From NCBI RefSeq assembly GCF_900182635.1, contig NZ_FXTD01000007.1, positions 62,001-126,000 of the forward strand: 64,000 bases of DNA, in the 5' to 3' direction. The stretch is from Halorubrum cibi. GTDB lineage: Archaea; Halobacteriota; Halobacteria; Halobacteriales; Haloferacaceae. Both the position numbers and the translations under genes were made by a program. Position 1 is the first letter of the stretch, and each line of letters begins with the position of its first letter. The notes beneath the pieces are model-generated. The model searched no databases and had not been told where the DNA came from. It saw only the letters and a list, made by a program, of their open reading frames with translations. Shown here piece after piece: positions 1 through 64,000 of the stretch.

Positions 1-1
1 G

Positions 2-1147
2 GTCGGTGCGCTCGCAGCGTATCGATTCCTCGGGGGGAGTTCGGACGGGACGGCTTCGGGATCGGATCCGGGATCCCAGTCGAGACGATCGTCGGCAACC
101 GATTCGGCGAACTCGGCAGGTGCCACGGACACCGTCGAACCGGAGGATCGAACTCCCGAAAGCGACAGGACGGAGGGCGCAGACACCGATGCCGAACCGG
201 CGTCGTCCGCGTCAACGGGTTCCTCCTCGACCGCGTCCGCGAGCGGTTCGACCGAGTCGAAAGCCGACACGGAATCCGGCGAGGACGTCGAGTCCGGAGG
301 CCGGGACGGAGCCGAGGACGTGAGCGAATCCGTGGGTGGCGTCGATACCGACGGTGCGGACGGGAGCGCGTTGCTCGCGGGGGTGAACGAACTCTCGTCG
401 ATCGAACCGATCGGGTCGGTCGGGCCGCTCGCCGCGTACGCCGTCACCGACGAACGGATCGACGGCGGCGACGGACGGGTTCTGGCGCTTCCGGACGCCG
501 CGGGGGAGGAGGACCTCGCGGGTCGGTTCAGTTCCGTCGCCACCGACTGGGGCAGCGTCAGCCACTACGACGGGATCGCCACGGTGTACGGGTTGGGAAC
601 CGAGCCGTACCCGTGGGTGCTCACCGACCCGATCGAGGACGCCCCAACGCTCGGCGAGCACCTCGACGACCCGCCGACCGACCCCGCGGCCCGGCTGTCG
701 CCGGTCGTCGACGCCGCCGAGGCGATGTCGCAGGCCAGCCGGTACACGGTCAGACACTACTACCTCTCGCCGGAGACGGTCCGCGTCGTCGGATCGGGTG
801 CGGAGCCGACCGGGATCGTCGACGACTGGGGGATCGGTTCGGTGCCGGACACGCCCGAACACGGCACGCGTGCGGCCTCGCCGTACACCGCGCCCGAACA
901 GCTCCCCGACTCCGAGGAGCCGCTCTGGCGGGGGAAACCCGACACGTACGCGCTCGGCGCGCTCGCGTACCACGCCGCGACGGGGAGCCCGCCCGCGGAC
1001 CACCGTCCCACGAAGCCGAGCGAACACGCCGGCGTCCCGTCGTCGATCGACCGCCCGATAACTCGCGCCATCGACCCGGACCCCGACGAGCGGTACGACT
1101 CGATCGGCGAGTTCGCGCGAGTCCTCAGGCTGGCGGTCTTCGACTGA
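2..1147 (+). CDS. Membrane-linked pseudokinase, 5' end outside window
   Basis: The reading frame is open from the left edge, so the true start lies outside. The first visible residues (VGALAAYRFLGG) look like the end of a membrane segment. About 95 residues of Ser/Thr/Asp/Glu-rich linker follow, then a protein-kinase-like domain over the last 260 residues. The kinase fold is suggested by DDWG where DFG is expected and by YTAPEQ where the APE motif is expected. The HRD loop position reads YYLSPE, with no catalytic Asp, so the protein is probably an inactive pseudokinase or binding module. It is on the opposite strand from the pseudokinase at 1951-4137 but is clearly related to its kinase part. 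It probably belongs to the same membrane system. Partner and substrate are unknown. Confidence 0.75.
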   Translation, partial: VGALAAYRFLGGSSDGTASGSDPGSQSRRSSATDSANSAGATDTVEPEDRTPESDRTEGADTDAEPASSASTGSSSTASASGSTESKADTESGEDVESGGRDGAEDVSESVGGVDTDGADGSALLAGVNELSSIEPIGSVGPLAAYAVTDERIDGGDGRVLALPDAAGEEDLAGRFSSVATDWGSVSHYDGIATVYGLGTEPYPWVLTDPIEDAPTLGEHLDDPPTDPAARLSPVVDAAEAMSQASRYTVRHYYLSPETVRVVGSGAEPTGIVDDWGIGSVPDTPEHGTRAASPYTAPEQLPDSEEPLWRGKPDTYALGALAYHAATGSPPADHRPTKPSEHAGVPSSIDRPITRAIDPDPDERYDSIGEFARVLRLAVFD

Positions 1148-1260
1148 ACGACCGCCGTACGTCGACGGCACGGTCTCCGGCGGGTTCGATTTGATATCGG
1201 TATCGATATCGAGAATAGATGGAAAAATGATATATCTGGCGGCGGAAAAGGTGTCTCCGT

Positions 1261-1938
1261 ATGCCATCACGTCGTCGATTTCTGGTTGCGGGGGCCACGG
1301 CGGGGACGATCGCCCTCAGCGGGTGTACCGATGCTGTCGAGATCGCGACCCAAGAAGAGATCGAGCGGTCCGCGGAGCCAGCCGAGCCGGCCGAATCGAG
1401 CGTCGAGGAGACCGGCTTCGAGGAGGTTCGAAACGAGACGATCGTCGTCGAGGAGGAGTTCGAGGAGTTCGGCCAGCGTCGCGAGTTCACCGCGCGCACC
1501 GAGGTCCGTGCGTATCTCCGGGAGATACGATCCGACCTGACCGGCCAGGAGCAGTCGGTGTTCGCCGTCGTGAGCACGCCCGGCGTCTCCGCGGCCGGCC
1601 AACAGCTCAGCCCGCTCGCGAACATGGACGAGGAGGAGCTGATCGACGAGGCGCGCGACGAGATCAGCGCCGAGTACGAGGGCGAGATCCGCGACCCCGA
1701 ACTCGACGAGACGATCGAACAGGAGGTGTTCGGCGAGACCACCGAGGTGAGCGTCTACGAAGCGACAGTGATCCTCCCCGACGGCACCGAGGAGCGGGGA
1801 TACATCCACCTCACGATCGTCGAGCGCGGCGAGGACGTGGTCCTCGTCGCCGGCGCGTACCCCGCCGAGGTCGAGGGGGAACGCGAGCGGATCGAGCGGC
1901 TGTTCGAGTCGCTGGAGGTCGAAGAGTCGGGAGAGTGA
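1261..1938 (+). CDS. Tat-exported lipoprotein of a haloarchaeal family
   Basis: A 225-residue protein that begins with a twin-arginine signal (SRRRFLVAG) followed by a lipobox LSGC with Cys22. This is the usual haloarchaeal arrangement for a lipid-anchored protein exported folded by the Tat pathway to the outer face of the membrane. The mature part is highly acidic and has no recognisable catalytic motif. Its length and layout resemble haloarchaeal lipoproteins of unknown function (DUF6517-like; this is from memory and not searched). It sits between two pseudokinase genes, facing the operon on the minus strand, so it may be a surface partner of that system, but adjacency is the only evidence for this. 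Confidence 0.7.
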   Translation: MPSRRRFLVAGATAGTIALSGCTDAVEIATQEEIERSAEPAEPAESSVEETGFEEVRNETIVVEEEFEEFGQRREFTARTEVRAYLREIRSDLTGQEQSVFAVVSTPGVSAAGQQLSPLANMDEEELIDEARDEISAEYEGEIRDPELDETIEQEVFGETTEVSVYEATVILPDGTEERGYIHLTIVERGEDVVLVAGAYPAEVEGERERIERLFESLEVEESGE

Positions 1939-1950
1939 GAGGAGTGAGAG

Positions 1951-4137
1951 TTAGAAGTCGATGTTGATGTCCTGCGTCGTGGTTTCTCCCGAATCGACCT
2001 GAACCGTCACCTCTCGGCTTTGGTCGCTTCGCGTAGCGATCAGCGTGTACTCGCCGGGAGCGATGTTCTCGATCTGGTACTCTCCAGTGTCCGGATCAGA
2101 GCTCGTTTCCCGGACGAACTCTCCGTTCTGAAGCAGTTCGAGTTCGTAGCGAGCGGGAGTCCCGCTCGCATTGGTCGTCCCGTCAATCGTTCCGATTTCT
2201 TCAAGTTCGAAATCCCACGTGACGTCGGAGTCAACCGTCATCGAGTCCGTGACGGTCATGTAGCCGTCGGCACTGACTTCGAGATCATAGTCGCCCCCGG
2301 GCATGTTTTCGATCTCGTAGCCGCCGTCCGCGGCCGTCGGGGCACTCAGCACCTCTCCGTTCGTCAGCGTGACCGTCGCGCCATCGATGGGATCACCGTC
2401 CGAGTTGGTAACGCTCCCTGAGAACGTGAACGAAGCTTCCTCGAGTTCGATGGTGGTCTGCTCGCCGAACGACTCGATTAAGCGGTTGACCGACTCGTAA
2501 TCGTCTTCCGCCGTCACGGTGTAGCTTTCCTCGAGGTCGTCGACGGTGAACTCGTATCTCCCGCCGGTCGTGGCGGCAACGGTCTCGTCGTTCTCGTCGA
2601 GCAGTCTGATCGTCGCGTCGGGTTCGTCACCGTTCGTGTCGACGACGATGCCGCTCACGGTCGCGCTCGTCGGGCTGATCTCGACCTCGCCGGTCTCGTC
2701 CTCGCCGACTTCGACCTCCTCCATGCCGTACGCGAAGACGTCGGTCTCGGCGGCAGTGACCTCGTAAGTCCCTGTCGGGACGTTCTCGAGAGTGAACGTC
2801 CCGCCGTCGGTCGTCGTCGTATGCGTCGGCCCGTCGGCCGTGTTCCCGTCCGCGTCGGCGATCCGTTCCGCGGTCACCTCGACGGACGAACCGATCGGCT
2901 CTCCGTTCGCGTCGACCACGCTCCCGCTGATTGAGACGGTGGCGAGAGTTCCGCTCGTGGCCGCTCCGGGGTCGACGCCCCCGCCGCCGATCAGCCCGAG
3001 TGCGGACGTGCCGAAGAACCCGCCGATCAACACGACCAATACGACCACTCCGATAGCGACGTACTTGCCAGCCGTTCTCCAGGACGTGGTACTACTGGTA
3101 TCTCTGGCTACGTCCTCGCTCGTCTCGGTCGGATCCGAAGTCTCCTCGGCGTCGATTGACTCCTCACCATCGGAATCGTCATCGTCGACCGATCTCGGTT
3201 CACTCTCGTCGTCCGATCCTTCTTCTGAGGATCCCTCTACATCGTCGACATTCTCCTCGTCTCCGCCCTTTTCAATATCCTCGACATCCAGCGGCGGGAG
3301 CCCGGAAACGACACGCTCCTCCGGGGAAACTCTCGGCCGCGCGTCGATCAGATCACGGCGGAACTGATAGGCGCCACCCTGCCGATCGTCCGGATCGAGT
3401 GCCATCGCATCAGACAGGACCCGCCGGAAGTCCTCCGAGACCTCCGGCGGGTCGTCTCCGACCCCGTTTCGGATCGCCTCCGCGAGGGATCGATCCGCGT
3501 CGACGAACGGCGGCGATCCGGAGAGAAGGTGGTAGCCGAGCGCGCCGAGCCGGTACACGTCGGTTTGTTGCCCGGCGTGGTTCCCGTCGTCGAGCTGTTC
3601 GGGGGCCGTATACGGCGTGACCGGCGGATCGGACACGAGGCCGCTGATACCCCAGTCGCCCACGACCGCGGTCGGACCGTCCGGTCCGTCGCGGAACACG
3701 ACCGCTTCGGGACCGATCCGGAGGTGGTACGGCGTCGATCCGTACCGGCCGTAGTTCCGAATCGCCTCACAGACGTCTCCAAGGAGGTCGGCACGCGTCG
3801 CGAGGTCACACTCGAGCGCGATCTCGACGCTGTCGCCGCTCGCGAGCGTCTCGAGTTCGCCGGGGGCGTACTCGACGGCGACCCACGGCTCGGGATCGGT
3901 GCCCCAGTCGGCGAGCGTTCTGACGGTCTCGCGACCGGAGACGTTCCGCCACTGTGCCGCGAGGGAGTCGAACCGGTCGTACTCGTCCTCCGGAAGCTCT
4001 CCGTGAAGCGACCTCACGGCGACCGCGTCGCCGTCGGCGGTTCGTCCGTCGAACGTCTCCCAGTGTGTTCCCGCTCCGACCCGCTCACCGACGGTGATCG
4101 TCAGATCGGTGCCGGTGAGGGTTCGATCGGAGAGCAT
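1951..4137 (-). CDS. Pseudokinase with one membrane segment and Ig-like repeats
   Basis: A 728-residue protein. Residues 1-270 are kinase-like: a glycine-rich loop (GERVGAGTHWETF), VAVRSL where the VAIK lysine should be, HLRIGPE in place of HRDLKPE, GDWG in place of DFG, and YTAPEQ. Lys and the catalytic Asp are both missing, so phosphotransfer is unlikely. A very acidic linker follows, then one membrane helix near residue 365-395. Four carboxypeptidase-regulatory-like (Ig-like) repeats make up the C-terminal 330 residues, marked by recurring G-V-D-x-NG patterns. The helix and repeats are nearly the same as in the gene at 4171-6099. This is the last gene of a four-gene operon, 33 bases downstream of its neighbour. 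By topology it joins a cytoplasmic kinase-like head to extracellular repeats. Confidence 0.8.
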   Translation of the reverse strand: MLSDRTLTGTDLTITVGERVGAGTHWETFDGRTADGDAVAVRSLHGELPEDEYDRFDSLAAQWRNVSGRETVRTLADWGTDPEPWVAVEYAPGELETLASGDSVEIALECDLATRADLLGDVCEAIRNYGRYGSTPYHLRIGPEAVVFRDGPDGPTAVVGDWGISGLVSDPPVTPYTAPEQLDDGNHAGQQTDVYRLGALGYHLLSGSPPFVDADRSLAEAIRNGVGDDPPEVSEDFRRVLSDAMALDPDDRQGGAYQFRRDLIDARPRVSPEERVVSGLPPLDVEDIEKGGDEENVDDVEGSSEEGSDDESEPRSVDDDDSDGEESIDAEETSDPTETSEDVARDTSSTTSWRTAGKYVAIGVVVLVVLIGGFFGTSALGLIGGGGVDPGAATSGTLATVSISGSVVDANGEPIGSSVEVTAERIADADGNTADGPTHTTTTDGGTFTLENVPTGTYEVTAAETDVFAYGMEEVEVGEDETGEVEISPTSATVSGIVVDTNGDEPDATIRLLDENDETVAATTGGRYEFTVDDLEESYTVTAEDDYESVNRLIESFGEQTTIELEEASFTFSGSVTNSDGDPIDGATVTLTNGEVLSAPTAADGGYEIENMPGGDYDLEVSADGYMTVTDSMTVDSDVTWDFELEEIGTIDGTTNASGTPARYELELLQNGEFVRETSSDPDTGEYQIENIAPGEYTLIATRSDQSREVTVQVDSGETTTQDINIDF

Positions 4138-4170
4138 CGAGGAGGATCGGGAGACTCGGGAGAGTGAGAG

Positions 4171-6099
4171 TTAGAAGTCGATGTTGATGTCCTGCGTCGT
4201 GGTCTCTCCCGAGTTGACTTGAACCGTTACCTCTCGACTTTCACCGCTTCGCGTAGCGATTAGCGTGTACTCGCCGGGATCGAGCCCTTCGATCAGGTAC
4301 TCTCCGGTGTCCTGATCGGAACTCGTCTCCCGGAGGGTCTCCCCGTCCTGAAGCAGTTCGAGTTCGTAGCGAGCGGGACTCCCGCTCGCATTGGTCGTCC
4401 CGTCGATCGCTCCGTTCTCCTCGAGGTCGAAGTCCCGCGTGACGTCGTCGTCGCCGGTGACCGTCTCCGTGACCGTCGTGTAGCCGTCACGGGTGACCTC
4501 GATCTGGTGTTCGCCGGCGGGGATCCCCTCGATCTCGTAGGCGCCGCCCGCGGGCGTCGTATCGGAGAATCCGTCCGCGGTCGTCACCGTGACGGACGCG
4601 GCGTCGAGTTCGTTGTCGTTCGAATCGGTCACGGTTCCGGAGAGCGTGAACGTGCTCTCCTCAAGCGTGATCGAGCCCTGGTCGCCGAACGACTCGACGG
4701 GTCGGCTGACCGACTCGTGGCCGTCGGCTTCGGCGGTCAGGCTGTAGCTTCCGCTGGGTTCCGCGACGGAGAACTCGTAGCTTCCGCCGGTCGCGCTGTT
4801 GACGGTCTCGTTGTTCCCGTCGAGGAGTTCGACCGTCGCGTCGAGCTCCTCGCCGTTCGCGTCGACGACGGTTCCGCTCACGGTCGCGCTGGTCGGCGCG
4901 AGTTCGACCTCGTCGGTTCCGTTCTCGGTGACTTCGACCTCCTCGCTGCCGTACTCGAAGACGTCGGTCGACCCGGCGGTGATCTCGTACGTTCCGGTCG
5001 AGACGTTCTCGAGGGTGAACGTTCCGCCCTCCGCCGTCGTCGTGTTCGTCGGTCCGTCGGTCTCGTTCCCCTCCGCGTCGGCGATCCGTTCGGCGGTCAC
5101 CTCGACGGACGACCCGATCGGCTCCCCGCTGGCGTCGACGACGGTCCCGTTGATCGATGCGAGGGCCGCGTCCGTCCCGTTTGCCGGGCCGGCGTCGCCG
5201 CCCCCGCCGCCGATCAGGCCGAAGTAGGTCGCGCCGAAGAACCCGCCGATCAACACGATCAACACGATCGCGCCGATGGCGACGTACTTGCCGATCTCCG
5301 CCATGTCGAGGTCCCGCGAGGAGCCCGAACTCGAGAGCCGATCGGCCGTGGAGCCGCCCGAGCTCGGGGCACTCAACGCCGGGACGCGCTGGCTGACCCG
5401 CCGCCGGATCTCCGAACTCGAGAGGCCGTGCTCCCGCGAGAGCGTCTGGACCGACTCGTTGATCGAGGCGATCTCCTCGTCGATGAGCCGGCTGCGCATC
5501 GACTCCTTCGTCGACTCCCACCGAGACTCGGTGTCGCCGATCGGAACGACGCCGCTCGAGCCGTTCGGGGCGACCACCAGGTCGAAGTCCGACAGCGCGT
5601 TCGACTCCGGCGAGTCCGCGACGGCGGCGCGGTTGTACGTGCCCATGAACTCGTTGACGAGCCCGAGCGCGCTCTCGGCGTCGCGCACGCTGACGGTCCC
5701 GCCCTGCCGCGAGCCGATCAGCTCCTCGAGTATCGCGCGGTCCTGGTCGGATCCCGGCATCGAGGTGTTTCCGGCGTCGATCGCCCGGAAGACGCTCATG
5801 TCGTCTGCGGAGTCGTCTATCGTGTACCCCCACTCGGTCTCGATCCGGTCTCTCAGCGCGTCGATGAATTCGCGCATCGCCCCGTCCCGCGTCGTGTACA
5901 CGGCGTAGAACTGCTCGGTTCGGGCGTTCCGGGTCTCACGCGCCCGGAAGAACATCGTGAACTTACGCTCGCGGCCGGACTCGATCGTGAGTCTGACCCC
6001 GTCGTAAAACAGGTCTTTCACCCGTTCGTTCGACCGGCCGCCGCCGCCCGTCGGCGAGTGTTCGTTCCCTTTCGTGTCGTATACGCGTAGTGATGGCAT
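4171..6099 (-). CDS. Single-pass membrane protein with C-terminal Ig-like repeats
   Basis: A 642-residue protein. The N-terminal 260 residues match no family that I recognise: a basic stretch with RERKFTMFFRARE, then a helical acidic region and a Ser-rich linker. A strong membrane helix (near residue 268-300) ends in a glycine run. Then come four carboxypeptidase-regulatory-like repeats that closely match those of the gene downstream, down to the shared last residues TTTQDINIDF. The gene starts 6 bases after the membrane GTPase ends, so the two are almost surely co-transcribed. A likely role is a transmembrane connector between the cytoplasmic GTPase/tubulin-like proteins and the cell surface. 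This is inferred from topology and operon position. Confidence 0.8.
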   Translation of the reverse strand: MPSLRVYDTKGNEHSPTGGGGRSNERVKDLFYDGVRLTIESGRERKFTMFFRARETRNARTEQFYAVYTTRDGAMREFIDALRDRIETEWGYTIDDSADDMSVFRAIDAGNTSMPGSDQDRAILEELIGSRQGGTVSVRDAESALGLVNEFMGTYNRAAVADSPESNALSDFDLVVAPNGSSGVVPIGDTESRWESTKESMRSRLIDEEIASINESVQTLSREHGLSSSEIRRRVSQRVPALSAPSSGGSTADRLSSSGSSRDLDMAEIGKYVAIGAIVLIVLIGGFFGATYFGLIGGGGGDAGPANGTDAALASINGTVVDASGEPIGSSVEVTAERIADAEGNETDGPTNTTTAEGGTFTLENVSTGTYEITAGSTDVFEYGSEEVEVTENGTDEVELAPTSATVSGTVVDANGEELDATVELLDGNNETVNSATGGSYEFSVAEPSGSYSLTAEADGHESVSRPVESFGDQGSITLEESTFTLSGTVTDSNDNELDAASVTVTTADGFSDTTPAGGAYEIEGIPAGEHQIEVTRDGYTTVTETVTGDDDVTRDFDLEENGAIDGTTNASGSPARYELELLQDGETLRETSSDQDTGEYLIEGLDPGEYTLIATRSGESREVTVQVNSGETTTQDINIDF

Positions 6100-6105
6100 C
6101 CGTGA

Positions 6106-7548
6106 TCACCCCATCTTATCGAGGAGTTCGTCGAACCCGACGGTCATGACGTTCCCGTTGCGATCCCGCATCGGGACGCGTTCGCCGTTCTCGTCGGTCG
6201 TCGTCTGGTAGTACACCGGGTGGATCTTCGACCCGGAGGTGTCCTGTACGAGCGTCCGAACCGTCTGGTTGTTCTCGATCAGCGTCTCGCTGACGAACTC
6301 CTGGAACTCGTCGAAGTACTGGTGTGCCTCGAGCGCCTGCTTGTCGCGGAACTCCTCGGCGAGGATGTCACACTTCGTCGCGACCAACAGCACGTCCTTG
6401 TTCGAGGCGACGTCCAGAATGTCGAAGTACGGCTCGATCTCCAGCGGCTCGTTGTTGTGGTACCGCTCGACGTCGATTATCAGGATCAGCGTGTTGGCGT
6501 CTCGAACCCGCTGGGCGAGCAGCCGAAGCGTCGAGTTGTCGATCTCGTCGTCCGGGCTCATCAGCGCGTTCGGCAGGCGTTCGAGGTACTCGCCCGCGTA
6601 ATCGAGGCTCGACAGCTCGATGTTCTTCGGGAACACCCGGCCGTCGACGAAGTTGAACTTCAGGTCCTCGACGTCGGTCTGGCCGGTCGCGTCGAGCTTC
6701 CAGCCGGTGTCCTTCGACGCCGCGTCGAGCGACCCGACCAACTCCATGAGGTCGCTGCTCGGGTTCAACGGCGTGTCGGCCTCCCGACCGACCGCGTCGT
6801 CGAGCGCGGCCAGGTACTTCCCGACGAGGAAGAGCGACTTCCCCGACCCCTGCGGGCCCAACACGAAGAAGTTCTCGGAGGCGTCGTAGGTCACGAATCG
6901 ACGCAGCGTGACCACGAACACCGCCGCCATGAGCGTGTTCACGCCGATACTGGACCACTCGACGCTCAGGTTCGGACTCGGCGGCACGATCTGAACGGTC
7001 TCCGCCGAGACCTGGAGGAACTGCGGGAAGTTGACGTGGAACTCGATCAGCCCGCCGACGACGATTGCGCTGATCAGGTAGAACAGGATCGTCGCCGACC
7101 GGCGGAATTCGAGGGCCGTCGCCGTCCGAACCTCGAGGAGTTTGGGGCCGCCGCCGACGAGCCCGCCGCCGACGAACCCTGCGAGGACCCACACGATGTT
7201 GGCTCCGAAGTCGATGTTCGGGATGAACAGCCCGATCGACAACAGCGCGACGAGCGCTGAGACGGTACCGAGACACAACAGGATCCCCTGGACCCGTTTC
7301 TTCGGGTCGAGGGTCACGAGGACCAACAACCCGAGGTAGAGCCCGAACATCAGCGCCGAGAACTGCTCGAGGGTGACGCCCACGAGCGGATTCAACGCGA
7401 GGATCGCCGGTCTGACGATGTCCGACGCCTGCCACGCCTCCCCGAGCGAGAGGAAGAGCGGCCCGGCGACGATCACCATCACCGCGAAGTACACGACGAG
7501 AAAGACCTTCTCGCCGTTCTCCTCGAGGAACTCACCGATCGCCGTCAT
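6106..7548 (-). CDS. Polytopic membrane protein with cytoplasmic GTPase domain
   Basis: A 480-residue protein with about six membrane helices (near 15-35, 62-80, 87-108, 117-135, 151-171 and 200-217) followed by a G domain. The P-loop is GPQGSGKS at 231-238, a DxxG-type switch is DYAG at 316-319, and TKCD at 391-394 replaces NKxD. This combination points to a GTPase related to small G proteins, not an AAA ATPase. It starts 7 bases after the tubulin-like gene. A distinct GTPase next to an FtsZ-like protein is a feature reported for a predicted prokaryotic membrane-remodelling system. Its biochemical activity is unknown. Confidence 0.85.
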   Translation of the reverse strand: MTAIGEFLEENGEKVFLVVYFAVMVIVAGPLFLSLGEAWQASDIVRPAILALNPLVGVTLEQFSALMFGLYLGLLVLVTLDPKKRVQGILLCLGTVSALVALLSIGLFIPNIDFGANIVWVLAGFVGGGLVGGGPKLLEVRTATALEFRRSATILFYLISAIVVGGLIEFHVNFPQFLQVSAETVQIVPPSPNLSVEWSSIGVNTLMAAVFVVTLRRFVTYDASENFFVLGPQGSGKSLFLVGKYLAALDDAVGREADTPLNPSSDLMELVGSLDAASKDTGWKLDATGQTDVEDLKFNFVDGRVFPKNIELSSLDYAGEYLERLPNALMSPDDEIDNSTLRLLAQRVRDANTLILIIDVERYHNNEPLEIEPYFDILDVASNKDVLLVATKCDILAEEFRDKQALEAHQYFDEFQEFVSETLIENNQTVRTLVQDTSGSKIHPVYYQTTTDENGERVPMRDRNGNVMTVGFDELLDKMG

Positions 7549-7555
7549 CTATCGA

Positions 7556-10500
7556 TCACTCCCCCCCGTCGAGCGTTTCGGAGGGAGCATCGGTCTCCTC
7601 CGCCGCGTCGGTGAACGAGACGTCGTCGATGTGTTTCTCCAAGAGATCGCGTTTGATCTCTCCCTCGTCTCGGAGGAAGAACTGCGTGTCGTTGGGGTTC
7701 TCGAGGTTCAACACGTCGTTCCGGCGGACGTAGTACCCCTCGTCGAGGCCGTGGGTGTGGTGGACGAGGATGTCGGTGTCGTCGGACGCCTCCTTGGCCT
7801 GATACCCGGTCTGGTAGCCGTCGGCTTCGACCTCCGCGCGGAGGTTGTCCAGGAAGATCCCGTCGATGAAGATCCCCAGTCCGATGTCCCAGCTACCCCC
7901 GGCTTCGACCGGGAACGACGCGAAGTTCTCGCTTCCGGCACCCAGGTTGTACGCGCCCTGGAAGACGGGTTTGAGGTCGGCCACGTCGCCGATCTGGTTT
8001 ATCGCTCGGCTCATCACTCCGACGACGATGTTCATGTCGTTGTACCGGGAGCGGTCGCCGCTGATCCGGCGTTTCCGGATCCCGGTGTACTTCGGGTTGT
8101 GCGCGTTCTTCGCGAGCTCCTCGAGAGAGCCGCGGAGCCGCTGTTTCTCCGTCTCGTCGTCGAACAGCTTGCTCTCCGCGATGTCGGCGTCGTCCCTGAG
8201 CTGGAGGATGTCGTGCGGCTTGACGGTCTTGACGTAGTGGTACTGCTCGTCCTCCGTCGAGACGGAGGTCTCTCGGCTCTCGTTGTAGTTCTCCCGCAGG
8301 TTCCGGTAGCGGTTCTGCGAGTTAATGAACGCGTCTCGCGGGCCGTTGAGTTCCTCGAAGAGGCTGACCGTCCCCTCGTACAGCTCGGCTTTGTGTTCCG
8401 CGTCGTCGAGCTCCGACCGTAGCTCGTCACGCCGGCGTTCGATGTCGTCGGTCTCGACGACCTCGTCTTTGATCAGCTCCTCGAACTCGCGCGCGATCTC
8501 GGAGAAGCTCGCGCCCGAGTCGAGCTGGCGTTCGATCTCCTCGAGCGCGCGCGGACTGTCCGTCTCGAGTTCGGCGCGCGTCTCGGTGACGATGTCGCGG
8601 CGGCGGTCCTCGAGCTCCTCCTCTATCGTCCGCTGGAGGCTGCCGACGGAGTACTCCAGCTCGATCGACAACGAGTCCCCGGCGCGGGAGATCGTGAACA
8701 CCTCGTTGTCGTCGAGCTGGTTGCGCTTCATCCGGTAGTTCTTCTGGGCCTGTTTGCGCTCCTCCTCGCCGGACGTGTCCCACGGGAGGATGGACTCCAG
8801 AGTCCCCTCGTCCTGGTTCATCTGGAGGAACGCCTGTTTGGCGTCCGACAGGTCGGCCAGAGAGGCGTTGATCCGTCGTTCGGTGTCGGAGACGTTGATC
8901 CCGACGCGGTCGAACTCCTCGGAGAGCTCGTTGAGCGTGCTCCGGACCTGCCCGTCGCTCACCGCCTCGAGCTGGTCTTCGGTCTCGGCGTTTTTCACCT
9001 CGCGGCCGTACGTCTCGAGCGCCATCTCGAGCTCGTCACCCAGCCGTTCGGCGTCGATCGACCGACAGTCCTCGTACTCCTCGTAGATCGGCTGAACCGA
9101 CCGTTCCCACTCGTCGACGCGGCGATCCACCTCGTCCTGTTGCGAGCGTCGTCGCTCCTCTAACTCCTCGTCGGCGTCCTCGAGGTCGGACTGGAGCCGG
9201 TCTCGCCGCTCCGTGGCCTCCTCCAGTTTCGCCTCGAGCTGGTTGAGTCGGACGCCCGCGTTGATCCCCTCGTCCTCCAACGCGAGGAGGTAGCTGATCG
9301 TGCTCTCGACGCGGTTGTCGTCGACGGCGCGGAGCCGCACGAGCAGGTCCTTCCGGTGGGCGAGCCGGTTCAGCTCGTCGCGGATCACGTCGCCGAGCTG
9401 TTTGTCGATGCTGTCGACGAACTGCTCGCCGTCGCTGCTCACCTCGGCGGTGCCGGCGCGGATCGAGCCGCCGATCACCTCGATGAGCTCGACGATGTCC
9501 TCGGCCTCCATCTCCGCCTCCGAGACGATCTCGCGGTAGATCGAGACCGACTCGTAGTCGAGTTCGGTGAACAGATCGAGGTCGAGAAGCGACTTCACGT
9601 TGTTGAGCCGCGTCTCGAGGTCCGTCCGATCGGAGTCGTGAAGCTCGCCGTTCATGCCGTCGGGGCTCCACTCGCGCGAGAGGAACCGGTCGACGCCGGC
9701 GTAGATGTCCGCCTCCGCCTCGAGGGCGTCCTGTTTGGCGTTCAGGATGTCCTTCGTGACGGTCTTGGCGTCCTGGATCGCGTCGACGTTGTACCGGAGG
9801 ACCTGCGGGATCCCGATGATAAAGGGGGCGTAGGAGGGCGTGTCCGCGAACGGGTCCTCCATGTCCATCATGTTGTAGTAGGTCGCGATCAGGTAGATCG
9901 CGGCCCGGTCGAATTCCAGGAGCGCGTCGGAGCTCTGGAGGATGTTGGCCTTCTTCCCGCCGAACCCGGTGGGGTCGATCGGGATGAGGATCCGGTCTTT
10001 GAACAGATCCTCGTCCTGGAGGCTGAGGTACTCCAGCTCGGAGAGCGCGGCGTGTGCGTTCGCGTTCTCCGCGTCCCCCTCGTCGTCGTTCGGCAACACG
10101 CCGAACAGCGTGATCTCCGCGGTCCGCTGGGTGCGTTTGAGGTGTTTGACGAGGTCGATAAAGATCCCCGAGCCGGAGCCGCCGCCGAGCCCCGCGATGA
10201 CCGCGACCTTTCCGCGGCCCGGCAGGTCGATCGCCGTCCGCACGTCGTCGTCCTCGGCGTACGCCTTGTAGTAGAGTCCCTTCCCCAGTCCGCGCTTCCG
10301 GACGACGCCGGTGGCGAAGTCGAGGTTCTCATTGATGAACTCCGGCTGGAGCCACCAGTTCTCCTCCTCCATGCCGACCCCCGAGGCGATCCGCGGCACC
10401 GCCTCCTCGCCGATGAGGTCGTTCTGGTCGTGGAGCTGGATGTTCCGCGTGAGCGGGAGGTACTCGATGGTGATCTCCCCCGGCCGGCCGGTGTGTTCCG

Positions 10501-10726
10501 AGCGGAGTCGGTCTTTAGTCTCCTGGATCTGCTGTTCGATCTCCTTGATCCGTTCGAGGTCACGGTTCTCCTCCTCCTCCGCCGTGTCGATCACGGTCAC
10601 GGTCAACGTTTCGGGGTTCGGGCGGGGCCGCAGGATCGCCTCCTGGACCCAATCGGCCTTCAGCAACTCGTACGTAATAGCCTTCCCAGCACCCCCGATC
10701 GCAAATATCCTGCTTGGGAGATTCAT
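7556..10726 (-). CDS. FtsZ/tubulin-like GTPase with long coiled coil
   Basis: A 1056-residue protein using the ATG at 10726; a TTG four codons upstream is a weaker alternative. The N-terminus begins with a Rossmann-like strand and glycine loop (IFAIGGAGKA). The tubulin signature GGGSGSG lies at 181-187, matching GGGTGTG of FtsZ and GGGTGSG of tubulin, and is followed by a helix. After the GTPase part comes a long Glu/Arg-rich coiled-coil region (roughly 480-820) and a C-terminal domain. FtsZ is about 350-400 residues, so this is not the division FtsZ but a member of the large tubulin-like families of bacteria and archaea. It is the first gene of the operon with a membrane GTPase and two membrane repeat proteins. 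It probably forms or organises a filament at the membrane. Confidence 0.85.
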   Translation of the reverse strand: MNLPSRIFAIGGAGKAITYELLKADWVQEAILRPRPNPETLTVTVIDTAEEEENRDLERIKEIEQQIQETKDRLRSEHTGRPGEITIEYLPLTRNIQLHDQNDLIGEEAVPRIASGVGMEEENWWLQPEFINENLDFATGVVRKRGLGKGLYYKAYAEDDDVRTAIDLPGRGKVAVIAGLGGGSGSGIFIDLVKHLKRTQRTAEITLFGVLPNDDEGDAENANAHAALSELEYLSLQDEDLFKDRILIPIDPTGFGGKKANILQSSDALLEFDRAAIYLIATYYNMMDMEDPFADTPSYAPFIIGIPQVLRYNVDAIQDAKTVTKDILNAKQDALEAEADIYAGVDRFLSREWSPDGMNGELHDSDRTDLETRLNNVKSLLDLDLFTELDYESVSIYREIVSEAEMEAEDIVELIEVIGGSIRAGTAEVSSDGEQFVDSIDKQLGDVIRDELNRLAHRKDLLVRLRAVDDNRVESTISYLLALEDEGINAGVRLNQLEAKLEEATERRDRLQSDLEDADEELEERRRSQQDEVDRRVDEWERSVQPIYEEYEDCRSIDAERLGDELEMALETYGREVKNAETEDQLEAVSDGQVRSTLNELSEEFDRVGINVSDTERRINASLADLSDAKQAFLQMNQDEGTLESILPWDTSGEEERKQAQKNYRMKRNQLDDNEVFTISRAGDSLSIELEYSVGSLQRTIEEELEDRRRDIVTETRAELETDSPRALEEIERQLDSGASFSEIAREFEELIKDEVVETDDIERRRDELRSELDDAEHKAELYEGTVSLFEELNGPRDAFINSQNRYRNLRENYNESRETSVSTEDEQYHYVKTVKPHDILQLRDDADIAESKLFDDETEKQRLRGSLEELAKNAHNPKYTGIRKRRISGDRSRYNDMNIVVGVMSRAINQIGDVADLKPVFQGAYNLGAGSENFASFPVEAGGSWDIGLGIFIDGIFLDNLRAEVEADGYQTGYQAKEASDDTDILVHHTHGLDEGYYVRRNDVLNLENPNDTQFFLRDEGEIKRDLLEKHIDDVSFTDAAEETDAPSETLDGGE

Positions 10727-10889
10727 GCTGACATCCAATGATCCTTACAGCTATCCATAAATTATTCGATGCCTACAGCTAGTAGGGACAAATTTTGGAA
10801 ACGATCTCGGCGGAACCGATCGGAACACGAGCCGTACAGTAGTCACCACCTACCTTTCACGGCGGTGAACCGTCTCGGGAGTTCTACAG

Positions 10890-10952
10890 CTCCCCCCGAG
10901 TCCCCCACAGCTCCCCCCGAGTCCCCCACAGATCCCCCCGAACCTCCCATAG
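10890..10952. repeat. Three tandem 21-bp C-rich repeats
   Basis: Two perfect copies and one degenerate copy of a 21-bp unit beginning CTCCCCCCGAGT stand in the gap between the divergent tubulin-like and alcohol dehydrogenase genes. The unit is a multiple of three, but no start signal supports translation. They lie just upstream of the dehydrogenase start at 10984 and could bind a regulator or be replication-slippage products. Confidence 0.75.
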
Positions 10953-10983
10953 CTACAAACGGGTCGCCGCAGTACGACGGAAC

Positions 10984-12183
10984 ATGTTATCTACCGCGGA
11001 CCGTTTCGAGGCGGAGTACGCCGGCTGTGACGTCCTGTACGGGCGCGGACGGGTCGCCGATCTCGGAGCGTCGCTCGCCGACCGAGGGATCGGCGACGCG
11101 CTCGTCGTCTGCGGCTCGAACGTCGGCGCGAACGACGACCTCATGGAGCCGATCCGGGCGGGTCTCGGCGACCGACACGCGGGGACCTTCGACGGGACGA
11201 CCCCCGACAAGCGGGCGGAGACCGCCTTCGACCTGCTCGAGGCGGCGAGATCGGCGAAGGCGGACGCCCTCGTCGCCGTCGGCGGGGGAAGCAGCCTCGA
11301 CGTCGCGCGACAGGCGTCCGTCCTCGCGGCTGATGGACGCGATCTCGCGGCCCTGGAGGCGGCGGCGGGCGAGGGGTCGATCGAGCGGATAACCGCGGAG
11401 CCGGCGTTCCCCGTGGTCGCCGTCCCGACCACGTTCGCGGGCGCGGACCTCTCGGCGGGGGGATCACTCGAGGTGCTCTCGGCGGCCGAGTCGCCGACGG
11501 GCCAGCCGGTCTCTGTGAGCGGCTCCGCGATGCCGATCGTCGATCTGCTCGATCCGGATCTCTTCGAGACGACGCCGCGATCCGCCCTCGCCGGCTCCGC
11601 GATGAACGGCTTCGACAAGGGGATCGAGACGGCGTACGCCCGCGACGCCTCGCCCGTCAGCGATGCCACCGCGATCCACGGGGTCCGGCTCCTCTCCGGC
11701 TCGCTGCCGGTCGTTGCGGGCGATCGCGCCGGCGACTCTGCCGCCGCGATGGACCGGGCGGTCGCGGGCGCGCTCCTCGTCCAGATCGATCGGAAGATCA
11801 ACGTCATCCACGCGTTCGGACACGGTTTCGCCCGCCGGTACGACGTCCAACAGGGCGCGATCCACGCCGTCGTCGCCCCACACGTCCTCGCGTACCTCTT
11901 CGAGGAGGCCGACGCGGGCCGCCGGACGCTCGCCGCCGGGTTCGGCATCGACGCCGAGGGACGCGACGACGACGCGGTCGCGGAGGCAGTCGTCGACGCG
12001 GTCGCGGCCGTCCGCGACGCGCTCCCCGTACCGAGCCGCCTCCGCGACGTCGACGCCGTCCGGGAGGAGGACCTCCCCGCGGTCGCGGCGTTCATCGCCG
12101 AGGACCCGCCGATGGAGCGGGCGCCGGCCGGGATCGACACCTCCCCGGAACGGATCGAGGGCGTGCTCCGCGGGGCGTGGTGA
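10984..12183 (+). CDS. Iron-containing alcohol dehydrogenase family protein
   Basis: A 399-residue protein of the group III (iron-type) NAD(P)-dependent alcohol dehydrogenase superfamily. The nucleotide-binding motif GGGSSLD is at 100-106. It is followed by VPTTFAGAD, and the metal-binding region has MNGFDKGIE and HAFGHGFA with conserved Asp and His. The length is normal for the family. The substrate is unknown: glycerol dehydrogenase, butanol dehydrogenase and maleylacetate reductase relatives share this fold. It has no obvious operon partner, because the next gene is convergent. Confidence 0.85.
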   Translation: MLSTADRFEAEYAGCDVLYGRGRVADLGASLADRGIGDALVVCGSNVGANDDLMEPIRAGLGDRHAGTFDGTTPDKRAETAFDLLEAARSAKADALVAVGGGSSLDVARQASVLAADGRDLAALEAAAGEGSIERITAEPAFPVVAVPTTFAGADLSAGGSLEVLSAAESPTGQPVSVSGSAMPIVDLLDPDLFETTPRSALAGSAMNGFDKGIETAYARDASPVSDATAIHGVRLLSGSLPVVAGDRAGDSAAAMDRAVAGALLVQIDRKINVIHAFGHGFARRYDVQQGAIHAVVAPHVLAYLFEEADAGRRTLAAGFGIDAEGRDDDAVAEAVVDAVAAVRDALPVPSRLRDVDAVREEDLPAVAAFIAEDPPMERAPAGIDTSPERIEGVLRGAW

Positions 12184-12201
12184 GGCGGTCGCGACGCTCG
12201 A

Positions 12202-13647
12202 TCAATCGTCTGCGACCGCCGCGTCGGGGCGGTACGCCCGGCTTATCGCCTTCCACTTGCCCGAGCGGAACCGCCAGTAGTTGATCGCCGCGGGGATCGT
12301 CGTCTCGGCGAGAAACGCCAGGTAGAGCCCCCACAGCCCGAGCCCGGTGGTCGCGCCGAGGTACGCCAGCGGGATCGAGACGAGGAACATCCCGACGAAC
12401 TGGCTGGCGAAGGGCACCTTCGTGTCGCCGGCGGCGTCGAGCGGCCCCGCGGCGCCGCCGGAGATCCCCTGGAAGATCACCGCGATACAGGCGGCGTACA
12501 CGAGGTTCACGGCGATCGGGACCTCGGGGCTCGCCGCGCTGTCGGCGAAGAGCACCACGATGTCGGTCGCGAAGACCGCGATGAGCGCGGCGCTCACGAG
12601 GTACGTCCCGACGGAAAAGCGGATGATGTCGCGGGCGTACGCCTCCGCCTCGCCGGGGTCGTCGCCGCCGAGCTCCTGGCCGACGAGACTCGAGGACGCG
12701 AGGCCGAAGCCCCACCCCGGCGTGTTCATGATCCCCCAGATCCGGCGGGCGATGACGAACGCCGCCACGGTGTTCTCGCCGAAGATGTCGAGGACGAACA
12801 GCATCGGGAACTCCGCGGCGGTCCACACGAGGTTGCGGGCCCCGACGGGGAGCCCGATCTCGACGAGGTCGCGCAGCATCTTCGGGTTGAGGTACGACCC
12901 GAACGGGTCGATCGCGACCGGGAAGGCGCCCAAGATCGGGAGGTGACCCCACGCGATCCCGGCCGCGAACGCCGCGGTGACGACGACGTTCGAGAGGACG
13001 GTCCCGAGCGCGGCCCCCTCGACGCCCCAGCCGAGCCCGAAGATGAACCACACGTTCAACACGACGTTGACGATCGCGCCGCCGGCGCGAAGCTGCATCG
13101 CGGTGTAGGCGTCGTCACAGCCCACGAGCACCCGGCTCCCGACGAGGTTCAAGCCCGCAAAGGGGACGCCGATCCCGACGATCCGGAGGTAGTCGGCACC
13201 GTACGCGACCGCGGTCTCGTTGCTGCTGATGAGCGAGATGAGTTCGGAGGGGTACGTCCAGAAGACGGCCGTGACGGGGGCGCTTATGAGGACCACCAAC
13301 AGGGTACTGGCGCGCACCGCGTCGCCGAGCTCCCGGAACGACTCGGCCCCGTATCGCTGTGAGACCAGCGCGATGGTCCCGCCGGCGACCCCGCCGCCGA
13401 TGGCGAACGCGACGCCCCAGAACGGGCCGGCGAAGCCGACGCCGGCGACCGCGCTCGTCCCGATGGCGACGCCGACCATCGCCACGTCGACGGCGTTCTT
13501 CGACATCCGGGCGACTCCCGTGACGATCCGCGGCCACGCCAGGTCCGTCGTCCGGACCACGCGGTGGCGATCGATCAGCCCCAGGCGGGCGAGCCCGAAG
13601 CCGATGTAGAGGACGACGAGTCGGAAGGGGTTCGGAACGGAGAACAC
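12202..13647 (-). CDS. MATE family efflux transporter
   Basis: A 481-residue polytopic protein with about 12 hydrophobic helices and the two-bundle layout of MATE (multi-antimicrobial extrusion) transporters. The first helix pair includes ARMSKNAVDVAMVG and the second bundle has ARNLVWTAAEFPML. MATE proteins export cationic drugs or metabolites using Na+ or H+ gradients. It uses a GTG start. It is convergent with the dehydrogenase gene, with 18 bases between their stops. The substrate cannot be told from the sequence. Confidence 0.85.
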   Translation of the reverse strand: MFSVPNPFRLVVLYIGFGLARLGLIDRHRVVRTTDLAWPRIVTGVARMSKNAVDVAMVGVAIGTSAVAGVGFAGPFWGVAFAIGGGVAGGTIALVSQRYGAESFRELGDAVRASTLLVVLISAPVTAVFWTYPSELISLISSNETAVAYGADYLRIVGIGVPFAGLNLVGSRVLVGCDDAYTAMQLRAGGAIVNVVLNVWFIFGLGWGVEGAALGTVLSNVVVTAAFAAGIAWGHLPILGAFPVAIDPFGSYLNPKMLRDLVEIGLPVGARNLVWTAAEFPMLFVLDIFGENTVAAFVIARRIWGIMNTPGWGFGLASSSLVGQELGGDDPGEAEAYARDIIRFSVGTYLVSAALIAVFATDIVVLFADSAASPEVPIAVNLVYAACIAVIFQGISGGAAGPLDAAGDTKVPFASQFVGMFLVSIPLAYLGATTGLGLWGLYLAFLAETTIPAAINYWRFRSGKWKAISRAYRPDAAVADD

Positions 13648-13749
13648 TGGAAGTACGGACCTTTCCCCGGCAGTAATAAAGGCGTTTCCTCACGCGGCGT
13701 GCGTTTCCGGATCGTCGGTGGTGAGGGACGCTCCCGGAGACGCCCCTCG

Positions 13750-14181
13750 TCAGGCCCCGGAGACGAGGTACACCGAGGCAACCGCGAAGGCGATACCGAG
13801 CGCCTTCCGCGCCGAGAACGACTCGCCGAGGAGGACGACTCCGATGAGCGAGGAGAAGACGAGGAAGGTCGCGAAGATCGGCGTCACGACGCTGACGGGG
13901 CCCAAAGAGAGCGCGCGGTACAGCGCCAGTATCCCGATACCGAGGAAGACGCCGGCCGCGAGCACGTGGAGCAGCTTGGGAGAGCCGAGATGCGAGGTGA
14001 ACCCCTGTCCGGTGTACCAGACGATGCCGACCGCCATCGAGACGAGGAGGGTGTTCGAGACGATGACGGCGACGTCGCTCGGGATCGCGTCGGGACCGGT
14101 GGTCGCGATCCGCATGAGCGGCGAGACGAACGTGTACGCCCCCATCGCGAGCAGCGCGTACGGGAGGTAGGTGGTGTCCAT
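13750..14181 (-). CDS. EamA/DMT-type small membrane transporter
   Basis: A 143-residue protein with four or five membrane helices, equal to one EamA unit of the drug/metabolite transporter superfamily. The end of the protein (LSLGPVSVVTPIFATFLVFSSLIG...LLGESF) is the typical EamA signature. Full-length DMT proteins have two such units; this one-unit form would act as a dimer. I use the internal ATG at 14181 because upstream codons overlap the divergent gene's promoter and encode an arginine-rich, non-membrane stretch. It diverges from the glyoxalase-fold gene. Confidence 0.8.
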   Translation of the reverse strand: MDTTYLPYALLAMGAYTFVSPLMRIATTGPDAIPSDVAVIVSNTLLVSMAVGIVWYTGQGFTSHLGSPKLLHVLAAGVFLGIGILALYRALSLGPVSVVTPIFATFLVFSSLIGVVLLGESFSARKALGIAFAVASVYLVSGA

Positions 14182-14299
14182 GTCCGGGGATGTGACGGCG
14201 GCGATAAGTGTCTGCCGACCCGCGGTCGACGGGGGAGAGCGTCGACGCGCGGTGGAGCGCTTCAGTACGCTTTTGGGCCGAGCGGCCGAACGAACGCGT

Positions 14300-15067
14300 A
14301 TGGAGTCCACGTTCGACCACGTGATGATCCGCGTCGAGGACTTAGAGGAGAGCCTCGACTGGTATCAGACCCACCTGAACTACGAGGAGAAGGGCCGCTG
14401 GGAGGCGGACACGTTCACGAACGTGTTCCTCGGTCCCGAGGACGTCCACGAAGCCGGCGCGCTGCTCGAACTCACGTACAACCACGACGACCGTACCTAC
14501 GAGACCGGCGACGCGTGGGGCCACATCGCGGTTCGCGTCCCCGAGGACGCGCTCCAGGAGTCCTACGACGAGCTGATGGAGGGCGGTGTCGAGGACTATC
14601 GCGACCCCGAGTCCTGCGGGAACCGCTACGCGTTCGTGAAGGACCCCGACGGCCACGAGGTCGAGATCGTCAAACGGGACTACGGCGCGAAGTGGAGCCT
14701 CGATCACACGATGATCCGCGTCGAGGACGCCGACGAGGCGCTCGGCTACTGGACGCGAAAGTTCGAGTTCGGCGAGGCCCGAGACCGCTGGGAGGCCGAC
14801 ACGTTCGCGAACTACTTCGTCGCGCCCGAGGACGCCCCGAAGGAGGCGATGAAACTCGAACTCACCTACAACTACGACGGTCGCTCCTACGAGATGGGCG
14901 ACGCGTGGGGCCACCTCGCGCTCGAGGTCGACGACCTCGACGACGCGTGGGAGCAGCTGATGGTCCGTGAAGCCGCCGACTACCGCGACCCCGAGTCGTG
15001 TGACGACCGCTACGCGTTCACGAAGGACCAGGACGGCCACGAGGTCGAACTGGTCACCGAGGACTGA
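14300..15067 (+). CDS. Two-domain VOC/glyoxalase family protein
   Basis: A 255-residue protein made of two tandem vicinal-oxygen-chelate domains (about 1-125 and 130-255). Each begins with DH(V/T)MIRVED and ends with DPDGHEVE- or DQDGHEVE-like residues. The repeated FVKDPDGHEVEI and FTKDQDGHEVEL strands carry the metal-ligand Glu. Each half also has the ELTYN and GDAWGH(I/L)A patterns of glyoxalase I (lactoylglutathione lyase). Glutathione is not typical of haloarchaea, so the real thiol or substrate may differ. The ATG at 14300 is chosen because it directly precedes the first domain. Confidence 0.85.
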   Translation: MESTFDHVMIRVEDLEESLDWYQTHLNYEEKGRWEADTFTNVFLGPEDVHEAGALLELTYNHDDRTYETGDAWGHIAVRVPEDALQESYDELMEGGVEDYRDPESCGNRYAFVKDPDGHEVEIVKRDYGAKWSLDHTMIRVEDADEALGYWTRKFEFGEARDRWEADTFANYFVAPEDAPKEAMKLELTYNYDGRSYEMGDAWGHLALEVDDLDDAWEQLMVREAADYRDPESCDDRYAFTKDQDGHEVELVTED

Positions 15068-15291
15068 GCCGGATCAGTTCGACTCCCGTCGGCATTCACG
15101 TTCGCCGGCAGGTGCCTATTGACGACTAGTCGAATCTGTTCGTGTCGATCATGGAGGTGGTAGAGCCGTTCGAGGGATTCGGCTTTCGTGTCACGGGGGT
15201 ACGTATCTCCGGTGATGGAGCCGATCTTCGGAAAACACAGATCGTATTACCGCCCGAGAGGGTGACCATCGCTTGGAGAAACGATTCATCA

Positions 15292-16215
15292 TCAAACTTC
15301 GTACGGTAACGTTTCAGATAATCGGAACAAACTCCACTCAACTGACTCTACCAGTAGTATGTATCCTAACAGAACTGGTGCGGATGGATCGCTCTGCCGG
15401 CTCTCTGTGTCCAGTCGGTTCAAAGCGGACTTGGCCTTCCCGCTATCCAGCAGTATTGCGAGTACCTGTTCCACCGTAAGATCGTACTCGATAACGTACT
15501 CGCTCGTGCTCTCTAACTGACGATCGTCGAAGTATTGCTTTACTGGCTCATCAAGCCCCAATTCGTCAAACCCGTCTCGAATTAACGTGTCCACACTGTC
15601 CGAGGGATCGATAGTCAATACCACGTCACTCTCGTATGTCTCCGATTCGACGCTCGTTATCCGTTCAACGAGATCAATGTCCTGATTTGCCAACCGTGAA
15701 AACGCGCGATCCACGTCTTCCGCCCATGTCTTCACGAAATACTCGTTACAGCGGATACCGAGCTCTCCCGATAGCTCCGTGATATTCGCGATCGGCGACT
15801 TCGAAACTCGCGTGAAACTAACGATGGGAACGCCATGTTCGTGTGCCAATTCGGCTAAACGGACACCGTCGATCAGCGCGACATCCAAGTCACGGGCAAG
15901 GTCCTCTCCTGGCGCGGTAAACCCGCCAGACGTTACAATAACGACGGAATCGATCGATTCGTCCTGTTGATAAAGAGTAGCATAATTCCGAACCATCCGA
16001 CTTCCGATGGTGGTTTCTTCTCCGTTTTGTTTCACCTGAACGGCCGTGTAGGACCCGTCTCGCCGTGCTTCGAGATCGATCCCTCGATCGCGGCTTCGCT
16101 GTCGCACGGTCGTGGTAAACCTCCGTGCTGACCATACTTCAGCGACGAACTCCTCGAACTCGTAAGGAGTCATCGCTCTCATCCTATCTTTCGCTTGAGA
16201 GACGGAGATCGGCAT
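15292..16215 (-). CDS. Mrr-type restriction endonuclease-like protein
   Basis: A 307-residue protein with an N-terminal Mrr-like PD-(D/E)XK nuclease domain. It shows the helix AMTPYEFEEFVAEVW, the catalytic GIDLEAR Asp and the AVQVKQN Gln-x-Lys motif, followed by IVTSGGFT, common in Mrr proteins. The C-terminal half has no known match. Such proteins cleave foreign or modified DNA. The ATG at 16215 is preferred to a GTG two codons upstream. Base composition is visibly lower in GC than in the flanking genes. With the tnpB element it forms a small accessory insert between core genes, which supports a role in defence. Confidence 0.8.
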   Translation of the reverse strand: MPISVSQAKDRMRAMTPYEFEEFVAEVWSARRFTTTVRQRSRDRGIDLEARRDGSYTAVQVKQNGEETTIGSRMVRNYATLYQQDESIDSVVIVTSGGFTAPGEDLARDLDVALIDGVRLAELAHEHGVPIVSFTRVSKSPIANITELSGELGIRCNEYFVKTWAEDVDRAFSRLANQDIDLVERITSVESETYESDVVLTIDPSDSVDTLIRDGFDELGLDEPVKQYFDDRQLESTSEYVIEYDLTVEQVLAILLDSGKAKSALNRLDTESRQSDPSAPVLLGYILLVESVEWSLFRLSETLPYEV

Positions 16216-16221
16216 TATCAC

Positions 16222-16711
16222 CTATACCGTTCAGCTATAGAAGAGGTTTTTGTCGAGTCGGATCGCCGTTCTCCCGGTTTACTGAGCAGGCTCTGTTGAT
16301 ATACTCCTTTCCAGATCCAATACAGCATGACACATTCGATCGATGAAGGATGCTTATACGACGATTGGTTTTGGAAGACGTTGGACTGGCCGGTTCGAGA
16401 TCGTTGCTGGCACGGTGAACGCCACCAAAGCCCTGCCGCGAGAGCTCCCGACTGTCCCTTTGAAGGCCCTCTCCACGCCGCACAGCTTCCGCACCTCGCG
16501 CCTCCCTGGTCTCCTCGCGGGCTCCTCGTTCCCTCCGGCCACCCGGTGGCGCGCCACCGTACCGTGGACTGATTATAGAGATTCGAGGAGAATACCTGCG
16601 CCTTTAGGCGCAGGATGAATCCGACAACTCCTACCCAATCCACCGTCGATAGCAGGGCCGGATATTCCACGCCAATCGACACTATTAATAAAACAGCACG
16701 CATAACCAGTT
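16222..16711. other. 490-bp non-coding stretch with GC-rich block and element ends
   Basis: I see no convincing gene here. It holds, in order, a degenerate IS6-like end at 16289, a GC-rich block at about 16420-16575 that contains a perfect 14-bp palindrome GGTGGCGCGCCACC (near 16545), and the palindromic left hairpin of the tnpB element at 16595-16614. The GC-rich block is open in several frames but lacks the acidic composition of haloarchaeal proteins. Confidence 0.6.
16289..16345 (+). repeat. Solo degenerate end of IS6-like family A element
   Basis: The sequence begins GGCTCTGTTGA and then continues with bases aligning to the right end of the element at 32760-33278 (shared TTGATATA, then TCAATACAG or CCAATACAG, then ACA and CGAT blocks) after a short internal deletion. 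No matching opposite end was found nearby. This places a relic of the island's element family inside the small Mrr/tnpB patch. Confidence 0.45.
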
Positions 16712-18055
16712 ATGAAGTCAGAAATGAGTCGAACCGTCCGAACCTTTGAGGCCACAATCACGAACCAGCAACAGGTTCGTGACAACCTCGACCAGCTCGG
16801 ATGGGCCGCCTCAAAACTCTGGAACGTCGGTCGCTACTACGCACAAGAACAGTGGGACGAAACGGGCGGGATTCCCGATGACGGGGAACTCAAAGCCGAA
16901 CTCAAAAGTCATGAACGCTACACGGACTTACATTCTCAGTCCAGTCAGCGCGTTCTCGAAGAACTCGCTGAAGCGTTCAACGGCTGGTTCGGAAAGCGTC
17001 GGAACGGCGATGACCGTGCCCGACCGCCCGGCTACCGCAAAAACGGAGACGCCCACCCGCGTTCAACTGTGTCGTTCAAAGCGGCTGGCTTCAAGCACGA
17101 CGCACAGTTCACCCGTGTCCGCCTCTCAAAAGGTCGAAACCTCAAAGAACACCGCTCAGACTTCATCCTGTGCGAGTACCAGACTCGCCCGGATATTGAC
17201 CTGACCGAGTGGGACATTCAACAGGTTCGTGCGGTCTACAAGCGCGACGAGTGGCGACTCCAATTCGTCTGTCGCACCGCTATCGACCCGGAACCGCCGG
17301 GCGATGAAGTGGCAGGTGTTGACCTCGGGATATGTAACTTCGCCGCTGTCTCGTTCGGCGGTGAATCCGTGTTGTATCCCGGTGGCGCACTCAAAGAGGA
17401 CGAATACTACTTCACGAAAAAGAAAGCCAAGTGCGACGATTCCTCGTCTCGTGAAGTAACTCGTCTCGACCGCAAGCGGAGGGGTCGTCGGACGCACTTC
17501 TTACACGGCCTCTCGAAAGCAATCGTCGAAGAGTGTGCTGAACGTGGTGTCGGAACGGTTGTGGTTGGCGACCTTGGCGGCATCCGCGAGGACAATGAGA
17601 ACGGTAAGTCTCGAAATTGGGGCGACCACGGCAATCTCGACTTGCACGGGTGGGCGTTCGACCGTTTCACGACGCTACTCGACTACAAGGCGGAAGCCGA
17701 AGGTGTCGAGGTGGAGTTGGTGTCTGAACGGGATACGTCGAAGTCGTGTTCGGCGTGTGGTTACACCGATGATGACCAACGCGTCGAACGCGGACTGTAC
17801 GTGTGTGAGAAGTGCGATACGGTTGCGAATGCGGACGTGAATGGTGCGGAGAACATTCGACAAAAGGTACTCCCGAGTCTCTCCACAGATGGCGTTGACG
17901 AGACGCATCGCGTCTCGTCCGCACACCAGAACGCGAAGCGTTCTGGGGACGGTGATAGGGATAACGGCTGGTTGGCACAGCCAGCGGTTCACCTGTTCGA
18001 CCGTAGTGAGGGTGTTTTCGCCCCACGAGAACAAGTCGTGACCCGCGAACCCTAA
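16712..18055 (+). CDS. tnpB: TnpB/IS1341-type RNA-guided nuclease-like protein
   Basis: A 447-residue OrfB/TnpB protein, of normal length for the family. The first RuvC motif is GVDLGICN, the zinc ribbon is CSACGY...CEKCD, and the final RuvC Asp is in NADVNGAENI. The second RuvC position, normally an EDL motif with catalytic Glu, reads VVVGDLGGIRED, so the usual Glu is Gly; a nearby Glu in IRED might substitute. TnpB proteins use an RNA from the element's right end to cut DNA and keep the element in the genome. The start may be ATG 16712 or the ATG five codons later. No transposase TnpA is present, so mobility would need help in trans. Confidence 0.85.
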   Translation: MKSEMSRTVRTFEATITNQQQVRDNLDQLGWAASKLWNVGRYYAQEQWDETGGIPDDGELKAELKSHERYTDLHSQSSQRVLEELAEAFNGWFGKRRNGDDRARPPGYRKNGDAHPRSTVSFKAAGFKHDAQFTRVRLSKGRNLKEHRSDFILCEYQTRPDIDLTEWDIQQVRAVYKRDEWRLQFVCRTAIDPEPPGDEVAGVDLGICNFAAVSFGGESVLYPGGALKEDEYYFTKKKAKCDDSSSREVTRLDRKRRGRRTHFLHGLSKAIVEECAERGVGTVVVGDLGGIREDNENGKSRNWGDHGNLDLHGWAFDRFTTLLDYKAEAEGVEVELVSERDTSKSCSACGYTDDDQRVERGLYVCEKCDTVANADVNGAENIRQKVLPSLSTDGVDETHRVSSAHQNAKRSGDGDRDNGWLAQPAVHLFDRSEGVFAPREQVVTREP

Positions 18056-18118
18056 TATCCCAACTCAGCGGCGCGGTGCCGTGGGATTCCCGCGTCTTCA
18101 GGCGCGGGAGGATGTCAA
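17950..18118 (+). ncRNA. Candidate omega/reRNA scaffold at the tnpB right end
   Basis: In known IS200/IS605 elements the guide RNA scaffold spans the 3' end of tnpB and the right end. The guide is the flanking sequence just past the end. Here the 3' part of the gene, a 33-base spacer and the 18089-18108 hairpin fit that layout, with the guide expected to begin near 18119. The call rests on position and hairpin only; borders are guesses. Confidence 0.35.
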
Positions 18119-18368
18119 TCCTCTCTAATCTTGGAAAAAACACGAGCGCATCATCTGCCGATGATTTCGGCAGGGCCTCCGTGGATTGATTCCTGGATTC
18201 AGTAACCGATCTGTACAATTAATTCGGCAGATGGTACCAAAGATACGGTGTGTTCCACCCACGAACAGCATCCGAAGAAGCGATTTCAACGGAACTCGTC
18301 GTCGAAGACTGAGCCGACCCGTTCGGTGCGCCGATCGACGATCCGCTCCGTCATGTCCACTGCCCGCG
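18056..18368. other. Intergenic stretch after tnpB
   Basis: It carries the element's right hairpin (18089-18108) and, outside the element, a perfect inverted repeat CTGCCGA-N5-TCGGCAG at 18155-18173. A short open frame ending at about 18288 (minus strand) reads like the end of a protein, but has no supporting start or context. Nothing else is seen. Confidence 0.6.
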
Positions 18369-18785
18369 TTAGGACTCGACCGGCCGGAACGTGACGATTC
18401 GCCCGCCGTCGGTCTCTCGCTCGCCCACGTCGACCTCGACCGTCTCTCCGACCTCGATCGCGTCGCCGTCGCCATCGGCATCGACATCGCCGTCGCCGTC
18501 GACCCCCCGAACGATCCCCGTCAGCCGAACCGGTCCGAACCGGGCGACGGCGGTGACGTACGGCGCGTCGTCGGAAAAGCGCGGCGAGGGAACGTGGACG
18601 ACAGTGAACGTCTCGACCGTCCCCGAGCCGGGAAGCGGCTCCTCCGAGAGCGGAGATGACCCGCACTCCGGACACACGCGCCGCGGCGGCAGCGAGCCGT
18701 GGCCCTCGGGACAGACGAGCGCGTAGCCCGCGCCCTCCGAGAGCGCGTCGATCCACTCGTCGTACCCCTCGTCTCGGGCGGTCAT
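18369..18785 (-). CDS. DUF35 Zn-ribbon/OB-fold acyl-CoA-associated protein
   Basis: A 138-residue protein with an N-terminal rubredoxin-like zinc ribbon (one half CPEGHG, the other CPECGS) and a C-terminal OB fold (TFTVVHVPSPRF...YVTAVARFGPVRLTGIV). DUF35 proteins usually pair with thiolases or HMG-CoA synthase and help channel acyl-CoA between active sites. The gene overlaps the thiolase gene by 4 bases, so the two are translationally coupled. An Asp/Gly-rich run (GDGDVDADGDGD) near residue 96-108 is an odd acidic insertion between OB strands. Confidence 0.85.
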   Translation of the reverse strand: MTARDEGYDEWIDALSEGAGYALVCPEGHGSLPPRRVCPECGSSPLSEEPLPGSGTVETFTVVHVPSPRFSDDAPYVTAVARFGPVRLTGIVRGVDGDGDVDADGDGDAIEVGETVEVDVGERETDGGRIVTFRPVES

Positions 18786-19948
18786 TCCGCCACCTCCAGC
18801 ACGTGGACGACGGCGCTCGCGACCGTCCCGCCCGCGTTGTGGGCGACGCCTACCTCGGCGTCCGGGACGTGCTCGCTGTTCGGGTGATCGCCGCGAAGCA
18901 GCCGCGTCACCTCGGCGATCTGCGACCCGCCGGTCGCGCCGACGGGATGACCCTTCGCCTTCAGCCCGCCGGAGAGGTTCACCGGCAGGTCGCCGTCGGC
19001 GGTCGTGTGGCCGTCGCGGGCGGCGGCGATCCCCTCGCCCGGTTCGGCGAGCCCGAGCGACTCGATCGCGAGCACCTCCGCGATCGTGAAACAGTCGTGG
19101 ACCTCCGCGAGGTCGACGTCGGCCGGCCCGATACCGGCGTCGTCGTAGGCGGCGGTCGCGGCGTCGACGGCCGCGGGCGTCGCGGCGAGGTCGGTCCGGT
19201 CGGCGAGCGCCATCCGGTCCGTTCCCTGGCCGGTGCCGGTCACGGCGACGGGCGCGTCCACGTCGTTCTCGGCGGCGTACTCCTCCGAGACCAACACGAG
19301 CGCGCTCGCGCCGTCGGTGATCGGGCAGGCGTCGTAGAGGTGGAGCGGCTCCGCGATCGGCGGGGAGTCGAGCGCCTCCTCGACCGACACCTCGGTGCGG
19401 AACTGCGCGTACTCGTTCGGGAGCGCGTTCTCGTGGTTCTTCGAGGCGACGTGTGCGAGGTCCTCGCGGCTCCCGCCGTGCGCCTCGAAGTAGGCGCGGG
19501 CCATCAGCGCGTACGCGCCGGGGAACGTGACGCCGGCCCGCACCTCGAAGAGGTCGTCCGCCGCTATCGCCAGTCCCTCCGTGGCCCCCTCGGTGTCGAG
19601 GTTCGTCATCCGCTCCATCCCGCCGGCGACGACGACGTCGGCGTCGCCCGCCGCCACCGTCCGGACCGCCTCGCGGACCGCGACGCCCGCGGACGCGCAC
19701 GCCGACTCGTAGCGGGTGGCCGGACAGCGGACGCCCGCCGCCTCCGCCATCAGCGGGGCCTGGTGGCCCTGGTGCTCCGCGAGCGCGCCCATGAAGTTGC
19801 CGTAGTTCAGTTCCTCGACGGCGTTTCGGTCGACGCCGGCGTCCGCGAACGCGCGGTCGGCCGCCTCCGCGAACAGGTCCCGGCCGGTCCGCTCGGGGTG
19901 GCTCCCGAACCGCGTGAGTCCGACGCCTGCGACGCGTACCTCGGTCAT
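18782..19948 (-). CDS. Thiolase family protein
   Basis: A 388-residue thiolase of the SCP2-like group. The nucleophile Cys lies in ESACASAG, the active-site region VHDCFTIAE follows, and GGLKAKGHPVGATG supplies the catalytic His. The length fits. It would condense or cleave acyl-CoA thioesters such as acetoacetyl-CoA; archaeal members with a DUF35 partner act in mevalonate synthesis or in fatty-acid breakdown. The DUF35 gene follows with an ATGA overlap. Which pathway it serves here is not decided by the neighbours. Confidence 0.85.
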   Translation of the reverse strand: MTEVRVAGVGLTRFGSHPERTGRDLFAEAADRAFADAGVDRNAVEELNYGNFMGALAEHQGHQAPLMAEAAGVRCPATRYESACASAGVAVREAVRTVAAGDADVVVAGGMERMTNLDTEGATEGLAIAADDLFEVRAGVTFPGAYALMARAYFEAHGGSREDLAHVASKNHENALPNEYAQFRTEVSVEEALDSPPIAEPLHLYDACPITDGASALVLVSEEYAAENDVDAPVAVTGTGQGTDRMALADRTDLAATPAAVDAATAAYDDAGIGPADVDLAEVHDCFTIAEVLAIESLGLAEPGEGIAAARDGHTTADGDLPVNLSGGLKAKGHPVGATGGSQIAEVTRLLRGDHPNSEHVPDAEVGVAHNAGGTVASAVVHVLEVAE

Positions 19949-20017
19949 ACACGATCGATGACCGGTGACCGCGTTTAGCTCTGCCGGAAGCGGGGACCGC
20001 GGGGACGGAAAACGGGG

Positions 20018-20773
20018 CTACCCGATGTACCGCAGGTCGTCGTCGGGGACCGCCGGGCCGTCCTGCATCTCGCGGATCTTGCCGACGACCTCCTCCATCT
20101 CCTCGGCTCGGTCCTCGAGGGAGTCGTAGCCGAGTTCGAACCCGAGACGACCCTCGAGGACCTCGAGGACCGCTCGCGCGCTCTTCGGATCGACGAGGTA
20201 GCCGCTCGTCTCGCCCATCAGGCAGGCCGCCTCGAACCCGCGACGGCCGCCGAGCCCGAGCACGAGCCCGGAGACGCCGACGATCCCGCCCGCCGGCTCG
20301 TCGGGACGGAACTCCACGCCGGCCTCGCGGAGGTCGTCCGCGAGCGCCGCCTCGGAGACCGCCCCGAGTACCGTGTACTCCTCGACGAGTTCGCCCGTCG
20401 GCACGCCGCCGAGCGCGAACGCGCGTTTCGCGCCGAACGACTCCGCGACGTCGAGGAACGTCGAGGTGAGTCGGTAGTGTCCCGCGTTCGACCCCGCCTG
20501 GTGGTCGCCGGTCAACACGAGGAGGTCGGTACCGTCGGTCTCGACGGCGTGAAACTCCGCGCAGGTGAGCTCCGCGACCCCGTCCTCGCCGTCGACGCTC
20601 ACCTGCGGCGGGAACTCCGTGGCGTACACCCGCCGGACGAGTTCGCCGTCGAACTCCTCGAGGAGGTGTTCGGCCGCGAGCTTCCCCACGTGGCCGACGC
20701 CCGGGAGCCCCTCGATCAGTACCGGGTCGTCGAGCTCCGGCGTGGCCACCTCGTCGATCTCGATGTCGTCCAT
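20018..20773 (-). CDS. PAC2 (proteasome assembly chaperone) family protein
   Basis: A 251-residue archaeal PAC2-family protein. It has the family opening (PVLIEGLPGVGHVGKLAAEHL), a middle strand ALGGVPTG and IVGVSGLVLGLG before an acidic helical C-terminus. The family is named for the eukaryotic proteasome assembly chaperone; the archaeal role is not well established. It stands at the head of a conserved block with nop10, eIF2 alpha, S27e and L44e, all on the same strand, which is a common archaeal gene order. Confidence 0.85.
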   Translation of the reverse strand: MDDIEIDEVATPELDDPVLIEGLPGVGHVGKLAAEHLLEEFDGELVRRVYATEFPPQVSVDGEDGVAELTCAEFHAVETDGTDLLVLTGDHQAGSNAGHYRLTSTFLDVAESFGAKRAFALGGVPTGELVEEYTVLGAVSEAALADDLREAGVEFRPDEPAGGIVGVSGLVLGLGGRRGFEAACLMGETSGYLVDPKSARAVLEVLEGRLGFELGYDSLEDRAEEMEEVVGKIREMQDGPAVPDDDLRYIG

Positions 20774-20868
20774 ACGGCGAACGTGCGGGCGGCGGTCACA
20801 AGAGGGTGGCTATTCGGGGATCACGAGTCGGGAGCGAGTCGGGACGTTTCGGCCCCCGCGTACCCGCC

Positions 20869-21051
20869 TCACTCGGGTCCGTTCGAGCGCGCCCGACGGC
20901 GGTACTCGCCGTACCGGTCAGTCGGGTCGAACGGGGCGGGCGCGCTGTTCTCGGCGGGGGAGCCGCACTCCGGGCAGCGGTCGCCGAGCGTGTACACCGG
21001 GCGGTCGTGGGCGGCTTCCCAGTCGGAACAGACGCGGATGTCGGAGCGCAC
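20869..21051 (-). CDS. nop10: H/ACA RNP protein Nop10
   Basis: A 60-residue protein with a short zinc-ribbon-like start (IRVCSDWEAAHDRPVYTLGDRCPECGS) and a Pro-rich C-terminal helix with DRYGEYRR. This is the usual length and layout of Nop10. Nop10 holds Cbf5 in the H/ACA complex that makes pseudouridine in rRNA and tRNA. The first half of the archaeal zinc site is incomplete here, as only one Cys precedes CPEC. That is common in halophiles. The gene follows eIF2 alpha closely, as expected. Confidence 0.9.
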   Translation of the reverse strand: MRSDIRVCSDWEAAHDRPVYTLGDRCPECGSPAENSAPAPFDPTDRYGEYRRRARSNGPE

Positions 21052-21084
21052 GGGTGAGGTGTAGTGGGGAATCGACGCCGCGAG

Positions 21085-21885
21085 TTACTCGTCGTCCTCG
21101 CGCCGATCGCGGTGGAACGACCCGACGCCGCCGGCGGACTCGATCGCCTCGCGGGCGCGCCCCGCGGCGGCCTCGAGTTCGTCCTCGGCCGTCTTGTAGT
21201 CGGGGGCACGAACCTTGATCCGGTACTCCGGCGAGCCGACGTAGCCCACGTCGAGCTCGACGCCGTCGGGGATCTCGCCGTTCCCCTCGGCCGCCTCCAG
21301 GGCGGCCTTGACGTCGTCGACGCCGTCGGCGGCGGCCGACTCGAGGTCGACGTAGCCGGTGACATCGACGTACGGGACCGAGACGTTCTCGCGGGCCGCG
21401 TCGACGATCGCCTCCGCCGCGTCGTCGTCGACGTCCACGTCCTCGAGCGCCTCGAGCCCGCGAATGGCGGACGACTCGAAGGCGTCGTACAGCGAGTCGT
21501 ACTCGCGGAGGAGCGCGTTCGCGACCGCGGTGTACCGGTCGTCGTCGACCTCCTCGCCGAGCGCGATGAGCATCCAGTTGTCGGCCTTGCGCTCGTTCTT
21601 CCAGTCCTGTATCGTCTCCTTGCGCTGGTGTTCGTTGACGTCCTTGATCGAGAGATCGATCTGGTTGGAGGACTGGTCGACCTCCAGCACCTTCGCGACG
21701 ACGGTCTGTCCCTCGCGGACGTGGTCGCGGACGTTCTTGATCCAGCCGGAGGCGACCTCGCTGATGTGACACAGGCCGCGTTTCTCCTCGTACTGGTCGA
21801 GATCGACGAAGACGCCGAAGTCGGCGATCTCGTCGATCTCGCCGACGACGAGCTCACCGGGTTCGGGCCAGCCGCTGTACTTCAT
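21085..21885 (-). CDS. eif2a: Translation initiation factor 2 subunit alpha
   Basis: A 266-residue archaeal aIF2 alpha. An N-terminal S1 RNA-binding domain ([21 protein letters not shown]...[16 protein letters not shown]) is followed by a helical middle domain and a C-terminal alpha-beta domain ([16 protein letters not shown]...[10 protein letters not shown]). It forms part of the heterotrimer that brings initiator tRNA to the ribosome. The length is normal. It lies 17 bases downstream of S27e, in an operon with ribosomal genes. Confidence 0.95.
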
Positions 21886-21902
21886 GATGGGGGGCGAGGC
21901 GG

Positions 21903-22076
21903 TTACCGCGCCTCAACGGTTTCGACGACGTCGCCGGCAAGCTCGGCCTCCCCGCCGGTCGGGGTCGCGAGCGTGGTGCCGCAGACGGCACACGACACGA
22001 CCGAGGACGCCTTGCCGAAGACGACTTGTTCGTTCTCACAGTCCGCACAGCGCACGCGGTGGAAGCTTCCCGCCAT
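21903..22076 (-). CDS. rps27e: Ribosomal protein S27e
   Basis: A 57-residue protein with the four-Cys zinc ribbon of S27e: CADC followed by CAVC. The ATG at 22076 precedes AGSFHRVRC, which is the usual archaeal beginning. It belongs to the small ribosomal subunit. L44e ends two bases upstream of its start, so the two are translated together. Confidence 0.95.
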
Positions 22077-22078
22077 GA

Positions 22079-22360
22079 TCACTCCTGGAACGTGAGCCGG
22101 CCCGCGCGCCATCCCTCGCGCATGTGGGCCTTCCCGCAGTCGCTACAGCGGTAGTTCAGGTGCGTCTTCTTGGTGGGCTTGTCTCCACCGGGCACCTTCG
22201 AGTACCCGCCGGCGTTGCCGATCGTCGCGAGCGCGCGGCGTCGCTGTCGCGCGTCGCGTTTCATGCCGGTCGCACGACCCGATCGGACCTTCTCGACCTC
22301 GTGCTCCTGATGGGAGTCACAGTGAGGGCAGTACGTATTGAAGCGGCGTGGCATTTCCAT
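22079..22360 (-). CDS. rpl44e: Ribosomal protein L44e
   Basis: A 93-residue large-subunit protein with zinc-binding CPHC and CSDC pairs, a basic middle section ([21 protein letters not shown]) and the family phrase KTHLNYRC. It starts with [12 protein letters not shown], typical for haloarchaeal L44e. It is the first gene of the L44e-S27e-eIF2alpha-Nop10 block. Confidence 0.95.
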
Positions 22361-22468
22361 GGATATCTACCTTGGGAGCCGGTTCGACGCCGACGCTTAA
22401 AACGGGTTTGGTCTGGCGTGGACGGCAGACGGAGGCAGGTCGGCTCCGGCCTCGACGGTCCGATCAGT

Positions 22469-23560
22469 TCATAGCGTGTAATCGTGCTCGCCCGTCTCCG
22501 ACTCCAGGAACGCCGTCAGCAGGTCGACCGTCGCCGCGACGTCTCGGACGTTCGCCGTCTCCGTCACCGTATGGAGGTACCGCGTGGGGACCGAGATCGC
22601 GCCGACCGGCTTCGCGCCGCCCGGCGTCTGGAAGCCGGCGGTGTCGGTGCCGCCCGCCGGCAGCACCTCGTGTTGGTGGTCGATGTCGTTCGACTCCGCG
22701 ACCTCGGTCAGCCGCCGGTGGACCTTCGGGCTCGTGATCACGGAGGAGTCCTTGAGCTTGATCGCCGCCCCGTCTCCGAGGCTCGTCACCGCGTCGGCCG
22801 CCTCGCCGATCTGCGGGACGTCGTTGGCGACGGTTACGTCCAACGCGATCGCCAGGTCCGGGTCGACGTCGACGCCGAGCGCGTGCGCGCCGCGGAGCCC
22901 GACCTCCTCTTGAACCGTCGCGGCGAAGTGGATCGTGACGTCCGGGTCGTCGATCCGGCGCGCGGCCGTGAGGGCAGCGAACAGGCAGACACGGTCGTCG
23001 AGCGCCTTCCCGGTCACGCAGTCGCCCATCCGCGTCGTCGTCTGGTCGAGCGTGACGAGGTCGCCGACGCTCACCAGGTCGGCGACCGCGTCGGCGTCGC
23101 GGCCGAGGTCGATGAAGACGTCCGACACCTCCTCGTCCGCCTCGCGCTGCTCGTCGGTGAGAGTGTGCGGCGGCACGGAGCCGATGACGCCCGTGAGGTC
23201 CCGCTCGCCGTGGACGGTCACGCGCTGGGCCCGCAGCACGCGCGGATCGAACCCCCCGAGCGCGTCGATTCGGACGAATCCCTCGTCGTCGACGTGGCGG
23301 ACCATGAATCCGATCTCGTCCATGTGGGCCGCGACCGCGACCGAGTAGTCCGGGTTCGCTGCGCCCTCGATCGTGCCGACGACGTTGCCCATCGCGTCCG
23401 TGCGGACGCGGTCGACCGAGTCGGCGAGCTCGTGGCGAACGATCTCGCGGACGCGGTCCTCGTACCCCGGAACCCCGCGGGCCTCGGTGAGTTCGTACAG
23501 CAGGTCGGAATCGAGCGAGTCGTCACCGTCGAACGGGTCGTCGCCGGACGTGGCGGACAT
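22469..23560 (-). CDS. M42 family metallopeptidase
   Basis: A 363-residue aminopeptidase of the TET/FrvX group. Metal ligands appear in AAHMDEIGF, in KALDDRV, and in ATVQEEVGLRGA. The last ligand His is in VPTRYLHT. M42 enzymes form 12-subunit shells that trim peptides in the cytoplasm, often after the proteasome. I choose the ATG at 23560; a TTG nine codons upstream is possible but adds nothing conserved. It stands alone, with the next gene divergent. Confidence 0.9.
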   Translation of the reverse strand: MSATSGDDPFDGDDSLDSDLLYELTEARGVPGYEDRVREIVRHELADSVDRVRTDAMGNVVGTIEGAANPDYSVAVAAHMDEIGFMVRHVDDEGFVRIDALGGFDPRVLRAQRVTVHGERDLTGVIGSVPPHTLTDEQREADEEVSDVFIDLGRDADAVADLVSVGDLVTLDQTTTRMGDCVTGKALDDRVCLFAALTAARRIDDPDVTIHFAATVQEEVGLRGAHALGVDVDPDLAIALDVTVANDVPQIGEAADAVTSLGDGAAIKLKDSSVITSPKVHRRLTEVAESNDIDHQHEVLPAGGTDTAGFQTPGGAKPVGAISVPTRYLHTVTETANVRDVAATVDLLTAFLESETGEHDYTL

Positions 23561-23713
23561 GCGTGACTCCAGCGCCGCCACGGTCAAAGTACCGTAGGAT
23601 CCGGTCGTCGTCCGCCGTGGGGTCCGGCTCTCGTGGACTCCCGTGTCGAGAACGATGAACCGTTTTATCGTTGTTCCACAACGCTTTTGCGGTCCCTCCG
23701 GAGAGGTGGGGGC

Positions 23714-23971
23714 ATGACCGACGTCAAGGCGGAACTCCGCGAACAGTTCATGGACGCGTTCGGCGGCGCCGACTTCCCCGTACAGAACCAGATGGACCTC
23801 GTTCCGGCGCTGCCGGACGGCCCGGCGACGAAGTTCGAGGCGGGCGACGTGAGCTTCACGGCGATGGAGCTCGCCGCCAAGCTCGGCAGCGACCAGGACT
23901 TCCCGTACGACACCGCCGAGGAACTCGTCGACGACGTCCTCGAGGCGCTCGAGTCGAAGGACCTGATCTGA
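23714..23971 (+). CDS. MTH865-like small protein
   Basis: An 85-residue protein matching the MTH865-like family pattern: an N-terminal helix ELREQFMDAFGGADFPV, then PALPDGPATKF and a helix with FTAMELAAKLG. Structures of the family are small helical bundles, and the function is unknown. The ATG at 23714 is chosen because the family begins there. No operon partner is evident; the J-domain gene begins 71 bases later. Confidence 0.85.
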   Translation: MTDVKAELREQFMDAFGGADFPVQNQMDLVPALPDGPATKFEAGDVSFTAMELAAKLGSDQDFPYDTAEELVDDVLEALESKDLI

Positions 23972-24042
23972 GTCGATCGCGGCCGCAGTCCGGGGCTCCC
24001 CGCCGGCGAGAGGTTGATACGCACGCGGCCGTTACCACCTCC

Positions 24043-24756
24043 GTGACCGTGGCCGCCATCGGCGTCGTCCCGCAGTGGGTTCTCGTGGGGGTCGCCCTCG
24101 GTATCGCCGCGAGCGTCGTCGTCGCGATCGTCTTCTACCTCGGACACCGCCTGTTCCCGGAGAAGGCGTCGACCGCTGGGACCGAGACGCCGAGCGGCGA
24201 CGCGCGCCGTCGCGGGGAGATCCGCGCGTACCTGACGGCGATCGGCGAGCGGTTCCTCGAGGAGCACACGGTCGCCGGGGTGGTCGTCCCCTTCTATCTC
24301 CCGGCACGCGGGGTCGTCGTCACCTTCGATGCGCACGACTACTTCCGGCTCGAGGGGGAGAACGTGCGCGCCGTGTTGTGTGAACACGAGATGCCCGGCC
24401 GCGGGCTCGGCCGCCGACTCCCGTTCGACGTGACCGAGCCCGACTGGGATACCGGCCCCGATCGTCCTCGACGGAACGATCACGTCGCCGACGCGTACGC
24501 GGAGCTCGGACTCTCCACCGACGCCGACGCCGACGCGGTGAAGCGCGCCTACCGCGAGCGCGTCAAGGAGACACACCCGGACCGCGGCGGCGACGAGGAG
24601 GCGTTCCGCCGGGTCCAGGAGGCGTACGCGACCGCCAGTGACCACGCGGACGGCGGAGCGAGCGGGTCCGACCGATCCGGACCGACCGATCGATCCGGTC
24701 GGGCCGACCGCTCCGGCCGGGAGGCCCGCCGGAGCGGGTACGGATCCGGACGCTGA
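24043..24756 (+). CDS. Membrane-anchored J-domain protein
   Basis: A 237-residue protein with one N-terminal membrane helix (near residue 5-30), a haloarchaea-type middle domain, and a C-terminal J domain with the HPD motif (KETHPDRGGDEEAF). J domains stimulate Hsp70 ATPase, so this would bring DnaK to the membrane. Its last 30 residues are a Ser/Gly/Arg/Asp low-complexity tail. The start is GTG at 24043, just before the membrane helix. No other J-protein or chaperone gene is nearby. Confidence 0.85.
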   Translation: MTVAAIGVVPQWVLVGVALGIAASVVVAIVFYLGHRLFPEKASTAGTETPSGDARRRGEIRAYLTAIGERFLEEHTVAGVVVPFYLPARGVVVTFDAHDYFRLEGENVRAVLCEHEMPGRGLGRRLPFDVTEPDWDTGPDRPRRNDHVADAYAELGLSTDADADAVKRAYRERVKETHPDRGGDEEAFRRVQEAYATASDHADGGASGSDRSGPTDRSGRADRSGREARRSGYGSGR

Positions 24757-24818
24757 GACGACCACGCGACCGCCGAGACGCCGGTTCATCGCGTTCACCG
24801 ATCCGTCACGAACGAACG

Positions 24819-24825
24819 TTTATGA
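24819..24825 (+). promoter_or_regulatory. TATA-like element for the zinc alcohol dehydrogenase
   Basis: TTTATGA lies about 28 bases before the ATA codon where the protein family normally begins. This is the usual distance from a haloarchaeal TATA box to a leaderless start. It supports transcription starting very near 24851. Confidence 0.5.
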
Positions 24826-24886
24826 TGATAGATACGTCATCTCACACCACATACAAGCAGCCAGACTCCACGAGTACACCGACGAC

Positions 24887-25891
24887 ATGACGGAGGGCCT
24901 CTCGATCGACGAGGTCGACCGTCCGACGGCGACCGGTCCGAGCGACGTGATAGTCGAGGTCGAGGGCGCCGGGTGGTGTCAGACTGACAACCACATCATC
25001 GAGGGAATGTGGGCGGAGTACGTCCCGCAGGAGCTCCCGATGACCTTGGGCCACGAGAACGCCGGGACGGTCGTCGAGACGGGCGAAGACGTGGGCCTCG
25101 TCGAGCCGGGCGACCCCGTGATCTGCCACCCGGTCCAGACGTGCGGCACCTGTCGACCCTGTCGGCTCGGCGAGACGATGTACTGCGAGAACGACGCGTT
25201 CAACGGGTTAACCACCGACGGCGGATTCGCCGACTACCTCCACACGAGCGAGCGCTCCGTGATCCCGCTGCCCGACGGCGTCAGCCCGATCGACATCGCC
25301 CCGCACGCCGACGCGGGGATCACGGCGTACCACGCCGCGAAGAAGGCGGTGGCCGAGTTGAACCCCGGCGACCACGCGGTCGTGATCGGCGTCGGCGGGC
25401 TGGGCCACATCGGCCTCCAGTGCCTCGACGCGATGAGCGCCGCCCGGGTCACCGCGGTCGACGTGAAGGAGTCCGCGCTCGAGTTGGCGGACCGGTACGG
25501 CGCGGATCACCTCGTCAACCCGGTCGACGAGGACGTGCGCGCGGAGATAGACGGGATCACGGACGGCACGGGCGCGGCGCAGGTCCTCGACTTCGTCGGC
25601 GAGGACGTGACCACGGCGTACGCGCCCGACGTCACCGCCGCCGGCGGCGACCACCATATCATCGGCTACGGCGGGCACGTCCACGAGCCGGCGCAGGCCT
25701 TAGTGAACGGCGAGTTCTCCTTCGTCGGGAACATCGTCGGCCGCTACGCGGAGCTCCAGGAGCTCGTTGCGCTCGTCGAGCAGGGCGATGTCGACCTCCA
25801 CACCAGCCGGTACGACCTGGACGAGGTCAACGCCGTCGCCGAGAAGCTCGAACACGGCGAGATCGACGGCCGGGCCGTGATAACGCCCTGA
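24887..25891 (+). CDS. Zinc-dependent NAD(P) alcohol dehydrogenase
   Basis: A medium-chain dehydrogenase. Catalytic zinc ligands are Cys in GWCQTDNH and His in GHEN. The structural zinc site is CGTCRPCRLGETMYC, and the coenzyme fold has GVGGLGHIG. The next residues (VTAVDVKESALELA) end with Asp, which suggests NAD+ preference. The first standard in-frame start is ATG 24887, but this drops the first beta strand (QAARLHEYT). Family members begin with Met exactly where this gene has ATA (24851). The substrate is unknown; the group includes 6-hydroxyhexanoate and general alcohol dehydrogenases. Confidence 0.85.
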   Translation: MTEGLSIDEVDRPTATGPSDVIVEVEGAGWCQTDNHIIEGMWAEYVPQELPMTLGHENAGTVVETGEDVGLVEPGDPVICHPVQTCGTCRPCRLGETMYCENDAFNGLTTDGGFADYLHTSERSVIPLPDGVSPIDIAPHADAGITAYHAAKKAVAELNPGDHAVVIGVGGLGHIGLQCLDAMSAARVTAVDVKESALELADRYGADHLVNPVDEDVRAEIDGITDGTGAAQVLDFVGEDVTTAYAPDVTAAGGDHHIIGYGGHVHEPAQALVNGEFSFVGNIVGRYAELQELVALVEQGDVDLHTSRYDLDEVNAVAEKLEHGEIDGRAVITP

Positions 25892-25955
25892 GGAAGGCTC
25901 AAATCGGAACTTCACTCTCGAACAGAGCTATACGTCGCGTCCGTGACGTTCGCGT

Positions 25956-26438
25956 ATGGACGTCGTCGTTCCGCTGGTCTCTCGGCTCTCGCCGTCGCAA
26001 CGCTGGTCGCTTCTCGCCGGCGTCTACGCGTTCGGCTGTGCCGCGCTGACGGCGGTCCTCCTTTCCGACGTGCTCGGGCTCTTTGCCGAGGTGATCGGGC
26101 TGCCGCCGACGCTCTCCATGCTCCTCCTCGCGAGCCCCGCGCTCGTCGCCGGCGCGGGGATCTGGTGGGCGCTCGTCGAGCGACGCGGCGCCTACACGTA
26201 TCCGGCCGGGGCCGCGTTCGGGCTCCTTACGGCGCTCTCGACCGGGGCGGTGTGGACCGTCCGGTTCGTGTCCGTCTGGGGCGTCGAGATGCTCACGGCC
26301 GGTCCCGTGCCGCTTCTCGTCGGGTTCGTGCTCGGGATGACGGCGCTCGCGGGAGTCCTCGTCGGCCTCCCGTTCGCGTACGTCCGTCGGCGGAGCGGGA
26401 GGCGGTCGGACTCCGCCGCGACCGCTAACTCCTTGTGA
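25956..26438 (+). CDS. Four-helix membrane protein, unknown function
   Basis: A 160-residue protein with four hydrophobic helices (near 15-40, 52-72, 83-105 and 112-138) and short basic ends (ERRG and RRRSGRRSD). I do not recognise a family. It resembles small integral membrane proteins kept next to metabolic genes in many haloarchaea. It precedes the E1-alpha gene by 22 bases on the same strand, so co-transcription is possible. Confidence 0.65.
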   Translation: MDVVVPLVSRLSPSQRWSLLAGVYAFGCAALTAVLLSDVLGLFAEVIGLPPTLSMLLLASPALVAGAGIWWALVERRGAYTYPAGAAFGLLTALSTGAVWTVRFVSVWGVEMLTAGPVPLLVGFVLGMTALAGVLVGLPFAYVRRRSGRRSDSAATANSL

Positions 26439-26460
26439 TCACGGAACACACCGGACGAAC

Positions 26461-27669
26461 ATGGACGAGAGCGACGACGCCTCCGTCGATGCCGCCGCCG
26501 ACGCCTCCGTGGATCCCCTCGCCGACGAGGACGTCTACCGCGTGCTCGGCCCGGACGGGCGACCGCTCCCGGACGCGACCGTACCGGACCTCTCGGACGA
26601 CCGGTTCCGTGCGATCTACCGCGACATGGTCACCACCCGGCGGTTCGACGAGCGCGCCGTCAGCCTCCAGCGGCAGGGGCGGATGGGGACGTACGCCCCC
26701 TGTGCCGGACAGGAGGGATCGGCGGTCGGGTCGACTCACGCGCTCGAGGAACGCGACCTGATCAGCTACCAGTACCGCGAGCACGGCGCGGTCGTCGTCC
26801 GTGACCTGCTCGCCGAGTACCTCCCGTACTGGATGGGTCACGAGTCCGGGACGGAGGCGATCGCCGAGGGCAACGTGTTCCCGCTCAACATCGGGATCGC
26901 GGCGCACCTCCCGCACGCGGTGGGGGCGTCGTGGGCGTTCGACCTCCGCGGGGAGGACCGCGTCGCGGCGTGTCACTTCGGCGACGGCGCGACGAGCGAG
27001 GGCGACTTCCACGAGGCGCTGAACTTCGCCGGCGTCTTCGACACGCCGACCCTCTTCTGTTGTCACAACAACGGCTGGGCCATCTCGGTTCCGCGCGAGC
27101 GTCAGACCGCGAGCGCGACGCTCGCGGCGAAGGCGACCGCCTACGGCTTCGAGGGCGTCCGCGTCGACGGGATGGACCCGCTCGCGAGCTACGCCGTCAC
27201 GCGGGAGGCGGCCGAGCGCGCTCGCGGCGGCGGATCCGGGCGGGACGCGGGCGGCGGATCCGGGCGGGGTGCGGACGGCGAGACGAGTTCCGGCGCTCCC
27301 CCGACTCGCCCGGTCCTCGTCGAGTTCGTCGAGTACCGCTACGGCGCGCACACCACCGCCGACGACCCCACCGCCTACCGCGACGACGACGCGGTCGACC
27401 CCTGGCGGGCGATCGACCCGATCGATCGCATGGAGACGTTCCTCCGGGAGACGGGCCGGATCGACGACGAGGGCGTGGCGGCGGCCCGCGACCGCGCCGA
27501 CGACGTCGTCGCCGAGGCGATCGACGCCGCGGAGGCGGTCGAACCCGACCCGGCCGCGATGTTCGATCACGCGTACGCCGACCTCCCGCCCGAGATCCGC
27601 CGGCAGCGCGACGAGCTGCTCGCGGCGGTCGAGGAACACGGCGAGGGGGCGTTCGACGCGGGCGAGTGA
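26461..27669 (+). CDS. Thiamine-diphosphate dehydrogenase E1 alpha subunit
   Basis: A 402-residue 2-oxo acid dehydrogenase E1 alpha subunit. The ThDP motif runs from GDGATSEG to HNNGWAI. The substrate region has QYREHGAV and the phosphorylation-loop region has YRYGAHTTADDPTAYR. A Gly/Arg/Ser-rich insertion near residue 258-282 comes from a 24-bp direct repeat (27229-27280) that carries two GGCGGATCCGGGCGGG blocks and is not typical of the family. No E1 beta, E2 or E3 gene is next to it, so its partner is elsewhere. It could use pyruvate or branched-chain 2-oxo acids. Confidence 0.85.
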   Translation: MDESDDASVDAAADASVDPLADEDVYRVLGPDGRPLPDATVPDLSDDRFRAIYRDMVTTRRFDERAVSLQRQGRMGTYAPCAGQEGSAVGSTHALEERDLISYQYREHGAVVVRDLLAEYLPYWMGHESGTEAIAEGNVFPLNIGIAAHLPHAVGASWAFDLRGEDRVAACHFGDGATSEGDFHEALNFAGVFDTPTLFCCHNNGWAISVPRERQTASATLAAKATAYGFEGVRVDGMDPLASYAVTREAAERARGGGSGRDAGGGSGRGADGETSSGAPPTRPVLVEFVEYRYGAHTTADDPTAYRDDDAVDPWRAIDPIDRMETFLRETGRIDDEGVAAARDRADDVVAEAIDAAEAVEPDPAAMFDHAYADLPPEIRRQRDELLAAVEEHGEGAFDAGE

Positions 27670-27700
27670 GCACGGGGCGCTGTTGAAGTTCGATCACGGA

Positions 27701-27745
27701 GAATCGAGGAGCACGCCTCGCGCTTCGGCGCGGAGAGGATGTCAA
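27701..27745 (+). repeat. Solo palindromic end related to the tnpB element
   Basis: A sequence of about 45 bases aligns to the left hairpin region of the tnpB element: both have TCGAGGAG, then a GC-rich hairpin with a short loop. It ends in GAGAGGATGTCAAC, like the right end at 18108-18118. There is no gene between such ends here, so it is a relic or a minimal palindrome-associated element. It sits between the E1-alpha and hydroxyacid dehydrogenase genes. Confidence 0.55.
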
Positions 27746-27809
27746 CTACGCTGAACGGTCCATCGCCGCCGGAGCAACCTATTTGTTCCCGCTGTCGGTA
27801 GCCGGTTAC

Positions 27810-28784
27810 ATGCCGTTCACTCTCGGAGTTCACGAGTCCGTGGACCTGATCTTTCCGCCGACCGTCCTCCGTGACGCCCTCGAACCGAACGCCGACTCGG
27901 GTGACGTAGAGTCGAGCGACGCCGACTCGATCGACGGCTCCGAGGTTCGAGTCGTCGGATCCGGGGCGGAGCTCGAGGCCTGCGACGCGCTGGTGACCTT
28001 CGCGTACGAGGACGCGTTCCTCACCTCGGGGCTCTCGTGGATCCACTCCATCCAGGCTGGCGTCGACCGGTTCCCCTTCGACGAACTCGAGTCGCGGGGG
28101 ATCCGGCTCACGAACAGCACCGGGATCCACGGCGACGCCGTCGGCGAGACCGTTCTCGGCTACATGATCCAGTTCGCCCGCCGGCTCCACCGCTACCGGG
28201 ACCGCGGACGCGAACGCGAGTGGGCGCATCCGGAGTGGGACGAGCCATTCACGCTCTCCGGCGAGTCGCTCTGCGTCGTCGGCCTCGGGACGCTCGGCCG
28301 GGGGATCGCCGCCCGCGCCGACGCCTGCGGGATGGACGTCGTCGGCGTGCGGCGGACGCCGACCCCCGTCGATCACGTGAGAGAAGTGTACACGCCGAAC
28401 GAGATCGAGAGCGCCGTCGAGGACGCGCGGTTCGTCGCGGTCGCCACGCCGCTAACCGAGGAGACGCGGGGACTGATCGGAGCCGACGTGCTGGCGGCGA
28501 TGCCCGAGTCCGGCTACCTGTTGAACGTCTCCCGCGGCGGCGTCGTCGACGAGACGGCGCTGCTCGAGGAACTCGAGAACGACCGGCTCGCGGGCGCGGC
28601 CCTCGACGTCTTCGAGACGGAGCCGCTGCCCGAGGAGTCTCCCCTCTGGGAACTGGACGACGTGATCGTCACGCCGCACGCCGCGGCGGCGACCCGAGAC
28701 TACTACCGGCGGATCGCCGACGTCGTCCGAGAGAACCGCCGACGGGCGGTGGCCGGAGAGCCGTTCGTGAATCAGGTGGTGTGA
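27810..28784 (+). CDS. D-2-hydroxyacid dehydrogenase family protein
   Basis: A 324-residue NAD(P)-dependent D-isomer-specific 2-hydroxyacid dehydrogenase. It has the dinucleotide motif VVGLGTLGRG, the catalytic Arg in VSRGGVVD, the Glu in DVFETEPLP and the His in VTPHAAA. Between residue 28 and 45 it has an acidic Ser/Asp insertion. The ATG at 27810 is used; a TTG nine codons upstream is possible. The substrate may be glyoxylate, hydroxypyruvate or a longer keto acid. The neighbour gene, E1 alpha, also works on keto acids. Confidence 0.85.
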   Translation: MPFTLGVHESVDLIFPPTVLRDALEPNADSGDVESSDADSIDGSEVRVVGSGAELEACDALVTFAYEDAFLTSGLSWIHSIQAGVDRFPFDELESRGIRLTNSTGIHGDAVGETVLGYMIQFARRLHRYRDRGREREWAHPEWDEPFTLSGESLCVVGLGTLGRGIAARADACGMDVVGVRRTPTPVDHVREVYTPNEIESAVEDARFVAVATPLTEETRGLIGADVLAAMPESGYLLNVSRGGVVDETALLEELENDRLAGAALDVFETEPLPEESPLWELDDVIVTPHAAAATRDYYRRIADVVRENRRRAVAGEPFVNQVV

Positions 28785-28854
28785 ACTGTCGCCCGGCGAC
28801 TGCCGGCGATCCGCGGAACTCGACGTGTCGATGACGATCGCCCACGAGAGGCGA

Positions 28855-29544
28855 TCACGGCCCGAGATATCCCCAGGCCTGGAGCCGGTCCCCGTCGCCG
28901 TCGATCCAGCGCTCGCCGATGTCATCTCGGTAGTACATGTTGGGCATCACGATCTCGTCGATGCGATCGTACGCCTGCTCGCGCGCCGCCCCCATCGTGT
29001 CGCCCTTACCGGTCACGACGACGGGCATGCCGTTGTCGCCGGCGACGCGCCACTGGCCGTCGACGTTCTTCGCGTCCTCGAGGTGGACCCCCTCACGGCT
29101 CCCCGTCTCGAACACCACGGCCGCGTTCCGGGAGTTCTCGTCGTACGTCTTCTCGTCGTCGAACGGGAACGGGGGGAGGACGACTCGGACGGCGATCTGG
29201 TAGCCGTTGTGAACGTCGACCTCCGGATCGTTGCCGTGTGCGAGATCGTAGAAGAACTCGCCGGTGGAGGATTCGATCGACTCCTCTTGAAGCGCAATGG
29301 TCGGGTACCCGAACCGCGGCGTGAACTCCAGCGGGTAGATCCCGTTCTCGTTGACGATACAGTTGATGTCGATGCTCCCGACGTAGCCCTGGTCGGCGAG
29401 CCAGCCCTCGATCTTCCCGAAGGTCTCTTTGAAGAGTTTGTTCTGGCCCGCCCAGAACATCGAGGTCCCCATCTCACCGGTCGAGGGACCGATGTTTCCC
29501 GGAAATAGTTTCTTGTGCTCGTATTTCCAAGATCTATTATACAA
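28855..29544 (-). pseudogene. PurD-like ATP-grasp ligase lacking its N-terminal half
   Basis: The 229 residues present match the C-terminal half of phosphoribosylamine-glycine ligase-like ATP-grasp proteins: GPSTGEMGT, then IYPLEFTPRFGYPT, and the terminal domain with VVVTGKGDTMGAAREQ and MYYRDDIG. PurD proteins have about 420-480 residues, so the N-terminal 200 or more are absent. The coding sequence ends upstream near 29530, where the base composition drops sharply. No fitting start exists; only a TTG at 29544. I read this as a gene cut by island insertion or deletion. The FGDPE motif of true PurD reads FGYPT, so it may be a PurD paralogue. Whether an intact purD exists elsewhere is unknown. 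Confidence 0.8.
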
Positions 29545-29581
29545 TTTAGACCATGCGACGCTGCCCCGGGTTATTTTTGCC

Positions 29582-29601
29582 TCTCGGAGATTTCTCCGAG
29601 A
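29582..29601. promoter_or_regulatory. Perfect inverted repeat just before a start codon
   Basis: TCTCGGAG and CTCCGAGA are separated by ATTT and end three bases before the ATG at 29605. A T-rich TATA-like stretch lies about 30 bases before that ATG. An 8-bp perfect arm at this place fits a repressor operator or a hairpin at the 5' end of the transcript. The PadR gene at 29988 is a possible source of the regulator, but nothing proves this. Confidence 0.5.
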
Positions 29602-29604
29602 CAG

Positions 29605-29817
29605 ATGTCTGAGGATTCCGACGACACTAGGGGAGGACGGGTCGTTTTCGCAATACTAGTTGGAGTGACGTTCGGTGCGGCACTCGGAACGACAGTTCTC
29701 CAAGATATCACACAGGGAATTGTTGCTGGTGTCATCGTTGGAACCCTCGCTGCTCTCGTCTTCCCAGCGTGGACAGACCGTCTCTTCGAAACGGTAACAG
29801 ACAAACTCGAAGCATAA
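29605..29817 (+). CDS. Small two-helix membrane protein
   Basis: A 70-residue protein with an acidic N-terminus (MSEDSDDTRGG) and two membrane helices (about 12-32 and 36-56). The function is unknown. It is the first gene of the accessory island after the truncated ATP-grasp gene. The start is supported by the T-rich element and inverted repeat just upstream. Confidence 0.6.
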   Translation: MSEDSDDTRGGRVVFAILVGVTFGAALGTTVLQDITQGIVAGVIVGTLAALVFPAWTDRLFETVTDKLEA

Positions 29818-29987
29818 TCTACGGTACCGATCGATGAGTGAGTACCCTGTGTTGAGTGATTCGTGAGTCCGCTACAATCAAAAGAGATGGAGTAGATCGT
29901 CTTTCAGTAGGCTATTGTGCCTTCAGAGAAAGCTTCCTGTTTCAGAAGAGGCAGTTCGGATTCAGGTCCTCGACTGTGGCGACTTGA

Positions 29988-30290
29988 TCAGGCGCTGTGG
30001 TCGATGTACTCACTTTCCCATTCAGCTCGCGCCTGAATCTCTCTAGCCCCCCGTCGTGTGGTAGTGTACTCGTTGGTCCGTCTATCGCGTTGACTTTTCT
30101 CGACAAGTCCCTTCTCAACCAGCGTGTCGAGATTTGGATAGAGACGACCATGGTGGATCTCCTTTTCGTAGTAGTTCTCAAGTTCGTCCTTGATTGCGAG
30201 CCCGTGCGGATCATCAAGGCCGGCGATTACGTACAGTAAGTCGCGCTGAAAGCCAGTGAGATCATACATATCACCAGCTTTCGTATTCAT
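29988..30290 (-). CDS. PadR family transcriptional regulator
   Basis: A 100-residue PadR-like winged-helix protein. The pattern FQRDLLYVIAGLDDPHGLAIKDELE is the first helices and turn, HHGRLYPNLDTLVEKGLVEK is the recognition helix region, and YTTTRRG is the wing. Small PadR proteins repress nearby genes, often with a membrane or transport target. It faces the 70-residue membrane protein across 170 bases with its own gene convergent to it. Confidence 0.85.
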   Translation of the reverse strand: MNTKAGDMYDLTGFQRDLLYVIAGLDDPHGLAIKDELENYYEKEIHHGRLYPNLDTLVEKGLVEKSQRDRRTNEYTTTRRGAREIQARAEWESEYIDHSA

Positions 30291-30416
30291 GATTTGAAAT
30301 ACTACTGATCTCCGAAACGAGATTCTGATATTAGGTCTGTCGAACTGTTCACTCCGGAAAACTATCTCGTGGAATTCAGCTGGTTCAGAACCTAAGTGCG
30401 GCTGTACGAAACAGAA

Positions 30417-32660
30417 CTAGCTCGAATCTGTTGATCGGAATTCAAATCGCGCACCGCCTTCCGAACTGTCCGTGAGGGTGATATCCCAGTTGTGAGCTTG
30501 GGCGATACGTGAGACAATCGTGAGTCCGACCCCGCTTCCGCTGTACCCGGTTGTGTAGCCATGATCAAACACGGAATCACGTTCTTCAGGTGGAATTCCC
30601 TCACCGGTATCTTCGACATAGAAGCCGTGTTCGAGTGGACCGACGCGAACGGTGACGTCTTCACCACCGTGTCCGACCGCATTCCGGAACAAATTCTCGA
30701 AGAGTGCCATGAACTGACTGGGGTCGCCGGTCACTGTACACGGTTCCGTCGACAGCGTTGCTGACCGCGTCTCGGTCAACTCCCACGCATCGCGGGCTAT
30801 CTCATGTACCGACACCGGCTCGTGTGTTTCCGCAGGAGTGTCATGACGTGCGAGTGTAGTAAGGTCGGTTACAAGGTCTTGGATTCGAGTGAGAGACGTT
30901 TCGACCGTCTCAAGGTTTGATTTATCCTCGGTCTCTCGGTATAACTCGAGGTTTCCGGTCGCAACAGACAACGGGTTTCGGAGATCGTGTGAGACCATAC
31001 TGGCGAACTGTTCGAGTCGCTCGTTTTGCGCTTCTAATTCAGATTCTCGCTCACGTAACGTCTGTTCGGTGGTGACCTGAGAGAGCGCAGTGGTAATGTG
31101 ACTGGCCAGTATCTCTCCGACAGTCACATCTTGGGTATCGAAATTTGAGGGGGTCGGTGATCCGGCCATCAAAATCCCGTACTCACCCAGTGGGAGATGT
31201 AACTCGCTGCGGATCGGTGATTCTGGGTTATAGATATCTGAATCACTCTGTACATCATCAACCGCTGTCGCAGTTCCGTCTTCGAAGACCCGCCAGGCGA
31301 TGCTCTCCCCCTTGCTGAATGTCGGCGGCTCGCCGATGAGCTCTAGAACACCATCAGTGTACGCAACCGGAGCCAATGTTTCGCTTTCCGCATCGTACAG
31401 ATGAATTGCGTTTGCTTGGAGGTCTAAAATCTCGCGTGCGGCAATAACGCCACGTTCAGCGACTTCTTCGACCGTCTCTGCTGACAATAGCCGCGGAATG
31501 GCCCGATTGAGCCCTTCGAGTTGTTGTTCTCGTTTTTTGCGTTCAGTAATCTCCGTGGACACGCCGAACACACCCTCGGCTTCGCCAGCAGTATCCAACA
31601 CCGGGACTTTCAATGAGAGATACGTCCGGTCGTTACCATCCACCGTAATCTGCTCTTCAACTTCAAGTGGTTCGCCTGTCTCAAGCACACGGAGATCGTT
31701 CGCTTGGACAGTCTCTGCTACTTCGGGTGGGTGGATGTCCTCATCATACTGACCGACGAGGTCCTCCGTATCGACGTCGAACAAGCGCTCATATTCAGCA
31801 TTCACAAACACGTACCGCCCCTCTGTATCTTTCAGATACATCACCGCGGTCGTATTTTTGAGGATGAGGTTGAGACGACGGTCTGCCTCTTGTAGATCCG
31901 AGAGTACGTGTCGCCGATCAAGGTACGCTGTGACGAGCTGTAGAATGGTGGTAAGCAATTCCTTTTCTTCCGGGAGAAACACATCGCTGTCCGCCTCAGT
32001 CAAAGCGTTAGTCGTGTAACCAATTGTCAGCGTAACTTCGTTGCCGGCGGTGGTCACATCGTGGACTGTGAACTGTTCGACCGGTGGTTCGTACTCCGGA
32101 GAGGTGAACTCAGTTTCATCGATGGTGAGCGACGCTACGGCTTCCTCAGGAAACTGTAGCGACTGTGGAAGATGTGTGACAACTTGTTGGAGCTGTCCTT
32201 CTGACTGACCGTCACTGTCGACAAGGACATCGCTGATTGTTTGAATCGCAGTGAGTTCCTTCACGCGTTCTCGCAGGTCACGTTTCGTTTGGTACTCAGC
32301 AACTGCGTGGCGGATGCGTGTGGCGAGTCGATCGTACTGTTCTGGGCCTCGTTTCTGTAGATAATCAGTCACACCGGCAGAGATGGCTTCGCTGGCGATT
32401 TCTTCTGAGCCCTTCCCAGTAAAGAGAATAAACGGTAGGTCCGAGTGGGTTTCACGAACCGTGTGGAGGAACTCAAGCCCATTCTGCTCCGGCATTTCAT
32501 AATCACTCACCACACACACAATCGGCTCGGTTTCGATGATTTCGCGCGCGTCGGCGACACGAGTCGCAGTATGAATTGTCGCTGTAGGGAGGTTCCGTTG
32601 TAAATACGTGGCTGTGAGATCTAAGAAATCTGCCTCGTCATCGACGCAGAGAAGATGCAT
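30417..32660 (-). CDS. Hybrid sensor: receiver-PAS-GAF-histidine kinase
   Basis: A 747-residue protein. An N-terminal receiver domain (CVDDEAD, phosphoacceptor Asp53 in VVSDYEMPEQNG) leads to a short helical domain, a PAS domain (AVMYLKDTEGRYVFVN, about 270-380), a GAF-like domain (about 395-530), and a histidine kinase. The kinase has the H-box SMVSHDLRNP, the N-box NLFRNAVGHG, DTGEGIP and GSGVGLTI. All catalytic motifs are present. No membrane helix is visible, so it senses in the cytoplasm. Haloarchaea commonly have such proteins without a paired DNA-binding regulator. Neither the ligand nor the target is visible. Confidence 0.9.
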   Translation of the reverse strand: MHLLCVDDEADFLDLTATYLQRNLPTATIHTATRVADAREIIETEPIVCVVSDYEMPEQNGLEFLHTVRETHSDLPFILFTGKGSEEIASEAISAGVTDYLQKRGPEQYDRLATRIRHAVAEYQTKRDLRERVKELTAIQTISDVLVDSDGQSEGQLQQVVTHLPQSLQFPEEAVASLTIDETEFTSPEYEPPVEQFTVHDVTTAGNEVTLTIGYTTNALTEADSDVFLPEEKELLTTILQLVTAYLDRRHVLSDLQEADRRLNLILKNTTAVMYLKDTEGRYVFVNAEYERLFDVDTEDLVGQYDEDIHPPEVAETVQANDLRVLETGEPLEVEEQITVDGNDRTYLSLKVPVLDTAGEAEGVFGVSTEITERKKREQQLEGLNRAIPRLLSAETVEEVAERGVIAAREILDLQANAIHLYDAESETLAPVAYTDGVLELIGEPPTFSKGESIAWRVFEDGTATAVDDVQSDSDIYNPESPIRSELHLPLGEYGILMAGSPTPSNFDTQDVTVGEILASHITTALSQVTTEQTLRERESELEAQNERLEQFASMVSHDLRNPLSVATGNLELYRETEDKSNLETVETSLTRIQDLVTDLTTLARHDTPAETHEPVSVHEIARDAWELTETRSATLSTEPCTVTGDPSQFMALFENLFRNAVGHGGEDVTVRVGPLEHGFYVEDTGEGIPPEERDSVFDHGYTTGYSGSGVGLTIVSRIAQAHNWDITLTDSSEGGARFEFRSTDSS

Positions 32661-32759
32661 GGGCGAGTGTCTGTTACCTTGCTAAATATTCTTTCTGTGA
32701 GTGACCTGGGACAGAAGTCGTGGGTTTCCGCAGTACATCTTTGTGAACTAAACACAAAC

Positions 32760-33278
32760 GGCTCTGTTGAAACCCTCAGTAGTTGATATATTCTGCCCCG
32801 TTGCGGTCAATACAGTTGATACACGCATCGATTTGCGCGGTTAGTCTGTCGCTCGATATGCTTCGGTGATTTCCAAGACGACCGCGCTAGCCAAGATCGC
32901 ACTACCGAAGGCAATACCGGCCACAGTGACAGAGTTCCCGTATCCGACAGCGCTCGCAACCACAGCAACGACGAACATCCAGAAGCCAATTTGGACTGCG
33001 AGTGTCCGAGCCGAATGATCGACGATCTCGGAGGGCATGAGTAATAATTCCGCTAGAACACACGAATTTCTTCCGGTCTTCTGAGATGGGACTTCGCGTA
33101 GTAACTGCTATTACCACGTTTCCTGGCCCGCACGCTCCGTCAACCAGCCAGTTCAGTCGACGAAGTAGACGACATCGGACTTCAACGGGACCGCCGGCGA
33201 CAGTGGACAGTAAGCACTCTTCAGCGACCGGCTGTTTCAGGTGAGAATCTATCTGAAGAATGGGATTTCAACAGAGCC
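32760..33278 (-). mobile_element. Family A cassette element E1 with 8-bp target duplication
   Basis: A 519-bp element with inverted ends: GGCTCTGTTGAAACCC at 32760 and GGGATTTCAACAGAGCC ending at 33278. The perfect 8-bp duplication ACACAAAC flanks it (32752-32759 and 33279-33286). Short GGC..TGTTG ends and 8-bp duplications are traits of IS6-type elements. No transposase is encoded; only a small membrane protein is inside. Both terminal regions (about 70 bp each) match those of E2 at 47065-47421, but the middle does not. Confidence 0.85.
32841..33038 (-). CDS. Small two-helix membrane protein, cassette cargo
   Basis: A 65-residue protein with two membrane helices (about 15-35 and 38-58) and a charged end (EITEAYRATD). 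I recognise no family. It is the only reading frame in element E1 and runs from the element's A-left end toward its A-right end, as does the cargo of E2. Similar small membrane proteins occupy three other elements of this island. Confidence 0.6.
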   Translation of the reverse strand: MPSEIVDHSARTLAVQIGFWMFVVAVVASAVGYGNSVTVAGIAFGSAILASAVVLEITEAYRATD

Positions 33279-33858
33279 ACACAAACAGTAACTGATATTG
33301 TTGAATACTAATATTGGCAGACCATCTGACGGAGGGTCGTAGAATCTCATCGATTCGAACAAAACAAAAACAAGGGATCACTCCAAAACTGAGCGCCCCC
33401 AACGTTCCGACGTGTACCGCTCGTTTCGGACTCAGTTTCCACCGTCGGTATGGGAATCAAGCGCTTCACACATAACATAAAAAATCAAATAACTCTGCGC
33501 CAACCTCCATACCACCTTCAGCCGCTTCCGAAACCGGTCACAAGACTACCTATCCCCGGGACATTATAGCGGGGAATATTCGGATAATTCTGGTTCAGCT
33601 GAGGATGGAGGTATATTCTTAGCAGATTTAATCACATCTCATGCGATTTTGGGGTGCGTCTCAGCTATCAACCGCACCAAATTCGGCCGTAATTTGGAAA
33701 AATGTGCTAAGCGCTACTTAGAGAGTCTAAAAAAAGCCTATCGACCAATAATCAATAGAACTGCCTGAAAGAGCAGTAAATCAGCTAAGACTGATTCTAA
33801 GTTGGTTTAATACTGCCCGCAATCTCATCTAAAACAATATATTATTTGAGGTATTCGT
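33279..33858. other. AT-rich intergenic stretch, no gene seen
   Basis: The 580 bases between element E1 and the gene ending at 33859 are AT-rich, with many stops in all frames. There is a weak 6-bp hairpin (TCCCCG/CGGGGA near 33555-33580). I find no tRNA, no element end, and no convincing small gene. Confidence 0.6.
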
Positions 33859-36123
33859 TCAAATCGCACCAACTATGAGGCTGATGTCCATGCTTTTGCT
33901 GGGCGGATTCGGAAGCTTTCTCCGCAAGTTGCGGTACGTGAGAAGAAAATCGAAAGCATCACCAAGAGCACCGCTTTCAGCAAGTTGAGTCCGAACTTCA
34001 GACGGTCGATATCCGTCCTTCTTTCGCCTACTGACATCAATGTCAAACTGTTCGATCGCAGAAAGTCGTGATAGAATCGCCGGGAGGTGTTTCCCGTTCG
34101 GTGTGACGAAGTACCGATCAATGCGATCGGGAAACGCGGCGAGTTTCTCGACTGTTCCCTGGGCTCCATCTGTATCACCGGATTCCGTTTCGACTTCGGC
34201 AACGACGACTGGTTCGCCCTGAGAGAATCCCACGACGTCTAGACGTTTCTTCGATAGATGTGATACGTTGTCCCAACAGGTAGTCGGCTGTAGCCGCCAG
34301 ACATCACAGTATCGAACAACGCGGTCAACATCAGACCGAGAAGCAACAAAGAGCGCAACGAGGTCAATCCCGACTCTATGTAGCGTATTTTCTGAAGGCG
34401 ATCGTTCGCCCCAGCCGTCGTTGCTGACGTTCGGAATTCCGAGCTGCTTACGGACTTTCCACGGCACCGAGTAATATGTTTGAGGAGTATTCGGCTGAGA
34501 GAGCAAGCCGAGGCTTTTGAGCCGATCCACATCAACATCAAGTTTCGACCCGTCAGGTTGGTCTCGGAATGACGCCATGCTCTGCGTTAGTGAATACAAA
34601 CCGATCCGTCGCTCCATTGCTAACCCGATACGTGTGAGAAAGAGTGCCTCGGCAGCCGATATGTCCTCAATCTCGAATGAATCGGTGAGTGGTTGAACAT
34701 CTTTCACCTCCCTAAATTCGGAGCCCATTTCGCACGCAGCGGCTCGATGTGCGTCTTGGATGGCACTAGCATATTCTTCGGATTGGAACGGTCGATCCAA
34801 ATCGGAAAGGCCCACTCGAATTGCGTCTGACGAGGGAAGGCCAACGTCCATCTCTCTCAATATAACGAGTTCGTGTCTGTATCGCTCCCAAGGAAGTGTC
34901 TTTATTCGCGGATAAAATGGAGTAAATTTCGGGGCAGGTACTTCATACGCGTCTCCCGAGTTAGAAGCCGTGAAACCATCGTCAATCGCAGCGTCTAATG
35001 CGTTTTCGAGTGTTTGTTTATTTTCGATGTCGTTACCAGGTCGATCAGGCGAAGGAAAGAACTGACAGATCTCATCAAACAGGGTTGTGAGAGGTATTGA
35101 TTCGTTGAAATTGAGTGCTGAACTCGCACGAATGGTGTCGGCAACTGTGACGAGGCGCTTGTCTGGCCGAGGAAACGGATCCTTGGTATCCGGATCAACT
35201 AATGGATTGTCCGAATCCGAGCCGTAATGGGTGCCATAAGCTTGCGTTTTTCTGTATTTCAACTCGCGTCGAATCCATGATCGGACTTGGGGTGTGATAT
35301 CGACATATTGCTGAATGTCGTTTTTAGAAAAGATTGCATAAGCAAGGTTGGCTAGTCGGTACCACCCGTAATACGCATAATTAGCAAGACGCATTAAGAC
35401 CACATCGTCAGGAACGAAGAGATAGTCACGCTGTCTGGTGAGTGGTGGGAGGTCGTCAAAATTAGACTTTGGGAAGAATAGTGGATGATCAAGTGGTCCA
35501 ATGAAACTCCTCGCACTCACGTGGCTCAACGGGATTTTGTAACCATCATCACATTGAATCACGCGATCCTCGTACAGGGATTGTTGTGATCCCACAGATA
35601 TATGATTCGATTGGTATGTTCGGGCAGCGAGGACTGGGCTCGACGAGGCCTGTTCTGAATCCGGTACCAGCAGTATCGCTACGATCTCACGTTGTAATGG
35701 GCCCGGAATCAGATTTTGAAACGCATACAGTACATCATACACGTATTGTTCTCGAACGTGTTCCACCGTGAAAGACAGCCCAGGAGAATTCCGGAATGGT
35801 CGTGTCATCATCCTGCGTTCAGAACTATGCTCAGGATACTGCTCATACTCATGTGTCCCGCGGAGTGGATCCGCAAATTCGACACGAAGAGCGGTTATCG
35901 CGGCGAACGTGGCGATTTCGTGAAATGAGTCGATATTGGGGTGTGTCTTAATTCCATTCTTTGCTTTCAACGCCTCCACACCATACTCATCGAGGCGCTT
36001 TCCAAATCCCTCGCCAGTATCATCAAATAACGCGAAGAGTTGCCGCAGCTGCCTTCGCGTACAGTCTAACGGGAGGAGAGTTGCGCGTTGTACGTCGAGG
36101 TGCCGGTCTGGTATCTCAAGCAT
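33859..36123 (-). CDS. Large protein with C-terminal nuclease-like motif
   Basis: A 754-residue protein that I do not recognise. The N-terminal 580 residues show no known domain. The C-terminal part contains RLDVVGFSQGEPVVVAEVETESG, a D-(x)n-ExE pattern preceded by a strand, as seen in PD-(D/E)XK-type nuclease folds. It is followed by helix GTVEKLAAFPDRIDRYFVTPN, also typical of such folds. The gene overlaps the preceding one by 8 bases, so the two form an operon. The neighbouring protein has a similar motif. Possible roles are defence or DNA processing, but this is inference from motif and island setting. Confidence 0.65.
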   Translation of the reverse strand: MLEIPDRHLDVQRATLLPLDCTRRQLRQLFALFDDTGEGFGKRLDEYGVEALKAKNGIKTHPNIDSFHEIATFAAITALRVEFADPLRGTHEYEQYPEHSSERRMMTRPFRNSPGLSFTVEHVREQYVYDVLYAFQNLIPGPLQREIVAILLVPDSEQASSSPVLAARTYQSNHISVGSQQSLYEDRVIQCDDGYKIPLSHVSARSFIGPLDHPLFFPKSNFDDLPPLTRQRDYLFVPDDVVLMRLANYAYYGWYRLANLAYAIFSKNDIQQYVDITPQVRSWIRRELKYRKTQAYGTHYGSDSDNPLVDPDTKDPFPRPDKRLVTVADTIRASSALNFNESIPLTTLFDEICQFFPSPDRPGNDIENKQTLENALDAAIDDGFTASNSGDAYEVPAPKFTPFYPRIKTLPWERYRHELVILREMDVGLPSSDAIRVGLSDLDRPFQSEEYASAIQDAHRAAACEMGSEFREVKDVQPLTDSFEIEDISAAEALFLTRIGLAMERRIGLYSLTQSMASFRDQPDGSKLDVDVDRLKSLGLLSQPNTPQTYYSVPWKVRKQLGIPNVSNDGWGERSPSENTLHRVGIDLVALFVASRSDVDRVVRYCDVWRLQPTTCWDNVSHLSKKRLDVVGFSQGEPVVVAEVETESGDTDGAQGTVEKLAAFPDRIDRYFVTPNGKHLPAILSRLSAIEQFDIDVSRRKKDGYRPSEVRTQLAESGALGDAFDFLLTYRNLRRKLPNPPSKSMDISLIVGAI

Positions 36124-37432
36124 AGGTTGGGACTGAGACTAGGTCGTTTAGCGTATCGACTCCTTCATCGAGGAATCTCCGTCGAGGGAGAAGTGCCATC
36201 CCATCGAGGAGGGGAATCTGTCGAATGAGTTGTTCGTGTAATTTCTGTACGTTCGGAAGCGACCGGTATTTCTCTCTCGACTCTGGGAAGACCCCAGGGC
36301 AATCCGTCAGTTTGCTACACTTCAGGAAGTGGAGAAAGTCATAGATTGACTCTCGGTTCGGCAGAACGAGGATACCTGTGGCTGCGGTTTTCCCGATCTG
36401 AGCGGCCTGTAGATACGTCTCGAATGGCGACTCTTCCCACTCTGTGACGACTCCTAGGTATCGGAGTCGCTGACCATCGGTAGTGTATTCGAATCCTGCG
36501 ACATCAAATCCGAGTACGGGGAGACTCGACGAGGTCTCTTTAGAGGAATCGTAGTCCGAGCGCGAGTAGATGAGGTGTGGCGAGATCGCCCAGTCAACGT
36601 TCGGCAAGCGGAGTAATTGCGTCTTCATCCGACAGGCCACGAGGTTATGATCTCTATGGGCGTCTAGTATGGCCCTTCCATCGAATGGCTTGAAATCAGA
36701 GTACGGGTGAGATGCGTTCTCCGGATACGTATCGACCAATTCGACATCCCATATCTGCCTGAACTCTGCCGTCGTACTGTAGACTTTCGAGCGGTCGACA
36801 CGCCGCTTGACTATCCACTTCGAGTCTAGAGTGTCCGGTTGTACGTCGTAATGATTTGCACAGACCTCACGCAGGTCCTTTGTGAAACCGCGACGAAGTC
36901 CACCGTATCCCGGGATTAACCCGTACTGATCGAGAAACACTACGTGGGCAAACACCCTCGCTGGTGTGACCTCCTTTCTTTTTTGTTTGATTCGTTGTTC
37001 GCTGGCTTTGATCCCTGCGAGGGGACCGAGAACCAATTCGTCATGTTTCAGCAGTAGGTCTTGGCGGAACGCTTCCGCCAGCCACTCTTGAGGTCGAATG
37101 TTGTATGGTGTATTGGAAAAGTATTCGCCGAAGCCTGTCGAATCAGTCTGAATTAATGATCTGAGTGCCGGATACAGAGGCTCGAATGAGAGGCCATCGT
37201 TCCCCATAACGTGAGGTGTGATATGTGTCTCAGGAGATCGATGTCTCGGGAGCAGCCATTTTTGCGCAGTAAGCCGCCGCTCAAATGAGACCACTTCTGG
37301 GGAATGACAAGGAGTTTCGTTCTCACCGTACTTGCGGCCACAGACAGAGCAAGTTCGCTCTACAAAATCAGTTAGTTGCGGCTGCTCGTTCTGGTTTCCT
37401 CCGTTCTCTTCTCTTTCCGTATTGCTCCACAT
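36116..37432 (-). CDS. Partner protein with zinc motif and nuclease-like motif
   Basis: A 438-residue protein, first gene of a two-gene operon. An N-terminal CSVCG followed by a further Cys and His (NETPCHS) may form a small zinc finger. Further on, LGFDVAGFEYTTDGQRLRYLGVVTEWEES gives the same DV-GF-(x)n-E-x-E pattern as the downstream protein. I recognise no family. The shared motif and overlap of 8 bases suggest the two act together. It has low GC and lies in the accessory island. Confidence 0.65.
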   Translation of the reverse strand: MWSNTEREENGGNQNEQPQLTDFVERTCSVCGRKYGENETPCHSPEVVSFERRLTAQKWLLPRHRSPETHITPHVMGNDGLSFEPLYPALRSLIQTDSTGFGEYFSNTPYNIRPQEWLAEAFRQDLLLKHDELVLGPLAGIKASEQRIKQKRKEVTPARVFAHVVFLDQYGLIPGYGGLRRGFTKDLREVCANHYDVQPDTLDSKWIVKRRVDRSKVYSTTAEFRQIWDVELVDTYPENASHPYSDFKPFDGRAILDAHRDHNLVACRMKTQLLRLPNVDWAISPHLIYSRSDYDSSKETSSSLPVLGFDVAGFEYTTDGQRLRYLGVVTEWEESPFETYLQAAQIGKTAATGILVLPNRESIYDFLHFLKCSKLTDCPGVFPESREKYRSLPNVQKLHEQLIRQIPLLDGMALLPRRRFLDEGVDTLNDLVSVPTYA

Positions 37433-37605
37433 ACTGAATCTAAATTTGTGATCGAATTTAAAGGTCTGCCCCGAGATATTGCTACGCTTCTGTTACTGTG
37501 CCGTCTATCTAACCGCAAAATTATAAAAATAGATTGAGGGGTCTGTAGGCCCTTAGTGAATCATTGGAAATGGGGTCACGCTCCCCGAGCCAGCAGTCCT
37601 TGCTG

Positions 37606-37875
37606 TTACTCTCCCGGCTTTGTCCCAGTCCGCAGGTTCTCCCGATACTCTCCCCATGCTTGGTACATCTCTGTCCGTTCCGCTTCCGTGATCGTCTCGT
37701 GTTCGGCTTCGTCGTAGAACGGGAGTTCCTCCTTCTCGGGGACCGCCATCACCTGCTTGAGCGGGTAGATTTTCTTGTAGTAGTTCTCCAAGACCCAGTC
37801 TTCGCCGTGCTCGTCGACAGCTTCTTCGATGAACGGGGCAGCCTCCGGATACTCCGCGGCGAGTGTGTCAGTCAT
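37606..37875 (-). CDS. Small acidic protein of unknown function
   Basis: An 89-residue, strongly acidic helical protein (MTDTLAAEYPEAAPFIEEAVDEHG at the start). No membrane helix and no Cys. Its composition is that of a genuine haloarchaeal cytoplasmic protein. I do not recognise it. It lies 54 bases downstream of the gene at 37930-38286 and may be co-transcribed. Confidence 0.6.
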   Translation of the reverse strand: MTDTLAAEYPEAAPFIEEAVDEHGEDWVLENYYKKIYPLKQVMAVPEKEELPFYDEAEHETITEAERTEMYQAWGEYRENLRTGTKPGE

Positions 37876-37929
37876 GGTTGTTGTGTTGGGGGTGGATTGG
37901 GTCGCTCCGATACGCGGACAAATCGACGT

Positions 37930-38286
37930 TCAGGCGTCGGTGAACTCGGCCAGTGAGTGGTTCGAACTGCTACTGTTCCACTTCCCGATTTGGATGAGCT
38001 CGAACGTCTCAAGCGAGGCGTCGATCGTCTCGGCGAGCCGCGTCTGAATCGCAGAGGGCAGGCTCTCGATGGGAATCGCCGTGAGCGCGTGCTGGGTAAG
38101 GTGGTAACTCGATGCGAGGTTCGTCGGGGCGACAAGAATCACGCGTTCTCCATCGACATCGTCGAGCGCGAGTTGGGCATCCCGGTACTGGTGGACAGCC
38201 ACATTCAATTCATCCACGGGAAAGAGGTAGTCAGCAGCCCCAAATTCGATACTCGCCCCTGCTGACTCAAAATGCCCTTTGAGCAT
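37930..38286 (-). CDS. Uncharacterised alpha/beta protein
   Basis: A 118-residue protein using the ATG at 38286 (a TTG four codons upstream is the alternative). It starts with MLKGHFESAGASIEFGAADYLFPVDE, followed by DVDGERVILVAPTNLASSYH and a helical end. Alternating strands and helices suggest a small globular fold. Nothing identifies its role. It is divergent from the CBS-HEPN gene with 75 bases between. Confidence 0.6.
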   Translation of the reverse strand: MLKGHFESAGASIEFGAADYLFPVDELNVAVHQYRDAQLALDDVDGERVILVAPTNLASSYHLTQHALTAIPIESLPSAIQTRLAETIDASLETFELIQIGKWNSSSSNHSLAEFTDA

Positions 38287-38361
38287 AACTATGTACAAAT
38301 ATATGTTCTATGGACATTAACGTTGTGGTGAATGAGATGGTGATCTGTCCCACTACGGGCC

Positions 38362-39261
38362 ATGCTCCCCAGTTTGAATAGCCCGCCCGCTACAGCGGAC
38401 CATGTGTCCCGAGACCTCTACGACTGTACAGCGGCTGAACTCGCAACAGGCTCTGTCGAACACCTCTCATACGACACACCACCAAGTACTGCTGCTGAGT
38501 GGCTCGAAACAAACGGGTACGACGCCGCGCCGATCGAACGACAGGGCGACGCGGTCGGGTTCATCCACGAAGACGACGTCACTGCTGACGATGACGGCGA
38601 TACACTCGAGGAGCATCTCACCCCGCTCACAATTGACTACATGATGAGCGGAGACACCGCGTTTGAGGACGTCCTTGCTGCGCTTATTGAGGAACCGGTT
38701 TACTTCCTCGGCGGCCACAGTCGCATTACTGGCATCCTGACCCGTGCCGATCTCAACACGGCCCCAGTACGCATCTACCTGTTCGACCGCATCACCTACC
38801 TCGAAGAACACCTTCGTGAACTCATCCTCGAACACGCACCCAATTGGAAACAGACGCCAGTCTCCGTTGATGAACTCGACGACATCGAGGACCGATACAC
38901 AGACGCACAAGCTGCTAACGTTGAGTTGGAGGAGATCCACTACGCACAGTTCTCTACGCTAAACACCATCATCTCGAACGTCGAAGCCTGTTGGCAAGCC
39001 TGTGGGTTCTCAACGACAGCGCAAGCCGACTCTCGACTTCACGAGATCACAGACCTCCGGAACGACGTCGCTCACGCCAATCTCCTCGTTGAAAATACCG
39101 ATAGCGATGGATTCCTCAATAGCGGTCGTACGACCGAGAACCTGTCTACCACGCTTACAAATATCAACCAGGTTCTCACCAATCTCCAAGAAGCCGGATG
39201 CGCTCCGGGGACAGTAGAGGATCGGTTCGAACGCTCAGAGCAGGCGGATCAATTTCTCTGA
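38362..39261 (+). CDS. CBS-domain protein with C-terminal HEPN-like region
   Basis: A 299-residue protein. Residues 20-145 form a pair of CBS-like motifs (TAAEWLETNGYDAAPIERQGDAVGFIHEDDV and ALIEEPVYFLGGHSRITGILTRADLN). A helical C-terminal part follows, with HEITDLRNDVAHANLL. The R-x4-H motif (RNDVAH) is the signature of HEPN-fold ribonuclease or nucleic-acid-binding domains. CBS pairs bind adenosyl ligands, so a nucleotide-controlled RNase is possible. No antitoxin partner is adjacent. Confidence 0.75.
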   Translation: MLPSLNSPPATADHVSRDLYDCTAAELATGSVEHLSYDTPPSTAAEWLETNGYDAAPIERQGDAVGFIHEDDVTADDDGDTLEEHLTPLTIDYMMSGDTAFEDVLAALIEEPVYFLGGHSRITGILTRADLNTAPVRIYLFDRITYLEEHLRELILEHAPNWKQTPVSVDELDDIEDRYTDAQAANVELEEIHYAQFSTLNTIISNVEACWQACGFSTTAQADSRLHEITDLRNDVAHANLLVENTDSDGFLNSGRTTENLSTTLTNINQVLTNLQEAGCAPGTVEDRFERSEQADQFL

Positions 39262-39290
39262 AGAACGACTGTGTCGATCCGAATCTCTAA

Positions 39291-40232
39291 TTAAAGCAAA
39301 TGATCTGCCGGACCAGAGTCATCAGCATCAAACGGGCCGGTTGTTGCCACTGCGGCCGCGCCAGCCGTATTCCCGATCGTCACTAACTCTTCGATATCCG
39401 AGATGCCGTCGTCCCGTGCGGCGAGGACTGCACCAGCAAACGCGTCACCAGCTCCGGCTGTGGTAGCGACCGTGGTCGGTGGCGGAGTCGCGGTCACCTG
39501 CTCAGTAATCTCGCCGTCATCCACTGTCAATGCGGTCGTCGCTGCCGACCCATCTGTGATGAACACCATCGCGGAGTGATTCGACGGAAGCAGCTCGAGT
39601 ACTCCCGCTGGTGTGCGATCGATGCCTGCCACCGCGAGGTCATCCGTCCCGGCGAAGATCAGGTCACAGTATTGTAGCACGTCCCGGAGGGCCTGTCGAT
39701 AGGCGTCAGGAGTGGACCACTGGTTCGTACGTCCGTTCAGATCGAACGAGATGTGGGTCCCGCTTTCTGCGGCCGCCTCGGCGAGCTGTCGAACCGCAGT
39801 CTGGTTCACCTCAACCGGCAACGTGACGCCTTCCAAATGGACCCACTCGTATGGAGCCACAAGTGTCGCCGGATCGGTGGGGGGAGTGAAGCCGTAGCAA
39901 CTCCCGGCCACCCAAGCGTGCCACTGTTCGTCGTCTCCCGTTGGAACGTACAGCGTGAGCGGTGATGTCGCATCAACCCGCGTCACGTGTGTCGTGTCCA
40001 CTAAGCTATCCGTGAGATGCTGGGCAGCCAGCTCTCCCATAGCGTCGGTCCCGATGTTCGTCACGAGGCTGCTCTCACTGCCCAGGGAGGCCGCCCACCG
40101 TGCGACGTTCGTCGCTGTCCCGCCGATGTGCCACTCAAACTGGCTTTCGGTTGTGATCGATGTCCCGTCCACCGGATAGAGGTCGATCGTCGTATCGCCG
40201 ACAACCACTACACCCTGGTGATCATCGCTCAT
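39291..40232 (-). CDS. PfkB family carbohydrate kinase
   Basis: A 313-residue PfkB/ribokinase family protein. It has an N-terminal VVVGDTTIDLY, the sugar-binding GGTATNVARWAASLG, and the catalytic DTAGAGD-like motif (here TTAGAGDAFAGA, with the catalytic Asp). The length is normal. It could phosphorylate a sugar or nucleoside; the substrate cannot be read from the sequence. It is convergent with the CBS-HEPN gene. Confidence 0.85.
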   Translation of the reverse strand: MSDDHQGVVVVGDTTIDLYPVDGTSITTESQFEWHIGGTATNVARWAASLGSESSLVTNIGTDAMGELAAQHLTDSLVDTTHVTRVDATSPLTLYVPTGDDEQWHAWVAGSCYGFTPPTDPATLVAPYEWVHLEGVTLPVEVNQTAVRQLAEAAAESGTHISFDLNGRTNQWSTPDAYRQALRDVLQYCDLIFAGTDDLAVAGIDRTPAGVLELLPSNHSAMVFITDGSAATTALTVDDGEITEQVTATPPPTTVATTAGAGDAFAGAVLAARDDGISDIEELVTIGNTAGAAAVATTGPFDADDSGPADHLL

Positions 40233-40299
40233 CGTTCTCCTAGCAGTAGGGCTTTGACATCCTCCGCGAATCGATCACCGACGATCAGTATGTGGTTCG

Positions 40300-40731
40300 T
40301 CATGGGTCAGTAGAGGCCGCGTCAAGTGAGGACGTGAGATGCTGTCGTACCTGTAGGCCTGTACGGAATCGAGAGAAGATGTCGGACTGGTGGGTTGAGC
40401 ATGCGAGTACCGCCAGTCCACCGTTCCCAACTGGGATGACCGGTTGTTGTGGCTTGTGCGGTGCGTGACGACAACTCGGACAATTAACCCCGCCGGCCGG
40501 GCGGTGATTGAGAAGTTGGGCGCGACCCTCGGTCGCCAGCCCACAGAGAGAACAGAATTCTTTGAGGTGGTTGTCACATCCAAGGAGAGGAATCGTTAAT
40601 TGGTCGAGCAGGAGGAACGAGACACTTTCTCTTCCTGGTGATTGAAGGGCAGATTCGCAAGCAGCGCACTGAATGAATTGATTCCTGTGGAGGGAATCTG
40701 GCACTGATTGGAGAGAGTCTCCGTTGTCCAT
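40300..40731 (-). CDS. Zinc-binding protein of unknown function
   Basis: A 143-residue protein using the ATG at 40731. It has several Cys pairs: CAACESA, CDNHLKEFCSLCG and CPSCRH, then CSTHQSD. These suggest two or three zinc sites. No DNA-binding motif is visible. It may be a zinc-ribbon regulator. It lies 68 bases upstream of the PfkB kinase gene on the same strand, so the two could be linked. Confidence 0.6.
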   Translation of the reverse strand: MDNGDSLQSVPDSLHRNQFIQCAACESALQSPGRESVSFLLLDQLTIPLLGCDNHLKEFCSLCGLATEGRAQLLNHRPAGGVNCPSCRHAPHKPQQPVIPVGNGGLAVLACSTHQSDIFSRFRTGLQVRQHLTSSLDAASTDP

Positions 40732-40835
40732 ACTCAAGCTATACTTTCAATTGGGAGCCACGCCGGTAAGTTACGCGGAATTGAGTCCCCGTTCCTGTCG
40801 AAACCACCGATCGCTGACACCGGCACCGTTCGATC

Positions 40836-41306
40836 TCAGTTAACGTCGATGATTTCGACGTCGAACGTCAGCGTTTCGCCGGCGAGGCGTGGGTTGAAGT
40901 CCACCCGGACGACCTCCTCGTCGACGTGGATAACTTCGCCTTGGCTCCCGTTCTGGGCCTCGAGATACGAACCCTCTTCAGGCGTCTGGCCGCCGAGCAT
41001 CTCTCGGAGTTCTTCGGTTTCAAACTCCTGAATATTCTCGTCAGTGGGCTCACCGTACGCCTTCTCCGGCGGGATCGTCAGCGTTTCCGTCTCCCCAGCT
41101 TCGAGGCCGATCAGTCCCTCTTCCATCCCTTCGATGACCTGCTCGGCACCGATTTCGACCGTCAACGGCGTGTACTCTCGCTCGGGCTGGGCCTCGGCAA
41201 GGCCCGTCTCCTCGGCGACAGACTGCCGGGAGGTGTCGAACACTGTTTCGTCGTCGAGTCGGCCCGTGTACTCAAGCGTCACAGAATCGCCAGTAGCAAT
41301 CGTCAT
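40836..41306 (-). CDS. FKBP-type peptidyl-prolyl isomerase (SlyD-like)
   Basis: A 156-residue isomerase. The FKBP part begins with DSVTLEYTGRLDDETVFDTS, continues with IEGMEEGLIGLEAGETETLTIPPEKAYGE, and an inserted-flap region leads to VDFNPRLAGETLTFDVEI. This is the layout of archaeal short FKBPs and SlyD. It catalyses proline isomerisation during folding. The long insertion after DTS is acidic, as expected for a halophile. Confidence 0.9.
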   Translation of the reverse strand: MTIATGDSVTLEYTGRLDDETVFDTSRQSVAEETGLAEAQPEREYTPLTVEIGAEQVIEGMEEGLIGLEAGETETLTIPPEKAYGEPTDENIQEFETEELREMLGGQTPEEGSYLEAQNGSQGEVIHVDEEVVRVDFNPRLAGETLTFDVEIIDVN

Positions 41307-41496
41307 ACGAGGACAAGAAGTCCTAGACGGAAAGCCTACGTCCTTGAGTGATGACTGTCTGGCGCGTTCTAAATAAGGTCACCTTCCTACCGAACACGTC
41401 ACCAGCAATGTGGTGAAGTCGTACGACTCAAACTCTCAGAATCCCGACCTGATGCACAAGCTATACACGTCATAATAGTCTACTCAGTGGTATCGT

Positions 41497-41826
41497 ATGA
41501 CAGCACTTCGGAAGCATCTATCGAGTCTCACGGATCCCGACGCTGATGCGGCTGCGCAGACGCGTGATACCCTTCTTTCCGAGGTCGATATTCCGACGGG
41601 ATGGGACGTCGGTGAGACAGACGTCGAAATAGCACAAGACGGGACGCAAGACTGGTTCTTGGTGGCGTTCGAACATCAGTCGGATCCGGACACGAGAGCA
41701 TCCGTCTTTCTCCTCGAAGGGTCTCATATGCTCCAACTCTACATCGAATCCGCAGATACTGATGAGTGGACTGACCCCACACAGAATCCCGAAGAGATCA
41801 CAGCAATCCTCCGTCATCACGCATAG
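41497..41826 (+). CDS. Small acidic protein of unknown function
   Basis: A 109-residue acidic protein with no membrane helix. It has a strand-rich middle (DWFLVAFEHQ...ASVFLLEGSHMLQLYIES). I do not recognise a family. Its acidic residues and codon use fit a real gene. It is followed 80 bases later by the SOUL-family gene on the same strand. Confidence 0.6.
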   Translation: MTALRKHLSSLTDPDADAAAQTRDTLLSEVDIPTGWDVGETDVEIAQDGTQDWFLVAFEHQSDPDTRASVFLLEGSHMLQLYIESADTDEWTDPTQNPEEITAILRHHA

Positions 41827-41906
41827 AGCAGTATATTTGTCGGACAGCGAAAGAGCTCAACCTTGTTGGGCAGTTCGTTAATCACGATAGACGACAATAG
41901 TGCTGT

Positions 41907-42542
41907 ATGAGATCAATTACGAAAACGATACTCGTTGGTGGTGGTTTGGTACTTGCCGGCTGGGTTGGTTGGGGACTCTACTCGACTAAGAAGGCAGAGT
42001 CAGTCCCGTACGAGCAGCTACGAACCATTAACGGCGCTGAGATTCGGCGCTATCCGCAGACAGTTCTTGTTGAAACGGCAGCACCGACGCAGCGGGTCGC
42101 GTTTCAACGCCTCTTCGAGTACATCTCCGGAGCCAACCACGGGGATGAGTCGATCTCGATGACGGCCCCTGTCGAAACCCAATCTGGGGACTCAATTGCG
42201 ATGACGGCTCCTGTTCGATCAGAGGCAACCGAGACCGACGCTGAGACGATTCGGATGGCGTTCTATCTGCCATCCGAGTACACGCCTGAAACGGCACCGG
42301 AACCGACGGACACAGCTGTTACACTCGTCACTGAACCACAGAAGACGGTCGCTGTGGACCAGTTTTCGTGGTATGCGCCGGAGTGGCGGGTCGAACGGCG
42401 GACGGAGAAGCTGCTTGCTACGCTTGAGGATGAAGATATCGAGCCGGACGGCGATCCCTATCTTCTCCGGTATAATGACCCGTGGACACCACCGTTTATG
42501 CGACGAAATGAAGTTGCGGTAGAGGTCGTCGAGGGAGAGTGA
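41907..42542 (+). CDS. SOUL heme-binding family protein, membrane-anchored
   Basis: A 211-residue protein. One N-terminal membrane helix (about 6-25) is followed by a SOUL domain: YEQLRTINGAEIRRYP, ISMTAPVET, SIAMTAPV, and DPWTPPFMRRNEVAVEV at the end. SOUL proteins bind heme or tetrapyrroles. The MTAPV pair is characteristic. The cell-surface side is likely exposed to the outside or periplasm-like space, judged only by the N-terminal helix. Confidence 0.85.
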   Translation: MRSITKTILVGGGLVLAGWVGWGLYSTKKAESVPYEQLRTINGAEIRRYPQTVLVETAAPTQRVAFQRLFEYISGANHGDESISMTAPVETQSGDSIAMTAPVRSEATETDAETIRMAFYLPSEYTPETAPEPTDTAVTLVTEPQKTVAVDQFSWYAPEWRVERRTEKLLATLEDEDIEPDGDPYLLRYNDPWTPPFMRRNEVAVEVVEGE

Positions 42543-42615
42543 CGGTGGGTGACGTGAGAACGCTGCTCTGAACTGTACATTGAGGCGGGGGAGAAAGGGC
42601 GCGCACAGAGATGGA

Positions 42616-43062
42616 TTACTGTGCCGCCTCGTCAATGGCCCTGACGAGTTCCTCGGGACGTTGTGATCCAACGAGCACTACCCGCCCGGTTGTTCGTTCG
42701 ATCCGAATCCCTCGGTCACCACTAACGTTGTATGCGAGCTTCCCGGGAGTCCATCGGATCCCCCAGCCACCGAACTCCTGAAGAGGGCTGTACTGTGTGG
42801 ATTCGTATCGTTCAATCTCTGACCACGGAATTCGACGGACTGATCGGTGAAGAGGCCACATTTTGAGATAGATCCCGTCGGCTCTCACTTCGGTCTCAAG
42901 ACGAAGGCTGTAGAGAAGCATAGCGACTGCACCGACAACGACGAGCCCTCCCCACGAGATGGGCCCGAATGCGATCATGAGCAGAGAGACACCTCCGAGA
43001 AGTACCCAGATCCACGGCTGGCGAAACCGTTGTACTTCACGAAAATGTGGCTCTCCCTCCAT
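42616..43062 (-). CDS. Two-helix membrane protein with PH-like tail
   Basis: A 148-residue protein using the ATG at 43062. Two close membrane helices (near 17-50) are followed by a soluble beta-rich domain with RADGIYLKMWPLHRSVRRIPWSEIERYE, the pattern of bacterial PH-like (DUF6141-type) domains. The family name is from memory. Function unknown. It is convergent with the SOUL gene. Confidence 0.65.
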   Translation of the reverse strand: MEGEPHFREVQRFRQPWIWVLLGGVSLLMIAFGPISWGGLVVVGAVAMLLYSLRLETEVRADGIYLKMWPLHRSVRRIPWSEIERYESTQYSPLQEFGGWGIRWTPGKLAYNVSGDRGIRIERTTGRVVLVGSQRPEELVRAIDEAAQ

Positions 43063-43241
43063 GAGTGAGTTGGTCAAAATCGTCGCTACTCGCTATTAGA
43101 TTCTCCGGACACCGGATTAGGACCTGTGTGGTAACGGCAACACCAGAAACGAGAGAGACGGTCAATCGGGCACCGCGCCGACGTGAGGAGTCCATTCTGC
43201 TGGCACCGACTCTTAAGCTACGTCAGATTGAAGAGCGGCGT

Positions 43242-43634
43242 ATGCTACGGCAGTTCCTCTGTGTACTCGGCGTTCTCACGACGCTCGCCCCGGACCGGAT
43301 CGTGGACGTATTCGAGACGGTTGCGGTCGAGAACCCTGAGGAAATTACCGTCCACTCGTGGTTTGGTCCCCTGATTCGGGCGGAAGGAGTCGTTATCACG
43401 CTCGCCGCGCTCCGTGGCGGTCGCCTCTACGCGTGGCTAATGAATGTCACCGGAATCTTTGGTGCAGGCTTGCTTTTCATCCCGCGACTGTACGAGCACA
43501 TCGCGGGGCCGCTCGTGTACGAAGACTCTGATTCAGTGGAGTGGAACGAACACCTCTCCGACGGTGTCCGCGTAATCGGCGCTGTGTACGTGCTCCTCGC
43601 GCTCTTGGACCGTCGGCGTCGAAACGGGACATGA
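43242..43634 (+). CDS. Small membrane protein, unknown
   Basis: A 130-residue protein with hydrophobic helices (near 2-18, 45-63, 66-84 and 108-125). The ATG at 43242 is used because upstream sequence is Arg-rich and not membrane-like. Its stop overlaps the SDR start by 4 bases (ATGA), so the two are co-translated. Family not recognised. Confidence 0.65.
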   Translation: MLRQFLCVLGVLTTLAPDRIVDVFETVAVENPEEITVHSWFGPLIRAEGVVITLAALRGGRLYAWLMNVTGIFGAGLLFIPRLYEHIAGPLVYEDSDSVEWNEHLSDGVRVIGAVYVLLALLDRRRRNGT

Positions 43635-44518
43635 CCGATGATCTCTCCGACCGCACGATCCTTCTCACTGGGGGAACGAGCGGATTCGGACGGGTGGCAG
43701 CGGTTGACCTCGCAAAACGAGGTGCGACCGTCGTAGTCGTCGGCCGCGACGAGTCGAAGGGGGCAACTCTCGTAGAACGGTCCATAGACTTTGCCGGAAC
43801 AATCGCGTTCCATCAGGCCGATATCGCGTCTCAATCCACCGTTCGGTCCCTCGCAGCAACCGTGAAACGCGAGTACGACCGGATCGACGTCCTCGCTCAC
43901 AACGCCGGACTCTCGGCCGGGTCGCGGCGTGAGAGTCCGGATGGAATCGAACTCACGCTCGCGGTGAACCACTTGGCTCCCTACCTCCTGACATACGAAT
44001 TGCTCGACCATCTCTACGACGCACCCGATCCCCGTGTTGTCATTACCGCCTCAGACATCCATCGGCGAGCGACACTCGATTTCGACGACCTCCAACTGAC
44101 GGACGAGTACGATTCACTCGACGCGTACGCCCGCTCGAAGCTGGCGAACATTGCGTTCACGGTCGAACTTGATGCTCGGCTCCCGGACGACGCCGCAGTC
44201 ACAGTCAACTGTGTTCATCCGGGGTTCATTCCGTCGACGGACCTGTTCCGCGAGGCGTCGCTCCGAACGCGGCTGCTGGTTCGGATCGCCGGGTTGGTTC
44301 CGGGTGTCGCCACCTCAAAACAGGTGGCCGCCGAACGCCTCCAAACACTTCTGGTCGGGCCGACGTATGGTTCTGTAAGCGGCCAATACGTCGGCAGCGA
44401 TGGTCCCGAAGACCCCGCCCCCGAGGCCACAAATCAAGCGGTTCGACGGCGACTCTGGCAGATAAGTGCCGAGCTGGTCGGCATTACACCCGACTGGCCG
44501 GCGTCGACCACGAACTAG
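43631..44518 (+). CDS. Short-chain dehydrogenase/reductase
   Basis: A 295-residue SDR-family oxidoreductase. The cofactor motif is TGGTSGFGR, the NAG motif is HNAGLSAG, and the catalytic Ser-Tyr-Lys set is TASD with YARSK. The Arg after the second strand (VGRDES) suggests NADP(H). The C-terminal part resembles retinol-dehydrogenase-like SDRs. The upstream membrane gene overlaps it, but the substrate cannot be assigned. Confidence 0.85.
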   Translation: MTDDLSDRTILLTGGTSGFGRVAAVDLAKRGATVVVVGRDESKGATLVERSIDFAGTIAFHQADIASQSTVRSLAATVKREYDRIDVLAHNAGLSAGSRRESPDGIELTLAVNHLAPYLLTYELLDHLYDAPDPRVVITASDIHRRATLDFDDLQLTDEYDSLDAYARSKLANIAFTVELDARLPDDAAVTVNCVHPGFIPSTDLFREASLRTRLLVRIAGLVPGVATSKQVAAERLQTLLVGPTYGSVSGQYVGSDGPEDPAPEATNQAVRRRLWQISAELVGITPDWPASTTN

Positions 44519-44625
44519 CAACTGGTAGCATGCTCTCTCCCTACCTCTGACGTATCTGTACTTCTTAGAGGAGCGTCGCTCATGGGACTGCCTAGGCGCA
44601 CGCTGAGATGCTCTCGCAGGTATAG

Positions 44626-44814
44626 CTAATGAGATTCACCGTCGTCCGTCTCAACCCGCCCGTGTCGTTGATCAATCTCATCGAGCATATCGAGTGTTTT
44701 TCGGATCGATGCTCGAACCGCATCGCTTCGGTTGACGAACTTTCCCTCGTCACCAACGTGCTCGTCGAGGTCATCAAGCAATTCCTGGGGAATCTCGACG
44801 CTGACCTTCGGCAT
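44626..44814 (-). CDS. Ribbon-helix-helix DNA-binding protein
   Basis: A 62-residue CopG-like protein. The beginning (MPKVSVEIPQELLDDLDEHV) is the DNA-contacting strand and first helix, and FVNRSDAVRASIRKTLDML is the second helix. Such proteins repress nearby genes or serve as antitoxins. The ATG at 44814 precedes the ribbon strand; longer upstream frames are not homologous in style. The adjacent gene on the same strand is the membrane-anchored Mrr nuclease. Confidence 0.85.
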   Translation of the reverse strand: MPKVSVEIPQELLDDLDEHVGDEGKFVNRSDAVRASIRKTLDMLDEIDQRHGRVETDDGESH

Positions 44815-44941
44815 GTGTTCGTATTCGCAGAGGAATATCTTCAGCGTGTCGCACAGCACACCGGGCTCGCTCGGAAGCCTCAGTACGCACGCTCCATAGC
44901 GATCAACAGGACCAACCACAACTCAACAGTTAGAACACGAG

Positions 44942-46306
44942 TCAGAGCCAACCGAGACTGACGAGTAGTCCGAGCAGTACGAGTGCGGCAAGCATGACTA
45001 CGCCGCCGGTGAGCAGTGTATTCTCCATGGCTTTCTCGTAGAACGGCATCGCGTCGTATTGGTCTTGGAACGCGTCTCGATTCGTCTCGTCGTAGAAGTA
45101 CTTCGTTTTGAGCGCGAACCGGTCGGTCACCGCACAGCCGGTACAGACTGGTGTTCCTTCCATCCGCTCGGATTTGATATGCGAGTCGCAGTTGATACTC
45201 CCACAGTTCGCACAAAACGTGTAGGTGGCGTCCGTCCCGGCGGTGTCACAGTGAACGCACCGGTGGATGCCGTCTTCACTGGTGACACGTGAGGGCCCGG
45301 CTGCGAAATATTCGTACGGATACGAGTATTCACCGAGGTCGGTCCTGTGCCGGACTTGTGGTAGGTATACCGGTTCGATCGATTGGACGGACACGTCGGA
45401 GCGGTTCGGTTCGCAGGTTTTGGTGTACGTGACGTTGTTGTCGCCCGTGTAGGAGACGGTCGTCGTGTGGTGATCGCGGAGCCGTTCGACTGCCCACTCC
45501 TTGTACTCGGTCTGCGTCTGCCCGAACCGACGCTCCTCAATCGTGTCGAACTTGGTATCGAATTGATCCGTATCGAGGGCAACCGTCGCGTTGAGATTTT
45601 CCACCACGAGGTTCGACACGTCACCCGACGCGGTGCGTGGCTGGCCGCGCTCTGCGTGGACGACGAACCGAGACCGGTCGTTGATCCGATGAACCACGCC
45701 GACCGACGTCTCGAAGATCGCGTTCGTGTCCGCCGTTACGGCGACGACCGGGCGAAACGTGACTTCCGAGTACGGGTCGGGAATGTCTGCGGAATCGATG
45801 TTATCGATATCGCGGAACGCTGCCGTGACGGGGGCGGCCACTGCCGTCGCCGGATCGTACGGGCGGAGCGTCTCGTCGCACAGGATTTCGATCCGGCCGT
45901 TGTACAGATCCAACCCGATATCGTCAGCAATCTCACGGAGGTCTTCCCCGTCGATCAGTTCGATCGGATACGGGTCGTCGTTTCGTTCGAGTCGCTCGGC
46001 GTACTCGATCGCTGGGCTAGTGAACCGGCCAGTCGTCGCCACCATCCCGCGCTTCGCCCCGTCGAACTCGAACGTCGCAATCGCCGAGTGAAGTTTCTGT
46101 ACGACCGGCCGCCCCACCGTCCCGGTGTGCTTACACTCGACGACGACTCCGTGGCGCGTCCCGTCGACGACCTCTTCCATGAGGATGTCCCGCCCCTCAT
46201 CGGCGGTCCGCTCGGCTTGGCGGACGTTCTCGTACCCGAGGTTCCGGAACACGTCCTCCATCACGTCCTCGAACTCGAACCCGGACAGGTCATCGAGAAC
46301 CGGCAT
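44942..46306 (-). CDS. Mrr-type endonuclease with zinc ribbons and membrane tail
   Basis: A 454-residue protein. The N-terminal PD-(D/E)XK domain has DEGRDILMEEV, VVECKHTG (D...ExK) and then MVATTGRFTSPA. A middle domain is unrecognised. It is followed by a pair of zinc sites (CVHCDTAG, CANCGSINCDSH and CTGCAVTD) and one C-terminal membrane helix near 430-452. Mrr nucleases usually are soluble; membrane anchoring is uncommon and would place the nuclease at the cytoplasmic face, where DNA enters. It lies 128 bases upstream of the ribbon-helix-helix gene. Confidence 0.8.
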   Translation of the reverse strand: MPVLDDLSGFEFEDVMEDVFRNLGYENVRQAERTADEGRDILMEEVVDGTRHGVVVECKHTGTVGRPVVQKLHSAIATFEFDGAKRGMVATTGRFTSPAIEYAERLERNDDPYPIELIDGEDLREIADDIGLDLYNGRIEILCDETLRPYDPATAVAAPVTAAFRDIDNIDSADIPDPYSEVTFRPVVAVTADTNAIFETSVGVVHRINDRSRFVVHAERGQPRTASGDVSNLVVENLNATVALDTDQFDTKFDTIEERRFGQTQTEYKEWAVERLRDHHTTTVSYTGDNNVTYTKTCEPNRSDVSVQSIEPVYLPQVRHRTDLGEYSYPYEYFAAGPSRVTSEDGIHRCVHCDTAGTDATYTFCANCGSINCDSHIKSERMEGTPVCTGCAVTDRFALKTKYFYDETNRDAFQDQYDAMPFYEKAMENTLLTGGVVMLAALVLLGLLVSLGWL

Positions 46307-46400
46307 TTGAGACGTGCGCTATGTTGGCGCTTCGTCGTATATACCTTCCTTGAGAGTCAGTGGATGGACTGGTATTCAACGCGGCAGTTGTAACCGTTCA

Positions 46401-46448
46401 GCGCTGCTGAAGCCCTATTGATTCGACGTTCTCGCTACTGAAACATCA
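46401..46448 (+). repeat. Degenerate family A left end
   Basis: The sequence GCGCTGCTGAAGCCCTATTGATT aligns to the A-left end of E2 (CTTTGTTGAAACCCTATTCTTC...) and continues with GTTCTCGCTACTGAAACATCAG against ATTCTCGCCTGAAACAG. The first bases have decayed. It may be the remains of an older cassette element. Confidence 0.5.
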
Positions 46449-46544
46449 GACCCAGATGAGACCAATGAGTCCGACAGCTATCATAGCGACCCCGACAGAG
46501 AGTATCAGTACCTGTCGAGAACCGACCGTATCACGGAGGTACAT
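46446..46544 (-). CDS. Possible 32-residue single-helix membrane peptide
   Basis: A short frame encoding MYLRDTVGSRQVLILSVGVA and a hydrophobic end. It lies just inside the degenerate A-left end, where other copies hold small membrane proteins, and could be old cargo. Its size makes it uncertain. Confidence 0.3.
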   Translation of the reverse strand: MYLRDTVGSRQVLILSVGVAMIAVGLIGLIWV

Positions 46545-46643
46545 ATGTAGTCTTGCTGGGGGCGCGACAAAACAATGCCGTCTACTAGAGATACACAGCA
46601 GAGTAAAGTGTTCTTCGTCGCGTCTACAGTGTACGGTATTCAA

Positions 46644-47057
46644 ATGAAGATTTCAGAGGAACTTCGGTGTCTGTTCTCGGGGAAGGTCGAAGAGCGCGAT
46701 GGGTCATATGTGGTTGAGGTACCGGAGCAAGAACTCCGCCTTGGTGGGCTACAGGCGGACGAGACGTATCGTGTAGCTGTTCTATCAGCGCCCGCGACCA
46801 ACGAGGCAAACACCACTGACGCTACCCCAGAGCCAGAGCAAACGCCACAGACGCCCCCTGTCGAGGAGGGCGAACAACGCACCGTCGAAATCGAAGATAT
46901 TGGCGACCAAGGCGATGGTATCACTCGTGTTGAGCGCGGATTCGTCGTTATTGTTCCCGACACTAAACAGACCGAGCGTGTTACTATCGAGATTACCGAC
47001 GTACGCGAGAATGTCGCCTTCGCGGAAGTTGTCGAGCGCGTCAGTTACTACGAGTAG
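46644..47057 (+). CDS. TRAM-domain protein
   Basis: A 137-residue protein with an N-terminal strand-rich part (MKISEELRCLFSGKVEERDGSYVVEVPEQEL), a Glu/Pro/Thr-rich linker, and a C-terminal TRAM domain (RTVEIEDIGDQGDGITRVERGFVVIVPDTKQTERVTIEITDVRENVAFAEVV). TRAM domains bind RNA, and small haloarchaeal TRAM proteins may act as RNA chaperones. The ATG at 46644 is chosen because the upstream frame is not similar to the family. Element E2 begins 7 bases after the stop codon. Confidence 0.85.
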   Translation: MKISEELRCLFSGKVEERDGSYVVEVPEQELRLGGLQADETYRVAVLSAPATNEANTTDATPEPEQTPQTPPVEEGEQRTVEIEDIGDQGDGITRVERGFVVIVPDTKQTERVTIEITDVRENVAFAEVVERVSYYE

Positions 47058-47064
47058 TCTGAAG

Positions 47065-47421
47065 CGGCTTTGTTGAAACCCTATTCTTCTGATGAATTCT
47101 CGCCTGAAACAGCCGATCGATGAGAGTTGCGTATTGACCATTGGATATTCATGACATCGTCAGTTTAGTAAGCACTATGGCCCTCTCTCTGTCAGCAACC
47201 ATCGCCTACAGCTTTTCGGCCTCTGCTATCGTCGGCCTTTCTCTTAGCCATTTTACCGATCGTATTTCTGTGAAGATGGCATTGCTCATAGCAGTTTGTA
47301 CTACGGCTGGTACATTAGTTGGGAGAATACTGTGAGAAGCGCGTACTGAACGGTTCTTGAGTATCTTGTACTGACCGCGACTGGGTCAAAAATATCACAT
47401 TCTGAGGATTTCAACAGAGCC
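47065..47421 (+). mobile_element. Family A cassette element E2
   Basis: A 357-bp element with ends GGCTTTGTTGAAACCC (47065) and GGATTTCAACAGAGCC (to 47421). Both 70-bp terminal regions align to those of E1 (left: CTATTCTTC...CCTGAAACAGCC; right: CCTCAG..TGATAT..GCGGTCA..TACA). It has no 8-bp target duplication (TCTGAAGC on the left, GACTGTTG on the right), so it may have arisen by recombination. It carries a small membrane protein and no transposase. Confidence 0.75.
47141..47335 (+). CDS. Small two-helix membrane protein, cassette cargo
   Basis: A 64-residue hydrophobic protein (about 8-32 and 44-62), unlike the E1 cargo in sequence but similar in size and topology. Its start lies just inside the A-left end of E2, and it runs toward the A-right end. 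Function unknown. Confidence 0.5.
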   Translation: MDIHDIVSLVSTMALSLSATIAYSFSASAIVGLSLSHFTDRISVKMALLIAVCTTAGTLVGRIL

Positions 47422-47485
47422 GACTGTTGGGAAGACAATCATAGCAAACCGAACTTACTACTGTGTCTCAAACCATCGGAAACCC

Positions 47486-48481
47486 ATGCCCTCTCGACGG
47501 TGGTCGCTTCCCGTTCAGATGACCGTTACAATTCTTGGTATGGTGGCTGTCACGATCGCATTTCTCTGTGGGATTTGGGCTGTTCTCTACGGTGTACTTT
47601 CGTTTCTTGATATCTCAGAAGCGTCATCGATCGCCGGAGGACTCACTGCGTTGATCGTGGTGACGATCGGCTACCTCGAATACAAACAGGTCGACACGAT
47701 CGAACGGCTCGCTGACGCCGACCGCATTGACGAGGAGGCCGAGCCCGAGCTGTACGAGTTGGTGACCCGCGTCGCAGCACAACTCGACGTCCCCGTTCCG
47801 ACGATCGCCCTTTCGGATCGACAGACTCCTGAAGCATTGGCTGTCGGATTCCGTCCGGAAAACGTCCATCTCGTCCTCTCCCGCGGGACGCTCGACACGA
47901 TCGACGGACGTGCCGAACTTGAAGCGGTCGTCGCTCACGAACTCGCGCACGTGAAAAATCGGGATGCGATGGTGATGACGGCCGTGTCACTCCCCGTGAT
48001 CCTCGCTCGTGGACTCGGGACGCGACTTGCCGACATCGAAAATCCGGGTGGAGCTGCGATCCTCATCGTTCCACTTGGGTTCGTCTCGACGCTCATCTGG
48101 GGAACGGGGAAAGCGATGACTGCCCGACTCTCCCGGGCGCGAGAACAAGCCGCAGATCGAGCCGCCGTTGCGGTGACTGGCTCACCTGCGGTGCTTGCGA
48201 CTGCGCTCACGAAACTCGATCGGAGCATTTCAGATACGCCGAATCGGGACCTACGCGAGGTGTCGGGGATTTCGTCGCTCTCGATCCTCCCGCTCGAACC
48301 GGAAGAGTTGGAGAAAGTGATGCTCGGTCCGGACGGGAACAGAGAGCCGTCGTACTGGTGGCTGCGAAAACGGCTGTATCGGTTCGAACGCTGGCTGTTC
48401 CGGACGCATCCGCCGACAGATGACCGGATCGAACAGCTCGCAGAATACGAGCGACAACAGGACCGACGTTCACCGTCTTAG
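47486..48481 (+). CDS. M48 family metallopeptidase (HtpX-like)
   Basis: A 331-residue protein with two N-terminal membrane helices (near 10-32 and 38-57) and the metal site VVAHELAHVKNRDA (HExxH), followed by a third ligand in SRAREQAADRAA (Glu). Two more hydrophobic segments surround it, as in HtpX. These proteases degrade damaged membrane proteins. Haloarchaea often have several copies. The gene is intact and of normal length. Confidence 0.9.
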   Translation: MPSRRWSLPVQMTVTILGMVAVTIAFLCGIWAVLYGVLSFLDISEASSIAGGLTALIVVTIGYLEYKQVDTIERLADADRIDEEAEPELYELVTRVAAQLDVPVPTIALSDRQTPEALAVGFRPENVHLVLSRGTLDTIDGRAELEAVVAHELAHVKNRDAMVMTAVSLPVILARGLGTRLADIENPGGAAILIVPLGFVSTLIWGTGKAMTARLSRAREQAADRAAVAVTGSPAVLATALTKLDRSISDTPNRDLREVSGISSLSILPLEPEELEKVMLGPDGNREPSYWWLRKRLYRFERWLFRTHPPTDDRIEQLAEYERQQDRRSPS

Positions 48482-48557
48482 CGACAGCCGTTACCGTCTG
48501 ATCCTGGTTTAATGTGGATTCCACAGTCAGCCCACGTCAAGCCGGTTAAACATTATC

Positions 48558-49178
48558 GGCTTTGTTGAAATCCTTGGTCACGGATAATTCGTCAAGGCCG
48601 TGCTACATACAGAGCGCGAGTCGGTCAGCGCCATCAGCACCGTTTCACGATCACGCTATACTTGTCTCAGCGGCGGGTACGCAAACCCAGCAATATTTGA
48701 ACGTCGCCGGAGACAACACGCTTGATGCCCTCCATTATCGATGAGACCGTGTTCCGCGAGCCCTCTAGAGGGGTTGGACTGGTTTTTCTCTGTGGCGCAC
48801 TTCTGATAGCCGGGCAGCAAGCGTACTACGTCATTCTAAAAGGGGCGACGCTCTACTATGCCACACTATTTATTGGTGCTGGGATGGCCCTCTCCGGCAT
48901 TGCCGAGTCCTTGCCAAAATCTCGACGACGGGCTTCTGGTGCCCTGCGACTCACAGCGATCGCTGTACTGGCGGGTATTCTCGTGATCGGCTTCGTCAGG
49001 CCCGAGCTCCTCTTAGTGTGATTGAGCCGGTTGGGTTGAGTTCACCGCTCTTGTAAGAAGTTCATTCGCACGGAGGACTCATTGGGAGTGACCGAAAAGA
49101 CAAAGGTTGAACTTGCTACACGCACCCTCTCTATCTCGTACGCCGGTCCTATCAATCCTTAATCATTTCAACACAGCC
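48558..49178 (+). mobile_element. Family B cassette element E3
   Basis: A 621-bp element. Its left end (GGCTTTGTTGAAATCCTTGGTC...AAGGCCGTGCTACATACAGAGCGCGAG) is nearly the same as that of E4 at 54554. Its right end (rc GGCTGTGTTGAAATG...GGCGTACGAGATAG) also matches that of E4 at 55046. No target duplication is seen (ACATTATC versus GGTTGTTT). The right end cuts a PemK-type toxin gene after 18 codons, and the rest of that gene is not on the other side, so a deletion accompanied it. Confidence 0.75.
48725..49021 (+). CDS. Small membrane protein, cassette cargo
   Basis: A 98-residue protein using the ATG at 48725 with three hydrophobic helices (near 17-34, 41-58 and 75-92). Family not recognised. 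It is the only gene in element E3 and runs away from its left end. Confidence 0.6.
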   Translation: MPSIIDETVFREPSRGVGLVFLCGALLIAGQQAYYVILKGATLYYATLFIGAGMALSGIAESLPKSRRRASGALRLTAIAVLAGILVIGFVRPELLLV

Positions 49179-49233
49179 GGTTGTTTCCAAACGGGTCGTC
49201 CGCGATAACGATAGCGCCTTGCGAAAACACCAT
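49179..49233 (-). pseudogene. PemK/MazF-type toxin gene cut by element E3
   Basis: From ATG 49233 the frame reads MVFSQGAIVIADDPFGNN, after which the element E3 end begins. Typical PemK/MazF toxins start with (G)DVVxADDPFGNN followed by RPYLVV, so this is a toxin cut after 18 residues. It starts 3 bases from the end of the winged-helix gene at 49237, the usual antitoxin-toxin spacing. The rest of the toxin is missing. Confidence 0.65.
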
Positions 49234-49236
49234 TCG

Positions 49237-49605
49237 CTACGTCTCCTCGTCGCTCAGGTCGGGCAACTCCTCAGCCCACCCGCTATTCTGAGCGTACCAA
49301 TCATCACTATATGAGGAAGCTACCGTCTCTACCCCAATGAAGGCAGCCGTCGCTGCTGCGATGCGGTCGTCTTTCGTGGCTGCCCAATACGGTTCCTTGT
49401 GACGAACGAGGCCCGCAACTTCAAGCCGGTTCATTGTCGGTCCAACACTCCCACGCGGGACCCCTGTTTCCTCTGCCAATTCCGCTGGCGTGTATCCCAC
49501 GGTCGGTGTCGTCAACAGGAACTCCAACAATCGCCTCGCGTTGGTCCCCTCTGACAGGTCAACGCGTGGGTTTCCGGGTTCGTGTGTTTCGAAATCGACC
49601 GGCAT
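49237..49605 (-). CDS. Winged-helix protein, likely antitoxin-regulator
   Basis: A 122-residue MarR-like winged-helix protein. The helix-turn-helix is GYTPAELAEETGVPRGSVGPTMNRLEVAGLV, followed by a wing with HKEPYWAA. Haloarchaea often pair such a protein with a PemK/MazF toxin gene immediately downstream. Here the toxin is reduced to 18 codons, so the regulator is an orphan. It probably bound its own promoter. Confidence 0.8.
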   Translation of the reverse strand: MPVDFETHEPGNPRVDLSEGTNARRLLEFLLTTPTVGYTPAELAEETGVPRGSVGPTMNRLEVAGLVRHKEPYWAATKDDRIAAATAAFIGVETVASSYSDDWYAQNSGWAEELPDLSDEET

Positions 49606-49726
49606 ATACGAGTATTGTATGTTTGTTGTATTAGACGTTGGGCTGAAATCTTATCATGCTGTGAGTATAGTTTGTTCATGGGGTGAGTGTGCAGCAAAAT
49701 CGGGATTCGTACGTACTGATCTTTCC

Positions 49727-50509
49727 TTATTTCGTATCAGATTCCGTTCCGACCTTCTCGATGAACTCCTCAGCATCTAGGTCGAGCACCAGAGGGAACT
49801 TTCGACCAATCCCTTTCTGCCCTCCTTCGACGTTATATTCGTCAGCGAACTTTTTGGTGACGCGGTACCACGGTGCCTGATCGATCCGTTCGCTGATTTT
49901 CACAGGCTGGTTAAGTTTCGCACTTGGTGTGCGCCCTTCGACGATTACTACATCGTCATGTTTTGGCGTTCCCGCCGCTGCTAACCGTTTTGTATGCGCG
50001 TTCGCAGGGAACTCCTGTAGCGCTTCATGATACTCCTCTCCCTCTAGCTTGGAGAGGTCATGAACCGCTTCTACGGTCATATACCCATACAGAAACCGGT
50101 TGACGTTTGAGTCAGTCTCGTTCTCTTTGACGCCTGTGTAAAAGCCGAGAACGTCTGTCTCCTCAGATGATCCGAAGTTGTCGATGAGTGTACTTCCTTT
50201 CCCACCGCCGCCGCGCCGGTCTCCGAATGTCATCGCTTCGAAGTTGGGGTCGTGATGAACCGGATGCGACTCGATCTCAGCAGGGTCGTCGATCCAATCA
50301 CTATCTCCTCCTTTGGGACTAAGCGCTGTCACATAGTTGGCTGCGGTGCCACCTCGGTGATCGAGGTCGAAAGTTCCGTACGTCAGGGTCTCGCTCGTGG
50401 GATATGACTCCGGAATCGGAATGTAATCGAAGTATCCCTCTTCAGTGAGTTGTAGCTTCGGCCTAAGATGCTCCGAATCGGCTCCAACACCGACGAGGAC
50501 AACAGCCAT
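49727..50509 (-). CDS. Nmad3-like putative nucleotide-modification protein
   Basis: A 260-residue protein with a start like Nmad3 (nucleotide modification associated domain 3): VVLVGVGADS...LTEEGYFDYIPIPES and TYGTFDLDHRGG, ending with GTPKHDDVVIVEGR and a helical tail. The domain was predicted from gene neighbourhoods rich in DNA or RNA base-modification enzymes. I identify it from motif pattern, not from a search. It starts one base from the end of the Nmad2-like gene, so the two are translated as a unit. No other modification enzyme is adjacent. Confidence 0.65.
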   Translation of the reverse strand: MAVVLVGVGADSEHLRPKLQLTEEGYFDYIPIPESYPTSETLTYGTFDLDHRGGTAANYVTALSPKGGDSDWIDDPAEIESHPVHHDPNFEAMTFGDRRGGGGKGSTLIDNFGSSEETDVLGFYTGVKENETDSNVNRFLYGYMTVEAVHDLSKLEGEEYHEALQEFPANAHTKRLAAAGTPKHDDVVIVEGRTPSAKLNQPVKISERIDQAPWYRVTKKFADEYNVEGGQKGIGRKFPLVLDLDAEEFIEKVGTESDTK

Positions 50510-51372
50510 CAGACGATCTCTTGAAGAGAATCGACTATCGTATCTCCGCTCCGATCATCGTCATATGCGCGAGTGCCCTGCCCGCCACCGTATCGGTCTG
50601 GCCCATTTCCGAGGGTCCAATACAATGCTGGCTCGTTCCAACTTACCCAATTAGCGGGCGTGGACACAAATTTGAGGCGGTTGGGGTTGAGGTCCTCGTG
50701 ATACACGTGGTCGTATTCCTGGTTGACTGTTTCCGAGCACCCACAAGAGGAAGTCCCAGACCCAGAAACGTGGTCATGCTCCGGATAGGGTGCATCTGTT
50801 CCAACGACTTCTCCATCTTCAACCACCGCGTGGCAATCTCCGTACTTTCGTGCCCAAGCAGAATCATCGTCTGGGTCGGTTGAGATTCGTGGTTTCCACA
50901 CAGATTCTTCTTGCTCAATTAGGAATCGACCATAGTCTTCCATGTCTCGAAAGGCGTGCGTGACTAAGGCGACATTTACAAGCCATCGATGCTTCGTCTC
51001 TGCCCCCTTGGGTTTGTCTGAGCCGCCTTTCCCCGCAGTAGTGAATATGAATAGCGGTTGTGACGGTCGAAGTACTCCGGACTCATGTTCTTCAAAATAG
51101 TCGAAAAAGTGCTCTTGGCGCATGTCGTGCTTACAGCAAGCAAGCGACCAGAATCCACCCCGGTACGCTGGTGAACTGGCTGTCTGTACGTGGCCACTGT
51201 CTCGCGTGTAGTTGATCGATGATGCGGGATAGATTCTCCCATTCACTGTCGACTTCTCGAAGGGTTCAAGCTCGCTGTCGAGGTTCTCAACCAATCCGTC
51301 TAGGTGCTCAACTAGATCTTCCCGCGTAGTGATGACTTCTTTTTGCCCGTGATTTGGTATTTGCTGTGACAT
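50509..51372 (-). CDS. Nmad2-like putative nucleotide-modification protein
   Basis: A 287-residue protein with an Nmad2-like pattern: INYTRDSGHVQTASSP, then WSLACCKHDMR (compare LAICKPxIR), a phrase KHRWLVNVALVTHAFRDMEDYGRF, then KYGDCHAV and VYHEDLNPNRLKFVS. Nmad2 and Nmad3 genes occur next to each other in several bacteria and phages. It is the first gene of the pair, with its own TATA and palindrome upstream. Catalysis is unknown. Confidence 0.65.
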   Translation of the reverse strand: MSQQIPNHGQKEVITTREDLVEHLDGLVENLDSELEPFEKSTVNGRIYPASSINYTRDSGHVQTASSPAYRGGFWSLACCKHDMRQEHFFDYFEEHESGVLRPSQPLFIFTTAGKGGSDKPKGAETKHRWLVNVALVTHAFRDMEDYGRFLIEQEESVWKPRISTDPDDDSAWARKYGDCHAVVEDGEVVGTDAPYPEHDHVSGSGTSSCGCSETVNQEYDHVYHEDLNPNRLKFVSTPANWVSWNEPALYWTLGNGPDRYGGGQGTRAYDDDRSGDTIVDSLQEIV

Positions 51373-51377
51373 ATAGT

Positions 51378-51390
51378 GGACATTATGTCC
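51378..51390. promoter_or_regulatory. Palindrome GGACATTATGTCC before the Nmad pair
   Basis: A perfect inverted repeat of six-base arms around a central T lies between the TATA-like stretch (TTTATTATAG on the minus strand, 51391-51401) and the ATG at 51372. At this site a bound repressor would block a leaderless transcript. The regulator is unknown; the winged-helix protein at 49237 is a candidate. Confidence 0.55.
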
Positions 51391-51401
51391 CTATAATAAA
51401 A
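51391..51401 (-). promoter_or_regulatory. TATA-like element for the Nmad pair
   Basis: On the minus strand, TTTTATTATAG lies about 24 bases before the ATG at 51372, the distance expected of a haloarchaeal TATA box for a leaderless mRNA. Confidence 0.55.
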
Positions 51402-51551
51402 AGTTCATTTCTGATAAAATAAACAAACTATACTGTCTCCGGATCCAACTTCCATACAGTGTTATTTCATCATTGGAATCATGAAAATATTGGTGACCCG
51501 CCAGCAAATGATTTATAAGTAGTACGTATCACCGCTTTCGAATTGTATTGG

Positions 51552-52379
51552 CTACCCGTTATACGACAAAAGTACGGCTGAAACAGCAATTCCGACTGTG
51601 AAGCCGATTCCGTGAGCAAAGATATTCACAAATGAATTACCGACTACGACCTCCGCAGGGAACATCTGAAGCGTCAAGATAGCCAGAACCACCACAATGA
51701 GACTGCTCCTGGCGATTTGAAACAGGAGTTGCTCGCGTGAACGAGTCTGAACCAATGTGTCCCAGTCACGGTGATACAGGATGGGAACGGCTTGGATACA
51801 AATTCCAAAGACCACCAAGCCAACAACGATTGGACGGAGTGTCCTCGCGTACACAGTATCAATAAGCAACAGCAGTAGGAGGATGAGTCCGACACCAACA
51901 ACCTGCGCAAGCTGCGTCGTATGTGCTTCCCGAATGGCGGCTGTAAAACTGACGAGTAAGAATCCAACGAACGCGGCTACCACACCGGAAAACCCACGGG
52001 CGACACCGTCAAGCTCCGGGAGATATGTACCGTACAGTAGCACGTTTGCGCTATTGACAACGAACGGCGTGATAAGTAGGAGTCCAAGTGTTGTCTGCCA
52101 AAACCACTGGCGGCGCTCAAGATACAGACACAGCCAGTACACGTAACCCACTGCTAACAGGTATCCTGTGAGATTTCCTTGGAGATGGTCGAAGCTGGCA
52201 TGCGTGTACGCAGCCGTCAGTAGCGTGTACCATTGCGGATCAGCCGGTCGAAGTGCCAGTTGGTCTTGGAGAGACGATGGGACGAGTACGTGAACCGTGG
52301 TGAGTACCGCTACGATGCTTGCGACGAGAAGCAGGTCTGCGGCATGCTGCTTACCGATCGGTGAGGTGATGGACCGCAT
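51552..52379 (-). CDS. Rhomboid-like membrane protease
   Basis: A 275-residue polytopic protein with seven or eight hydrophobic segments. The rhomboid motifs are YTHASFDHLQGNL (usual H-x3-HLxxN-type sequence), GFSGVVAAFVG (catalytic Ser in GxSG), and FAHGIGFTVGI (catalytic His with GxxxG). Rhomboid proteases cut substrates inside the membrane. The gene starts where the small membrane gene at 52379-52639 stops (TAATG overlap), so the two form an operon. Confidence 0.8.
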   Translation of the reverse strand: MRSITSPIGKQHAADLLLVASIVAVLTTVHVLVPSSLQDQLALRPADPQWYTLLTAAYTHASFDHLQGNLTGYLLAVGYVYWLCLYLERRQWFWQTTLGLLLITPFVVNSANVLLYGTYLPELDGVARGFSGVVAAFVGFLLVSFTAAIREAHTTQLAQVVGVGLILLLLLLIDTVYARTLRPIVVGLVVFGICIQAVPILYHRDWDTLVQTRSREQLLFQIARSSLIVVVLAILTLQMFPAEVVVGNSFVNIFAHGIGFTVGIAVSAVLLSYNG

Positions 52380-52639
52380 TATTCACCCTCCACAGCTACA
52401 GCGAGAAGCGCGAACACAATTAGTAGCGCAAGGACTGTCGCTGCTACCGGATCGATCGTGGGCGTTGATGCCAACCCTGTCTGAATATCAATAGCTGCGG
52501 CAGTCAAGGGTCCAACTACGATTAGGACAACTATTCCTCTAAGAATCATTCGAGGCTCGACCATGCCTCGGTCAGCTAGTGGACCGTGTGGTTCCGGACC
52601 AGTACGATTTGTACAGTGCTTGGGATTGGATCTACGCAT
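52379..52639 (-). CDS. Small membrane protein upstream of rhomboid-like gene
   Basis: An 86-residue protein: a polar N-terminal part with MRRSNPKHC, then two helices (near 33-50 and 62-82). The ATG at 52639 is chosen because a TATA element lies about 35 bases upstream. Its stop overlaps the rhomboid start. A regulator or partner of the protease is possible. Confidence 0.6.
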   Translation of the reverse strand: MRRSNPKHCTNRTGPEPHGPLADRGMVEPRMILRGIVVLIVVGPLTAAAIDIQTGLASTPTIDPVAATVLALLIVFALLAVAVEGE

Positions 52640-52669
52640 AGGCAATTCATTCCACAGCCCACAGAAACA

Positions 52670-52678
52670 TATAAATAG
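52670..52678 (-). promoter_or_regulatory. TATA-like element for the rhomboid operon
   Basis: TATTTATAT on the minus strand lies about 35 bases before ATG 52639. This fits a TATA box with a very short leader. Confidence 0.5.
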
Positions 52679-52775
52679 AAGATAGTTCATACGAAAAACA
52701 CGTTGTGACACCAATCACAGCCCGAAATTGTGCCTGTGATTGCCATCATGACCCCTCGCAGTCTAGTGATTCTCG

Positions 52776-53306
52776 ATGAGATCAAAACAAGAGCTTCTAG
52801 ACGCCTACGATGGCCCAAATCAAGGGACAAAACGAGAAGTTATCAGATACTTGTACGATAATCCCGAAGTAGAGCACGAACCGCAGACCGTATTTAATAT
52901 GGTCCACGATGACTGTCCCGCAAACACTACAGACACAGTCGCTAATCAGCTCTCAGCGCTAGCAACTGAACACGACACGATTGAGCATCAAACACGGTCA
53001 TTCTATCAATGGGCCGGTGACGGTCGTCGACGCCCCAATCGGCGGCTTCGCTCTACCGTTGAAGCAGGACGAGAATGGGTGGGCTCGCTCGGATTCTCCT
53101 ACGGAACAGGCATTCTTGCGTTCGTGACTTGGACCATCGGAATTCTATGTGCACTCGTCAGTCTCATTCCACTATTTACCTCCGTACAACCACTCGGTCA
53201 GGATTTTATCATCTGGTTCTTTTGGGCAGGGTTGATGACCATCCTCGGTTCGACAGCAGTGATGGTATGGGTACCACTCTATCTACTTGACGTGCGGACC
53301 GCATAG
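52776..53306 (+). CDS. Winged-helix protein with two membrane helices
   Basis: A 176-residue protein. Residues 15-85 look like a winged-helix domain (TKREVIRYLYDNPEVEHEPQTVFNMV...TVANQLSALATEHDTIEH), and two membrane helices are near 110-135 and 145-170. Its domain layout suggests a membrane-tethered regulator. A degenerate family A right end lies 52-67 bases after its stop, so it may be cargo of a decayed element, but no left end is visible. Confidence 0.65.
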   Translation: MRSKQELLDAYDGPNQGTKREVIRYLYDNPEVEHEPQTVFNMVHDDCPANTTDTVANQLSALATEHDTIEHQTRSFYQWAGDGRRRPNRRLRSTVEAGREWVGSLGFSYGTGILAFVTWTIGILCALVSLIPLFTSVQPLGQDFIIWFFWAGLMTILGSTAVMVWVPLYLLDVRTA

Positions 53307-53323
53307 ACAGTGAACCCATATTG

Positions 53324-53373
53324 ACCGAAACGGGGTCAAAATGTGCCCCCTGTAGAGAATCTCAACAATACCG
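53324..53373 (-). repeat. Degenerate family A right end
   Basis: On the minus strand it reads GGTATTGTTGAGATTCTC, then ATTTTGACCCCGTTTCGGTCAATATG, which aligns with the right end of E2 (TTTTTGACCCAGTCGCGGTCAGTACA). The matching left end is not visible upstream of the gene at 52776. Confidence 0.5.
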
Positions 53374-53536
53374 CCAGTGGTGAACATACTACTCAGTAGA
53401 GACGGTCATAGTGTATACCGATTCATCACAGCGAGATCATCTCTGAGCGTGGGATCTGCTAAATCAATCTTCGAGACACTGACACGCAGCGTCCGACCGG
53501 AACTTCAGGCGCACTCAAATCGAATCGTCTAGGAGG

Positions 53537-54268
53537 TTACTCTGTGAGTGTCACCTCCGCTGCGTATTCCATAAATGGGGTTTGACGGTCACGGTGTTCG
53601 GCTACCACGTCGTACAATGCTTCCCTACAGATGTCCCGAACTGTCGCCTCCACGTCTTCATTTACGTCGTTGTGGACGTGCTCGTCGATGAACTGCGTCG
53701 CTACCTGTTCTGCCTGAAGATAGATAGCTTCCTCTCCAAATTCGGTCCACGCAGTGCGTCCGGTCCACCCAGCAAGCCCTTCGTAAAGTTGTTCCCTGAT
53801 GACGTGGTCCGCTGCTGTTTCCCACGCTGTTATGAGATCGTCCGCGACATCCGAGTCATGCCGAACCAAGGTAGTGAACGGTTTCACAGGTCGCCCGACC
53901 GTCTCATGGCAGTCAATCGCGTCAAGTGCTCCATGAGTGATCCATTCAGCGACACGATCCTCGGCCAGTTCCAAGACTTCAGTCTCAAGGGTTTCGCCGT
54001 AATCTGTGACTGTGAGCCCAGCTTCGCCACCAGCTTCAGACCACGTTCGAGCCGCAATCCACCCCTCACCAGTTCTGATGAGGTGATTAGTTACGTTCCG
54101 ATCTGAGTCATAATCTCGGTTGTGAGCATGAACCGTGATATCACAATCCGTCGTCGGGTCATCGTGTTTGAGCGCCTCTCTGGCTTTGGCTTCAATTGTT
54201 TCGAAGCGGTCGCTATATTCATCGCTCTGGTCACCACTGCCGTCAGTTGATGTATGTTGTCGCGTCAT
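53537..54268 (-). CDS. Uncharacterised acidic helical protein
   Basis: A 243-residue protein, strongly acidic, with repeated helix-forming sections (e.g. FETIEAKAREALKHDD and EVLELAEDRVAEWITH). There are no Cys pairs, membrane helix or catalytic motif that I can name. It is probably a cytoplasmic protein particular to haloarchaea. It stands alone on its strand. Confidence 0.6.
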   Translation of the reverse strand: MTRQHTSTDGSGDQSDEYSDRFETIEAKAREALKHDDPTTDCDITVHAHNRDYDSDRNVTNHLIRTGEGWIAARTWSEAGGEAGLTVTDYGETLETEVLELAEDRVAEWITHGALDAIDCHETVGRPVKPFTTLVRHDSDVADDLITAWETAADHVIREQLYEGLAGWTGRTAWTEFGEEAIYLQAEQVATQFIDEHVHNDVNEDVEATVRDICREALYDVVAEHRDRQTPFMEYAAEVTLTE

Positions 54269-54553
54269 TGGTATCGCGTGCTAACCGCTGTCTGCACCGC
54301 AAACACGCGACGTCCGATGACGCGCTGGCCCCGCGTCAGCAAAGGACTATGATACCAGGATTTTGGGTATCGGGTGAGCTTGCCAGAGATTCCTAAGCAT
54401 CGTCAGAATACAGATGCATGAGTTTTCTCGGGCGTCGCATGTCTATGATTCTAAATCACAGGCTTATAAACCCTCGTCGTCACCTACTTTTGAACTCTCG
54501 TTCGTCACAATACACGTAGGACGACAGGCACACTGCTACTGGTCAGTCTGAAC

Positions 54554-55046
54554 GGCTTTATGGAATCCTTGGTCGCTGATAGTTCGCCGAGGCCGTGCTA
54601 CATACAGAGCGCGAGTGTCACACAAACAACGCGTTTTCAGATGGATCGAGACCATCAGGTGGTGATTTTGTTCCCAAACAGATAGGCTGGCATCATCACG
54701 AGCAGAGACATCACAAAGCCGATGATAGACGCAAATCCGAGGAAGAACGGAGTCGTGGGCACATCAATTATCCCGGAGAGAGACATGAGCGCTACGTAGA
54801 CTGGGAGTCCGATGGTCATAGTCAAAACAATGGTTGCCATCTTTCGCTTGTCTTGCTTAGTTATATCCTGAGTGAGAGACGATGGGAGGGCCATACGCCG
54901 CAGTTCGTCCTTACGCTGTATAGCTCTTATTCGATTGTGGAAATATCACTGTGAGAGTTTGTGGACCGACTTGAGTTCATTCGATGGATGCGCTCTCCGT
55001 ATCTCGCACGCCGATCTTATCAGCTCTTAAGGGGTTCAACAGAGCC
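54554..55046 (-). mobile_element. Family B cassette element E4
   Basis: A 493-bp element whose left end (GGCTTTATGGAATCCTTGGTCGCTG...CGTGCTACATACAGAGCGCGAG) and right end (rc GGCTCTGTTGAACCCCTTAAGAGCTGATAAGATCGGCGTGCGAG) both match E3. The first bases of the left end have mutated (ATGG for GTTG). No target duplication is seen. It holds one small membrane-protein gene, in the opposite orientation from that of E3. The surrounding gaps (54269-54553 and 55047-55209) contain no gene that I can see. Confidence 0.7.
54655..54894 (-). CDS. Small two-helix membrane protein, cassette cargo
   Basis: A 79-residue protein with two helices (near 21-42 and 49-73) and a Lys/Asp-rich start (DITKQDKRKM). It is unlike the other cargo proteins in sequence. 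It lies inside element E4 and points toward the B-left end. Family unknown. Confidence 0.6.
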   Translation of the reverse strand: MALPSSLTQDITKQDKRKMATIVLTMTIGLPVYVALMSLSGIIDVPTTPFFLGFASIIGFVMSLLVMMPAYLFGNKITT

Positions 55047-55209
55047 TTCGAGGATTAATTTGACCCGAGCAAGGTCGGTTCTGTAGCTGTACCAAATAGT
55101 GGTATGGTGTGCCAGATTACCAGGCTTAGACAAACAGCTCTGGTGACCGGTAAGGGCCCAGACACCCAGACATGAATGCTTTTGCGTGGGGTTTGAGAAC
55201 TCACGCGTC

Positions 55210-55569
55210 ATGACAAATCACATAGAGCCCACCGAGGAGTATGACGGGCGAATCAGAGTGAAACTCCTTGATGACCATGCCGAGACACGAGCGATCCCGT
55301 GTTCATCCTACACAGAGGCGATAACACTCGTCAAAGAACATCAACACGAGGTCACCACCGCGAAAATCATCGACCGAGAGCAAGAAGTGGTCTTCAGCTC
55401 AGCCGACATGGACATCGACGTCTGGGAGTCGATTTGGAAAAACGAAAAGCGTCGCCTATCAGTCAACGTCGAGGACCGCGACTGCCCGTACGATAACATC
55501 TCCTGCTTTTTCGATGACCTCTGTGTCCAATGTAAGATGGACAAATTACAGGACGAGTTGGACTGTTAA
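55210..55569 (+). CDS. Small Cys-containing protein with element-altered C-terminus
   Basis: A 119-residue protein that starts at ATG 55210. It has a strand-rich N-terminal half (GRIRVKLLDDHAETRAIPCSS) and a Cys-rich C-terminal part (DRDCPYDNISCFFDDLCVQCKMD), which could bind a metal. Function unknown. Element E5 lies in its last codons. Removing E5 and one target copy restores the end KLQDEF-stop, whereas the present end is KLQDELDC-stop. The element thus changed only the last residues. Confidence 0.65.
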   Translation: MTNHIEPTEEYDGRIRVKLLDDHAETRAIPCSSYTEAITLVKEHQHEVTTAKIIDREQEVVFSSADMDIDVWESIWKNEKRRLSVNVEDRDCPYDNISCFFDDLCVQCKMDKLQDELDC

Positions 55570-56127
55570 AACCCTCAATCGCGGACAGTATGGACGTGCG
55601 AAAGGGCGTAGTCCGCAAAGCAACCCCGCCATTCAGTCACCCTTGAGTTTATTACTGTAGAAAATCACTCATGTTTTAATGAGTAAAAAGGCTGTAGTTG
55701 ATGCTGCGGATCGACTTGAAGTTAATGATACAATTGTGATTGATCGAGTTGATACACCTCTCGTCGTGACGGACATTCCGGTGAAAGATAACAAAGGAGC
55801 GATTATTTTTTCAGCAGAACAACAAGATCACCCTGAGGAAGGGCTGGTGACCAGCATTACGTTTGGTATTGGGCATCCGTCCGGCGGAGCTGATGCCGAA
55901 TTAACTGTTCAGTCGTATAGCGAAGCACCCCCAGAGCGAGTAGCAGAAATAGAAAAGGATTACGACGATATTCGAACACAGGAGCAGTTCGAAGTCTCTT
56001 CACTGTCTATTGTCGATTAAGAATCTAGTAATTGTGGCTAGTGAGTGAGGACGCGCATTAACGACTCGCGGACTGTATTCAGCACGGCTGCTGAAACCCA
56101 TTACTGATTGAGGGTTTCAACAAGGCC
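55560..56127 (-). mobile_element. Family B cassette element E5 with 8-bp target duplication
   Basis: A 568-bp element flanked by the perfect direct repeat GACGAGTT (55552-55559 and 56128-56135). On the minus strand, the B-left end begins GGCCTTGTTGAAACCCTCAATCAG and continues to AGCCGTGCTGAATACAGTCCGCGAGTCG, which aligns with E3 and E4. The other end (GGACTGTTAAAACCC at 55560) is more diverged. The insertion is in the last codons of the gene at 55210. It carries a 113-residue soluble protein and no transposase. Confidence 0.8.
55679..56020 (+). CDS. Soluble small protein, cassette cargo
   Basis: A 113-residue, non-membrane protein (MSKKAVVDAADRLEVNDTIVIDRV at the start) with strand-rich first two-thirds and a final acidic part. 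Unlike the other cassette cargo, it has no membrane helix. It is AT-richer than most genes in the window. I do not recognise a family. It lies wholly within element E5. Confidence 0.6.
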   Translation: MSKKAVVDAADRLEVNDTIVIDRVDTPLVVTDIPVKDNKGAIIFSAEQQDHPEEGLVTSITFGIGHPSGGADAELTVQSYSEAPPERVAEIEKDYDDIRTQEQFEVSSLSIVD

Positions 56128-56271
56128 GACGAGTTCTAACCCTTCAGCAGGGGCGAGAATGTTACGAAAACTCCGACCGCTCAGCATACGCAATCGGATC
56201 GCGTGACCCAGCATTTCGAAACGCCTCAAGCCGGAACGCACACGCATCGCACGTTCCACACACCGGGATCG

Positions 56272-58155
56272 TCAGTTACCGTGTCTGGTGACGCAGTATG
56301 GGAGGCCCTTCACTTCAACCGCCTCTACATCCGGAGCTTTCACGACGGCTTGTCCTTTGCCGAAGTTCGGAAGATCTTTCTTGAACTCGGAAGGGATGGA
56401 CGGCACGTCATCGACGACCTCCGCCTTCAGTCCAAGAAAGATGTTCGTATTGATTTGCTTGATCACGTCGTCGTCAACGTCATCCGGATTCTGTGTGATG
56501 AGACACAGTCCAAGCTTGTACTTCCGGCCCTGCTTGACGGCGACACGCGCCCGTCGGAGAATGTATTCTTCGCGGAGGCTGCTCGCACTCGCCAGGTAAT
56601 TGTGCGCTTCGTCAACCGCGACGAGCATCGGCGTGTCACGAACTGCCGGATCAACCTGATAATCATCGATTTTGTTCTCGATGATGTACGAGAGGATCGA
56701 CAGTACAGTGAGGCTCTCTTTCCCGCCGTTGAGGTGACTCGTTGGGATCACCGTCACCTGCCCTTCGCGGAACACCGTATCAGAGATGTCCGGGAGGAAC
56801 GCAGTTCCCTGATCGAACACCTGCCGGAACGTGTCACGGTCGACACGCCGATTCACTGCACTCCACGTTCCCCCCGCAATGTTGTTCTCCTCGCGGAGCC
56901 GGCTCTCATCGTAATCGTGCTCGTCAAGGAACTCGAGGAAATCAACGTACTTCGGACGGTCCACGGAGCGGTCAGGGTAGCCACCCTGCGAATCGAAGCA
57001 CGAGAAGTACGCGTTGATACAGTCTTCGATTGCGCCGCGTGTTACTTCGGTCGGCGTGTACGGCATCAGCATTTCAGGCCGGCCACGAACGATCTCGAAG
57101 GGAATCGAGAGCTCACGGCTCTCCATCGTCGATGGCGCATTCGTGCCGGCAACTTGCGGGACGAACACATTGAGGTCGTCGACACCGCCGTGTTTGATGT
57201 TGTGCCGGCGAAGTTCCTGCTGTATCGCGTCATCGTTCACGACAGCGTCGTTGTCCTCGCGCATCTCCCAGTACTCGTTTTCGGGGTCGATGATGACGAG
57301 ATTGAGCCGTCGCTGTTCTTCTTCACCTGTATCGTGATGGCGAATCGGATAGCGCTTCTCAGAGACGAACTGTCGCAACACGTTCTTCGTGAAGTGGGTC
57401 TTCCCCTTCCCGGTCGAGCCCGCAACGAGAGCGTGTCTGAACACGGCGGGTTCATCGTCTTCAACGTCTCCCGTCTCCCGATCGATCCCGGGGTTGCTGA
57501 GGTAGTATGGGAAGTTCTCGTTGTTCACGGTCATCGGCTCGCCGCCGACAGAGAGCCACCCAGTAAAGATTCCCTCGCCCGGAATGTTCAGTCCGGTTCG
57601 GAGGCAGTCTTCATCACGAGCAAGCCGTGCTGGGGAGTTCGGTTTCGGAATCCGATTGACAATGCCGCTCTCAATGTCATCCGACCCCACGTTCTTGAGA
57701 ATCGCTAGCGGCTCCAACTCTGCGACTTGGACGTACTCTGACTCGTCGAGTTCAACATGCGCGCTGATCTGGTTGTGAGCGTCGGATTTGTCGTCGAGAT
57801 CGGTGTACGGCTCGTAGCGCAGCGAATCGGTTACTGCGAACAACTCGCTACCATCGTCCGGGTACGGAATCTGTACGTAATCGCCCAGCCGGATTCCCTC
57901 TCTTGCGCCCGTTCGAATGAACGCGTTCACTTGGTAGTCCCGTCTGCTGACGTGGATCTCCTCACTTGCGAGGACGTGGCCGAGTTCGTCATCAGCGGGT
58001 GTGGACACGCCACTCGGGACCGTTCGCTCCGGCACTTCAGTACCGTCAGGCTCGGTGTCCGTCGCACCTGGTGTGTCGGTTGGTGTCTGTTCAGACTCCT
58101 CGGAGTCGTCTGCGACCGGGTCGTTGTCGAGAATGTCGTCGATGTTGTCACTCAT
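56272..58155 (-). CDS. herA: HerA-type DNA-translocating ATPase
   Basis: A 627-residue HerA/FtsK-superfamily ATPase. An acidic N-terminal tail of 60 residues is followed by a HAS-barrel-like domain, then Walker A GSTGKGKT at 246-253, VIIDPENEYW, Walker B LVAVDEAHNYL, and GLCLITQNPDDVDDDVIKQINTNIF. HerA hexamers drive DNA through the attached NurA nuclease during end resection. The gene overlaps nurA by 8 bases and is the last of the mre11-rad50-nurA-herA operon. Confidence 0.9.
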   Translation of the reverse strand: MSDNIDDILDNDPVADDSEESEQTPTDTPGATDTEPDGTEVPERTVPSGVSTPADDELGHVLASEEIHVSRRDYQVNAFIRTGAREGIRLGDYVQIPYPDDGSELFAVTDSLRYEPYTDLDDKSDAHNQISAHVELDESEYVQVAELEPLAILKNVGSDDIESGIVNRIPKPNSPARLARDEDCLRTGLNIPGEGIFTGWLSVGGEPMTVNNENFPYYLSNPGIDRETGDVEDDEPAVFRHALVAGSTGKGKTHFTKNVLRQFVSEKRYPIRHHDTGEEEQRRLNLVIIDPENEYWEMREDNDAVVNDDAIQQELRRHNIKHGGVDDLNVFVPQVAGTNAPSTMESRELSIPFEIVRGRPEMLMPYTPTEVTRGAIEDCINAYFSCFDSQGGYPDRSVDRPKYVDFLEFLDEHDYDESRLREENNIAGGTWSAVNRRVDRDTFRQVFDQGTAFLPDISDTVFREGQVTVIPTSHLNGGKESLTVLSILSYIIENKIDDYQVDPAVRDTPMLVAVDEAHNYLASASSLREEYILRRARVAVKQGRKYKLGLCLITQNPDDVDDDVIKQINTNIFLGLKAEVVDDVPSIPSEFKKDLPNFGKGQAVVKAPDVEAVEVKGLPYCVTRHGN

Positions 58156-59428
58156 AGCTTCGGGAATCTTCGAGGTGGCTCCAACGGCCGTCGCGGTTAT
58201 AGTCGAACGCCGACTCGACCGTTTGGAGCGCGTCGCGGATCGTTTCGCGGTTGTCGGGACTGATGCGTGCGATGCGGTCGGCGCGCGCGACGGCTCGCGG
58301 CACGTCGCTTTGACGGGCGATTTCTTTGAGCGCTTTCAGGAGGATCTGCTCTCGACGCTCCTCATCAGTGAGGAACAGTACGGGCGTCTCGATTCGGAAC
58401 ACGTTCCCTGTTTTTGGTGTGCGGACATACGCGAACGCACGCCGGTACGCGTCCGGTTCACCGTGGCTGAGTTCATCAGACACGGCTGTCAGCAGATCGA
58501 ACGAGTTGCCCCGGAGTTCGACGTCTGTTTGGACGAACCAGGAGGTGTACGTGAGGTGGTCAAGGCTGTCATCGCGGAGCACTTCCCCAATGAACTGGTG
58601 ATCGCGGAGCCACGGGACGTCGTGAAGCGTTCCGTGTGGCCCCCGGAGATCGTGTTGTGTGATCTTCGTTCTGAGTGAGTCTGTGAGCTCACCCATTGAG
58701 GAGGTCTTCACGACGCCCAACACAGGCACATGGCGTTCAAAACACGCATCGACAACTGCGACGTAGTTCTCGATGACGTCAGTGGGAAGATCCCAGTTGC
58801 CGATCGGTGCGCCTCGTCCGGCACGGTCGAGCAGCGTCCAATAGATGACGCTGAGCGGGTACACAGAGCCGTCGAGGAACAGTGGCCCGTCGACCACGTC
58901 GAGACACCGCCGTGCGTGCTTCCCCTCCGCAAGCCGCTGTACGGTGGACGTCAAAATCGAGGTGACGTTCGCCCGCTGACGCATCTCGGGAATGCGAATG
59001 ATTTCGCCTTCGACACTCCCGCGCTCGGTCTGTTCATGGTGGAGCGTCACATCGTCGTCTTCGAGGTACACCCCAGTGACAACTGTTCCTCGCCGCTCGG
59101 CACTTCGATCGCTGTCAGCGCCGCTCACCCCGAGTTTTGCGTGTGCTGTGTCGACGACGAGTCCGTTGTTGTATTCCAATGGCCGGGTCGTACTGGCATC
59201 AACACCGTATGTCGGCTCGGTCCACGGGTCGTCAGTCCATGTCCCGAGCTCCGCCTTGCGAGTCTTGAAGTACTCTGGCTCGCCGATCGGTTCGACCGTT
59301 CCGCCTTCATGCCCGAGGAGGCCGAACAGTTCGCGGGCGTGTGCGGCCTGATCATCCACTTCGCGCGGGATGCCAGCATCAACGCGTTCGGCGAGCTGTC
59401 GTACCACGTCGAAAGCGCGTTCGTCCAT
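58148..59428 (-). CDS. nurA: NurA 5'-3' nuclease
   Basis: A 426-residue NurA-family nuclease. The RNase H-like core has YGVDAST (first metal Asp), VVDGPLFLDGSVYP (second Asp in LFLDGS), and GVVKTS. Later motifs are HDLRGPHG and FVQTDVELRG. NurA and HerA together resect DNA ends to make 3' tails for RadA. The gene begins where rad50 stops and ends within herA, showing tight coupling. Confidence 0.85.
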   Translation of the reverse strand: MDERAFDVVRQLAERVDAGIPREVDDQAAHARELFGLLGHEGGTVEPIGEPEYFKTRKAELGTWTDDPWTEPTYGVDASTTRPLEYNNGLVVDTAHAKLGVSGADSDRSAERRGTVVTGVYLEDDDVTLHHEQTERGSVEGEIIRIPEMRQRANVTSILTSTVQRLAEGKHARRCLDVVDGPLFLDGSVYPLSVIYWTLLDRAGRGAPIGNWDLPTDVIENYVAVVDACFERHVPVLGVVKTSSMGELTDSLRTKITQHDLRGPHGTLHDVPWLRDHQFIGEVLRDDSLDHLTYTSWFVQTDVELRGNSFDLLTAVSDELSHGEPDAYRRAFAYVRTPKTGNVFRIETPVLFLTDEERREQILLKALKEIARQSDVPRAVARADRIARISPDNRETIRDALQTVESAFDYNRDGRWSHLEDSRSYE

Positions 59429-62400
59429 TTACTCGTCACCGGGGATGCGTCCACCTCGATGTACGTCAACTCTACTGGCGTTCGTATCTTCGTCGATTGA
59501 GACTTCGATCTCGTGTTCAGCCCCCTGAATAAGTCGCTCGTCATGGGAGACAACGATCACTTGCGGGACGTCCCACTCGGAGATGCTGTCAAGCATCTGT
59601 TCGAGACGCCCGATGTGGCCCTTATCGAGGAACGTCGTCGGCTCATCGAGGATGAACGGCGGGAGGCGACCGCTGTCGCCCTCGCGCATCTCGGCGATGA
59701 GTTTGTAGATGCCGGCTCGGAGCGCGAGATTGACGATGGCACGTTCCCCGCCGCTGGCGTTACTCGGGTGTTCGAGCGTCCCGTCGTCACGAAGCAACTG
59801 AATCGCGTATGGCGTGCCATCGGGCCCCTCCTCAAGAATGCGCACCTGCTGGTAGCTACTGTTCTTGTAGATGTCGCTGAAGATGTCGTTCGTGTATTGG
59901 TTGATGTAGGCGAGGTACTGCTCACGGAGGTCCGCCTTCGTACTTCGATACACCGCCATCATGCGATCGAACTCGTCAGACCGCTCTTCGGCCCACTTGC
60001 GCTTTTCTTCCTCGAGTGCGAGCTGGTCGCGGAAGTACTCTAGATTCTCAAGGTCGTTTACAAGCACTGTCCGCGCTTCCTTGAGCGAGTCTAGTTCCGC
60101 GGTCAGTTCCTCAAGCGTGGCCTCGCGCTCCTCGATCTTCTGTGTCGCCGTTTCCAACTGTTCTCGCTGGGCTTCGACGTCGATCGATCCGAGTTCATCG
60201 CTGAGCGCATCGATTTCCTCCTCAACGTCAGCAATCTGCCCGTTGAGGGTCTCGATCGTGTCCTGTGCGTGCCCGATATCCTTCTGGTGGCCTTTGATTG
60301 TGGTCTCCAACTCGGCGATCGCTTCGTATGCGTCAACCACGTCGGCAACGAGTTCGCGCTGTTCCGTTGCGGTGTCAACTGCTTGCTGAGCGTCTTCGAG
60401 GGCTGCGTCGGCCTCAGCAACTGCGTCGCGTTGGGCTTCAATCTGCTCGTCGTATTCGTCGAGCTCTGCGTTCGCGTCAGCGATTTCCGCTTCGAGTTCT
60501 TCTTGTTCAGCTTCGAGATCAGCAAGCTCATCCGCAAGGTCATCCCGTTCCTGCCGACGTTTCTCAACGGTTTCGAAGGCCGCCACAACCTCTTTGCCGT
60601 CCTCAATCTCCGCTTCGAGCGACTCAATATCCGATTCGAGGTCAGCGATCGTGTGTTCGAGGTCGTCGACCTCCGACTCCGCAGATTTGAGCTTGGCCTC
60701 AGCGTCGGCGAGCTCGGACTCTGCCTCGGCATGATCGTCCTGTAACGACTCACGCTCGTCTTCGAGCGTACTCACGCGCTCAGCTTTTACGTTGACCGTG
60801 TCGTCACGGAAGCCCCGCAGTTCAATCGCATCTTCACGACAATCGTCGAGAGCGTCTCGCCGGTCGACGAGCGCATCGCGTTCTTCTCTCGCCTCGGCCA
60901 GTTCGGCTTCTACCTCAGTGAGTTCGGCTTCGATGTCCGCGAGTTCGGACTCAACGTGAGATGGATCGACGTCTTGGCCACACTTCGGGCACGTCGCTAC
61001 TCCATCGAGTGCCTGTAGCTCCTCGCGGTCCTCCTCAAGCGTCGTTTGACGGGCCTCGAGTTCGGTGACCGTCGTGTTCGCCGTCTCGATTGCGTCCTGT
61101 ACTTCCCCTTTCGCTTCTGGGATCCGTTCGTCGATGAGGCTCTGTAGCGTGTCGCCGGATACGCTCAAATCAACGGTATCGAGGTCGGCATCGAGACTCT
61201 CAAGATCTTCCTCGAATTGATTTTCTGCCTCCGTTTTCGCCTCACGGGCGTCTTCGAGTTCCGACTCCACCTCTGCGAGGTCGTCCGACAACTGGTCTAT
61301 CTCGTCACGTGCGTCCGTGACGGCCGCTTGCGCTTCCTCGCGTGTCGTTTCGGCTGCGTCGAGAGACGCCTCAGCAGCGGCACGCTCTTCTGACAGTTCA
61401 TTTTTCTCTGTCGTCAACGCCTCAACGCGTGTGTCGACAGTCTCTCGCGTCTCGTCAGTAATTGTGTCCGGGCAGGACTCATCTGGGAGGAACTCGGTGG
61501 TTACAGCGTCTCGCGTCTCGACGGAAGCTGTAACTTCTTCCTCCGCAGCCTCAACGTCATCCGCGATGTCTCCTTTTTCCGCGAGGAGGTGGTCGAGGTC
61601 CGCTTCGAGTTCCTCTGCCTCCTCACGTAACGCATCTCGTTCGTCGATGAGCCGGTCTCGCTCCGTCTCCGCCTGGTCGAGCGTTCCCTCCCGATCTGTC
61701 TGCTCGATCTGTGCCGTCTCGACCGCGTCTTGTGCGGCACTCAGCGCCTCCTCAGCACGCTCCTCCGTCGACAGATCGGCATCTATCGGCTCTGTCGTCG
61801 ATGGGTCATCGAGCTGGTTGAGTGCCTCCTGCTTCTCGTCGATATCATCGCGGCACGTGTCGATCTCCGCTTCAGCCTCCGCAATTGCCGTCTCAGCCTC
61901 CTCAATTTCGCGCTGTTTCGTTGCTCGCTCTTCGATGAGTTCCTCGCGCTCCTCTTCTGCTTCCTCAAGCTCTGTCTGTAACTCGTCGTGATTCTCAAGC
62001 CGTTGTTCGACGTCCTCTTTCGCGTCTCGGAGCTCCTGCAGGAACTCCTCTACGTCCTCGATCTCTGCCTGTTGTTCCGAGATCTCCGCCTCCTTGTCGG
62101 CGATGGCCGCCTCGTAGCCCTCGACATCATGATCGAACCGATCGTCAATGGTCTCACGATGTTTTTTGGCTGATTGCTCATTGTCCCTCGCAATGCGACC
62201 CATCGCACGACTGGCACCCTTCGCCCGGCGTTCGTAGCGATCGATCCGATCGAGTCCGAGCAGGTCATCGATGAGTTCTGCCCGAGCATCGTCGTCAAAC
62301 AGGCTATCGACCTCGCCCTGCTGAACGTACACCGACCGGGAGAAACTGTCCTCATCCATCCCGACCACATCGACGACTTCCGAGGTGACATCACGAATCC

Positions 62401-62737
62401 CTGAGATGGGCTCCGAGAGTGCGGGCGAGTCAAGCTCTGCGGTGTTTTGCCCCTCAGTATCGATCGCCCACGTGACGGTGTACGGTGTCTCTGCCACCTC
62501 GAATGTCAACACGATCTCGCCTTCTCTCGCACCTCGCCTGACGATATCGTCGAGATTGAAATCGTTCGACCCGACGTTCCGGATATTCGAGAGGAAGAGT
62601 CCGCCGAAAATCCCCATGAGCAGTGTCGTCTTCCCGGCACCGTTCTCCCCATGGACGAGCATCGTTCCCTCGGGGAAAGCGATCGACTCGTCCTCGTAAC
62701 TCCGGATATTCTGTAGGTCTAGATCAGTGACTTTCAT
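59429..62737 (-). CDS. rad50: Rad50/SMC-like DNA repair ATPase
   Basis: An 1102-residue Rad50. Walker A is GENGAGKT at 30-37. Two long coiled coils flank the zinc hook CPKCGQ (near residue 585). The signature motif NASGGERAIV and Walker B PPFILDEPTTFLD lie at the C-terminus. Rad50 dimerises by the hook and works with Mre11 to process DNA ends. It is longer than haloarchaeal Rad50 proteins that I remember (about 890 residues). The gene overlaps mre11 by 4 bases. Confidence 0.9.
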   Translation of the reverse strand: MKVTDLDLQNIRSYEDESIAFPEGTMLVHGENGAGKTTLLMGIFGGLFLSNIRNVGSNDFNLDDIVRRGAREGEIVLTFEVAETPYTVTWAIDTEGQNTAELDSPALSEPISGIRDVTSEVVDVVGMDEDSFSRSVYVQQGEVDSLFDDDARAELIDDLLGLDRIDRYERRAKGASRAMGRIARDNEQSAKKHRETIDDRFDHDVEGYEAAIADKEAEISEQQAEIEDVEEFLQELRDAKEDVEQRLENHDELQTELEEAEEEREELIEERATKQREIEEAETAIAEAEAEIDTCRDDIDEKQEALNQLDDPSTTEPIDADLSTEERAEEALSAAQDAVETAQIEQTDREGTLDQAETERDRLIDERDALREEAEELEADLDHLLAEKGDIADDVEAAEEEVTASVETRDAVTTEFLPDESCPDTITDETRETVDTRVEALTTEKNELSEERAAAEASLDAAETTREEAQAAVTDARDEIDQLSDDLAEVESELEDAREAKTEAENQFEEDLESLDADLDTVDLSVSGDTLQSLIDERIPEAKGEVQDAIETANTTVTELEARQTTLEEDREELQALDGVATCPKCGQDVDPSHVESELADIEAELTEVEAELAEAREERDALVDRRDALDDCREDAIELRGFRDDTVNVKAERVSTLEDERESLQDDHAEAESELADAEAKLKSAESEVDDLEHTIADLESDIESLEAEIEDGKEVVAAFETVEKRRQERDDLADELADLEAEQEELEAEIADANAELDEYDEQIEAQRDAVAEADAALEDAQQAVDTATEQRELVADVVDAYEAIAELETTIKGHQKDIGHAQDTIETLNGQIADVEEEIDALSDELGSIDVEAQREQLETATQKIEEREATLEELTAELDSLKEARTVLVNDLENLEYFRDQLALEEEKRKWAEERSDEFDRMMAVYRSTKADLREQYLAYINQYTNDIFSDIYKNSSYQQVRILEEGPDGTPYAIQLLRDDGTLEHPSNASGGERAIVNLALRAGIYKLIAEMREGDSGRLPPFILDEPTTFLDKGHIGRLEQMLDSISEWDVPQVIVVSHDERLIQGAEHEIEVSIDEDTNASRVDVHRGGRIPGDE

Positions 62738-63927
62738 TCGTCAACCTCCAACGATTCGACGCCCTCCGGCGTCTCTTCCGGTCCGGCATCATCAAACGCT
62801 TCGCGCTGGGCATCACGGAGTGACTCAGCGAAGGTGTCCGCGACACGATTCACATTCGTGTCGAGTTCGTCTGCTTTCCGAACCTGCTGATCGACGTCGA
62901 GCGCAACCGTCGAAAAGTCCTCATCCGCGAGTTTCTCTTCGATGGCCCCGTCGAGCCCCTGTAGCGACATGGCCTCGATCGATTCCACGTCAAGATCGAC
63001 GCGTCCGCGGTTGTCGTCGACGCTCACGACAGCCGCACCGGATTCACGCGCCATTTGTGTCACCTCGTTTGCGGTGACCGCCGCTCGGTCGCCGCTCAAC
63101 TCGATCTTGGCCACCGCCCCCTCGAGGTCGTGTCTCTCAAGCACGTCGCGGGCATGGGTTGCCCCGTCGTCCTCACCGAATGTGATCTCAAACACCTCAA
63201 ACGGCCGCGTCTCCAACTCAATCTGGCGGCGGTGAATCCCGCTGTTGTCGATATCTAGGAGTTGAACGACGCCCGTCTCTTCCTGATCTTTCCCGCCACG
63301 CTCTGTCGCACTCGCGTACCAGACATCAGTCCCGTCTACGACCGAACTCGCCGGTTGGTGGAGGTCGCCCAGCGCAAGCCCATCGAGTTCGATTCCGGCT
63401 CGATCAATAACCTCGGAAGCTGGGTAGACACGCCCCATTCCGTGAACAAGCGGCGTGAGGAGTTCGTGCATACACAGAATCGTCCACGCTGCCTCCGCAG
63501 GGGGTTCTTCGAGTTCTAAGTCGATATTGTCCCACACGCTCGGCCGCACGGCATCGATCCCGTACAGCGCAACCTCACCGACCATCGTGGGCTCTTTGCC
63601 AAGCCGAGCAGCAGCGCTCGTCCGCCGCAGCAGATCAAGCCACTGCTCGTCGTTTTTCCGTTCGTGATTGCCCACAATCCCGTAGAACGGAATTCCGTGT
63701 TCTTCAAGCGGTTTCAACGCATCAGCGGCCCGCATCACCGTTGGGAGCGACGGAACCGGATCGTCAAACAAGTCTCCTGTGTGAATTACGGCATCAACAT
63801 CACGATCGACTGCGACCTCAATCGCCTGCTCGAATGCGTTCGCAAAATCCTCACGTCGAATATCCGATCCATACTGTCGCTTCCCCAGATGGGTGTCACT
63901 GATGTGGAGGATACGTGTTCTAGGCAC
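62734..63927 (-). CDS. mre11: Mre11 nuclease
   Basis: A 397-residue Mre11/SbcD-like metallophosphoesterase. The metal ligands are DTHLG (Asp11, His13), GDLFDD (Asp52), GNHER (Asn87, His88), MHELLTP, and GDLHQP. A C-terminal capping and Rad50-binding part is present. It starts with GTG at 63927. It is the first gene of the four-gene operon. Mre11 trims DNA ends during repair and may respond to foreign DNA. Confidence 0.9.
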   Translation of the reverse strand: MPRTRILHISDTHLGKRQYGSDIRREDFANAFEQAIEVAVDRDVDAVIHTGDLFDDPVPSLPTVMRAADALKPLEEHGIPFYGIVGNHERKNDEQWLDLLRRTSAAARLGKEPTMVGEVALYGIDAVRPSVWDNIDLELEEPPAEAAWTILCMHELLTPLVHGMGRVYPASEVIDRAGIELDGLALGDLHQPASSVVDGTDVWYASATERGGKDQEETGVVQLLDIDNSGIHRRQIELETRPFEVFEITFGEDDGATHARDVLERHDLEGAVAKIELSGDRAAVTANEVTQMARESGAAVVSVDDNRGRVDLDVESIEAMSLQGLDGAIEEKLADEDFSTVALDVDQQVRKADELDTNVNRVADTFAESLRDAQREAFDDAGPEETPEGVESLEVDE

Positions 63928-63949
63928 TACCAGTAGATGTTAGCGTGGC

Positions 63950-63958
63950 TATATAAAA
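63950..63958 (-). promoter_or_regulatory. TATA box for the mre11 operon
   Basis: On the minus strand, TTTTATATA lies about 27 bases before the GTG start of mre11. This fits a leaderless transcript that begins at or close to the start codon. Confidence 0.65.
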
Positions 63959-64000
63959 GTCGAGTAACCGGAGTGAAAGTGGATGACGGCAAGGCTCTAT

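Follow-up and report, generated by a model that had tools for sequence, protein, structure and literature searches.

Introduction

The Nmad domains reportedly go back to a paper from 2013. For two of them, Nmad2 and Nmad3, the literature that we searched gives no tested function, nor does it contain biochemical data on nucleotide modification by any Nmad3 member. An NMAD-containing defense system has been highlighted by DefensePredictor, where it is predicted and not validated (PMC13092281, Fig. 6F). Readers of modified bases provide another point of reference. EVE proteins of archaea are partners of an operon that combines DUF499, methylase, and helicase genes, the same type as the G174 operon described below (PMC7641849). 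Among type-2 BREX-related systems, ASCH/PUA or RAMA readers occur as fusions with some of the DUF3780 proteins (PMC12839542). Here, we compare with these systems a pair of genes, A and B, found in a window of haloarchaeal DNA, by which we mean the whole stretch of 64,000 nucleotides that was analyzed. The window lies on contig G000:C7 of a source genome of 3.18 Mb in 35 contigs.

Results

Gene A (50509-51372, minus strand) is the first gene of the pair, a 287 aa open reading frame that appears to be a divergent relative of Nmad2, carries a GGFWSLACCKHDMRQE motif, and is rich in Cys and His in its C-terminal half. Gene B (49727-50509, minus strand) is the second and encodes a 260 aa protein of the Nmad3 family (Pfam PF18754, PHROG 34025). 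The stop codon of A and the start codon of B share 1 nt in the sequence TGATG, so that the coupling of the two genes described in the initial annotation holds, as does its remark on the absence of an adjacent glycosyltransferase or other modification enzyme; none is seen among the neighbors in the window. Comparison of the two closest relatives, those of Halarchaeum and G174, gives dN/dS values of 0.07 for A and 0.06 for B, which indicates that both are real genes under purifying selection.

The assignment of B to Nmad3 was borne out by the profile search. B matches PF18754 with E=2.2e-17 and 63.9 bits, above the curated gathering score of 27, and PHROG 34025 with E=1.9e-33. The motifs IPIP, HxDPxF, GD..F, and NAHxxR are invariant in B and 23 Nmad3 relatives. 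Members of the family occur in 263 of 341 haloarchaeal genomes; besides B, the source genome has a core copy (G000:C2:17998-18714). Where examined, Nmad3 is mostly a core gene outside defense loci. The tree built from Nmad3 domains separates the B proteins from this core haloarchaeal Nmad3 (100/99) and groups them with a chromosomal Nmad3 of Natrialbaceae that stands alone (99/99).

Several side observations concern the wider Nmad3 family. Core Nmad3 is represented by the source-genome copy and by L004-L033; in several loci, by eye, a hexapeptide-acyltransferase-like gene adjoins it (e.g., L078:7158-8171, L083:6967-7878), and the Natrialbaceae copy is adjoined by a different acyltransferase (L035, L036). 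One Nmad3 protein from a non-halobacterial archaeon (L074:8241-9905) has an N-terminal extension of ∼320 aa, which may reflect a fusion or a wrong start. A further relative, on the megaplasmid pHG1 of Cupriavidus necator H16 (L037:5887-6579), has a restriction endonuclease gene on one side and a toxin-antitoxin pair of the ParDE type on the other.

Gene A is more difficult to place. It has no family match in Pfam, NCBIfam, PADLOC, or PHROGs, and the Nmad2 model (PF18753) finds nothing in the whole source genome, even at E<=10; by Pfam, the call of A as Nmad2 therefore fails. We compared a profile built from six A proteins with one built from seven Nmad2 proteins and searched 711 ORFs with each. 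The Nmad2 profile, after the true Nmad2 proteins, next ranks four A genes (E 0.0026 to 0.53); the A profile, after the A genes, next ranks six Nmad2 proteins (E 1.8e-4 to 0.33). In both directions, these matches stand above every decoy. Direct alignment of the two profiles with hhalign gives a score of 38.4 (E=8e-5) over only ∼26 columns, against a maximum of 22.6 in 60 column shuffles and 29.5 among 24 natural protein families. The aligned core reads TGSSPSYxGGLWSLACCKxxMR in A and TGFAPNVxGGVCTLATCKxxIR in Nmad2. We consider it defensible to regard A as a remote relative of Nmad2, that is, a distant homologue that stands outside the Pfam family. The earlier description of A as Nmad2-like is thereby retained in the sense of remote kinship by reciprocal profile ranks and hhalign and given up as a Pfam assignment. 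We note that a bacterial Nmad2 gene on an IMG/VR contig (L049:1140-4007) belongs to a run of genes that includes MazG_C and uracil-DNA-glycosylase-like members.

A is rare and is always accompanied by Nmad3. It occurs in 5 of 391 haloarchaeal genomes from five genera, one of them Halarchaeum nitratireducens, with two copies in one genome, and in all six loci it is next to an Nmad3 gene; in G265, the two genes are divergent. Nmad2 is found in 5 of 292 haloarchaeal genomes, and in three of these five it is joined to the C-terminal side of Nmad3 in one fused protein (L043, L045, and L046, the last cut by a contig end). The gene order of A and B recurs in L073, from a non-halobacterial archaeon, where Nmad2 neighbors Nmad3. 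Genome comparison over the six loci supports the view that A and B constitute a unit. Viral contigs, searched with A and B singly and as alignments, yielded no relatives, and the same is true of phage records; one Nmad2 locus was found. Among plasmid records relatives of B were present and A was absent.

The neighborhoods of these relatives point to defense. In G174, A-B is part of an operon of uniform strand, in which a DUF499 ATPase (HmaC, 5e-90) and a DUF7680 protein are encoded ahead of the pair, and the pair itself separates a DUF1156 methylase (HmaB, 7e-57) from a PLD-helicase (3e-70). Among the 20 closest methylase loci, the slot between methylase and helicase is empty in 11, where the methylase directly abuts the helicase; it holds a cargo gene of 312-323 aa in three, a membrane-protein gene in one, and A-B in G174 alone, and four loci are without a helicase match inside the flank examined. 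As the slot is empty or variously filled in related operons, A-B is best described there as optional cargo at a variable position. The methylase-helicase slot of BREX-related operons looks like a general cargo site; the three loci in which the protein of 312-323 aa occupies it are L089, L093, and L094.

The fused form is found in similar surroundings. In G271, DrmMI (5e-95) and a DrmD/BrxHII helicase flank the Nmad3-Nmad2 fusion; the helicase is followed by DrmMII, and DrmC is upstream. In G039, the fusion comes after a DUF1156/HmaB-type methylase and an SNF2 helicase. As for other A-B loci, G108 combines a GmrSD protein with PLD genes and a Dpd/DISARM-like helicase, Halarchaeum has a GmrSD/HEC-05 protein with AbiE genes, the latter judged by sequence and family matches, and G265 has ThsB-type TIR, SLATT, and Cas4/PD-(D/E)XK genes. 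The neighbors of the pair or of its fused form include genes of the Thoeris (TIR) and CRISPR types. At a threshold of 1e-8, 67 neighbors of A-B match 145 PADLOC families, and 67 neighbors of core Nmad3, taken as a matched control, match 4; these are counts of families and not of proteins, and since several families can match one protein, the sums overstate the contrast. A and B themselves match none of the PADLOC defense family HMMs. Taken from genome comparison and a small sample of six loci, a link of A-B to defense is supported. Genes that resemble ADP-ribosylglycohydrolases by eye were also seen near an Nmad3-Nmad2 fusion and near A-B (L072:1392-2291 and L066:16693-18531).

In the source genome, the pair is located inside a stretch of ∼49-59% GC (30-56 kb of the window), and the adjoining DNA is mostly 63-72% GC. 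An Mrr-type restriction gene (Mrr_cat, 44942-46306, Pfam 8e-26) lies 3.4 kb from the pair, and its product, which has a Cys-rich region as well as a hydrophobic segment at the C terminus, is a possible Type IV nuclease. A HerA-NurA-Rad50-Mre11 cluster (56272-63927) adjoins the low-GC island. No DUF499 ATPase, N6-methylase, helicase, or helicase-nuclease is seen beside the pair in the window, and the source genome as a whole contains no N6_N4_Mtase match and no DUF1156-type methylase. It has one GmrSD gene, on another contig. No partner adjoins the pair in this genome, and the Mrr-type gene and the GmrSD gene are at most candidates for one.

We also examined the sequence directly upstream of A. 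A TATA-like box (TTATTATA, 51392-51399, minus strand), read directly from the sequence, is ∼20-27 nt upstream of the ATG of A, a position that would fit a leaderless or near-leaderless haloarchaeal transcript. A perfect palindrome (GGACATTATGTCC, 51378-51390) is 5 nt upstream of the same ATG and lies between the TATA-like box and the start codon, a location suited to a repressor. Both elements are present just as the initial annotation had them, and the palindrome may be an operator of the pair. The further claim that it is the pair's own operator fared less well: when the same 40 nt are shuffled, 7% of the resulting sequences have an equal palindrome, such a palindrome stands upstream of 3 of the 67 genes in the window (B among them), and the GGACATTATGTCC site is found upstream of none of the five other A genes. 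A role as a conserved operator is not supported. The sequence GGACATNATGTCC has one other exact copy in the genome, at a locus with an AAA ATPase gene. A MarR/IclR-type winged-helix protein of 122 aa (49237-49605, minus strand; Pfam MarR_2 E=9.2e-7) is encoded 121 nt downstream of B; this MarR-type protein is a possible regulator of the pair, a candidacy that does not imply membership in it.

Profile comparison also covered the modified-base readers EVE and ASCH. Nmad3 is weakly similar to EVE around the sequence GDxxxFY with scores of 24.8-27.7, where shuffle and decoy maxima are ∼20, over ∼30 columns and with an HHsuite probability of 8%. Nmad3 and Nmad2 are weakly similar to each other as well (26 against 19). 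A has no similarity to EVE, and ASCH, compared in the same manner, was discarded as a candidate relative when no similarity appeared. AlphaFold2 models of A and B from two-sequence alignments reached pLDDT values of 30.5 and 30.9 and are unusable. When PDB sequences were searched with A, with B, with Nmad2, and with a deeper profile of Nmad3, only chance matches and no related solved structure came up.

Discussion

The reading that we favor, and to which we extend as much belief as doubt, is that A and B are a split Nmad2+Nmad3 unit that serves as a haloarchaeal accessory cassette of DNA-targeting defense and that is likelier to read modified bases than to act as a stand-alone modifying enzyme. 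A reader module is our leading guess because of the weak EVE-like signal and because EVE, ASCH, and RAMA domains are found in the same class of operon. The split unit would move among haloarchaea as an accessory of DNA-targeting defense systems. We infer that A and B form one complex and, with less assurance, that this complex would bind a non-canonical base or nucleotide; by analogy with what is thought of the EVE/ASCH readers in the same operon class, it could then add recognition to a partner nuclease or helicase. A broader extension of the proposal, which we offer tentatively and hold to be less likely than not, is that pairs of an Nmad2-like and an Nmad3 protein would act as an interchangeable sensor, of two subunits, for modified or non-canonical DNA bases. 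Such pairs would serve several archaeal defense machineries, namely BREX-related and DISARM-like systems and possibly GmrSD and Mrr nucleases, and would be a class of readers parallel to EVE, ASCH, and RAMA.

An enzyme is the alternative nearest to the view taken in the initial annotation, which had the pair modify DNA or RNA, possibly alone. A and B would together be a two-subunit enzyme that alters a base in DNA, RNA, or the nucleotide pool, either to mark self or to damage invader DNA. The invariant polar H, D, N, H, and R residues of Nmad3 would suit catalysis, as would the CK..MR motif and the Cys/His cluster that A keeps, and the operon of the bacterial Nmad2 gene in L049, with its MazG_C and uracil-DNA-glycosylase-like genes, is consistent with this reading, as is the naming of an Nmad domain among nucleotide-modifying predicted defense domains (PMC13092281). 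On the other hand, A and B show no known catalytic motif and no match to an enzyme family in Pfam, NCBIfam, PADLOC, or PHROGs, no relative has a solved structure, no modification gene adjoins the pair in the window, and the weak EVE-like signal favors binding. We regard an enzyme as rather unlikely. The pair of the relatives is cargo of methylase-helicase defense operons and islands, and the hints lean toward a reader or accessory; the earlier claim of modification is not borne out. Taken as a whole, the earlier observation is confirmed in part and its interpretation partly supported.

A house-keeping function, for example in nucleotide or RNA metabolism, would be in keeping with the presence of core Nmad3 in 263/341 haloarchaeal genomes outside defense loci where examined, and the low-GC island around the window pair agrees with the idea that shared mobile islands merely bring such genes close to defense genes. 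The pair in G174, however, is inside the defense operon itself and the fused cousins are inside a DISARM-like locus, which exceeds loose co-location, and we judge this explanation improbable. A toxin-antitoxin or abortive-infection pair, with one toxic protein and one that neutralizes it, is brought to mind by two small overlapping genes with a patchy distribution and a location in an island. Fusion of the Nmad3 and Nmad2 domains into a single chain and the divergent arrangement in G265 led us to down-weight this reading, and the Nmad3 relatives of B also stand alone as a chromosomal gene in Natrialbaceae; we consider it very improbable.

What appears to be new is a split and highly diverged Nmad2/Nmad3 cassette tied to archaeal DNA-targeting defense. 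The fusion, the split pair, and the site inside methylase-helicase operons together make what was a vague label open to testing. With a cassette of this kind, which can be inserted into a known operon or removed from it, the empty slot offers a natural control. If A and B do read modified bases, they would represent a new archaeal way of detecting viruses with unusual DNA.

Comparison with Known Systems

Among described families, Nmad3 (PF18754) is the closest to B, which clears the curated cutoff and has the invariant residues of the family; B differs in that it belongs to a clade apart from core haloarchaeal Nmad3 and is paired with A. Nmad2 (PF18753) shares with A the motif TGxxP...GG..SLA(C/T)CK..(M/I)R and, like A, is fused or adjacent to Nmad3, whereas the Pfam model comes nowhere near detecting A, which is also longer and has a Cys/His cluster of its own. 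The DefensePredictor NMAD system (PMC13092281) agrees in that an Nmad domain is predicted in defense, and its partners from nucleotide metabolism resemble those in L049. The description does not include the split A-B module, and the Nmad family is not readable from the text. The EVE/ASCH readers of the PUA superfamily (PMC7641849, PMC7897488) resemble the pair in that standalone EVE proteins are partners of the same archaeal DUF499 operon and in the weak EVE-like GDxxxFY signature of Nmad3. They differ in that A-B is a two-protein module in which A is without an EVE signal, and any likeness of fold is tentative.

With regard to complete defense systems, DISARM (DrmD-DrmMI-DrmMII-DrmC) is approached by the DISARM-like locus of G271, within which the Nmad3-Nmad2 fusion is encoded, whereas no Drm gene was found around the pair in the window. 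The DUF499-centered BREX-related (BR)/Hma systems (PMC12839542, PMC8565338) are described without mention of Nmad in PMC12839542, and the window is without any of their core genes. In G174, by comparison, the pair is encoded within just such an operon, where it is an optional insert.
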